Origin: Promethearchaeota archaeon
GTDB taxonomy: Archaea > Asgardarchaeota > Lokiarchaeia > Sigyniarchaeales > SOKP01
Length of the DNA: 33,565 bases
Reading direction: 5' to 3'
Assembly (NCBI GenBank): GCA_019894855.1
Contig: JAGXNS010000017.1
Coordinates: 1-33,565 of the forward strand
Made by a program: the position numbers and the translations under genes. The notes below the pieces were generated by a model that saw only the letters and a list, made by a program, of their open reading frames with translations, was not told where the DNA came from and made no database searches. Shown piece after piece: positions 1 to 33,565 of this stretch. How positions within the stretch are numbered: position 1 is the stretch's first letter; every line of letters starts with the position of its first letter.

Positions 1-2
1 CT

Positions 3-332
3 ATGATCTTAGGTCCTATATGGGTGATATGGCATTTACCTCTCTTTATTTCTGGAGTCATACCCCCCGGGACACTAATAGGTATATTAGGTCTGTGTTT
101 AGCTCTGATGGGAATTGAAATTTTTCATACTTGGATCTACATTAATACTAATAAAAGCATATTTACAGTGATATTGTTTCACACTGTTTATAACGTTTGT
201 ACACTTTTTCTTCCGAACTATGTTGCAGGAAGTGGTCCCCTTATTACAGGCATTACGATATTGATTCTTGCAGTAGTAGTAATGGTGATCTACGGTCCTC
301 GCGATTTTTCCAAGTCAGCTAATAAGAGTTAA
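3..332 (+). CDS. CPBP family intramembrane metalloprotease, C-terminal part (truncated by window edge)
   Basis: This is the C-terminal portion of a polytopic membrane protein that resembles the CPBP (CAAX-protease/bacteriocin-processing, 'Abi') family of intramembrane glutamic/metallo proteases. The fragment opens with WVIWHLPLF, matching the family's second motif (a histidine after an aromatic-rich stretch), and later carries HTVYN, matching the HxxxN motif. The first motif (EExxxR) should lie upstream and is outside the window, so the first ATG seen here is probably internal. Three to four hydrophobic segments separate the motifs. The substrate cannot be told from sequence. A run of ten T residues follows the stop and probably ends the transcript. 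The family call is fairly secure; the role (CAAX-type processing versus peptide export or maturation) is not. Confidence 0.7.
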   Translation: MILGPIWVIWHLPLFISGVIPPGTLIGILGLCLALMGIEIFHTWIYINTNKSIFTVILFHTVYNVCTLFLPNYVAGSGPLITGITILILAVVVMVIYGPRDFSKSANKS

Positions 333-363
333 GGATTTAAACCAACCAAATAATCAAAAATAC

Positions 364-373
364 TTTTTTTTTT
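364..373 (+). terminator. poly-T terminator after the CPBP protease gene
   Basis: Ten consecutive T on the coding strand, about 30 bases after the stop at 332. Archaeal RNA polymerase terminates at such U-runs without needing a hairpin. Confidence 0.5.
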
Positions 374-483
374 AATGGATAATCAAAAATCTAATCTGTT
401 CCCTCATCTTGAGACAGAGAAACTAATTTAACAAATTAACTACAAAATGTCTAAATATATTACAATTGAATAGAATAAAAATT

Positions 484-494
484 AAAAAAAAAAA
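484..494 (-). terminator. poly-T terminator (minus strand) after the 500-826 gene
   Basis: Eleven A on the plus strand give an 11-base U-run in the minus-strand transcript, starting 5 bases past the stop of the small minus-strand gene. Confidence 0.55.
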
Positions 495-499
495 TTATT

Positions 500-826
500 T
501 TATTGACCGGGTAAACTTTCTCCAATACTATCCAACGCTTCTACTATAGTAGTCCACACTCGAGCTTTGTACTCAAATCCCTTAATAAGATGAAAATAGG
601 CCATCCTTTTAGAAGTCCATAAAAAGGCTTCCGTAAGTTTACCCTCTTTTACATCCATAATACTTAACGACTTTACTCCCCTAGGATTTGTTGAGACTGC
701 TACCTGTATTATTTCTTTTCCGAGAGATCTATCAAAAGGCATTTCTTTTAACATTTTAAAATAAGCCTTGACTACTTCGTCCCTTAAATCGGTTGGGTAA
801 AAAGACGTCGTAAAAATATATGGCAT
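500..826 (-). CDS. conserved-looking hypothetical protein, 108 aa
   Basis: I do not recognise this family. The 108-residue product is soluble, with no signal peptide or membrane segment. It begins with a beta-strand-like stretch (MPYIFTTSFYP), continues with a charged helix, a second predicted strand region (QVAVSTNPRGVKSLSIMDV) and ends with a helix. The alternation is compatible with a small alpha/beta sandwich such as a dimeric ferredoxin-like barrel, but that is only a guess from composition. It stands alone: a poly-T signal follows it, and the next gene (PEP synthase) is divergent across about 270 bases. On the minus strand a GAGATGA stretch lies nine bases before the ATG and may be its ribosome-binding site. 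Coding character (clean frame, balanced composition) supports a real gene. Confidence 0.6.
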   Translation of the reverse strand: MPYIFTTSFYPTDLRDEVVKAYFKMLKEMPFDRSLGKEIIQVAVSTNPRGVKSLSIMDVKEGKLTEAFLWTSKRMAYFHLIKGFEYKARVWTTIVEALDSIGESLPGQ

Positions 827-1096
827 TTTTCACATTCATCTCGTTTTTATTTCCATTCGTAATTTCATTTCGAATTTCGAAGTAATTAATAACAAGAAAC
901 TGTGATATATAAGTTTTACAATTGTGTCAAAAATAAGCTAATTACTAAAATATATTTTAAAATTACTGCTTGATTGTTATGGAATCTTTTTAAAGATGGA
1001 AAGAGAGGATAATACATCCAAGAAATTAACAATTTTATTAAGTGTAAAATACTTAAAAAAAAAGTAATAGAAAAATAAATTTTTAATGATTGTACG

Positions 1097-4012
1097 ATGA
1101 CGGAAGAAAAACCAAGCTTTCGCTACATCAAATTTTTTGACGATGTTCGATCGAATGATGTGAATATTGTTGGAGGAAAGAACGCTTCTTTGGGAGAACT
1201 TCTTTCTTTTGGAATCCCGGTACCATTAGGATTTGCTGTTACAGCCGATGCTTATGATTATATTTTAGAGACTAATTATTTTAGGATTAAAAATGAAGAG
1301 ATAACATTAAAAAATTACATAAAACGAGACATTGATAAGATTACCGAGGAACTTAAAAAAGAAGATATAAAATCAATCCAAAAGGTTGATAAGTTTTGCG
1401 CTGACATCCGTTATGTCATCGAACAAGCTAAAATACCCGATAGTTTGGCTGACGAAATAGTAGAAGCATACCACACATTGGTGGATCGAATCGGAAATGA
1501 AAGCACTTTCGCAATTAGAAGCTCTGCAACAGCAGAAGATTTGCCTGACGCCTCTTTTGCTGGTCAGCAAGATACGCACTTAAATATTTCTGGAGAAAAT
1601 CAAATTTTAGAATACATCCTTAAAGATATGGCTTCGATTTTCACAACTAGAGCTACGATGTACAGAGAAAGAGCTGGATTTGATCATTTTACTGTTAAAT
1701 TAAGCGTAGGTGTGCAAGAGATTGCTGGAGGATTGAAAGGTGTAAAATCTTCTGGTGTTATGTTTACTGAAGATCCAGATTCGGGAAATCCAAATGTAGT
1801 GGTGATAAGGGGAACTTGGGGTTTAGGAGAACTTATCGTACAAGGTATCGAAGCCGGTGACGAATTCATCGTTTTCAAACACGCTCCAAAATTAAAGGTT
1901 ATAAGTAAAATTTTGGTAAAAAAAGAACAAATGATGATTTTTGACACCGAAAAAGGTGGTACTATAACTCTTCCTGTCGAAAAAGAAAGGCAGAAGCAGT
2001 TTTGCTTAAGCGAAGATGAGATCAATGTTTTAACAGATTATGCTATTAAAATACGCGAACACTACAATCGACCCATGGATATCGAATGGGCACTAGGAAA
2101 CGACGGTAAAATTTATATAGTTCAAGCCCGACCTGAAACAGTTCATTCACAGAAAGGAGATACTGAAGAAATCTATTATCTATTAGAAGATCCTTTAACA
2201 TTAACTAATAAAGGCTTTTTATTAGGGAATAAAGGAACAGCTATAGGACGTAGAATTGGTTATGGAAAAATTAAAGTAATTGAATCTATCGATAATGCTC
2301 ATTTATTAGAAGAAGGGGATATACTGGTTACGGAAGAAACAAATCCCGATTGGACCTCATATATGCAAAATTTAGGTGGAGTTATTACTGAGCGAGGAGG
2401 TCCAACTTGTCATGCTGCTATTGTCTCTCGTGAATTAAACATTGCTTCTATAGTTGGAGCAGACAATATTATAGCATCCATAAAAGAAAAGCAAAGAGAT
2501 GGTCTTGAAAGCGTTACTATTGACTGTAGCGAAGGAGAACCACGGATCTGGTTAAAAAATGTAGAGTACGATTATGATTCGATCGAATTTGCGCAGCTTC
2601 CCTCTACCAAAACTCAAGTTTTAGTTAATTTAGGGATTCCTAAGGGAGCATTATCTTCAGGCAAATACCCAGATGGAACAGGTCTTGCTCGTTTAGAATT
2701 TATAATAAACGACGAGATTCGGATGCACCCTAACGCTTTGATCGATTTTGATTCTTTAGTTATGAGGTATGGAGTTTTAATAGAACACAGAAAAAAAATT
2801 GAAAACATCAAGAAAAGCGATCTCTATCATAAAGATCCCTTTAATAAAGAAATTCTGAAATTGAAAAAAACTCTTGATGCAATTAGGGAAATTACAGGGG
2901 GATACGACGACAAGGAAGATTTTTATGTGGAAAAGCTAGCGGAGGGAATTGCCACTATTGCAGCTGGAGTCTGGAAGATATTACCAAATGGAACATTAGC
3001 TGAATGCGTAGTTCGTCTTTCAGATTTTAAGACTAATGAATACGCAAATCTCATTGGGGGATGGATATACGAAGGAGAGGAAAATAATCCAATGCTTGGC
3101 TTCCGGGGGTGTTCACGCTATGTTCATGAAGAATTCCAAGAAGCTTTTATTTTAGAATTGAAAGCAATTAAAAAAGCGAGAGAATGGGGATTAACAAACA
3201 TAATTCCAATGCTCCCATTTTGTAGAAGTCCAGAAGAAGCGAAAAAGATTATCGAAATAATGGAAAGCGAAGGTTTAATTAGAGGCCAGGATGGTCTTAA
3301 AGTCTATGTTATGGCCGAAATTCCGTCGAATATAATATGTGCCGATCTATTCTGCGAATATTTCGACGGATTCAGTATCGGAAGCAATGATCTTACCCAA
3401 TTAACGTATGGTGTGGGTAGAGACAACGAAAAAATGATCCCACTTATGAACAATTACGATTATAATACAAATAGCGAATCTATTCGAAGATCTGTGAGTC
3501 ATTTGATCAAAACTGCCCATGAACGCAACAGAAAAGTCGGTATTTGCGGTCAAGCCCCAAGCGATGATCCAGAATTTCTAAGATTTTTGGTTAGGGAAGG
3601 TATCGATTCTATTTCGCTTAACTTTGACACATTTGCGCGAGGACGAATAAATACTTGGCGCACAGAGATCATTGAGACTAAACTACCTGAAGAGAATCGA
3701 GCGAAAACATATATGTTTTTGGATAAATGTGATAAATTAATTGAAAATATAAGAATTCCCCGAGGAAAATTAAGAAATATGGTAAGGAAGCAAAGAAAAA
3801 AGGTAAAACCGAAGTTAATAGAAATTACTGACAAATTTAATGATGTATTCTCAGAGATATCTGAAATTTCTTATAATTTCGTTAAAGATTTGAATCAAGC
3901 TGAAAGTTTAGCGTTTAGAGAAATATACAATAGATTTTATAATCGATTAACTGCATTCGAAGAAGAAATTCCAAAATTAACAAAAAAAATCCGTGAATTT
4001 GGAATTTTCTAG
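1097..4012 (+). CDS. ppsA: phosphoenolpyruvate synthase (pyruvate, water dikinase) with an unusual insertion and C-terminal extension
   Basis: Converts pyruvate, ATP and water to PEP, AMP and phosphate, the entry to gluconeogenesis. The N-terminal ATP-grasp domain (residues about 10-350) has GGKNASLGEL and RSSATAEDLPDASFAGQQ. The swivelling phosphohistidine domain has GGPTCHAAIVSREL, with His439 as the phosphate carrier. The PEP-binding barrel carries GLARLEFII, RLSDFKTNEYANL, GFRGCSRY, EIPSNIICADLF, FSIGSNDLTQL and the active-site loop GICGQAPSD. At 971 aa it is much longer than usual (about 750-820). Two additions explain this: a lysine-rich helical insertion near residues 555-600, between the GLARLEF and LAEGIAT segments, and a charged helical tail from about residue 855 to the end. 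No Shine-Dalgarno precedes the ATG. Catalytic residues look intact, so activity is expected; the extra parts have no known function. Confidence 0.95.
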   Translation: MTEEKPSFRYIKFFDDVRSNDVNIVGGKNASLGELLSFGIPVPLGFAVTADAYDYILETNYFRIKNEEITLKNYIKRDIDKITEELKKEDIKSIQKVDKFCADIRYVIEQAKIPDSLADEIVEAYHTLVDRIGNESTFAIRSSATAEDLPDASFAGQQDTHLNISGENQILEYILKDMASIFTTRATMYRERAGFDHFTVKLSVGVQEIAGGLKGVKSSGVMFTEDPDSGNPNVVVIRGTWGLGELIVQGIEAGDEFIVFKHAPKLKVISKILVKKEQMMIFDTEKGGTITLPVEKERQKQFCLSEDEINVLTDYAIKIREHYNRPMDIEWALGNDGKIYIVQARPETVHSQKGDTEEIYYLLEDPLTLTNKGFLLGNKGTAIGRRIGYGKIKVIESIDNAHLLEEGDILVTEETNPDWTSYMQNLGGVITERGGPTCHAAIVSRELNIASIVGADNIIASIKEKQRDGLESVTIDCSEGEPRIWLKNVEYDYDSIEFAQLPSTKTQVLVNLGIPKGALSSGKYPDGTGLARLEFIINDEIRMHPNALIDFDSLVMRYGVLIEHRKKIENIKKSDLYHKDPFNKEILKLKKTLDAIREITGGYDDKEDFYVEKLAEGIATIAAGVWKILPNGTLAECVVRLSDFKTNEYANLIGGWIYEGEENNPMLGFRGCSRYVHEEFQEAFILELKAIKKAREWGLTNIIPMLPFCRSPEEAKKIIEIMESEGLIRGQDGLKVYVMAEIPSNIICADLFCEYFDGFSIGSNDLTQLTYGVGRDNEKMIPLMNNYDYNTNSESIRRSVSHLIKTAHERNRKVGICGQAPSDDPEFLRFLVREGIDSISLNFDTFARGRINTWRTEIIETKLPEENRAKTYMFLDKCDKLIENIRIPRGKLRNMVRKQRKKVKPKLIEITDKFNDVFSEISEISYNFVKDLNQAESLAFREIYNRFYNRLTAFEEEIPKLTKKIREFGIF

Positions 4013-4147
4013 TTTTTTATCACTATTCTATCACTACTACTCTATTTATTTATATTAGAAAATCAAAAAAATTAAATTTTAATTAATATTTAAAAAGTCA
4101 AGTACTACAGTTTTCTATTATATTTTAAATTAAAAAGTGAGATGGTT

Positions 4148-4429
4148 ATGCCGAGGGGACCTGAATTTACTGAAGATATTCTCGACGCGTTTTCAAAAGT
4201 TGATTATCTACTTAATGGAATGATTAATGATCGCGGTGTTCCAAGAAATATAAAGCGAGTAGCTCAAAAAGGAATCGAAGAATTAAAGCGTGAAGATGAT
4301 TCTCCCGCTGTTCTTGCCAGTGGTGTAATGTATATGATTACGGACTTATCCCAAGATGCAAATATTCCATTTCATTCGCGAACTACTATTTATCGGATAA
4401 TTTCACTCTTAGAAAACATAAAAGATTAA
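4148..4429 (+). CDS. UPF0147 family protein
   Basis: A small all-helical archaeal protein of about 93 residues matching UPF0147. Hallmarks are VPRNIKRVAQKGIEEL, the acidic/small segment SPAVLASGVMYMI, and the tail around IPFHSRTTIYRIISLLE. The family is widespread in archaea and its biochemical role is unknown. An in-frame ATG lies six bases earlier (4142), but GTGAG at 4137-4141 sits six bases before the ATG at 4148 and overlaps any ribosome approach to the earlier one, so I take 4148. The gene is monocistronic, flanked by AT-rich spacers of about 130 bases on both sides. Confidence 0.85.
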   Translation: MPRGPEFTEDILDAFSKVDYLLNGMINDRGVPRNIKRVAQKGIEELKREDDSPAVLASGVMYMITDLSQDANIPFHSRTTIYRIISLLENIKD

Positions 4430-4501
4430 ATTTTATTATTTTAAATCCTTCCTATTTGTATTTCAGACACACTTAAAACTTTTTTAATCTAAAAAGCGTT
4501 A

Positions 4502-4513
4502 ATATTTATATTT
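4502..4513 (+). promoter_or_regulatory. probable TATA box for the longin-GTPase gene
   Basis: ATATTTATATTT lies about 60 bases before the chosen ATG at 4573. This matches an archaeal box A and would place transcription start near 4535, leaving a leader of some 35-40 bases. It is inferred from sequence only. Confidence 0.35.
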
Positions 4514-4572
4514 CTACTCGATGTTTATATTAAGAAATTTTCAATTTTTTGATCATACTATTACGCCTTACA

Positions 4573-5616
4573 ATGGAAGCTAAACAGAATATAATATACG
4601 GAATATTATATACCGAATTGGATGAAGAAGTTGGGCCAAATCCATTTGTATGGTTAGGAGATATATCCCCATCGGATAGAATCCATATTAGTGTTAAAAC
4701 AATTACAGTTCTATCAGGAGAAAGAGGCCTTATTCCAGAATCGTTAGTAATTCTTCCATTTCCTTCTTTAAATTTAAAGGGTTTAATAAAATATGTAAGA
4801 TGGAATGACGAAGAGAGACGAGGTGGAATTGGGCAAGGAGCGATTACCTTATTATTTAAAGAATCTAACGATGTTATCTTTTATAAATATTTGAATCATT
4901 TTGATTCTCCATTTAAAGAAATGGCTGAAAAAATTGCACACATGCAAAAATCAAAAGCTCCAAGAGAGAATTTTATGGATGTTTTAAACAATCTCTCCCT
5001 CAATATTAACCAAATCTTAAACGAGTTCAAAAATAACGAGATTGCTGAGGAAAACGCGAAAGCTTTTCCTGATCAGAAAATAAAGGAAGCTAATTTAATT
5101 AATTATAAATTTAAAATCATAATTTGTGGCGATCCCTCCGTTGGTAAATCTTCACTAATATTACGATTTACAGATAACGCGTTTCGAAGGCATTATATTC
5201 CAACACTGGGAGTCCACGTTTCGGATAAGATATTTAAAATTGAAGAGTCTTACATACAATTAGTTATCTGGGACATAGCTGGTCAACAAAAGTTCCAGAC
5301 TATGAGACAACAATTCTATTTAGGGTCTGACGGTTTATTCCTTATATTTGATTTGTCAAAACCAAGCTCATTAGAAAGCGTATCAAATTGGAATTTTGAT
5401 ATTCAAAATCAATTAAAAGATAGACCTGCTTTAACAGGTTATATTATTGGGAATAAAAAAGATATTGGCCAATCTATCGAGAGTACTTCTGAAAAAGCTT
5501 CTGATCTTGCGAGATACCTTAATTTAGGATACATTGAAACCAGCGCTAAAACGGGCGAAAATGTTGAATATGCCTTCTATACTATAGCGAAATCGCTTTA
5601 TGACTCATTGCAATAA
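4573..5616 (+). CDS. Rab/Ras-like small GTPase with N-terminal longin-like domain
   Basis: A two-part protein of 347 residues. Residues 1 to about 125 form an alpha/beta domain beginning NIIYGILYTELDEEVGPNPF, which looks longin-like (roadblock/longin superfamily); this part is inferred from pattern, not from a firm motif. A charged helical linker (about 125-175) leads to a complete Ras-superfamily G domain. That has the P-loop GDPSVGKSS (186-194), the switch I threonine T211 in IPTLGV, switch II WDIAGQQ with Gln238 at the Ras Q61 position, NKKD (294-297) and ETSAKTG (S324-A325-K326). All five G boxes are intact, so GTP binding and hydrolysis are expected. There is no C-terminal cysteine for prenylation (it ends YDSLQ). 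The frame could start at a TTG at 4549, but the ATG at 4573 directly precedes the folded domain. Likely role: membrane or cytoskeletal signalling of the Asgard eukaryotic-signature type. Confidence 0.9.
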   Translation: MEAKQNIIYGILYTELDEEVGPNPFVWLGDISPSDRIHISVKTITVLSGERGLIPESLVILPFPSLNLKGLIKYVRWNDEERRGGIGQGAITLLFKESNDVIFYKYLNHFDSPFKEMAEKIAHMQKSKAPRENFMDVLNNLSLNINQILNEFKNNEIAEENAKAFPDQKIKEANLINYKFKIIICGDPSVGKSSLILRFTDNAFRRHYIPTLGVHVSDKIFKIEESYIQLVIWDIAGQQKFQTMRQQFYLGSDGLFLIFDLSKPSSLESVSNWNFDIQNQLKDRPALTGYIIGNKKDIGQSIESTSEKASDLARYLNLGYIETSAKTGENVEYAFYTIAKSLYDSLQ

Positions 5617-5623
5617 GAGCATG

Positions 5624-5647
5624 ATCGTGAAACATAAATTTCACGAT
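5624..5647. terminator. perfect 9-bp hairpin between convergent genes
   Basis: ATCGTGAAA, a six-base loop CATAAA, and TTTCACGAT form a perfect inverted repeat placed 7 bases after the GTPase stop and 37 bases before the end of the convergent ABC permease gene. Because it is symmetric it could act for both transcripts, as a terminator or an RNA 3'-end stabiliser. Confidence 0.5.
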
Positions 5648-5684
5648 GTATTATTTGAAATCTAATAATAAAGAAAAAAAATTT

Positions 5685-7379
5685 CTAAGACCTTCTAACT
5701 ATTGGTATAGGTTCTTTCAAACCATAATGGAGTGTAAAAAATCCCATCACTAATGCATAAAGTCCTAATCCTGGTAAAAAGGAAGCCCATGGAGCGTCAA
5801 ATAAATGCAATCTTGCGTCACTGATATTAGTTCCTAATTGTACTAGTGTAGGATCAGATAATCTAAGGAACCCTATTGCCTCGAATAACAAAATATTGAA
5901 TGCCAAAATTAATGGGAAATATCTAATAATTTTCTTTGCGGTTAATTTTAAGCTGTAGTTCCCCTTACTGATCAGTAGAGTGACCCCCGGTATCACGTAC
6001 ATTGCCATAATAGTTATCATTGTTTCAATATTTCTCCCTAAAATTCCTAAGAACATTATTATCACCATTATGCTTGGTGTTATAAAGAGAACTATCATTA
6101 TCCCCAACACCATCCCTTTTACCCATATATGAACTTTAGATAAATAACCAAATAATAATCCTATCGTAATTCCTATGAGAACTGATAATGCAGAAACTAT
6201 TATTGATGTTGATACACCATATGCAAATAACGCAAGTACATCACGCCCGAATTTAGTTTGTCCAAATGGATGCGCCACGGATGGCGGATCCCAAGCACCT
6301 GGATAAATACCGATTGCTTCTTCTATAGTCAATGGCGTTAATACCTGTGGAAATATAGCAACTATTATAGTAAACACCACAATCACTAAACCAATTATTG
6401 TTAATGGAGATTTTATGCGGTAATAAATAAAATCCTTAAATTTTTGATCTGAACCAATGGTATATCGAGCGCTTTCTTCAACCACTTGCTCGGTTCTCCC
6501 GAAATATTTAGTAATTTGTTTCGATTGGCGTTCTTCTAAGAAATAATTGTAAATTGTGTAAACGATGTTTGAGAGTAATAGAATAACTGCTGGGAGTGCG
6601 ATTAGTATAAATGCGCATGCTCTGAATAACCAATAGTCATAATAAGTAATCGCAATTGTTGAAAGCTCAAAAAATCCATGTATATTAAAAGTCACTTCGA
6701 GAATGAAACTAGTAGCAATAATAATGCCTAAATTAAAGATTATTTGCAAACTATTTGACAAAATATGTTTTTCCTCTGACTTTTTTAAATAATTAGAACG
6801 AACTTGTCTTGTCGTAAGAAACAATGTTAATAAAAATAATATACAGGACGGCAAAAATGGATCTCCGACTGTGGGAAAAAGGCCCAATTGAAATCCAAAA
6901 GTATATTGGGACCACATCCCTCCGAAGAATATTGGCATCGAAATACCCAAAATAATTAGAATTTGAATCAATAGCTTTACTAATCTATATCTAACTCTAA
7001 CTGATAAAATACCTAGTGGTATACCTGCGATTAAACCTATGACAATCGGTAATATAGTAAAATCAATAGTATTTGGAATTCTCTCAAGCAAAAGTACAAT
7101 TATAGGCGTACCTTTCGCAAGAGAAGAAGAAATCCCTAGATTCCCTGTAATTAACTGGGTAAGGTACATAAAGAATTGAATAATTAAAGGCTGATCGAAC
7201 CCTAATAATTTAAGCACCGCGTTATATTCTTCTGCTGTAAAATAAGGAGGTAAAAATGGAAGAACAGGGTCACCAGGAAGAAATAGACTTAGAAGAAAAC
7301 TCAGAACTAATCCGAGAAATAATGCCACAGTAGGGAGTAAAATAGTATAGATTATGTTTCTGATAACAACTTTTATCAT
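5685..7379 (-). CDS. fused DppB-DppC type ABC transporter permease (peptide/nickel transport family)
   Basis: One chain contains both permease halves normally encoded by separate dppB and dppC (oppB/oppC) genes. Residues about 1-270 are DppB-like: an N-terminal membrane helix, LLSLFLPGDPVLPFLP, the GFDQPLIIQFFMYL segment and the IPNTIDFTILPIVIGLIAGI core. Residues about 310-564 are DppC-like: SPLTIIGLVIVVFTIIVAIF, HPFGQTKFGRDVLALFAYGV, and a degenerate form of the DppC C-terminal segment, FLRLSDPTLVQLG, in place of the usual SFLGLG-type sequence. The two are joined by a polar linker around residues 280-310. About a dozen membrane helices are predicted. No ATPase or substrate-binding protein gene is adjacent in this window, so the substrate (oligopeptide, sugar or nickel) is unknown and the partners must be encoded elsewhere. 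GGGTAG lies six bases before the ATG. Confidence 0.85.
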   Translation of the reverse strand: MIKVVIRNIIYTILLPTVALFLGLVLSFLLSLFLPGDPVLPFLPPYFTAEEYNAVLKLLGFDQPLIIQFFMYLTQLITGNLGISSSLAKGTPIIVLLLERIPNTIDFTILPIVIGLIAGIPLGILSVRVRYRLVKLLIQILIILGISMPIFFGGMWSQYTFGFQLGLFPTVGDPFLPSCILFLLTLFLTTRQVRSNYLKKSEEKHILSNSLQIIFNLGIIIATSFILEVTFNIHGFFELSTIAITYYDYWLFRACAFILIALPAVILLLSNIVYTIYNYFLEERQSKQITKYFGRTEQVVEESARYTIGSDQKFKDFIYYRIKSPLTIIGLVIVVFTIIVAIFPQVLTPLTIEEAIGIYPGAWDPPSVAHPFGQTKFGRDVLALFAYGVSTSIIVSALSVLIGITIGLLFGYLSKVHIWVKGMVLGIMIVLFITPSIMVIIMFLGILGRNIETMITIMAMYVIPGVTLLISKGNYSLKLTAKKIIRYFPLILAFNILLFEAIGFLRLSDPTLVQLGTNISDARLHLFDAPWASFLPGLGLYALVMGFFTLHYGLKEPIPIVRRS

Positions 7380-7501
7380 TTTATTCTACCCTTTTTTATA
7401 AATGAAGATATTATGATTCGATAAGATATTCAAATATATAAATGCGATTGAATCAACTAATATTTATATTTATTATAGGGTGGCATTTAATTCTAAAAGT
7501 G

Positions 7502-7558
7502 ATGAATATGTTTGCTTATTTGAAGAATCTGTCAGTTTACTCAAGAAACTTAGTTTGA
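7502..7558 (+). CDS. possible 18-codon micro-ORF (low confidence)
   Basis: A very short frame, MNMFAYLKNLSVYSRNLV, in the spacer between two minus-strand genes. It follows a TATA-like stretch (AATATTTATATTTATTATA, near 7460-7478) and a GTGATG element of the type used as ribosome-binding core elsewhere here; the second ATG (7508) would have the better spacing. It may be a real microprotein, a remnant of a lost gene, or chance. No homology can be judged at this length. Confidence 0.2.
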   Translation: MNMFAYLKNLSVYSRNLV

Positions 7559-7561
7559 AAG

Positions 7562-7867
7562 CTATAACCCAATTAAATTTTTAAACTCCGGTGGTTCACT
7601 ACCTTCTACTATTGTGCTTATCTTAAAGTCGACACCGTATTTATCTCTGATTTCCGGCGCTCTTTGTGTAGCAATGAATTTTTTTCTAATGCTTGCTTTC
7701 TCTCCTTGCCAAATCCATACTGATTTTTCTTTGGGATCCACGATTATAAATATAAAGAATTTGTGTAAAAGCTTATGAATTGGAACATCTTCAACTTTAA
7801 TTTCTATAAAATCTTCGTTTTCTTCATCTATTTTAAATAATAAAAACTGATCGTCTAAGATATTCAT
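7562..7867 (-). CDS. single gelsolin-like domain protein
   Basis: A 101-residue protein consisting of essentially one gelsolin/villin/severin-type domain. The signature is clear: a core strand VWIWQGEKASIRKKF, where eukaryotic gelsolins have a strand with W-x-G followed by a helix (here KASIRKKFIATQRAPEI), then FKISTIVEGSEPPEF, matching the family's V-x-E-G-x-E-P-x-x-F end motif. The N-terminal 40 residues supply the first strands, including the acidic stretch KIDEENEDFIEIKVED. Gelsolin domains bind actin and calcium; in Asgard archaea they act on the actin homologue, so a role in filament capping or severing is plausible. No actin or profilin gene lies in this window. A Sec23/24-type gelsolin fold is the alternative. 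It is monocistronic, downstream of the HGSNAT-like gene on the same strand. Confidence 0.8.
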   Translation of the reverse strand: MNILDDQFLLFKIDEENEDFIEIKVEDVPIHKLLHKFFIFIIVDPKEKSVWIWQGEKASIRKKFIATQRAPEIRDKYGVDFKISTIVEGSEPPEFKNLIGL

Positions 7868-7977
7868 ATTAATTAATTCCCGTGATTAAAATTTACAGAA
7901 AAGTACAAATAACTATTATGCAATTCTTTTTTATAAGCTTTATCATATGATTGAATGTTTTGAGAAGTTATTCAATA

Positions 7978-8967
7978 TCAAATAATGATAAACATTTCCA
8001 GTTTGTTCATGTAATACGCTAAAAACCAGATAAAAGCAGTATGAACGATGGCTATAGGGATGATAATTATACTAGGAGTATCGAAAGGGAATATCATATA
8101 AATCATGTATGCGATCAACATATGGATTAAATAAAAGATAAACGCATTCTTCCCCACAACGCTGAAAATTCTCTCTTTTTTAATGAAATTATAATTTATT
8201 CCCCATTCTTCAAATATAAAATACAAGAGATAATAAAGCAACGACGCCACTCCTACGCTAATTAAAATATACGGCAACGAAATATAGGTCCTACTTACAC
8301 CCAAAACGAAACCAGTTCCAATCCCAATTAATAGGCAAATGAGCCCGCCATAGAAGAAATAGTGTTTTAGGTGTTCTTTACCCTTCCCTAAACCCTCAGC
8401 TAAAAACGAAGATAAAATCATCATGGAGCCCCATGAAAGTACTGCTAAAATACCTCCTTCTACCGATTCGTAAATTATTACGCTTGCAGGCGTAAGAAGA
8501 AATAACTGATGTAAAACCATAAAAATGATGGCAAAGGTTAACTTCACTATTGGTTTTAATTCTAGTAGAGGTAATACCATTAATCCAGAAAACCCTAAAA
8601 CTTGAAGGGTACCCCATCGAAAGTAAAAACCATTGTAATCGATATATATAGTTAATACTAAGCCTATACCAATGAAAATTAAAAATCTGCGAATAAATCT
8701 TAATATTGCTCTTTTCTTCCCAAATTTTTCAACACGCCGTTTATACGAGATTTTCATATTAAGCGCCAGCATAAATACAAAAAAAGGTGCCACTAAATCA
8801 ACATATGTTAGTCCATATTCCCCAGCGTGTTTAGACCAAGCTGGAACATCATTATAGGGGTGAAAAGTGTTAAGAAAAACCATTAGAAGAATTGTTAACC
8901 CTTTAAATACATCTATGCTTAAAATTCTTCTATTTTGATTAGGAAGAATTTCTTCTTCTTCAGTCAT
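7978..8967 (-). CDS. HGSNAT-like membrane acyltransferase (heparan-alpha-glucosaminide N-acetyltransferase catalytic-domain family)
   Basis: A polytopic membrane protein of 329 residues with about ten helices. The N-terminus RILSIDVFKGLTILLMVFLN, followed by PAWSKHAGEYGLTYVDLVAPFFVFMLAL, is the characteristic opening of the HGSNAT/DUF5009/YeiB-like acyltransferase group. In that group a luminal or extracellular histidine takes an acetyl group from cytosolic acetyl-CoA and passes it to a glycan amino sugar; a histidine in the W-x-x-H-A segment fits this position. A late segment IFSVVGKNAFIFYLIHMLIAY also matches the family. The likely role is modification of a surface glycan or glycolipid, but the acceptor is unknown. 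The start is taken at the first ATG before the conserved IDVF motif, preceded by a short acidic leader. Confidence 0.75.
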   Translation of the reverse strand: MTEEEEILPNQNRRILSIDVFKGLTILLMVFLNTFHPYNDVPAWSKHAGEYGLTYVDLVAPFFVFMLALNMKISYKRRVEKFGKKRAILRFIRRFLIFIGIGLVLTIYIDYNGFYFRWGTLQVLGFSGLMVLPLLELKPIVKLTFAIIFMVLHQLFLLTPASVIIYESVEGGILAVLSWGSMMILSSFLAEGLGKGKEHLKHYFFYGGLICLLIGIGTGFVLGVSRTYISLPYILISVGVASLLYYLLYFIFEEWGINYNFIKKERIFSVVGKNAFIFYLIHMLIAYMIYMIFPFDTPSIIIIPIAIVHTAFIWFLAYYMNKLEMFIII

Positions 8968-9172
8968 ATCTCTGCGAAATTATAGTTTAATTAAAAATAA
9001 AAGAGAAAATTCCGTTAAAAGTTTTATTAGCTAATATAATATGAAAGAAAAAAAATAATTTTGTTTAGATTTTCCACTATAATTCAAAATACTAGAATAA
9101 TTAATCCGAAAATTTAAAGAAATTCTATGCTTTAATCAATTCTATAAAGATACAAATATAAAGTGGAAAATT

Positions 9173-9985
9173 ATGACGATTGTGGGAATAGATTACGAAA
9201 AATGTAATGGTTGCCGATTATGTATTCTAGAGTGTCGATTTTTTATCTTTGACGAAGCCAAGAAGAAGGTCCTTTTTGAAGATTTAGATAATATGTGTAG
9301 TCTTTGTGGGCACTGTATCGCAGTTTGTCCACAAGATGCTATAATTTACGAAGATTTTGGAGATGAGGCTTTTCCATTCGAAGGGATTGAAAAACTCGAT
9401 TCAATCGTACCTTATGATAATCTATATAAATTTCTAAGAGGTCACCGTTCTATAAGACATTACAAAAAGAAAGAAATCCCGAAAGAAACTTTGAAAAAAG
9501 TCATAGATCTTATGCAATATGCTCCAACAGGCAGCAATCTCAGGTTGGAAAAGTACGCAGTTGTATCTGATCGAGAAATACTAAAGAGTTTATCAGATAT
9601 GGTAACTGATACGTTGCTAAACACTCTTGGAATGAGAGCACAATATGGAAAATCTTTTGAGGCTCGGAAAAAGAAGTATAAAATTCCCCTTTTCTATGAT
9701 GCCCCCCATGTGATAATTGTGTCTTCCATGCTGGATATTCGACTTGCGGATCATAACATTGGAATTATTATTACTTACGGGAGACTCGCAGCGCAATCTT
9801 TAGGCTTAGGTACGTGTTGGAACGGTTATATTCAGATGGCATCTCAACACAATAAGAAAATTATGAAACTAGCTGGTGTTAGAGGCAACCGTTTGGGGGC
9901 TTTCATGATTGGTTATCCTAACATAACCTTCAAACGAGCGCCTCCCCGATCACGAAAACCGGTTAAAGGATTAAAATTAGATTAA
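9173..9985 (+). CDS. ferredoxin-nitroreductase fusion flavoprotein
   Basis: The N-terminal 60 residues hold two [4Fe-4S] motifs: CNGCRLCILEC (Cys11, 14, 17, 21) and CSLCGHCIAVCP (Cys42, 45, 48, 52). After a short linker the nitroreductase fold begins with RGHRSIRHYKKKEIP, the usual FMN-phosphate binding start, followed by YAPTGSNLRLEKY and, near the C-terminus, AAQSLGLGTCWNGY and GNRLGAFMIGYP. This arrangement is common in anaerobes. The ferredoxin domain feeds electrons to FMN, which reduces an organic substrate not predictable from sequence. The gene is divergent from the HGSNAT-like gene with 205 bases between them, and it converges closely (6 bases) with the next minus-strand gene. Confidence 0.92.
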   Translation: MTIVGIDYEKCNGCRLCILECRFFIFDEAKKKVLFEDLDNMCSLCGHCIAVCPQDAIIYEDFGDEAFPFEGIEKLDSIVPYDNLYKFLRGHRSIRHYKKKEIPKETLKKVIDLMQYAPTGSNLRLEKYAVVSDREILKSLSDMVTDTLLNTLGMRAQYGKSFEARKKKYKIPLFYDAPHVIIVSSMLDIRLADHNIGIIITYGRLAAQSLGLGTCWNGYIQMASQHNKKIMKLAGVRGNRLGAFMIGYPNITFKRAPPRSRKPVKGLKLD

Positions 9986-9991
9986 ATTACT

Positions 9992-11542
9992 TCAAATATA
10001 AAATCTATCAGAAGTGTTAATCAAAGCATTAATTGCTGATTCGGAGACATTAAAATTATTGAATAAATACATTTGGTAGATATAATCTCTTCCGTAGAAG
10101 ATATTAGCGTAGTAGAACTGGGCGTAAAAGATTAAGCGATAATTATTTAGAAAACGAACATCTGTTTTTATGTAACTAAAATACTCGTTATTCAAGATAA
10201 GAAAAGTTATATTTTGATCTAATATGTAATCTGCATCTTCTGGATTATTGTATAGGTGTAAATCTTGTAAACTATCAGGATATATATCAATTGTGCGAAT
10301 GTTAGAATAAAATGGAATAGCTCCGGCATCCCAAACGGCAAGAGATGAATTTTCTGAAGAATTTTCGTTAATCCACTTTCCTAAAACAATATTACATTCT
10401 TTGATTCCAGCTCCATATAAATCAACGAAAGGATAGAATGTAAATATCTGTGAAAAATTCAAAAAGCAAATTATTGTTACAGTTATATATTTGAAATTTT
10501 TAGACAAAATATTGAGTTTAAATTTGTTTCTATAAGTAGTTAATAGGAAATTAAGCGGTTTCGGTAATAATAAATAGACTAATGGAATTACCGGGACGGT
10601 AAATCTAAATCCTGGCATCCAGGCTGTTAAGAATAGTATTATAATCGATAACGAGAGCGTAATTAAAATAATGTACTGATGAATCACGTTCTTAATCCGA
10701 TAATTGGAGCGTTTAATATAATAGAACACAATTATGAAAAAAGTAGGTAATAGAAAGATAAGTAACGGTAAATAGAAGCTTATTCGCTGTGTAAACAACA
10801 ATAAATCAAAACCCGTTTGCTTTGCAACGAATGTATGAGGGAGGATGTTGCTATAATAAGCGATTCTCCATAGAAAATATGGCGCGTAAGTAAGTATAAA
10901 TGTTCCTCCATAACAAAAAAGAAGAAGTATTCGTCTATTTATATTAATTTCATTACTCTTGATAAGTAAATAAACAAAGAAAATGAATGTGAAGGCAAAT
11001 AAGACTGCTCCTTCGTGGCGCGTTAAACTTAACAACAAGAAAGAAAAAGGCGATAGCTTAATTATACGATTTTTCCTAACGGATATATCGAAAATAAAAA
11101 AGTAGACAGATACAAGTAAAAGACAGGAGAATAATGAAGTCTCCAAGCCACCAATAGACCATAAAGCTATGTTTGGAGTTAAAACATAAAAAAGATTTAC
11201 TAGACAACTTAATTCTTTAGATTTGCTTATTCGAAAAGCTAATTTGTAAAGGATTAGAATGCTCAAATGACACAATATCAATCCAGAAATCTTGGAAAAA
11301 AAGACAATTTCTATGTTAAATACAAAACTTAACGTCATCCACAATACCCATAAGAGATTCGAATAACCTTCAACGGGAGCCTCACCTATATTGAATATCA
11401 TTTCTTGATTGAGAAAAAGGTTTTTAGCGTATCTAAACGAAATAAACGCATCGTCTATGGTGAAATTCCAAAATAGTAGCTGGAGCAATAATAGAATTAG
11501 ATGTAGCGCGATTCGAAAGGAATAATAGTTTCTAATTCTCAT
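9992..11542 (-). CDS. GT-C type membrane glycosyltransferase (PMT/AftB-like)
   Basis: A 516-residue membrane protein with about ten helices followed by a C-terminal extracytoplasmic region. The first external loop has NFTIDDAFISFRYAKNL followed by EAPVEGYSNLLW. This is the DD-containing loop and the typical EGYSN-LW segment of lipid-phosphosugar-dependent GT-C transferases such as arabinofuranosyl- and mannosyltransferases. A later LTRHEGAVLF and the C-terminal AVWDAGAIPFYS also match that group. It would transfer sugar from a polyprenyl-phosphate donor outside the membrane, perhaps for surface-protein glycosylation or lipid glycan assembly. There is no Shine-Dalgarno, so the mRNA may be leaderless. 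Donor and acceptor cannot be named. Confidence 0.75.
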   Translation of the reverse strand: MRIRNYYSFRIALHLILLLLQLLFWNFTIDDAFISFRYAKNLFLNQEMIFNIGEAPVEGYSNLLWVLWMTLSFVFNIEIVFFSKISGLILCHLSILILYKLAFRISKSKELSCLVNLFYVLTPNIALWSIGGLETSLFSCLLLVSVYFFIFDISVRKNRIIKLSPFSFLLLSLTRHEGAVLFAFTFIFFVYLLIKSNEININRRILLLFCYGGTFILTYAPYFLWRIAYYSNILPHTFVAKQTGFDLLLFTQRISFYLPLLIFLLPTFFIIVFYYIKRSNYRIKNVIHQYIILITLSLSIIILFLTAWMPGFRFTVPVIPLVYLLLPKPLNFLLTTYRNKFKLNILSKNFKYITVTIICFLNFSQIFTFYPFVDLYGAGIKECNIVLGKWINENSSENSSLAVWDAGAIPFYSNIRTIDIYPDSLQDLHLYNNPEDADYILDQNITFLILNNEYFSYIKTDVRFLNNYRLIFYAQFYYANIFYGRDYIYQMYLFNNFNVSESAINALINTSDRFYI

Positions 11543-11773
11543 ATTAATGTTTTTTAATTACATCTCAATACTTAAGTTTTTTTAGGTAAATCTTAAAAAA
11601 ATTATTATCAAAGAGAAATTACATGCAATTATTGTATTTAATTCAAGAATTGTAATTAGTTTAATAATGGGTTATTGCTGGGAAATAAAAATCTTTAAAT
11701 AAAAAAATAACTATGTTATTAACAGCAAATTTAAAAAATTTGTAGTAAAAAAACAAAACTGAGAGAAAAAAAA

Positions 11774-11986
11774 ATGCTATTTACTATTCCAGATCTTGGT
11801 GCATTAGGATTTTTATTATTCTTACCCCTCATATTGGCGGCGGTTTATTGGATAATTGCGCTTCTTTTATGTATTTGGGTTTATAAGGACGCTAAGAAAA
11901 GAGATATGAATGCGGCCGTCTGGTTATTAATTGTTTTAGTTACAGGATGTATAGGCTGTATCATTTATTTAGTCGTTAGAGATTAA
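11774..11986 (+). CDS. small two-helix membrane protein with PLDc_N-like motif
   Basis: A 70-residue protein with two membrane helices. The central WVYKDAKKRDMNAAVWLLIV followed by a short glycine-rich turn and IIYLVVRD resembles the PLDc_N ('phospholipase D nuclease N-terminal') and related short archaeal membrane families, where a conserved D-A-x-x-R-G/D-M loop links two helices. It has no catalytic domain. Function is unknown; similar proteins are often bacteriocin-immunity-like or membrane adaptors. A GAGAG stretch precedes the ATG and a strong poly-T follows the gene. Confidence 0.6.
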   Translation: MLFTIPDLGALGFLLFLPLILAAVYWIIALLLCIWVYKDAKKRDMNAAVWLLIVLVTGCIGCIIYLVVRD

Positions 11987-12017
11987 GCGCAGATAATAAA
12001 TTGTTTTAATAATTACC

Positions 12018-12028
12018 TTTTTTTTTTT
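12018..12028 (+). terminator. poly-T terminator after the 70-aa membrane protein
   Basis: Eleven consecutive T on the coding strand, about 30 bases after the stop at 11986. Confidence 0.55.
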
Positions 12029-12101
12029 CTTTGACTTTTGATACACAAGAATCTATTTTTTCAAACAATTCAATAATAATTTCATTGTACAATTAAGGGT
12101 C

Positions 12102-12668
12102 ATGTTAGAAAAATTAAAATCTAAATTTTCAAGAAGCGTTCTATTTCTTTCAGATATAAAATCCATCCTCTTATCACACCATCCGAATTGTGATTATTTT
12201 TCTAAACACGTGTATCATGTAGGTAAATATAGATTATGTATTGGTTGCTTTACCTTTTATCCCTCTATCGCAATTACTATAATTTTTTCGTTGATATTTA
12301 TAGATCTTAACTATTTTAATTTAATAATCATATTCAACCTTTCCTATATATTCATGCTCCCTGTAATTCTAAATTTCTTAAAATTGACAAAGTTCAGAGT
12401 ATTGAAAATATTTTCAAAGGTTTCACTTGGGATTGGAATCGGGCTCTATCTTATAGCGATTTTTGGTCTTCCCTTTCACATACTAATTAAAGTTTTTACG
12501 ATCTTAGAAATAAACATTTTTGTTGGTGTGATTGCTTATATTAGATCGATTCATATACAAAAGGAGTGTAAAATGTGCGAGTATCAAGGAGATTGGGACA
12601 GTTGTCCTGGAATGAAACCCGTGCGAGATAAATTATATGCAGACGGATTCCGGAACAAGAAAACCTAA
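12102..12668 (+). CDS. membrane protein with paired Cys/His motifs (DUF2085-like)
   Basis: A 188-residue protein with four or five predicted membrane helices. Its N-terminus carries SHHPNCDYFSKHVYHVGKYR followed by LCIGCFTFYPS, reminiscent of DUF2085, where an HxP-x-C segment and an LC-x-x-C-T/F segment frame the first helix and probably bind a metal. The C-terminus adds another cysteine cluster, KECKMCEYQGDWDSCPGMKP. The cysteines at both ends suggest one metal or Fe-S site formed on the same membrane face. The family call is tentative, and no function is known for the family. There is no usable Shine-Dalgarno beyond AGGGT immediately before the ATG. Confidence 0.5.
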   Translation: MLEKLKSKFSRSVLFLSDIKSILLSHHPNCDYFSKHVYHVGKYRLCIGCFTFYPSIAITIIFSLIFIDLNYFNLIIIFNLSYIFMLPVILNFLKLTKFRVLKIFSKVSLGIGIGLYLIAIFGLPFHILIKVFTILEINIFVGVIAYIRSIHIQKECKMCEYQGDWDSCPGMKPVRDKLYADGFRNKKT

Positions 12669-12834
12669 ATTTCGTTTTAGACGCTTCCTTGAAGACGCCT
12701 ACATTTATCTAAATATTAAATCGTTCTTTTCTTATTCATTGAAGTAAGTAAATTTATAGTAAAAAATAAAGAAATATATTGTTAAATAAATGTAATAATA
12801 ACAAGAATCAAATTAATTAATCAAAAATTTTAAA

Positions 12835-12838
12835 GTGA
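12835..12838 (+). promoter_or_regulatory. Shine-Dalgarno GTGA that fixes the start at 12847
   Basis: GTGA lies eight bases before ATG 12847. It is itself an in-frame GTG, so a start there is possible, but the same GTGA(G) core occurs at matching distance before other genes here (21914, 26197, 30380, 32265). I therefore read it as the ribosome-binding site. Confidence 0.5.
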
Positions 12839-12846
12839 TTTTTAAA

Positions 12847-13527
12847 ATGTCAGAAAATACAATCGTTCTGAAAGGAAAAGTTAGAGAATTTACTAAATCT
12901 TATTCAGGGAATTTATCTTTTACATTAGAAGACTCTCAAAATAATCTCCATTATTGTTTCACCACAAAAAAAAGCTCTTTAGTAAGCACTTCTGATGATG
13001 TAATCATATTTGGATCTTATACTTCAGGGAATAAAGTTAGAATAAATTACATAATAAATCAAACAAGGAACTCTGAAGGAAATATGGTAGAAGCTTCTAA
13101 GGATTGGATGTATCAGCTATCACTAATAGGTTCTATTGGTACGACCATTGGATTTATTGTAGCAATATTGTATTCTTTAGGTATTTTTCCAGTAGATTAT
13201 GGGTATATGGGTATTATTAGTTCAATTTACGCAATGATCTTTTCAATCGTTCTTATAATATTACTTCTACCAGCGATGATAGTTTTCTGGGTTTTAACTA
13301 ATTCTTTTTCAAAAAAACGAAAAAGAGAGTCAGAACTCGATGCAGAGATATCTAAGTTCAAACATGGTATTTCAAGTCCAATTAAATCATCTGAATCAAC
13401 TTCTAAACTTTCGGCGATTCAAGTAGAAGCAGAAGACTATGGTAAAAAAACACAATTCTGCTCACATTGCGGTGCAAAAATGTTGTTTGAAGCAAAATTT
13501 TGCCCAAGTTGTGGATCAGAACAGTAA
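12847..13527 (+). CDS. membrane protein with N-terminal OB-fold-like domain and C-terminal zinc ribbon
   Basis: I do not recognise a named family. Residues 1-75 look like a small beta-barrel: VLKGKVREFTKSYSGNLSFT begins a strand pattern typical of OB folds, with a late VRINYIINQTRN. Two hydrophobic segments (around residues 90-150) form a membrane hairpin. A polar stretch then leads to a double zinc knuckle, FCSHCGAKM and FCPSCGSEQ, at the extreme C-terminus. The topology probably leaves both soluble ends in the cytoplasm. The zinc ribbon suggests protein or nucleic acid contacts at the membrane. The start was moved 12 bases downstream of the first GTG because that GTG is part of the ribosome-binding site. 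Confidence 0.6.
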   Translation: MSENTIVLKGKVREFTKSYSGNLSFTLEDSQNNLHYCFTTKKSSLVSTSDDVIIFGSYTSGNKVRINYIINQTRNSEGNMVEASKDWMYQLSLIGSIGTTIGFIVAILYSLGIFPVDYGYMGIISSIYAMIFSIVLIILLLPAMIVFWVLTNSFSKKRKRESELDAEISKFKHGISSPIKSSESTSKLSAIQVEAEDYGKKTQFCSHCGAKMLFEAKFCPSCGSEQ

Positions 13528-13656
13528 ATTTATAGATTTAAGCGATAATTTAACATATTTAACCTTTTATTATCCTAAGATTTTTATAGATCTTACACTC
13601 ATTAAAGATCAATAAACTCTAAAAAGAAATTAAAAAAACTAAATTTAGTGAATAAT

Positions 13657-13923
13657 ATGGGAAAAGTTTTTGGGATTATTGCTTTACTTTGTGGGATATT
13701 AGGTTTCGTTGGATGGATGTTATTAGGTTCTCTTCCTTTTGGTTTTTTCTATCTACCAATAGCGGCTATTGTTTTTGGAATTATTGGTCTGATTGTAGAT
13801 GATTCTAAAGGTATGTCAATAGCAGGATTAATTTTAGGTATTTTATCCATAGTATTTATTGTTTTTATCCTACCTATGTTAGCATTTCTTTTGATACTTT
13901 TTGGACTTAGTGCGATTTTTTAA
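13657..13923 (+). CDS. small glycine-rich membrane protein (DUF4190-like)
   Basis: An 88-residue, almost entirely hydrophobic protein with two to three membrane helices of the pattern FGIIALLCGILGFVGWML ... IAAIVFGIIGLIVDDSKGMS followed by IAGLILGILSIVFIVF. The repeated G-I-I/L-G helices and the short polar D-D-S-K-G turn resemble the DUF4190-type membrane domain often found near zinc-ribbon proteins, such as the gene just upstream. GTGA at 13648-13651 sits five bases before ATG 13657 and serves as the ribosome-binding site, so I do not start at that GTG. Function is unknown. Confidence 0.55.
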   Translation: MGKVFGIIALLCGILGFVGWMLLGSLPFGFFYLPIAAIVFGIIGLIVDDSKGMSIAGLILGILSIVFIVFILPMLAFLLILFGLSAIF

Positions 13924-13958
13924 TATTTATAACGGCCTTAAATCTAAATATAATTCTC

Positions 13959-13967
13959 TTTTTTTTT
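13959..13967 (+). terminator. poly-T terminator after the 88-aa membrane protein
   Basis: Nine T on the plus strand, about 36 bases past the stop and overlapping the end of the convergent minus-strand gene. Confidence 0.4.
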
Positions 13968-15039
13968 ATTTTAATAAAAAATCCCAGTTGATTTCGCTTT
14001 CCATTAAATCTAAAACTGTTTGAATTTCATCCTCTTGAATTCCCGGTTTTATTCTCTCGAGATTTCGCATTGTCGTATACGTATCAGAAGGGCTTAGAAT
14101 TATAGGAATATTTTTTTCATTGGCTACTCTAATCACTTTCGCATCGGGTTGTATAAAACCAGTCAAAATAAGTACGGACACATCCTCATTTAAAGCTGCT
14201 AACGCAAGATCTGCGCGATCCCCTCCTGTAATTACAGCAGCTTTTTTAACTTGTCTTAAATATTTGAGAGCAGCTTGGGCATTCATAGCTCCAATGATAA
14301 AAGTTTCGACAGTATTATTTAAGCCTGCTGACGCCATTTCGTTAATAAATTCACCGCCTATTGCCTCCATCACTTCGCTCACACGGGGAGAAAATAATGT
14401 AATGCTCCTTTCTATTATACCTAATACTGGTAAGTTATACTTAACAATATGGTCTTTTTGAAGCTCTTTTATTCTTGCTATGTATTCTAGGTCGATATTA
14501 TTAAATATAACTCCAGATATCTTAACGTTCCTGAACTCAAAGTAATTTTTCGTAAAAAATATATTATCAATACAATCATCTGAAGATTCAGGAGAGACAT
14601 AGATCAAGTCATGGATGCCTAAAGCTCGTGCGATACTAACATCATCAATTCCTACTCTCACAAATTTACGAATTGAGGGTGCTCCTTCTATAATTACGTA
14701 ATCAACATCCTTAACGATTTTGTCGTACACCGACTTAATCTTTTCTAAATACTCCATTTTTTTACTGGAATCAATTAAATCAATGTAGTATGAATCAGGG
14801 ATAGAAACGGGACAAACTAAATCGTAAGGACCTCGGTCCTTATAGACATTTTGTAAAATGAACTCAATGTCTTTGTCCGCTTTGGAACTATACGCTCCTC
14901 TTGGGCATCCAATCGGTTTAAAATACGCAAATTTTTTCCCTTCTTTCTGTAATTTTTGAATAAAACCAATGGAAAGAAAGCTCTTTCCAGCTCTTTCTCT
15001 CAAAGAGCACAAATAAAATGCTTTGACCACTTTTCTCAC
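13966..15039 (-). CDS. BioD-like P-loop/DRTGG-domain protein (phosphotransacetylase N-terminal-like family)
   Basis: A 357-residue cytoplasmic protein resembling the N-terminal regulatory half of long phosphotransacetylases. Residues 1 to about 210 form a BioD/CobQ-like P-loop NTPase domain: FYLCSLRERAGKSFLSIGF is the nucleotide-binding loop, then YFKPIGCPRG, and VIIEGAPSIRKFVRVGIDD matches the switch region. Residues about 215-320 are a DRTGG domain: SPRVSEVMEAIGGEF, FIIGAMNAQAALKYL, AAVITGGDRADLALAA and a P-S-D-T-Y-T end motif. The catalytic PTA domain is absent. It lies 52 bases downstream of acd on the same strand, so the two are probably cotranscribed. In archaea such stand-alone proteins accompany ADP-forming acetyl-CoA synthetase, suggesting a regulatory or nucleotide-sensing role in acetate metabolism. 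Confidence 0.85.
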   Translation of the reverse strand: MRKVVKAFYLCSLRERAGKSFLSIGFIQKLQKEGKKFAYFKPIGCPRGAYSSKADKDIEFILQNVYKDRGPYDLVCPVSIPDSYYIDLIDSSKKMEYLEKIKSVYDKIVKDVDYVIIEGAPSIRKFVRVGIDDVSIARALGIHDLIYVSPESSDDCIDNIFFTKNYFEFRNVKISGVIFNNIDLEYIARIKELQKDHIVKYNLPVLGIIERSITLFSPRVSEVMEAIGGEFINEMASAGLNNTVETFIIGAMNAQAALKYLRQVKKAAVITGGDRADLALAALNEDVSVLILTGFIQPDAKVIRVANEKNIPIILSPSDTYTTMRNLERIKPGIQEDEIQTVLDLMESEINWDFLLK

Positions 15040-15049
15040 TTCTTTTTAA

Positions 15050-15068
15050 CTTATTATTATTATTATTA
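15050..15068. repeat. short (TTA)n tract between acd and its downstream partner
   Basis: About six to seven tandem TTA units in the 52-base spacer between two minus-strand genes. Probably a simple-sequence tract with no coding role; it might vary in length between strains. Confidence 0.5.
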
Positions 15069-15091
15069 TTTTTAATTTAATTATATTAACC

Positions 15092-17263
15092 CTAATAACG
15101 CGAAATCGTAATTTTAATATCCACTGCAGAATACCCTTTAACGAATGAAAGTAATGGGTTGATATCTAACTCCACAATCTCCGGAAATTCGTTAACAAGT
15201 TGGGATAGTCTTAACAAAACTTCTATAATCGCCTCAATATCAGAAGAGGGTTCTCCTCTAACACCTTGCAATAAACTATAGATTCTAGTGTTTTCGATTA
15301 ACTCTTTTGCCCTTTCCTTAGTAAACTTCCATGCCAGCGCAAAAGATACGTCTTTCATGAAATTAGCATAGATTCCTCCTGTCCCAAACATCAATAGAGG
15401 TCCAAATTGTGGATCGTTAGACATGCCGATAATTATTTCATTAACTTTTTCTTGCGATTTGAAGTCTATCATTTCTTGGACCTCAACTCCATAAATACGG
15501 GCGTTTTGGGGTCCAAATTTTTTAGCATTTTCAATGATTTGTACATACGCTTCGAAAGCTTCTTGTTCGGTTTCAATATTTAGAACTATTCCCCCTACAT
15601 CGGTTTTATGGATAATATGGGGGCTAACTATTTTTAAAACTGATTTTCCTATTTCACGCTGTAATTTTCTCGCTTGTGCTGGCGTTTTTGCTAATCTTGA
15701 TTTCGGTGAAAGAATTCCGTAAATTTCGAAAATTTCACTCGTTTCGTGGCTTAAGAGAACTGTTCTTCCATCAGCCCTGACATTTTTGAATATTTCTTCT
15801 ACTTTCTCCTGTTCTACTTTAAATTTTGTTACTTCCAAATCTTCTATATTTTTTCTATTTAGAAAGCCCCTATATCTTACCATACCCTTAAGTGATTGGG
15901 CAGCTTTTTCAGGAAATCGATAACAAGGAATGCGGTGATGTTTTAAATATTTTATTGCTTCTGTCATAGAGACTCCACCTATAAGCGCACACACAATCGG
16001 TTTATCAGATATATATTTTGATGTTATATCATAAATTAATTTAGCAACATCAGCTGGTTTCGTTTGAGCCTGGGGGCTCATTATAATTAGAGCGCCATGG
16101 GTGGTAATATCTTCTTCTTTGATAGAACCTTGGGTTGTTTCGTGATTTAATCCAAAAATCGTTTTAATAGTAAATTCATAACGTTTAGGCGTGGCGTCTC
16201 CTATTATATCTATCGGATTAAATATTGCCGCCTCAGCGGGTAAATTATCTCTTAACAAGTGCAAAACTGGTTCAGAAAATTGAGCAAATTTTAGACCTTC
16301 TCTTTCAAATGCATCTGTTGCTACAATTCCAGGTCCACCTGCATTGGTGACAATAGCAAAAGAGTTTTCTTTTGGTATAGGTTGATATAAAAAGAGTTCT
16401 CCATAATCAAAAAGTTCTTCAATTGAATTTGCTCTTAAAACTCCACATTTTTCGAAAGCTAAATCGTAAGCGATATCAGATCCTGCCAAAGCTCCAGTAT
16501 GGCTTGAAGCAGCTCGAGCACCTGCAGCACTAACTCCTGATTTTAAAATAATGATCGGTTTTTTGCGTGCAACTTTAGAAACAACTCGAAGGAATTTTTT
16601 TCCGTCTTCAATGCTTTCTAAATAGCAGAGAATTACTTTTGTGTTTGGATCGTTAGCAAGGTATTCAATAAAATCAACCTCGTCCATGTCGGCTTTATTT
16701 CCCAAGCTGATATTGCAAGAGAAACCGAACGCCTGGTCCATAGAATAATCCATCATTCCCGTTAACATGGCTCCTGACTGAGAAATCATTGCTATTTCCC
16801 CCTTTTTAGGAGTATTGGCAGCAAAGGAACCATTATAGTTTATGCCAATTAAACCTAAACAATTAGGTCCAATAACTCTCATCTCATATTTCTTAGCAAT
16901 TTTGACTAATTCTTGTTCTCGAGTAATTCCGGCGCCTCCGATTTCTTTGAAGCCTGCAGTAATAATAACCAACCCCTTTATATTTTTCTTTCCGCACTCT
17001 TCTGCTATAGGATTAACAAACTTACCGGGAATTACAATTATAGCTATATCAATCTCTTCTGGAACATCTAGAACGCTCTTATACGACTTGTAACCGAGAA
17101 TCTCTTCTGCTTTAGGATTGATAGGGAATAGCTTACCCTTATACTTTGATTCAACGATATTTTTCAATACATTATATCCTACTTTTCCTGGTTTTGAGCT
17201 CGCACCTATGATTGCGATGCTTTTAGGATCAAAGAAATAAGAAATATCGTTATTCTCTACCAT
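15092..17263 (-). CDS. acd: acetate--CoA ligase (ADP-forming), fused alpha and beta subunits
   Basis: Interconverts acetyl-CoA, ADP and phosphate with acetate, CoA and ATP, the archaeal route of substrate-level ATP formation from acetyl-CoA. The alpha part (residues 1 to about 460) has a CoA-binding Rossmann domain, FFDPKSIAIIGASSKPGKVG, then IGPNCLGLIG, the nucleophile-type SQSGAM motif and SHTGALAGSD with His255 as the phosphorylated histidine. The beta part (about 490-723) is an ATP-grasp domain with KIVSPHIIHKTDVGGI, MFGTGGIYANFMKDV and EFPEIVELDINPLL near the end. At 723 aa the length fits single-chain enzymes; many archaea split the subunits. It is followed by the DRTGG-domain gene in the same direction. 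The substrate could also be another short acyl-CoA. Confidence 0.93.
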   Translation of the reverse strand: MVENNDISYFFDPKSIAIIGASSKPGKVGYNVLKNIVESKYKGKLFPINPKAEEILGYKSYKSVLDVPEEIDIAIIVIPGKFVNPIAEECGKKNIKGLVIITAGFKEIGGAGITREQELVKIAKKYEMRVIGPNCLGLIGINYNGSFAANTPKKGEIAMISQSGAMLTGMMDYSMDQAFGFSCNISLGNKADMDEVDFIEYLANDPNTKVILCYLESIEDGKKFLRVVSKVARKKPIIILKSGVSAAGARAASSHTGALAGSDIAYDLAFEKCGVLRANSIEELFDYGELFLYQPIPKENSFAIVTNAGGPGIVATDAFEREGLKFAQFSEPVLHLLRDNLPAEAAIFNPIDIIGDATPKRYEFTIKTIFGLNHETTQGSIKEEDITTHGALIIMSPQAQTKPADVAKLIYDITSKYISDKPIVCALIGGVSMTEAIKYLKHHRIPCYRFPEKAAQSLKGMVRYRGFLNRKNIEDLEVTKFKVEQEKVEEIFKNVRADGRTVLLSHETSEIFEIYGILSPKSRLAKTPAQARKLQREIGKSVLKIVSPHIIHKTDVGGIVLNIETEQEAFEAYVQIIENAKKFGPQNARIYGVEVQEMIDFKSQEKVNEIIIGMSNDPQFGPLLMFGTGGIYANFMKDVSFALAWKFTKERAKELIENTRIYSLLQGVRGEPSSDIEAIIEVLLRLSQLVNEFPEIVELDINPLLSFVKGYSAVDIKITISRY

Positions 17264-17297
17264 AGTAATTGGGGATATTCTGAATTTGTAAAGTATT

Positions 17298-17390
17298 CTA
17301 GAGTAACTGTTTGAAATAAATTAAAAGCTTTTAGATTTTGTAGCGATGAATTGAAATTAGATTTTAGAGTAAATGGTTGAAATAAATTAA
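17298..17390. repeat. imperfect 27-base direct repeat in a divergent promoter region
   Basis: Copy one (17298-17324) is CTAGAGTAACTGTTTGAAAT plus AAATTAA. Copy two (17364-17390) is TTAGAGTAAATGGTTGAAAT plus AAATTAA. They agree at 24 of 27 positions and start 66 bases apart. They lie between the starts of acd (minus) and the cyclophilin gene (plus), a place where operators would be expected. Confidence 0.55.
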
Positions 17391-17449
17391 TGTAATTTTT
17401 TAAAATAAAAAAAAAATACTTTTTTACAATACCACATTAGAGATGTATT

Positions 17450-17926
17450 ATGACAATTGTAAAAATGATAACAACTAAAGGAGATATTAATATTACCTTG
17501 TTCGACGAGGCTGCTCCCATGACTGTTTCAAGTTTCTTGTTTTTAGCAAATAAAGGTTTCTATAACGGAATAAACTTTCATCGAGTAATTGCTAACTTTA
17601 TGATTCAAGGAGGCGATCCTCTTGGAAACGGTACGGGTGGTCCGGGCGCAGTAGGTGTAAAATCTTTCCCCTTTCAAGGAAAAGATGTGTCATATCCTTA
17701 CGCAGACGAATTTCAATCAGGAAAAGTCTTCAATAAAGCAGGGATATTAGCCATGGCAAATGCTGGACCTGGTACGAATGGTTCGCAATTTTTCATAACT
17801 CACGTTCCTACGCCTCACTTAAATAACAACCACACGATCTTTGGAGAAGTAGTAAGTTCTGGAGATCAAGACAAAGTTAACAAGATTGAAAAAGGGGATA
17901 AAATAAAGGCAATTGAGATTCTATAA
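17450..17926 (+). CDS. peptidyl-prolyl cis-trans isomerase, cyclophilin type
   Basis: A 158-residue single-domain cytoplasmic cyclophilin that accelerates proline isomerisation during protein folding. Family motifs are in order: [35 protein letters not shown] (the arginine is the catalytic residue), [20 protein letters not shown], and [15 protein letters not shown]. The tryptophan that makes human cyclophilin A highly cyclosporin-sensitive is replaced by histidine in the LNNNHTIFG segment, as in many prokaryotic members. There is no signal peptide. The gene is divergent from acd and followed by a poly-T. Confidence 0.95.
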
Positions 17927-17953
17927 CTTTAAAAAGTAGGTTGTAACTAACAG

Positions 17954-17961
17954 TTTTTTTT
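17954..17961 (+). terminator. poly-T terminator after cyclophilin
   Basis: Eight T on the plus strand, 28 bases after the stop at 17926, just before the end of the convergent polyacidic gene. Confidence 0.45.
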
Positions 17962-17975
17962 ATATTTTTATTTTA

Positions 17976-18131
17976 TTAATCCTCTTCATCCCATTCTCCG
18001 TCGTTGTAGTCATCAACATCTTCGTCATCATCGTAGAGATCTTCATCGTCATCATTTTCCTCTTCGTTATCGTAAATCTCATCCTTTTCGTCTTGATCTT
18101 TATACTCATTGCACAAGTTTTCATCTCCCAT
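17976..18131 (-). CDS. 51-residue polyacidic protein
   Basis: A short gene easily missed by size filters. The product begins MGDENLCNEYKDQDEKDEIY and then becomes almost purely Asp/Glu with scattered Tyr and Asn, ending DYNDGEWDEED. More than half of its residues are acidic, with one cysteine, one tryptophan and only three lysines. It is surely disordered and strongly negative. The best evidence that it is real is the near-perfect Shine-Dalgarno AAGGAGGT six bases before its ATG (positions 18139-18146), one of the strongest in the window. Possible roles are a charge-mimic (DNA or histone-like decoy), a chaperone for basic proteins, or a metal buffer; none can be chosen from sequence. Confidence 0.75.
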   Translation of the reverse strand: MGDENLCNEYKDQDEKDEIYDNEEENDDDEDLYDDDEDVDDYNDGEWDEED

Positions 18132-18138
18132 ATAACAA

Positions 18139-18146
18139 ACCTCCTT
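18139..18146 (-). promoter_or_regulatory. strong Shine-Dalgarno of the polyacidic gene
   Basis: Reads AAGGAGGT on the minus strand, followed by seven bases to the ATG. It is much stronger than the ribosome-binding sites of most neighbours and fixes the start of the 51-codon gene. Confidence 0.75.
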
Positions 18147-18300
18147 TTTGAACGCTAAAATATTTTTAATTATCGTTGTTAAATAGTAGAATATTATTTA
18201 AAATACAAATCTTGAATGTTTTTTAAAATTTACGATCAGTAAATTTATTAGTTAATGTCTTTATTAATAATTCAAATTAGAACAATAAATTGCGTTTAAA

Positions 18301-19761
18301 ATGAGTAAAGAACTAAAAGATTTTATCGATTCTGTCGATTCGGCTAATAAAGCTCAATCTGATTTAGAAATTACGATTAGAGGCCTTAAAGAAGATGTCC
18401 AACGGTTAAACTTTACTATCGATGAACAGAGAAGAATAATAGAGGACCAAAAATCAAAGCTTTCTAATATTCAAAACGATAATGTACCTGAAGATATTTC
18501 TGTCCTAAAAGAGTTGGTTACCCAACAAAGACAAGATATTATAAAAAAAGATAAGGATGTTGAAATTCTTCAACACACGATTGCAGAAATTACTGTGGAA
18601 TTAGAAAAAGTTCAAAAATTTGAAGAGGAAAACGAAGAATTAATCTATGCTAATAAAGAAATTGTCCAATTAACAGAAGAAAACGAAAATTTTCGTATAG
18701 AAGTTGAAGAACTAAATAATGCATTGGCAAATCTCCAGAAAGGATTAGGCTCAAATAATTATAATAAAGCTCCAAGCGAAGAAAGCTCAGATTTATTAGA
18801 CGCAAAAAAATTAATTATCAAATTTACTGAAGAGAACGGAATCCATCGCGTTCAAATTGAAACATTGAAACAAGAGATAGAAAACCAAATAAAGCAAAAT
18901 CAAGAGGTCATAGCCTTAAAAAATCAATTTTCACGCGAGTTAATTGAAACAAATAAAATTGTAGACCAATTGACATATGATAACGATCAATATCACGAAA
19001 AGGTAAATTATGTGCAACAAAAATTAGAAGAAACTATAAAACTTCAAGAAGAATTACCTAAAGAGGAAAGAAATAGCAATGAGATTGAAGTTTTAAATAA
19101 GGTTTTAATTGAATCAGAGCGTGAGAATAACGATTTGAAAAGCCTCGTAAATACAAAAATTTCCATAATAAAAAATCTATCACAAAAAATTACCGATATG
19201 GAAAAATATCTAGAAGAAAAAACACCTTTTAGCATCAGTGATTTGCAGGATAAAGTTTTCGAAAAAGACGAAGAATTAAACGCTTTAACTCTTAAATTGC
19301 AGAAGTTTAAGAATGCTAACGTACAACTCAGTGATTTGATTATCGAATTAAAAGTACAACAAGATCAACAAAGTGAAAACATAGAGTTCGAAAGCTCTTC
19401 TAAAAAAATTGTTTATGAAGACTTACCTCCCAATCTTTTCTTTAAAATGTATAGACTCTTAAGCGAAGATGATAAAACAACAGTTGTCAACCAATTAATC
19501 GACGATTTAAATAGTGAAATAAGGGATTTTAGAACCTATGCTATAAAAGTATTAAGTGTTATTAAAGGGAATCGCGTCTTCGAAGTATTAAAAGATATTA
19601 TTACTGATGATGATTGGATCGTAAAACTATATCTTATAAAAGCATTTCGGAACTTCAGTGGAGCCGACACATTACCACTACTTAAGAAGATGCTAGAGGA
19701 TAAAGATATTGATGTTCGAGAAGCTGCAATTAGCATGCTTTCAGAAATAAAGCAATCATAA
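18301..19761 (+). CDS. long coiled-coil protein with C-terminal HEAT repeats
   Basis: A 486-residue cytoplasmic protein. Residues 1 to about 370 are heptad-rich coiled coil with many E, K, Q and N, interrupted by a polar break near residue 150. Three related segments start near residues 117, 168 and 217: ANKEIVQLTEENENFRIEVE, AKKLIIKFTEENGIHRVQIE and TNKIVDQLTYDNDQYHEKVN. This indicates an internal repeat of about 50 residues. Residues about 375-486 are helical pairs of the HEAT/armadillo type: SEIRDFRTYAIKVLSVIKGN, DDDWIVKLYLIKAFRNFSGA and KDIDVREAAISMLSEIKQS. The overall plan (rod plus helical-solenoid head) suggests a scaffold or tether, but no named family is recognised. There is no Shine-Dalgarno, so it may be leaderless. 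Confidence 0.8.
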   Translation: MSKELKDFIDSVDSANKAQSDLEITIRGLKEDVQRLNFTIDEQRRIIEDQKSKLSNIQNDNVPEDISVLKELVTQQRQDIIKKDKDVEILQHTIAEITVELEKVQKFEEENEELIYANKEIVQLTEENENFRIEVEELNNALANLQKGLGSNNYNKAPSEESSDLLDAKKLIIKFTEENGIHRVQIETLKQEIENQIKQNQEVIALKNQFSRELIETNKIVDQLTYDNDQYHEKVNYVQQKLEETIKLQEELPKEERNSNEIEVLNKVLIESERENNDLKSLVNTKISIIKNLSQKITDMEKYLEEKTPFSISDLQDKVFEKDEELNALTLKLQKFKNANVQLSDLIIELKVQQDQQSENIEFESSSKKIVYEDLPPNLFFKMYRLLSEDDKTTVVNQLIDDLNSEIRDFRTYAIKVLSVIKGNRVFEVLKDIITDDDWIVKLYLIKAFRNFSGADTLPLLKKMLEDKDIDVREAAISMLSEIKQS

Positions 19762-19895
19762 AATGTTATATTTCCTCGTTAATATGTTTATTATAGAAAA
19801 AATAAATACCAGTTCGAATAAAACATTAAATAATAAACAGGTTTAAGCTTTGCAATTTCATTTCTCTGCATTAATAATTCACGAAAGTTTTTGAT

Positions 19896-20156
19896 ATGGC
19901 GCGAGAATTAACCCAGAATAGATGGAACTGGTCTCAAAAAGATCGACAGTGGATATTTATTGAGAGTGATGATAATGGAACAATACTCTACCATTATCAA
20001 ATAAATCCTCCTAAAGAATTCACAGAATTAACGATGAAAATTAAAATCCTGAACGATAAATTAATTGCTTGTAAAGATTCAAAAGAAAATTCCAAAATTT
20101 TCGGTGAGATGATGAAAATCTCAAAAAGAATGCAATCGATGGGTAAAACTTGTTAG
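19896..20156 (+). CDS. hypothetical protein, 86 aa
   Basis: I do not recognise this family. The 86-residue product is soluble. Its first half is probably beta-rich (NRWNWSQKDRQWIFIESDDN, with three tryptophans in the first 20 residues, then TILYHYQINPP). Its second half is helical and lysine-rich (ELTMKIKILNDKLIACKD, IFGEMMKISKRMQSMGKTC), with two cysteines and a Cys at the extreme C-terminus. It follows the coiled-coil gene by about 135 bases on the same strand and precedes the CooC-like gene. It might bind nucleic acid or protein; this is speculation from composition only. Confidence 0.55.
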   Translation: MARELTQNRWNWSQKDRQWIFIESDDNGTILYHYQINPPKEFTELTMKIKILNDKLIACKDSKENSKIFGEMMKISKRMQSMGKTC

Positions 20157-20266
20157 CCTTAATAACCCCTCTAACCTTCCGTGCTAATAATATATTAATT
20201 ATTTGTAAAATTTCTTATTAATGTTAAACTATTCTTAGTAGACATTTACAGAATCAAATCTCAAGC

Positions 20267-20275
20267 TTTTATAAG
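20267..20275 (+). promoter_or_regulatory. probable TATA box for the CooC-like gene
   Basis: TTTTATAAG at this position would put transcription start near 20300. That is downstream of the in-frame stop at 20287 and just ahead of the proposed start at 20326, which argues against any longer upstream coding sequence. Confidence 0.4.
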
Positions 20276-20325
20276 TATAACCAAATTAGTACTATAGGTT
20301 CACAATTAATAGAAGGGGAAAAATA

Positions 20326-21129
20326 ATAAAAATCGCAATATCTGGAAAAGGCGGGGTTGGGAAAACATTAGTCGCTGGAACGATTGCTCGACTTTTTGCT
20401 AAAGATGGATTTAATGTATTAGCAATTGACAACGACTCGGCAATGAATTTAAGTTACACTCTAGGGATTGAAGAAGAAGAAAAATCGAAGATTGTTCCGA
20501 TTTCTGAGATGACGGCTATGATTGAAGAACGAACATCTGTGAAGGGAGCTGGTGCCGGCGTTTATAACATTAACCCTGAAGTATCGGACATTCCAGACAG
20601 ATTTAAAGTTACTGGTCCTGACAACTTACAGCTTCTAGTTTTAGGCGGTATCGAAGAACCAGCATCGGGATGTTTATGTCCCGAAAATGCACTTATCAGA
20701 ACCTTGCTATTTAATTTACTTGTAAAAAGAAATGAAGTAATTATTGTCGATTTCGAAGCGGGACTGGAGCATTTAGGTCGCGGAACTGCTAAAGGAATCG
20801 ATGTTATGCTCGTAGTTACCGAACCCTCTCAAAAATCATTGGACCTATGTAATAAAATAATCGACCTTTCGAAAAAGTTAGGCGTTGTTAACATATTTCT
20901 TATCGCCAATAAAGTATTTGACGATTCTCAATTAGCTATAATTAACGAGAGAATTAAAAACTGGGAAATCCCGCTATATCATTCCATTCCTTTTGATCTT
21001 GAAATCGGAAAAGCAGATTTAAAGGGTACTTCACCTTTAGATCATAATGATAAATCAGAAGCGATTCAATCAATCGGAAGGCTTTACGATAAATTAAAGA
21101 AACTCAAACTAGAACTATTTGATTTATAG
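20326..21129 (+). CDS. CooC/MinD-type P-loop ATPase (CODH nickel-insertion-like), with apparent AUA start
   Basis: A 267-residue SIMIBI-class ATPase resembling CooC, which helps insert nickel into carbon monoxide dehydrogenase. The deviant Walker A GKGGVGKT is at residues 7-14, followed by AIDNDSAMNLSYTLGIEE. A GCLCPENAL segment supplies the Cys116/Cys118 pair typical of CooC metal binding, and VIIVDFEAGLEHLGRGTAKG is the switch II/Walker B region. The first in-frame ATG is at 20443, but that would delete the P-loop. Upstream, the frame is open to a TAG at 20287 with no ATG, GTG or TTG. The natural start is the ATA at 20326, giving (M)KIAISGKGGVGKT, with AAGGGGA at 20313-20319 six bases upstream. 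This is either a rare AUA start or a sequence error. hypC is nearby. Confidence 0.85.
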   Translation: MKIAISGKGGVGKTLVAGTIARLFAKDGFNVLAIDNDSAMNLSYTLGIEEEEKSKIVPISEMTAMIEERTSVKGAGAGVYNINPEVSDIPDRFKVTGPDNLQLLVLGGIEEPASGCLCPENALIRTLLFNLLVKRNEVIIVDFEAGLEHLGRGTAKGIDVMLVVTEPSQKSLDLCNKIIDLSKKLGVVNIFLIANKVFDDSQLAIINERIKNWEIPLYHSIPFDLEIGKADLKGTSPLDHNDKSEAIQSIGRLYDKLKKLKLELFDL

Positions 21130-21175
21130 ACGAAAATAAGGTTCTTTACGTTCCTTGTTTCTCCCAATTTTGTAA

Positions 21176-21194
21176 CATATATAGTCTATATATG
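21176..21194. repeat. 19-bp perfect palindrome upstream of a small membrane-protein gene
   Basis: CATATATAG, a single central T, and CTATATATG form a perfect inverted repeat. It lies about 85 bases before the ATG at 21280. It could be a dimeric-repressor operator, or a TATA region that happens to be symmetric. Confidence 0.45.
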
Positions 21195-21262
21195 AAATCA
21201 ATAAATAAGTAATTTTAACCCTCTTGATTGGAGTAATCCAAAAATTATTAAAATTACTAAAA

Positions 21263-21267
21263 GGAGG
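21263..21267 (+). promoter_or_regulatory. strong Shine-Dalgarno for the 61-aa membrane protein
   Basis: GGAGG, within the longer AAGGAGGGATGA, lies 12 bases before the ATG at 21280 and is a good match to the archaeal anti-Shine-Dalgarno. It supports the reality of this short gene. Confidence 0.65.
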
Positions 21268-21279
21268 GATGAGATCAAG

Positions 21280-21465
21280 ATGGTTAAGAAAAAAGAGAAT
21301 CTACTTGTCTTAGGAATGTTCTGTTTGATAATTGCGTTTGTCGTTGAGATGTTTGGGAATGCGAATATACTTCTTGATGTGATAATCTTACTTTTCATTG
21401 GTGTTGCTATAATTTCAAACGCAAAATACTTAGTACTATCAACCATAGATAAGAAGAAGAAGTAG
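21280..21465 (+). CDS. small two-helix membrane protein, 61 aa
   Basis: Unrecognised family. The protein has a basic N-terminus (MVKKKEN), a membrane helix (LLVLGMFCLIIAFVVEMFG), a short polar turn (NANI) and a second helix (LLDVIILLFIGVAIISNA), ending in STIDKKKK. Lysines at both ends predict that both face the cytoplasm. A strong Shine-Dalgarno precedes the gene and a 19-bp palindrome sits further upstream, which together make it a credible independently expressed gene. It converges with hypC. It may be a regulatory or stress-type microprotein; no function is assigned. Confidence 0.6.
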   Translation: MVKKKENLLVLGMFCLIIAFVVEMFGNANILLDVIILLFIGVAIISNAKYLVLSTIDKKKK

Positions 21466-21488
21466 TTCTTTTAGACATGGTTCTGTTA

Positions 21489-21731
21489 TCATAACATGTC
21501 GGATAAATCGAGGCTCTGATCCTCAGAGATTTCTTTCCACATTTCAATTGCCTCCATAGCGTCTTTCTCGTCCATTTGTTCAATTGCGTAACCAGCGTGA
21601 ATAATAACGTACTTACCTACTTCCGGATTTAATACCAACGCTATAATGACTTCTTGTTTTATTCCATCGAAATCGACTATAGCACTATTCCCATCAATAC
21701 TTACAATTTTACCTGGAATTGCGAGACACAT
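21489..21731 (-). CDS. hypC: hydrogenase maturation chaperone HypC/HupF
   Basis: An 80-residue HypC. It starts MCLAIPGKIVSIDGNSAIVD, with the invariant Cys2 that carries the Fe(CN)2CO unit together with HypD, and has the second motif KYVIIHAGYAIEQMDE. HypC delivers the iron-cyanide-carbonyl centre to the NiFe hydrogenase large subunit during assembly. The [NiFe] genes vhuA/vhuU are about 10 kb away in this window, and other hyp genes are not seen here. The C-terminal tail (SEDQSLDLSDML) is slightly longer and more acidic than in minimal HypC proteins. Confidence 0.95.
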   Translation of the reverse strand: MCLAIPGKIVSIDGNSAIVDFDGIKQEVIIALVLNPEVGKYVIIHAGYAIEQMDEKDAMEAIEMWKEISEDQSLDLSDML

Positions 21732-21913
21732 GAGTAATTTAGCGGAGCGATTTAACTACATTATGTAATATTAGAGTCTAAAAAAAATTAATGATTATAA
21801 CTCGATTAGTTCCTCTTTAAATCATTAATTCATTCGCGAATTCTTTATATTGCTTACAGTAAATAATACATTAAATAATTAAATTTAATATCACAACAAA
21901 GTGAGAAAATAGA

Positions 21914-22459
21914 ATGATATTAGAAAAATTAAAAAAATCACCAAGCGATTTAATTCTATTAAATATAGCGGCAATCGGCATCATTATTCTTTTAGTTATA
22001 AATATATTCGTTTTTGAACCCCTAGCAAATTCAGGTTTCTTCTATGGAATACTTGATTTCGAATTTGCCTGGAATAGTGAGCAAATCTCAATTATTTTTA
22101 CGGATTGGGGGAGTGAGGGAATGGCTCTACAAGCAGCGGGAATATATTGGGACTTTTTCTATATCATAGGATACTCAGTGCCTCTGTTTGCGTTAATCTT
22201 ACTGTTCACTCGAAAATTAAGCGGTAAAATAGTAGATATTGGTCTTTACATGAGTCTTACGCCTTTAGTCGCAGGAATTTTCGACTTAGTAGAAAATATC
22301 AACCTCCTTATCATGCTTAACGATACTCCTAACTTTGCATCTTTCGTGCCGTTGACCGCTTCAATAACAGCATTTATTAAATTTGGTTTTCTATTGGTAG
22401 GGGCAATCTTCTTCTTAGTTGTATTAGTCCTTACCTTAATTAAACGATTTAAAAAATAG
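21914..22459 (+). CDS. four-helix membrane protein of unknown function
   Basis: A 181-residue membrane protein with a short basic N-terminus (MILEKLKKSPSD) and four hydrophobic segments. Notable polar residues inside or beside helices include DFEFAWNSEQISIIF and GIYWDFFYIIGYSVPLF, and a later IFDLVENINLLIML. The D-x-x-E-N in the third helix and the W-D-F-F-Y-I-I-G-Y segment look conserved and could form a site in the membrane, as in small enzyme-like membrane families, but I cannot name one. GTGAG at 21901-21905, eight bases before the ATG, supports the start. A short poly-T follows. Confidence 0.65.
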   Translation: MILEKLKKSPSDLILLNIAAIGIIILLVINIFVFEPLANSGFFYGILDFEFAWNSEQISIIFTDWGSEGMALQAAGIYWDFFYIIGYSVPLFALILLFTRKLSGKIVDIGLYMSLTPLVAGIFDLVENINLLIMLNDTPNFASFVPLTASITAFIKFGFLLVGAIFFLVVLVLTLIKRFKK

Positions 22460-22474
22460 TTGTAATAAATTATC

Positions 22475-22481
22475 TTTTTTT
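22475..22481 (+). terminator. poly-T terminator after the four-helix membrane protein
   Basis: Seven T on the plus strand, 15 bases past the stop at 22459. Confidence 0.4.
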
Positions 22482-22526
22482 CTTATGACTTAAATAATTA
22501 AATTTACCCTTGAGTTTCAAAGCCAG

Positions 22527-23309
22527 CTAGATCTTTTCACTGTACGAGGTTAATAAATCATCCAACCAGTTAAAGATTTCTTCTTTTGATAAGTTATCGA
22601 GGTTAAATTTCAATCTTTCAATTTCCTTGAGGAGATTTATCATCTCTAAGGGAATCGATCTTTCGATTAATTCAAATAATAGCTCGTTTGTTTTCGATAT
22701 TATCATTTTAATTTTTGTAACCAAGGGTTCTACATCAGGGATTTCTTCAAGGTGAACGAGAAGATTAATAAGGCTAAATAAAAACTCCGTTTTGTTTCCT
22801 TTAAAAGAGCTATCAAATTGGTAATAATACCTATCAAAATACTCTCTTGGGATTATTTCCTCGTATTTATTAGAGATTTTAATAACAGATTTAATGTTTT
22901 TAAATAGTAGCGAAGGAGTCCAGGTAAATGTTTGAAAGTTTGAAACGACGTTTCCACTACGAATCACTGGGATAAATTTATGGTCTTCTTTAAAACGTCC
23001 AAATGGAATGATAATAAAATCTAACGAATCAGAAGAAGAATAATCTTTCACATTAATATACAAATCTTTTATAGTGTGGACCATTTCGGTTCTATGGTCA
23101 AGGATGTCGAAGTCAATTCTATTAAACGATGGCTTGTAAATGTAAAAAATCAGACCCTCAAATCCTTGGATTTCTAAATCGAACGAGAAGTTTAACATCT
23201 CAACTGGGATGTCCTCTGTCTTAAATCTCAAATCCATCAATAAATGCGAATAATTCTCAATATATTGAAAAAACCATGGTGGATTTCTCTCTGCTTCAAA
23301 CGATATCAT
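22527..23309 (-). CDS. hypothetical protein, 260 aa
   Basis: I do not recognise this protein. It is soluble, with no membrane helix or metal motif. The first 150 residues are rich in aromatic and acidic residues with predicted strands (VEMLNFSFDLEIQGFEGLIF, LDFIIIPFGRF). The last 100 are helical and leucine-rich (FLFSLINLLVHLEEIP, IKMIISKTNELLFELIER, EMINLLKEIERLKFNLDNL). It lies alone on the minus strand, divergent from the next membrane-protein gene across a 260-base spacer. A TATA-like tract lies 30-50 bases before its start. A lineage-specific protein is likely. Confidence 0.65.
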   Translation of the reverse strand: MISFEAERNPPWFFQYIENYSHLLMDLRFKTEDIPVEMLNFSFDLEIQGFEGLIFYIYKPSFNRIDFDILDHRTEMVHTIKDLYINVKDYSSSDSLDFIIIPFGRFKEDHKFIPVIRSGNVVSNFQTFTWTPSLLFKNIKSVIKISNKYEEIIPREYFDRYYYQFDSSFKGNKTEFLFSLINLLVHLEEIPDVEPLVTKIKMIISKTNELLFELIERSIPLEMINLLKEIERLKFNLDNLSKEEIFNWLDDLLTSYSEKI

Positions 23310-23341
23310 TTAATCTTTACTCCTAATATATCTCATTAAGA

Positions 23342-23356
23342 TGATCTATATATATA
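23342..23356 (-). promoter_or_regulatory. TATA-like tract upstream of the 260-aa hypothetical gene
   Basis: An alternating TA tract (TCTATATATATATTA on the plus strand) 33-47 bases upstream of the minus-strand start. The distance suits an archaeal box A with a very short leader. Confidence 0.35.
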
Positions 23357-23415
23357 TTATACCTAATTTATACTTCTTCACTCGTTTACACATAATTAAT
23401 CGCCACCACTATTTT

Positions 23416-23469
23416 TAATTTTTGCGATTTGAACTTTTGACTGATACTAAAAATTTAACGCAAAAATTA
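23416..23469. repeat. 11-bp perfect inverted repeat with 32-base spacer
   Basis: TAATTTTTGCG (23416-23426) and CGCAAAAATTA (23459-23469) are exact reverse complements in the 260-base spacer between divergent genes. It is either a hairpin-forming RNA element or a pair of regulator half-sites. Confidence 0.45.
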
Positions 23470-23579
23470 GGAAAAAAACAATTATCAATAATTGCATGAT
23501 AATCGAAAAGGTAGTTATATATAGGATAGAATGCCTAATAACAATAAAAAAAGTAATTTAATTATAAGGTTTGCATAAT

Positions 23580-24269
23580 TTGGATATTCTAAATCTACTA
23601 AAAATAATCACTACAATAGTCACAGCCGCTATCGCACTAATTATAGGATTACGGGTTCTTTTTTTAAATAAAAGCGACTTGTTGAACAAATGGTTTGCCT
23701 TATACTTTATAACCTCATCCTTAGGATTTTTTATTTATGCGATTTATCATTTAATTTTAGATAATTCGAATATTATTATTCCACTAATGATTACAGCCCA
23801 TATCTTTTTTAATTTTAACTCAATTTCCCTCGTGATGACCCTGTTCGTGTTAGAAAAACATACCAAGGTTGCCATGAGCTTGAAATATCTTGGAACAATG
23901 CTAATTTTATTCTTTATCATGAGTATTGGATATTTTATATTTCCTCCGTATTTAGATATGGGTGATTATGCTCTAAGTATAGTTAATACCCATACGCCTC
24001 TCGGTTTGTTAATTTTTGTGAATGCCGTACGGTTATTATTAACTATATATGCTGTTTATAGATACATTGGAATTACCAGAAAAATAGAGGGCGATACTAA
24101 AATTAGACTAAAATGGTTTTCTTTTGGAATAATATTATTTATTTTTGGGCTCTTTATTAATTTAGCAGGGGGAATGCTCGCGTTAATTGTGATAGAGATT
24201 TTAGCGTTGATTATTATCGATATAGGGGCCCTGTTAGTTCTTAAAGGATTTTTGATCAAATCAAAATAA
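23580..24269 (+). CDS. seven-helix-like membrane protein of unknown function
   Basis: About 229 residues with six to seven predicted membrane helices and short loops, roughly the size and helix count of the sensor-type 7TM domains found at the N-terminus of some prokaryotic kinases. The cytoplasmic loop GITRKIEGDTKIRLKWFSFG is basic, setting the orientation. No enzymatic or signalling domain is attached. Two in-frame TTG codons compete as start: 23571 directly abuts the AAGGT ribosome-binding site (23566-23570), whereas 23580 lies nine bases after it, so I prefer 23580. No ATG is available near the N-terminus. Confidence 0.6.
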   Translation: MDILNLLKIITTIVTAAIALIIGLRVLFLNKSDLLNKWFALYFITSSLGFFIYAIYHLILDNSNIIIPLMITAHIFFNFNSISLVMTLFVLEKHTKVAMSLKYLGTMLILFFIMSIGYFIFPPYLDMGDYALSIVNTHTPLGLLIFVNAVRLLLTIYAVYRYIGITRKIEGDTKIRLKWFSFGIILFIFGLFINLAGGMLALIVIEILALIIIDIGALLVLKGFLIKSK

Positions 24270-24301
24270 ATTTTATGATGGAGAAAAAGGGTATCTTTCC
24301 G

Positions 24302-24811
24302 CTACTTTGTGTTGGGTTTTTTGAAGAATTCCAATATCTCCTTACCATGAATCGCATTATATTGATTACACGGTTGATGACCACAGGATCGGCATCTCGG
24401 ATCGTAAGTAGAATTAATCGTTCCACATTCAGGACAAGCGTAATGCTTTTCCATTTCTTCTAACCACTTCTCATATCCTACATTTTTGATTTGTTCTTGA
24501 GCCTCCCATAGTTCCAATCGATGGGGCATTTTAGCCTGAAATTCTTTTAGGTCATTACACGGATATTCTTCACACTCCACGCAAAAATTAATTCCCTTTT
24601 CCTGAGCACACGGAAACATTTTACAATCTTGCTCACAAAAAATATATCTTTTCTCCGAGCGACACCCATAACATTTAATTGCTTCGGGAGTGCTATTAGA
24701 CTGTTTAGCAATAAACCCTAGCCTTTGAGGATCTTCTTGGGTTCCAATAAATACCGAACAAGCGGGACAATAAAGACCACAGACTGCTGCATGTTGTTTT
24801 GAATATTTCAT
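24302..24811 (-). CDS. DUF3795 cysteine-rich protein with C-terminal zinc ribbon
   Basis: A 169-residue soluble protein with many cysteines. The N-terminal part matches DUF3795: CGLYCPACSVFIGTQEDP, CYGCRSEK, CEQDCKMFPCAQEKG, and NFCVECEEYPCNDLKEFQ. The C-terminal part adds a rubredoxin-like double knuckle, YACPECGTINSTYDPRCRSC, followed by GHQPCNQYN. It probably binds two or more zinc ions or Fe-S clusters. DUF3795 proteins are common in anaerobic archaea and bacteria and have no established function. It is monocistronic, divergent from the glycosyltransferase gene. Confidence 0.8.
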   Translation of the reverse strand: MKYSKQHAAVCGLYCPACSVFIGTQEDPQRLGFIAKQSNSTPEAIKCYGCRSEKRYIFCEQDCKMFPCAQEKGINFCVECEEYPCNDLKEFQAKMPHRLELWEAQEQIKNVGYEKWLEEMEKHYACPECGTINSTYDPRCRSCGHQPCNQYNAIHGKEILEFFKKPNTK

Positions 24812-24868
24812 TTTGAGATAAAATGATGCTTTAATTTTTAATATTATTCATGATAATTCGGTTTCCAA

Positions 24869-24877
24869 TTTTTTATA
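24869..24877 (+). promoter_or_regulatory. probable TATA box for the GT2-BshB-BshC operon
   Basis: TTTTTATAG here lies about 60 bases before the ATG at 24937. Transcription start would be near 24900. Confidence 0.35.
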
Positions 24878-24936
24878 GAACATAATCAACAATTCTAATA
24901 ATTTTGTTGTATTATTTCAATGAAGATTCATAAAGT

Positions 24937-25847
24937 ATGATTGGTAGTTCAACATTTCTGAAAAAATAATTGATATTCTTTTACTAATCCCGTGTTTTAA
25001 CGAAGAAGAAAACATTGAAGATATATTAGAGCATCTCCGTCGTGTAAAACTAAATTCGCAAAAAAGAAGCGAATTTAATTTGAAAATCCTTATCATTAAT
25101 GATGGTTCTACTGATGGAACGATGCAAATTTTGGATAAAAACAATCACGATTCCCTTTTTACTATTGTTAACTTTAAAGAAAATAGAGGTTATGGTTATA
25201 CTCTCATAAAAGGTTTTAGTTACGCTAAAGAAATGAATTTTTCGTGGATAATATCGTTCGATATGGATGGTCAACACGAACCAGAGTGTTTATACAAGTT
25301 TATTGAATTAATTCTTGAAAATCCACCAGAACAAATAATCTCTGGTTCAAGATATAAAAATTCAAACCATTACTGGCAAAAACCGTGGAAAGATAGATTT
25401 CTTGTAAATACGATCATCACGGGAATTCTCAATACCATCGGATTTTCTATTACAGACGCTTTTTGCGGACTAAAAGCATATGAATGTAGTGCGATTAATG
25501 ATTTGGAATTAATAGTAAGTGGATATGAAATACCCATCGAAATCTGGATTAAATCAATGAAAAAAGGATACAAAATTGTTGAAAAAGGAGTCCCAGTAAT
25601 ATATAAAAATAGAGATGCAGTATTAAAAAATGCAAAAGAAAGCTTTTTGTTTAAGAAAGGAGAAGAAAGAATTGAAAAATATATTCAGTTAATTGAATCT
25701 CTCCTGAATACTCCCCTAAAAACAAATATTAATGTTTTTAAGTCTATTTTTTCAAATTACTTCAATAGTGTGGATGATATTAATAAATATAATTTTAAAA
25801 AAATACAAGAAGAAATATTTACACAAATTAGAGAACTGGAAACTTAG
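24937..25847 (+). CDS. GT2 family glycosyltransferase (polyprenyl-phosphate mannosyl/glucosyltransferase-like), apparent frameshift near its N-terminus
   Basis: A cytoplasmic GT-A transferase that would move a sugar from a nucleotide donor, probably to a polyprenyl phosphate or glycan. The conserved core reads LLLIPCFNEEENIEDILEHL, KILIINDGSTDGT (donor binding) and ISFDMDGQHEPECL (the metal-binding D-x-D and acceptor motif), then GSRY and a DAFCGLKAY segment. A 70-residue C-terminal tail is unusual. The frame with the core opens at 24948 and has no ATG, GTG or TTG before a TTG at 25080, which would cut off the IPCFNEEE motif. An ATG at 24937 opens a neighbouring frame that meets TAA right after six A (24961-24966). 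Slipping back one base there joins the frames, giving 303 residues. Alternatives are a non-standard AUA/AUU start or a missing A in the sequence. Confidence 0.75.
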
Positions 25848-25856
25848 TAGATTAAG

Positions 25857-26186
25857 ATGAAGGTTGAGTTAGATATTTTAGTAATAGGTGCCCATCCTGA
25901 TGACGCAGAAATCGGGTGTGGAGGAACAATTGCTCATTACAAGAAAAGAGGCAAAAAAGTAGGGGTTCTAGATTTATCAAATGGAGAACCTACTCCATTC
26001 GGTACCGTTGAAAAAAGAATGGCGGAGGTTAAAGCAGCTTCTGAAATTTTAAATCTAGATCTAAGAATTACTTTAGACATAAGAGAACGCGCAGGATATT
26101 TGGGGTATCAAATTGGGGTAAAATACGCTGAGGGATTCATTACTACCAAACATTTAGTACTAGATTTTGAAAACTTGAAATTGTAG
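25857..26186 (+). CDS. BshB1-like/PIG-L N-acetylglucosamine deacetylase, internally shortened
   Basis: The 109-residue product matches both ends, but not the middle, of BshB1-type zinc deacetylases (PIG-L family, about 230 aa), which remove acetate from GlcNAc-malate in bacillithiol synthesis. Residues 1-75 have the Rossmann start LDILVIGAHPDDAEIGCGGT with the A-H-P-D-D metal/catalytic motif, then VGVLDLSNGEPTPFGTVEKR. From about residue 76 it continues directly with RERAGYLGYQIGVKYAEGFI, which is the family's C-terminal segment (GxxxGVKYAEGF). About 120 residues, including the HPDH-type third metal ligand, are missing, in frame. It may be inactive, a dimer-dependent mini-enzyme, or an assembly artefact. 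It lies between the GT2 gene (9-base gap) and bshC (10-base gap). Confidence 0.75.
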   Translation: MKVELDILVIGAHPDDAEIGCGGTIAHYKKRGKKVGVLDLSNGEPTPFGTVEKRMAEVKAASEILNLDLRITLDIRERAGYLGYQIGVKYAEGFITTKHLVLDFENLKL

Positions 26187-26191
26187 GTGAG
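26186..26191 (+). promoter_or_regulatory. Shine-Dalgarno GGTGAG of bshC, overlapping the upstream stop
   Basis: GGTGAG shares its first G with the TAG stop of the BshB-like gene and lies five bases before the bshC ATG, a layout that favours translational coupling. Confidence 0.6.
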
Positions 26192-26196
26192 TAGAG

Positions 26197-27906
26197 ATGT
26201 CAAACGATAAATTCGAAGACCCGTTAAAATATTACTTGTTATATGCCTTAGAAGGACAAAAATCTTGGGTTTCTGAAGGTATGAAAGGCCTTATACCCCA
26301 ATCTATGAGCGATGCTATTTTTCTTGCCAAGAAGGCAAACAGAGAAACGGAAAAAGATGCTAAAGATAATGAAATGAAATTAGCACTGGGAAAAATTTTC
26401 GAAGACACAAACAGGAAACATAATCTACTGACTGAGAAAGCCAAGAGACATATAGATAATTTTCTTACCGATAATAATAGCCTGAATTTAGAAGTTTCAC
26501 ATCAACCTAAATTTTTAGGTGGTGAAAGGTTCCTCTTTAACAAAATTGCATGTGGAGCAGCTTTCGCGAACCTTGAAAATAGCATAATTCCAATTTTTTA
26601 CGTCGCTGATTATGATAAGATTCATTCAGAATTAATAAAAACTAAATTCTCTCAAAGCGATTCTCCCAATGGATTTTCAATTTCAATAAAACCTGAAATA
26701 GAAAAGGAATTTCTTGGGATGAGAATTAAAAATCTTCCGCTACCAACTGTTTCTTATCTCATGGAACAATTTCAAGAAATTAGAAAAAAATACAGTAATT
26801 CTATTAATTCCAGTTTAGATAATAATTGGCATAAAAAGCTATTAGAAGAACGGTTAGAGGAAGCGCTTCGGTTAATCAAAATAGCCCACAATAATGCTGA
26901 GAACTATACAGATTGGTTCATTAACATAATAGGGACAATTTCCAATGTTATCTTTGATCATGGCTATCTTTTCATTTCTGCTTCAGATTTAGAATATAAG
27001 AAGCTATTAACACCATTTTATGAGACTTTATTAGAGAATCAAAGCATGTATGTTAATACTTACATAGATTTAAAAAATCAATTTATTGAGCATAATATTC
27101 GCCCTCCATTAAGAGAGATTCGACGTGACTTTGTCCCTTTTTTTTATGAGTGCGATAACGAACAATGTAACTGCAGAAGATTGGAATTAACTGGTCAAGA
27201 TTATACCTCAATGATCCATGTTAAATGTGAGTGCGATCAATGCGGGAATTTAATAGATTTTAGTCTCGAAAAGGATAGCCCCGATCTTTCTGAGCATGTC
27301 GCTTTTTTTACTCCTAGAGTTGAATCCCGACAATATTTAGTTTCAAAAACTATCAAACCAGCAATACATATTGCAGGTACTGGTGAGGCAAGATATTATA
27401 CAATGGGAATCCCGTTAATTAAACAGTTTGACAAAACAATTTCTTTACCAGTTATTTATTTTTACAATAAAATAACAATGAATACCTTTATAACTAGGAA
27501 CCTGGAACAAGATTTAGTCAAGTTAAATATACCACACTTTTTAGACAACATTAAAGGTCTTATGAAAAATCTTGGGAAGTTTAGTAAATTAACCAATAAA
27601 CCCAAGGATTCTCCTCAAGACAGAGCTAAAATATTAGAACTCTTAACAAATTTTAAATCTTACATGGTGCAACTTGAAAACATCTTAGTAAATATCCAAG
27701 CAACAGATATACCTTCAGAGGATAAAAATACAATCGGAAGTTATTTGAGTAATATGTTCGGAAAAATTTCTAAAGAAAAACATGGGCAAGAAGTAGTATT
27801 TCATTGGTTAGATTTATGTTTAAAAAACGGCTTCTCAAATTTCTTTACAGATCATATGCGAATTTATAAACCGTGGCTTCCGCCTGGAATGGAGATTTTT
27901 CTCTAA
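26197..27906 (+). CDS. bshC: BshC-like cysteine-adding enzyme (bacillithiol-type thiol biosynthesis)
   Basis: A 569-residue protein resembling BshC, which adds cysteine to glucosaminyl-malate to complete bacillithiol. Matching points are LEVSHQPKFLGGERFLFNKI (the G-Q-Q-x-G-L-x-G-P-x-x-x-x-x-K segment of known BshC), IIPIFYVADYDKIHSEL (I-P-I-F-W-V-A-x-E-D-H-D), and the C-terminal FFTPRVESRQYLVSKTIKPA followed by HIAGTGEARYYT (the L-P-T-x-A-x-I-x-G-P-G-E-x-x-Y-W segment). Unusually, there is a cysteine cluster in the middle: Cys319, 324 and 326, then Cys344, 346 and 349, like a zinc ribbon. It directly follows the BshB-like gene with an overlapping ribosome-binding site. The call rests on motif alignment by eye; the actual substrate in archaea may not be GlcN-malate. 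Confidence 0.8.
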   Translation: MSNDKFEDPLKYYLLYALEGQKSWVSEGMKGLIPQSMSDAIFLAKKANRETEKDAKDNEMKLALGKIFEDTNRKHNLLTEKAKRHIDNFLTDNNSLNLEVSHQPKFLGGERFLFNKIACGAAFANLENSIIPIFYVADYDKIHSELIKTKFSQSDSPNGFSISIKPEIEKEFLGMRIKNLPLPTVSYLMEQFQEIRKKYSNSINSSLDNNWHKKLLEERLEEALRLIKIAHNNAENYTDWFINIIGTISNVIFDHGYLFISASDLEYKKLLTPFYETLLENQSMYVNTYIDLKNQFIEHNIRPPLREIRRDFVPFFYECDNEQCNCRRLELTGQDYTSMIHVKCECDQCGNLIDFSLEKDSPDLSEHVAFFTPRVESRQYLVSKTIKPAIHIAGTGEARYYTMGIPLIKQFDKTISLPVIYFYNKITMNTFITRNLEQDLVKLNIPHFLDNIKGLMKNLGKFSKLTNKPKDSPQDRAKILELLTNFKSYMVQLENILVNIQATDIPSEDKNTIGSYLSNMFGKISKEKHGQEVVFHWLDLCLKNGFSNFFTDHMRIYKPWLPPGMEIFL

Positions 27907-27916
27907 ATCTAAAGGT

Positions 27917-28900
27917 TCATGAGAGTTTTAAGAATTTATTCGCATTTTCCCAATAAATTTTCTTTAAGATATCTAAGGGAAGATCCAACCCATTAATCTT
28001 TGTTTCATTATTATTTTCAGGATCTGGAAAAGGTAAAGGTAAATCTCTGACCGAAGTCTCTAAAATTGCTTGAAACGTAAAATAACGAGTTCGATAATAG
28101 CTGGAAACTGGTTTGTTTCGATCCTGTACAAGATCGGACCCAAAAAGAATCCTATCTGAATATTTAATGAAAAATTCCCGCGCTTTTTCTGGATACTTCC
28201 CAAGCTCTCGTGCCATCCATCTTGCTGAAGACATATCTACATAGTAATTTGGATATGACTCAAACCACCTCGATAAATGGTCTAGATCTTCTGGTTGACT
28301 CCCAAAGTGTGCTTGGAGCACTTTTAAATTTGGAAAACTTGACAAAACCTCCTCAAAATCGTCTAAATGTTCTTTCTTTGTACCATATCGGCTAACCGGT
28401 TGATACACTTTCTCATACCATTGATCAGGATCGCTAACGTGAATTAATAAATAGAGTCCCAATTCTTCCATCTTAGCGAATATGGATTTAAAAATGGGAT
28501 CAGATAAATGAATTGTTTTTGGTTCTAATTTGAAGTATTCTTTTACGTAGTCTCTCACTCTCGGTCCAAACCAGAATTTGACAATTGGAAATCCTTGTTG
28601 GTAAATTTTCTCTATCTCATCTGTTAACAATTTAGAATCCGGATTTGCAGCAAACATATGCTTACTTCTAAAATACTTTGCCAGCACAAACTTATCTGGA
28701 AATCTTTTCTCGTATACATTAGTCTTATCGTCCCAGACAATACCAACCGATCTTTTTATATTAAACTCTTCTCTGTACTTAATTAAATTAGGAATGCCTT
28801 TCATGCTCCCTAAATGAACATGGGCATCAAATTTTGGGCCATTATACTTCGAAGAAACAGTTGTATCATCATCATCGTAGTCTGAAATAAATTTTTGCAT
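27917..28900 (-). CDS. amidohydrolase-family protein (Amidohydro_2-like TIM barrel)
   Basis: A 327-residue metal-dependent hydrolase or decarboxylase-type TIM barrel. The metal-binding pattern is visible in order: FDAHVHLGS (His27, His29), YLLIHVSD (His154), VLQAHFGS (His198) and RILFGSDLVQD (Asp256). A charged 20-residue N-terminal leader (DYDDDDTT) precedes the barrel. This ligand set matches the amidohydrolase-2 group (COG2159), which includes decarboxylases and lactonases, so the reaction cannot be fixed. It converges with bshC at a distance of 10 bases and has no same-strand partner. There is no signal peptide. Confidence 0.85.
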   Translation of the reverse strand: MQKFISDYDDDDTTVSSKYNGPKFDAHVHLGSMKGIPNLIKYREEFNIKRSVGIVWDDKTNVYEKRFPDKFVLAKYFRSKHMFAANPDSKLLTDEIEKIYQQGFPIVKFWFGPRVRDYVKEYFKLEPKTIHLSDPIFKSIFAKMEELGLYLLIHVSDPDQWYEKVYQPVSRYGTKKEHLDDFEEVLSSFPNLKVLQAHFGSQPEDLDHLSRWFESYPNYYVDMSSARWMARELGKYPEKAREFFIKYSDRILFGSDLVQDRNKPVSSYYRTRYFTFQAILETSVRDLPLPFPDPENNNETKINGLDLPLDILKKIYWENANKFLKLS

Positions 28901-29131
28901 TCGTAAATCACACTAAAAAACTATTCTCTTATACTTATTAGCAGCAATTCGATTTTCAAATAAAAAATCTGCTATTTTAAAAATTAATAATTGATACTAT
29001 AATTCTTACCCTAATTATTTTTTGATGTATAACATATTCAAAATTAAAAATATCTTCTTCAATCTATTTTCAAAATAACAACACAAATGTATAAAAATTA
29101 TGTTGACATCACTTTTATCTAAAATCAAATA

Positions 29132-29136
29132 GAGGT
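29132..29136 (+). promoter_or_regulatory. Shine-Dalgarno GAGGT of the SRPBCC gene
   Basis: GAGGT, nine bases before the ATG at 29146, supports that start over the second in-frame ATG at 29152. Confidence 0.5.
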
Positions 29137-29145
29137 AATGTTAAA

Positions 29146-29577
29146 ATGAGAATGGAAAAAAAAATTGAAATTAAATCTAGTCCAAAAAGAATATATGATA
29201 TTCTTATTGATGCTGAAATTATTACAAAATGGAATCCTGGTGTTAATGAAATAACAGAAAAAAAGGAAGGAGAAGAATTCTTTTTAAAATCTTCTGTAGG
29301 TGATATTTTAATTGTAGGTTGGGAACAGGTTGAAAATGAAAGCGCAACTTGGCATATGAAGAATAGCACCATGAATTCTTTGGGATATGTTTTACAACCT
29401 AAAGGAGATATTGTTGAGACAACCTTATGGGCAGATTTGGATAACAAAAAATTGGCAAAGGGTTACGAGAAGGTTGGTGAGTTAACCCTAAAAGCTTTAA
29501 AGAATTTTGTAGATTTCCTAGAAGAAGGAGGGAATCCAAAGGACTTTGATAAGAAAAAACTCATAGTAAGCCAATAA
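29146..29577 (+). CDS. SRPBCC (START/polyketide-cyclase-like) domain protein
   Basis: A 143-residue single-domain soluble protein of the SRPBCC helix-grip fold. Its start, KIEIKSSPKRIYDILIDAEI followed by ITKWNPGVNEITE, is the standard opening with the first strand, the 'S-P-x-x-V/I-[FW/Y]' helix and W-N-P turn. The centre (VGWEQVENESATWHMKN) and the long C-terminal helix (ELTLKALKNFVDFLEEGG) also fit. These folds bind hydrophobic ligands such as lipids or aromatic compounds, or act as cyclases. No catalytic residues are diagnostic, so function stays open. The gene is isolated between spacers of about 220-245 bases. Confidence 0.8.
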   Translation: MRMEKKIEIKSSPKRIYDILIDAEIITKWNPGVNEITEKKEGEEFFLKSSVGDILIVGWEQVENESATWHMKNSTMNSLGYVLQPKGDIVETTLWADLDNKKLAKGYEKVGELTLKALKNFVDFLEEGGNPKDFDKKKLIVSQ

Positions 29578-29772
29578 ACAATTTTGTAATAGAATCCTTA
29601 AAAATTAAATGCATGTTTATCTCGGAAATAAGCTCTTCATCAAAAATTTCTTTTAAAAAATTCTAATTCTTCTTTTTTATTCAGTCTAATATTATGTGAT
29701 TATGAATAATTAAGATTTTAATCGAATTTTATGTTTAAAATAAATGATTGCTCAAGAGAAAAAATATATTTT

Positions 29773-29785
29773 AAAAAAAAAAAAA
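29773..29785 (-). terminator. poly-T terminator (minus strand) after the surface-protein gene
   Basis: Thirteen A on the plus strand give a 13-base U-run in the minus-strand transcript, 13 bases past the stop at 29799. Confidence 0.6.
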
Positions 29786-29798
29786 GTTATTCTAAAAA

Positions 29799-30380
29799 TT
29801 AGATTAGTTTTAATTCTTGAACGAATAAAGTTCTGGTATAACCGTATGTTGGGGCATGGGCAACACTTAATGAGTTAGCATTTCCTGTTGCGTCAAAAGT
29901 GGATTTCCAAAATACTTCAATAGTATACGTTCCAGTTGGTAGAGGTTGAGTTACTAAATTCATATGCAAGTTGTATGTGAGTTCACGGTACTCTCCTATT
30001 GCAGGTCCACCGTAGTAATATAAAACCATCATAGTCCGATTAGTTACGCCGGTGACTACCAATGAAACATTATAGCTAGACCTTACTGCAAAAGTACTAT
30101 CAAGTGCTAGAAGCGCAATGGCAGAAAATTCAACATACAATCTCGAGTCTTGCTCAATTGTTATGGTTATTTCAGTATCGTTCATTTTCTCATAGACTAA
30201 ATCATCATCAAAAATATATGCTGGAGTGTTCCATTCGCCATATTGATATTGAACGACGACATCGCGTTCGGGGGATACTGGAAGAAATACCGGTGCCATG
30301 AAGTATATCAAAGCGCTCGTAATTATAACGGATAGTATTACACTCCCTATAATGCTTCCTACAACTCCTCTTCCTGACAT
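29799..30380 (-). CDS. membrane-anchored extracytoplasmic beta-rich protein
   Basis: A 193-residue protein with one N-terminal membrane helix (VVGSIIGSVILSVIITSALI) preceded by SGRG, then an external beta-rich domain with several possible N-glycosylation sites (NDT, NVS, NRT). The G-x-V-V-G start of the helix resembles archaeal type IV pilin-like N-termini, which are cut before the helix and assembled into filaments; a plain signal anchor is equally possible. The external part ends with PTGTYTIEVFWKSTFDATGN, a jelly-roll or immunoglobulin-like strand pattern. AAGGTGA directly upstream of the ATG supports the start. It may be a surface or adhesion component. Confidence 0.65.
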   Translation of the reverse strand: MSGRGVVGSIIGSVILSVIITSALIYFMAPVFLPVSPERDVVVQYQYGEWNTPAYIFDDDLVYEKMNDTEITITIEQDSRLYVEFSAIALLALDSTFAVRSSYNVSLVVTGVTNRTMMVLYYYGGPAIGEYRELTYNLHMNLVTQPLPTGTYTIEVFWKSTFDATGNANSLSVAHAPTYGYTRTLFVQELKLI

Positions 30381-30563
30381 TTTTTCACCTTTTTAATCAT
30401 GCAGAATTTTTAAAATTAAATTGATTTAACATTATATTAGCAAATGTAAATATAAATTGTTTCTGTAATACTGAAGGGGAGACTAATTTTGAATTAATAA
30501 TGGAATAGGGCAATCTTGCTTTTATTCTAAAAATAAATTTAAAATTAAGAGAATAAATATATT

Positions 30564-30589
30564 AAAAAAAAAATAAAAAAATAAAAAAA
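30564..30589 (-). terminator. serial poly-T terminator of the vhu-hdr operon
   Basis: On the minus strand three T-runs (7, 7 and 10 T, separated by single A) follow the hdrB stop by about 20 bases. Such repeated U-runs are typical of archaeal operon ends. Confidence 0.6.
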
Positions 30590-30610
30590 TAAAGTTATTA
30601 ATTTGGTTAG

Positions 30611-31483
30611 TTATAAACCAAGTTTTTCTAACGTGGATTTCAATCGAACTCTGTGAAATTTCAAGCCGATTTCGTCTGGAGTGAAGCCCATCGCTAATGC
30701 GTAAAGCTCTGTGATATACAGCGCAGGAATATTGTATTCGGTCTCGTATTTCTTGCCTAAATCTCGTTGTCTCGTGTCGAACTGTTGATAACACGCTGGA
30801 CAATTTACAGCAATCACGTCTGCGCCTGATTTTTTGATGGCGTCCATCTTAATCTTTAGGTTTGCAAACCCGTGTTCCTCGTAAGCATTTGTCACAGCAC
30901 TCCCGCAGCATAAGATCTCCTCTCCGTAATCAACAACCGTTGCTCCGCTTGCTTCTACGAGCTTCTTTAGCGTAGTTGGTCTCATAGGATCGTCGGATTC
31001 CATCCATTCTGCAGGTCGCATATAGTGACACCCAGGATGAACAGCAACTTTTAGACCGTCAAGTGGCTTAGTAATCGCTTCCTTGACTTTGTCTAATTTA
31101 TCGCTCAAAACATCTACGAAGTGCAAAATATCTTGTGTGCCTTTATATTCTTTCCCGATCTTAGCGAGCTCTTTATTGACCTTATCCATTTTCCATGAAT
31201 CGTGTTTTAATTGATGTTGAACGCCTCTGAGAGTGTTGCTACAGCCATTACATAGAGAAATTATATCTTTTCCTTCGGCTTCCGCTAAACACAGATTTCT
31301 CGCACCAATTGCTAGCCAGGCGTCGTTGTCAAACGATTTCATACCCGTAGGATCTGGGCAACAAGAGAAATTCGTTTGTGAAGTCTCAATTCCAACTTTA
31401 TCAAAAACTTTTCTAGATGCCGCTTCAATATAAGGAATACGATTTCCTATGGTACAACCTTCAAACATTTTATATTCTGTCAT
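30611..31483 (-). CDS. hdrB: heterodisulfide reductase subunit B (HdrB-type)
   Basis: HdrB carries the noncubane [4Fe-4S] clusters that reduce a disulfide (CoM-S-S-CoB in methanogens) in flavin-based electron bifurcation with HdrA, HdrC and MvhADG/Vhu. Both CCG domains are complete. The first has Cys10 (EGCTIGNR), Cys41-42 (SCCPDPTG), and Cys78 and Cys81 (LCNGC). The second has Cys152 (HPGCHYMRP), Cys192-193 (LCCGSAVTN), and Cys228 and Cys231 (NCPACYQ). The 290-residue length is normal. AGGAGG lies 11 bases before the ATG and overlaps the TAG stop of hdrC, so the two are probably translationally coupled. The true disulfide substrate in a non-methanogen is unknown. It is the last gene of the vhuA-vhuU-hdrC-hdrB operon. 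Confidence 0.95.
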   Translation of the reverse strand: MTEYKMFEGCTIGNRIPYIEAASRKVFDKVGIETSQTNFSCCPDPTGMKSFDNDAWLAIGARNLCLAEAEGKDIISLCNGCSNTLRGVQHQLKHDSWKMDKVNKELAKIGKEYKGTQDILHFVDVLSDKLDKVKEAITKPLDGLKVAVHPGCHYMRPAEWMESDDPMRPTTLKKLVEASGATVVDYGEEILCCGSAVTNAYEEHGFANLKIKMDAIKKSGADVIAVNCPACYQQFDTRQRDLGKKYETEYNIPALYITELYALAMGFTPDEIGLKFHRVRLKSTLEKLGL

Positions 31484-31498
31484 TTTTTATCATTCCTC

Positions 31499-32014
31499 CT
31501 ATTTTAGCTTTTTATCTACTCCAATATTTTTTAATAAGGTTTGGAATTCACTAACATCTGGTTCCGCAACAGCGGGTAGACCCAATTGTTCTCGTCTACG
31601 CTCTATAGCAGGCTGAGTAGGAATCGCCTTCGCACTGTCAAAAATTGCTTTTGCTTGCGAATAAATAAAATCAGGCGCATCCCCATTTGCTACACTTTGA
31701 TTTTTTAATAGTGTAAAAATCTCTGTTAATTCAATGTTCTGTGGACAAACCTCGTCGCATGTATCGCATACGGTACAACCCCAAATGGTCAAGGCGTCGG
31801 CTGAAAATATTGCGTCCTTATATCCTAACAAAGCATTAAGAATGTTACTTCTTGGATTGTATCCTGTAGTCGTATAGAAGTCAGTCGTTACAGCTGTAAT
31901 TGGACAATTATCTGCACAACGACTACATTGATAACAATACTTAATTAAATCAGACCCGATATGATAATCCATAACTTGTTTTCGAAATTCAAAATCTACT
32001 GTCAATTTTTTCAC
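31499..32014 (-). CDS. hdrC: heterodisulfide reductase subunit C (HdrC-type)
   Basis: A 171-residue iron-sulfur protein with two [4Fe-4S] motifs: CYQCSRCADNC (Cys27, 30, 33, 37) and CTVCDTCDEVC (Cys80, 83, 86, 90). It passes electrons from HdrA to HdrB. The later NILNALLGYKDAIFSADALT and SQAKAIFDSAK regions also fit the family. The frame begins with GTG at 32014 (GTGAAAAAATTG). Because GTGA is a ribosome-binding core elsewhere, a TTG at 32005 could be the true start, shortening the protein by three residues. The gene follows the candidate SECIS region of vhuU and precedes hdrB by 15 bases. Confidence 0.95.
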   Translation of the reverse strand: MKKLTVDFEFRKQVMDYHIGSDLIKYCYQCSRCADNCPITAVTTDFYTTTGYNPRSNILNALLGYKDAIFSADALTIWGCTVCDTCDEVCPQNIELTEIFTLLKNQSVANGDAPDFIYSQAKAIFDSAKAIPTQPAIERRREQLGLPAVAEPDVSEFQTLLKNIGVDKKLK

Positions 32015-32053
32015 GTCTTTTCCAATTTTTCATTTCCATTTATTTTATATATT

Positions 32054-32128
32054 TATTGGCTTTTACCCCGGGCAGGGGGCGTTGTATCCAATCTATTGTT
32101 TTTATTGGATATTCATCCTAAGCCAACA
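32054..32128 (-). ncRNA. candidate SECIS element of vhuU (structured 3' region)
   Basis: On the minus strand, UGUUGGCUU (32128-32120) can pair over nine positions (one G-U) with AAGCCAAUA (32062-32054). The stem encloses two hairpins. One is a perfect 8-bp UAUCCAAU/AUUGGAUA (32104-32111 with 32085-32092) with an 11-base A-rich loop. The other is a GC-rich GCCCC/GGGGU (32076-32080 with 32065-32069), a striking GC island in AT-rich DNA. The element begins at the last codons of vhuU and ends before hdrC, as expected for an archaeal 3'-UTR selenocysteine insertion sequence. AUGA and A-rich loop bases recall eukaryote-like SECIS features reported for Lokiarchaeota, but I do not see the full tandem G-A core, so its identity is inferred from position and structure. 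Confidence 0.5.
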
Positions 32129-32265
32129 TTCAACTTGCGAGAGTAAACCTCTTCACCGTTTTCTTTAACAACGGTTATGTGGGCTGCGCACGATAGTCAA
32201 CAATCGAAGCATCGCACAATCATTTCTAAAAGGTTTACTACACCTTCCGGTACTTCTTCGCTCAT
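32113..32265 (-). CDS. vhuU: VhuU-like selenocysteine subunit of split F420-non-reducing [NiFeSe] hydrogenase
   Basis: A 50-residue protein read through one in-frame UGA as selenocysteine (U). The start MSEEVPEGVVNLLEM is followed by IVRCFDCULSCAAHITVV, in which D-C-U-L-S-C-A-A-H aligns with the C-terminal D-P-C-x-x-C-x-x-H nickel-ligand motif of MvhA-type large subunits (usually EMIIRAYDPCLSCATH). Sec23 and Cys26 would bind Ni-Fe. Processing after His29 would release a 21-residue tail, as in other NiFe hydrogenases. The adjacent VhuA ends without this motif, so the site is completed by this separate peptide, as in methanococcal VhuU. The start is supported by GTGA seven bases upstream and a 28-base gap from vhuA. 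The stop is the UGA at 32113-32115. Without Sec decoding it would end after 22 residues, before any function. Confidence 0.85.
32197..32199 (-). other. UGA selenocysteine codon (Sec23 of VhuU)
   Basis: This in-frame TGA on the minus strand falls exactly at the first cysteine position of the nickel-binding D-x-C-x-x-C motif. The downstream sequence continues the family motif (LSCAAH), which would not be kept if translation stopped here. Confidence 0.85.
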
Positions 32266-32293
32266 TATTTTTTCACGGTTTCCTCTTTTTTTT

Positions 32294-33565
32294 TTAATCA
32301 ATCCAAGGGTCTGGTAATTTTAATCCTTCTAATGCTTTATCTTCAAACACTTGTTTGGCTACATGCATTAACGTCTTTTCAATTCCAGCAATGTTGTGAT
32401 TCGTCGCTACTAAGAGATTCGCTTTCTTACAAATTCCATCAGCATCAGACCAAATGTGGTACAATAAATTACCCCGTGGGGCTTCGGTCATACCTATCCC
32501 TTCTCCTTCTCTTGGCTGGACATCTAACGTTTTACAATCAGGATTCACAATGTCAGGATCCTGTAATAGTGTCGCAACCATCTCAATCGACTCAACTAAT
32601 TCAATTAATCGAGCCCAATGATAAGCAAAGGTGTGATGGGAAATTGGTCCGAGTTTATCTCTAAAGGCTGTAAGTGCATCATCTGCTAAAGGAGTTGCCA
32701 TTTTATCAGCACAATTTATCATTGCTAACGTGTTAGAACGATAAATACCCTCAGGATATCCTGCAGGCTTGTAATACATGTGTGTCGCATAAGAATGCTC
32801 TGGAATATGTTCACCAAGTGCGTCCAAATAGTTATGAACGTCGTAATCAATTTTCTTGCCCTCAGGAGTCACTATTCGAATATCTCCTTCGTAAATATCG
32901 TGTACACCATTTTTGGTCATGCCCAAATAATAAGTAGGAACAACTCCTATATTAGCCACAACATCCCAATAATCAGTGACGACTTTTAATCCGATTTCAA
33001 CAGTTTTCTTTGCATATTCGACTTGTTCAGGAATCATTTTCAAAAATTTATCCCGAGAAGCTTCCGACATTGGCTTTTTCATGCCTCCAACAATCGCAGA
33101 AACTGGATGAACTGATTTTCCTCCAATCTCCGCACAGAGTTTTTGACCGAAATCCATCATCTTCAAAGCCATTGCTCCAACATCTGGCATTTTACTAATC
33201 ACGTGAACAACATTCCTTAACGCAGGATCCGCAAACGGACCTAATAAGAAATCAGGTGCTGCGAGTGCGTAGAAATGTAGCGTATGGCTAGAATATTGTT
33301 TCGCATTTTGGAGTAATACGCGAAGTTTCCTTGCAGGTTCAGGGATTTGAACTCCCCAAGCATCTTCTACAGCCTTCGTGGGAGTTAAATGATGAGGGAT
33401 TGGACAAATTCCACAAATTCTAGGCGTGATTCTAGGTATGTGCTCACAATAACGTCCTTCAAGAAACTTTTCAAAAAACCTTGTTGGCGTGATGTTAAAT
33501 TGAGCGTCTTTTACCTTGCCATCATCTCCGATGACGATTCTTAATCCACCATGTCCCTCTAATCG
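32294..33565 (-). CDS. vhuA: F420-non-reducing hydrogenase large subunit VhuA/MvhA-like (N-terminus beyond window)
   Basis: This is the catalytic large subunit of a group 3c-type [NiFe] hydrogenase that, with Hdr, couples hydrogen oxidation to disulfide and ferredoxin reduction. The frame is open from the window edge (33565), beginning RLEGHGGLRIVIGDDGKV, the usual R-x-E-G-H start. The first nickel motif RICGIC (33404-33421) follows in PRITPRICGICPIPHH. Further family stretches are QYSSHTLHFYALAAPDF, a G-G-M-K-K-P segment and EAPRGNLLYHIWSDADG. A methionine at 33202 is internal and not the start. The chain ends KLPDPWID with no D-P-C-x-x-C-x-x-H motif. That second nickel motif is supplied by the next gene, vhuU, 28 bases downstream. 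Confidence 0.95.
   Translation of the reverse strand, partial: RLEGHGGLRIVIGDDGKVKDAQFNITPTRFFEKFLEGRYCEHIPRITPRICGICPIPHHLTPTKAVEDAWGVQIPEPARKLRVLLQNAKQYSSHTLHFYALAAPDFLLGPFADPALRNVVHVISKMPDVGAMALKMMDFGQKLCAEIGGKSVHPVSAIVGGMKKPMSEASRDKFLKMIPEQVEYAKKTVEIGLKVVTDYWDVVANIGVVPTYYLGMTKNGVHDIYEGDIRIVTPEGKKIDYDVHNYLDALGEHIPEHSYATHMYYKPAGYPEGIYRSNTLAMINCADKMATPLADDALTAFRDKLGPISHHTFAYHWARLIELVESIEMVATLLQDPDIVNPDCKTLDVQPREGEGIGMTEAPRGNLLYHIWSDADGICKKANLLVATNHNIAGIEKTLMHVAKQVFEDKALEGLKLPDPWID

What the first reader, a model, noticed from the sequence alone, without database searches (positions are those of the whole stretch)
32113..32265. Unlisted selenoprotein gene vhuU supplying half of a split NiFeSe active site
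A 50-codon frame with one in-frame UGA gives FDCULSCAAH, the missing C-terminal nickel motif of the adjacent hydrogenase. Standard gene callers stop at the UGA and miss it. VhuU-type split subunits are known from methanococci and selenoprotein hydrogenases have been reported for Lokiarchaeota. The D-C-U variant (Cys for Pro before Sec) is uncommon to my knowledge. This implies that the organism decodes Sec.
Basis: partly seen in the sequence, partly recalled or inferred. Interest (0 to 1): 0.85.

Follow-up and report, generated by a model that had tools for sequence, protein, structure and literature searches.

The report
Lokiarchaeal VhuU selenoprotein gene with SECIS
A tiny gene with a stop codon in its middle encodes the selenium-bearing half of a nickel-iron hydrogenase active site in a Lokiarchaeon; the kind of protein is already known, but almost all Asgard versions that were read carry an unexpected extra cysteine right beside the selenium.

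Summary
It encodes MSEEVPEGVVNLLEMIVRCFDCULSCAAHITVVKENGEEVYSRKLNVGLG, with UGA at 32199-32197 read as Sec23 and a second UGA as the stop. It follows vhuA, which lacks DPCxxC, and precedes hdrC-hdrB. The reading is well supported: UGA in 126 of 126 Asgard loci that passed a motif filter, purifying selection on both sides, three Cys homologues, and a covarying SECIS that begins inside the ORF and overlaps the stop. A model built from another Asgard family finds it here. The genome encodes SepSecS, two UGA-containing SelD, an archaeal SelB, a PSTK-like kinase and a tRNA-Sec with two inferred introns. In 12 loci vhuU sits after hdrB instead of vhuA, so it is a separate gene.

VhuU in Lokiarchaeota is published, so this is a new member of a known kind. 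The role of that Cys (selenosulfide switch, or a site freed from Pro) is untested. The founding 2016 paper could not be read.

The parts
32113..32265 (-). vhuU ORF: 50 residues with Sec23 plus UGA stop (32115-32113)
   Evidence: TGA=U translation; NCBIfam NF041786 VhuU E 1.5e-13, below its cut-off; solved chain 9sfi_M; homologues in 126 filtered loci
32197..32199 (-). in-frame UGA read as selenocysteine 23
   Evidence: TGA in 126 of 126 homologues that passed the motif filter; Cys (DCC) in three others
32054..32128 (-). SECIS element: lower stem 32128-32120 with 32062-32054 (5' arm inside the vhuU ORF), AUGA 32116-32113 overlapping the UGA stop, upper stem 32111-32104 with 32092-32085, A-rich apical loop, 3' AA of the core, side hairpin 32080-32076 with 32069-32065
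   Evidence: MFE -23.9 kcal/mol, z -2.96, 1 of 200 shuffles as stable; covariation in 58 and 40 homologues; model R2 from another family hits it at E 6.5e-6
32294..33565 (-). vhuA, large subunit without the C-terminal DPCxxC; 5' end cut by the end of the contig (about 10 residues missing)
   Evidence: NF041785 VhuA 451 bits, below its cut-off of 800, model 11-417 of 418; PDB 9sfi_g E 7e-119; ends LPDPWID; contig C79 is 33565 long
31499..32014 (-). hdrC-like iron-sulfur protein
   Evidence: TIGR03290 78 bits, below its cut-off of 160
30611..31483 (-). hdrB-like protein with two CCG domains
   Evidence: TIGR03288 277.5 bits, below its cut-off of 345; PF02754
21489..21731 (-). HypC-type hydrogenase maturation chaperone (same contig, about 10 kb away)
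   Evidence: TIGR00074 88 bits over cut-off 48

Best explanation
This is vhuU, a separate gene for the selenocysteine-bearing C-terminal piece of a split [NiFeSe] hydrogenase of the Vhu/Mvh-Hdr type in a Lokiarchaeon. SHOWN by sequence: VhuA brings the N-terminal nickel motif RICGIC and stops before the C-terminal one; VhuU brings D-C-U-L-S-C-A-A-H, with Sec at the place of the terminal Ni ligand Cys and Cys26 at the place of the bridging one; the UGA is conserved, the Sec machinery is present, and a covarying SECIS starts inside the last codons and overlaps the UGA stop. INFERRED: SelB with Sec-tRNA-Sec reads UGA23 under direction of the SECIS, whose AUGA lies 83 nt downstream, while the second UGA, inside the element, ends translation; VhuU folds onto VhuA as the last helix of an ordinary large subunit does; a HycI-type endopeptidase (one hit in the genome) may trim the tail after His29; the Ni-Fe site is split over two chains; with HdrB, HdrC and, not seen because the contig ends, VhuD, VhuG and HdrA it would couple H2 to ferredoxin and a disulfide. 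The tail NVGLG is conserved at least partly because its codons are the 5' arm of the SECIS. The clade-wide Cys before Sec has no demonstrated role.
For: Conservation and selection. Motif and family: NF041786 VhuU E 1.5e-13; solved chain 9sfi_M...LRAYDPX-YSCAAHM, and its partner 9sfi_g E 7e-119. Sec/Cys exchange: DCC homologues L182, L194, L197; the two with sequence behind the stop (L182, L194; L197 ends at a contig end) give no SECIS match with either model. SECIS: fold z -2.96; A1 (58 sequences) 98.5% of cells paired, 10 of 18 pairs with changes on both sides, 0 of 500 shuffles as high on any of five measures; A2 (40 sequences) 94.2%, 12 of 17 pairs, 0 of 500 on four measures and 17 of 500 on the fifth; one lower-stem pair joins the third base of a Gly codon to the 3' UTR as CG 26, UA 26, UG 4, other 1. 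Cross test: the model from A2 finds this element at E 6.5e-6 and 28 of the 42 Sec-vhuU loci that I gave to it, all 28 at the vhuU stop. Machinery. Separate gene: vhuU lies 29-116 nt after an hdrB-like ORF in 12 of 126 loci. Maturation: HypC, endopeptidase TIGR00072 67.5 bits over cut-off 47.45.
Against: VhuU scores 50.3 bits against NF041786, below its curated cut-off of 70, and VhuA 451 against 800, so neither is a member of the curated equivalog. PSTK is below its cut-off (167 of 290.5) and SelB just below the TIGR00475 cut-off (236.7 of 242.25). tRNA-Sec is not found by Rfam (the two hits are tRNA-Leu) or by ARAGORN unless both inferred introns are removed. The SECIS models miss 14 of 42 and 14 of 28 Sec-vhuU loci and both selD loci; in the window's genome model R1 finds only vhuU at a low E-value. 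In A1 the side hairpin hardly varies, so it gives no covariation there. This genome is a bin, 83.65% complete with 5.11% contamination. No protein or RNA evidence exists here.
Confidence: 0.93

Rival explanations
1. The UGA is a true stop and the frame is a remnant or chance frame.
For: Standard translation stops there; the curated VhuU cut-off is not reached.
Against: TGA in 126 of 126 filtered loci, purifying selection on the codons after it, Cys homologues at the same place, SECIS downstream, Sec machinery in the genome.
Confidence: 0.01
2. VhuU is not a separate subunit but is joined to VhuA by readthrough or frameshift, so that the large subunit is one chain.
For: vhuA and vhuU are 28 nt apart here, and vhuA precedes vhuU next to it in 112 of 126 loci.
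Against: In 12 of 126 loci vhuU sits behind hdrB; in 5 of these vhuA is seen further upstream. The solved 9sfi has the VhuU-type chain as 27 residues of its own. vhuU has its own ATG.
Confidence: 0.02
3. The second UGA (codon 51) is also read as Sec in part, giving a longer tail.
For: The second UGA lies in the same mRNA and the frame stays open for 19 more codons.
Against: In 11 of 126 loci the stop is TAA or TAG; in L118 and L124 a TAG precedes while the AUGA element is kept; the UGA lies inside the SECIS core itself, probably too near to be directed by it (inference).
Confidence: 0.02
4. The Cys before Sec has no function of its own: in split Sec-bearing chains the Pro of DPC/DPU is no longer needed, and Cys was fixed in Asgard archaea by descent.
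For: Split-type frames outside Asgard archaea have Ile (Methanopyri L269, a Euryarchaeote L300) or Phe (a Bathyarchaeote L298) there; within Asgard archaea Asn in one Helarchaeote and Pro in two Lokiarchaeota.
Against: Cys is kept in 123 of 126 loci and in 106 of 109 Asgard-type records of another, overlapping collection, and also in the three Cys homologues (DCC): more constancy than a free site would be expected to show.
Confidence: 0.5

Closest known systems
VhuU, F420-non-reducing hydrogenase selenoprotein subunit (NCBIfam NF041786; solved chain 9sfi_M)
   Same: Small separate chain with D-x-U-x-S-C-A-A-H, partner VhuA
   Different: D-C-U instead of D-P-X and R-C-F/Y instead of R-A-Y; score 50 of a cut-off of 70
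Asgard VhuU/FrhA selenoproteins of Huang et al. 2024 (PMC11227280) and Mariotti et al. 2016 (not readable here)
   Same: Same clade, same protein kind, eukaryote-like AUGA_[G/A]A SECIS, UGA stop overlapping AUGA (passages)
   Different: In the passages and the SECIS section that I read, the Cys before Sec, the side hairpin and the covariation with codon third positions are not mentioned; this may reflect what I could read
MvhA, intact large subunit of the HdrABC-MvhAGD complex (5odc_F)
   Same: VhuA matches 5odc_F residues 11-416 and VhuU its C-terminal 423-456
   Different: One chain with Cys, DPC; here two genes with Sec
Bacterial NiFeSe-type large subunits (found in Ammonifex L215 and a Bacillota bin L232)
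   Same: FDPUIGCAAH Sec motif
   Different: Single open frame with about 460 residues before the motif, Pro kept

Membership tests
VhuU (NF041786) | score over the curated cut-off of 70 bits | tested here: not met
   50.3 bits, E 1.5e-13, positions 2-42 of 45 (Sec given as Cys)
VhuU (NF041786) | small separate gene with in-frame UGA at the first position of [U/C]xxCxxH | tested here: met
VhuU (NF041786) | partner VhuA lacking the C-terminal nickel motif | tested here: met
VhuU (NF041786) | Pro before Sec as in the solved chain (a feature of that chain, not shown to define the family) | tested here: not met
   Cys in 123 of 126, Pro in 2, Asn in 1; DPX in 9sfi_M
VhuU (NF041786) | Sec and Cys as Ni ligands in the assembled enzyme | not testable with these tools
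   Needs spectroscopy or a structure
Asgard eukaryote-like SECIS | AUGA ... A-rich apical loop ... GA or AA core on two stems, near the 3' end of the gene | tested here: met
   own 3' core is AA, a variant listed for frhA in PMC11227280
Asgard eukaryote-like SECIS | directs Sec insertion in vivo | not testable with these tools
   Needs a reporter
Archaeal Sec decoding system | SepSecS, SelD, PSTK, SelB, tRNA-Sec in the same genome | tested here: met
   PSTK and SelB below curated cut-offs, but their best PDB matches are L-seryl-tRNA(Sec) kinase and archaeal SelB; tRNA-Sec only after in-silico intron removal

The most novel reading that the evidence does not exclude
Asgard split NiFeSe hydrogenases carry a conserved C-x-x-C-U-x-x-C site in which the Cys next to the Ni-binding Sec (and often the Cys three residues before it) forms a reversible selenosulfide or disulfide, a built-in redox lock that shields or gates the nickel in place of the usual Pro. 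In the same gene the codons of the cleavable tail double as one arm of a three-helix SECIS.
Probability: 0.18. Interest if true: 0.65.

Novelty: new member of a known kind. Interest (0 to 1): 0.42.

Why it matters
It confirms that this Lokiarchaeal Hdr-linked hydrogenase has a selenium active site spread over two genes, one of which can be lost in annotation because of its in-frame UGA, so that calls of 'incomplete' large subunits in Asgard archaea can be wrong. The Pro-to-Cys exchange beside the Ni ligand is a concrete, clade-wide change at a well-studied metal site and can be tested by mutation. The SECIS, with one arm inside the reading frame and covariation at synonymous codon positions, is sequence-level evidence of RNA structure in the lineage from which eukaryotic Sec decoding is thought to come.

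Tried and rejected
Rejected: tRNA-Sec hits of Rfam in the own genome are tRNA-Leu by ARAGORN, and the same search rings in all 14 control genomes, so its tally at E<=0.001 means nothing; the gene was found by position, next to SepSecS, from relatives. PF21131 (eEFSec domain 4) rang nowhere, controls included, so it says nothing; TIGR00475 then gave the SelB candidate. One search tested a mis-registered side hairpin and a lower stem slid by one column (both my errors); one search is the corrected count. One search read a wrong frame. Rfam has no match in the window at gathering thresholds, Pfam none for VhuU. Its pattern demands T at the second base of the codon after Sec, so it cannot see VhuU with Tyr there, as in 9sfi_M. 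Of 117 motifs the residue before the UGA was C 106, P 4, N 2, I 2, A 1, S 1, F 1. By record names, 109 are Asgard or unspecified archaeal bins (C 106, P 2, N 1); of the 8 others, two bacteria have Pro in single chains, I 2 and F 1 are archaeal short frames, and A, S and N (L235, L271, L302, bacteria) look like chance. Searches for print on the side hairpin (0 papers) and on a Cys beside Sec in hydrogenases (nothing apt in the listing) found nothing; Mariotti 2016 is not held, so absence from print cannot be claimed. No structure prediction was run: the tool folds single chains, and the question concerns a pair.

Full report
WHAT IS THERE. The frame lies on the minus strand, 32265 down to 32113. 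Read with TGA as U it gives MSEEVPEGVVNLLEMIVRCFDCULSCAAHITVVKENGEEVYSRKLNVGLG and then TGA. The Sec codon is 32199-32197. The terminator is a UGA too. The gene before it, vhuA, ends at 32294 with LPDPWID and has no C-terminal DPCxxC; its 5' end is cut because the contig itself ends at 33565. Behind vhuU come hdrC (32014-31499) and hdrB (31483-30611) (both below the curated cut-offs of their best models). The contig also holds a HypC chaperone at 21731-21489.

IDENTITY. NCBIfam gives VhuU at E 1.5e-13 for the small protein (50.3 bits, cut-off 70) and VhuA at 451 bits for the large one (cut-off 800). The best solved relative of VhuA is chain g of 9sfi (E 7e-119), and chain M of the same entry, 27 residues called 'F420 non-reducing hydrogenase subunit', aligns to VhuU with DPX where this protein has DCU. 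VhuU also matches the C-terminus of intact MvhA 5odc_F, residues 423-456, and VhuA the part before it, 11-416: the two genes together cover one ordinary large subunit.

CONSERVATION. In 227 genomes of the phylum, 207 have some match at E<=10. Of 130 loci read, 126 passed the motif filter; all 126 have TGA at the Sec place. Three loci (L182, L194, L197) have Cys there, RCYDCCLSCSAF in L182 and close variants in the others, with the histidine changed to Phe. pN/pS before and after the TGA is 0.086 and 0.160 in 61 loci of the window's family and 0.088 and 0.222 in 35 loci of another. A vhuA gene precedes vhuU next to it in 112 of 126 loci, but in 12 of 126 vhuU lies 29-116 nt behind an hdrB-like ORF (53-57% identical to the window's HdrB), and in 5 of these 12 vhuA is seen further upstream. 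The piece is thus a free gene and not an extension of vhuA.

SELENOCYSTEINE MACHINERY. The same genome (83.65% complete) has SepSecS over the cut-off, two SelD genes in tandem, both over the cut-off and each with an in-frame TGA in GU[SN]CK, a SelB-like factor of 494 residues whose best solved match is archaeal SelB (E 2.3e-87) and which has the archaeal SelB domain III, and a kinase whose best solved matches are L-seryl-tRNA(Sec) kinases (E 8e-33), though below the family cut-off. The tRNA-Sec is not reported by Rfam or ARAGORN. In four relatives (G136, G141, G143, G151) an uninterrupted tRNA-Sec with anticodon TCA stands beside SepSecS. At the matching place here stands the same tRNA with 28 extra bases in the anticodon loop and 30 in the T arm; ARAGORN calls tRNA-SeC(tca) only when both are removed. 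A T-arm intron of 31 nt in Lokiarchaeal tRNA-Sec is published (passages of PMC5330540 and PMC9499178), and PMC9723677 notes unusual insertions in some Lokiarchaeia (section 10).

SECIS. From inside the last codons to about 60 bases behind the stop the RNA folds into a lower stem, an AUGA/AA core, an upper stem with an A-rich loop and a side hairpin, MFE -23.9, z -2.96, 1 of 200 shuffles as stable. On 58 homologues of the window's family 98.5% of cells pair, 10 of 18 pairs show changes on both sides, and none of 500 shuffles reaches this; on 40 of another family, whose records are mostly named Thorarchaeota, 94.2% and 12 of 17 pairs, with 0 of 500 shuffles on four measures and 17 of 500 on the number of pair types. 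One lower-stem pair ties the third base of a glycine codon to the 3' UTR: CG 26, UA 26, UG 4, other 1. The side hairpin is kept in both families (97.1% and 96.9% of cells), but almost without variation in the first; in the second one of its pairs covaries (AU 23, GC 11, CG 2, GU 1, other 3). A model made only from the second family finds this element at E 6.5e-6 and hits 28 of the 42 Sec-vhuU loci given, all at the vhuU stop, 0 of 2 Cys loci that have sequence behind the stop, and 0 of 2 selD loci; the reverse test hits 14 of 28, 0 of 2 and 0 of 2, three of the 14 being near kin of the training set. In L118 and L124 a TAG stop comes earlier, while the AUGA element stays and is found by the model: AUGA is kept as RNA and not merely as a stop codon. 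That UGA stops overlap AUGA in Lokiarchaeal selenoprotein genes is already stated in PMC11227280 (passage).

THE D-C-U MOTIF. Before Sec stands Cys in 123 of 126 loci, Pro in 2 (L150, L175), Asn in 1 (L198); four residues before Sec stands Cys in 114, else Ala, Ser or Asn. In a second, overlapping collection of named contigs Cys is found in 106 of 109 Asgard-type records. The other large subunit of this genome has the usual DPC, two bacterial single-chain subunits have DPU, and archaeal short frames outside the Asgards have DIU (Methanopyri L269, a Euryarchaeote L300) and DFU (a Bathyarchaeote L298). So Cys is the Asgard rule, and Pro is not strictly required in split Sec-bearing chains. Whether Cys22 bonds to Sec23, serves the nickel or merely fills the site cannot be told from sequence.

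MECHANISM. Most likely SelB carries Sec-tRNA-Sec to UGA23 under direction of the downstream SECIS, the second UGA within the element ends the chain, HypC and its partners load the metal, the endopeptidase may trim the tail, and VhuU completes the split Ni-Fe site on VhuA. The first half rests on conserved sequence; loading, trimming and catalysis are inferred from the families.

NOVELTY. Asgard VhuU selenoproteins are known: PMC11227280 (outline, passages and section 14 seen) lists FrhA/MvhA/VhuU among five widespread families reported in Lokiarchaeia, and PMC11291895 (passages) names VhuU of about 50 residues in other Asgard archaea. PMC13188914 (passages) and PMC9723677 (passages and section 10) agree in general on Asgard Sec use. 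None of these passages speaks of the Cys beside Sec or of the side hairpin, but the 2016 founding paper and all supplements were out of reach. I file it as a new member of a known kind, with a clade-wide motif variant worth a test.

Noticed in passing
L036 (G000:C33), locus 3031-2881 minus; also L039, L040, L034, L037, L038, L047: tRNA-Sec with two inferred introns: anticodon loop plus T arm in this genome and, by eye, two relatives (L039, L040); D arm plus T arm in three others (L034, L037, L038), D arm alone in L047, none in L043-L046. The passages seen speak of a single T-arm intron in Lokiarchaeota; turnover within a genus looks fast.
   Followed up: partly
L019, L020, L022, L023, L027, L101-L103, L105, L112, L116, L130: vhuU relocated behind hdrB; some genomes have two vhuU genes, one behind vhuA and one behind hdrB (G130, G103, G099, G098, G153).
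   Followed up: partly
L182, L194, L197: Cys-type VhuU homologues with DCC and the His of CxxH changed to Phe; no SECIS match in the two that have sequence behind the stop. Possible selenium-free isoforms.
   Followed up: partly
L111 (G112:C49): vhuU with an in-frame TAA after HITVVDE, the rest of the tail and the SECIS still intact behind it: either an error or a sign that the tail is dispensable.
   Followed up: no
window 25857-26186 and 26197-27906: PIG-L deacetylase frame of 109 residues that ends early (matches profile 1-78 of 129), followed by a 569-residue protein without Pfam match; together they recall BshB/BshC of bacillithiol synthesis (recalled, not tested).
   Followed up: no
G000:C117:9765-12043 (L053, L054): Two selD genes in tandem, both with an in-frame TGA at the Sec site; neither vhuU SECIS model finds an element near them.
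   Followed up: no
L269 (Methanopyri), L300 (Euryarchaeote), L298 (Bathyarchaeote): Short VhuU-type frames with RSYDIULSCAAH (L269, L300) and RIYDFULSCAAH (L298); a VhuA relative (38% identical) lies on the L269 contig. VhuU outside the Asgards with other residues before Sec.
   Followed up: partly
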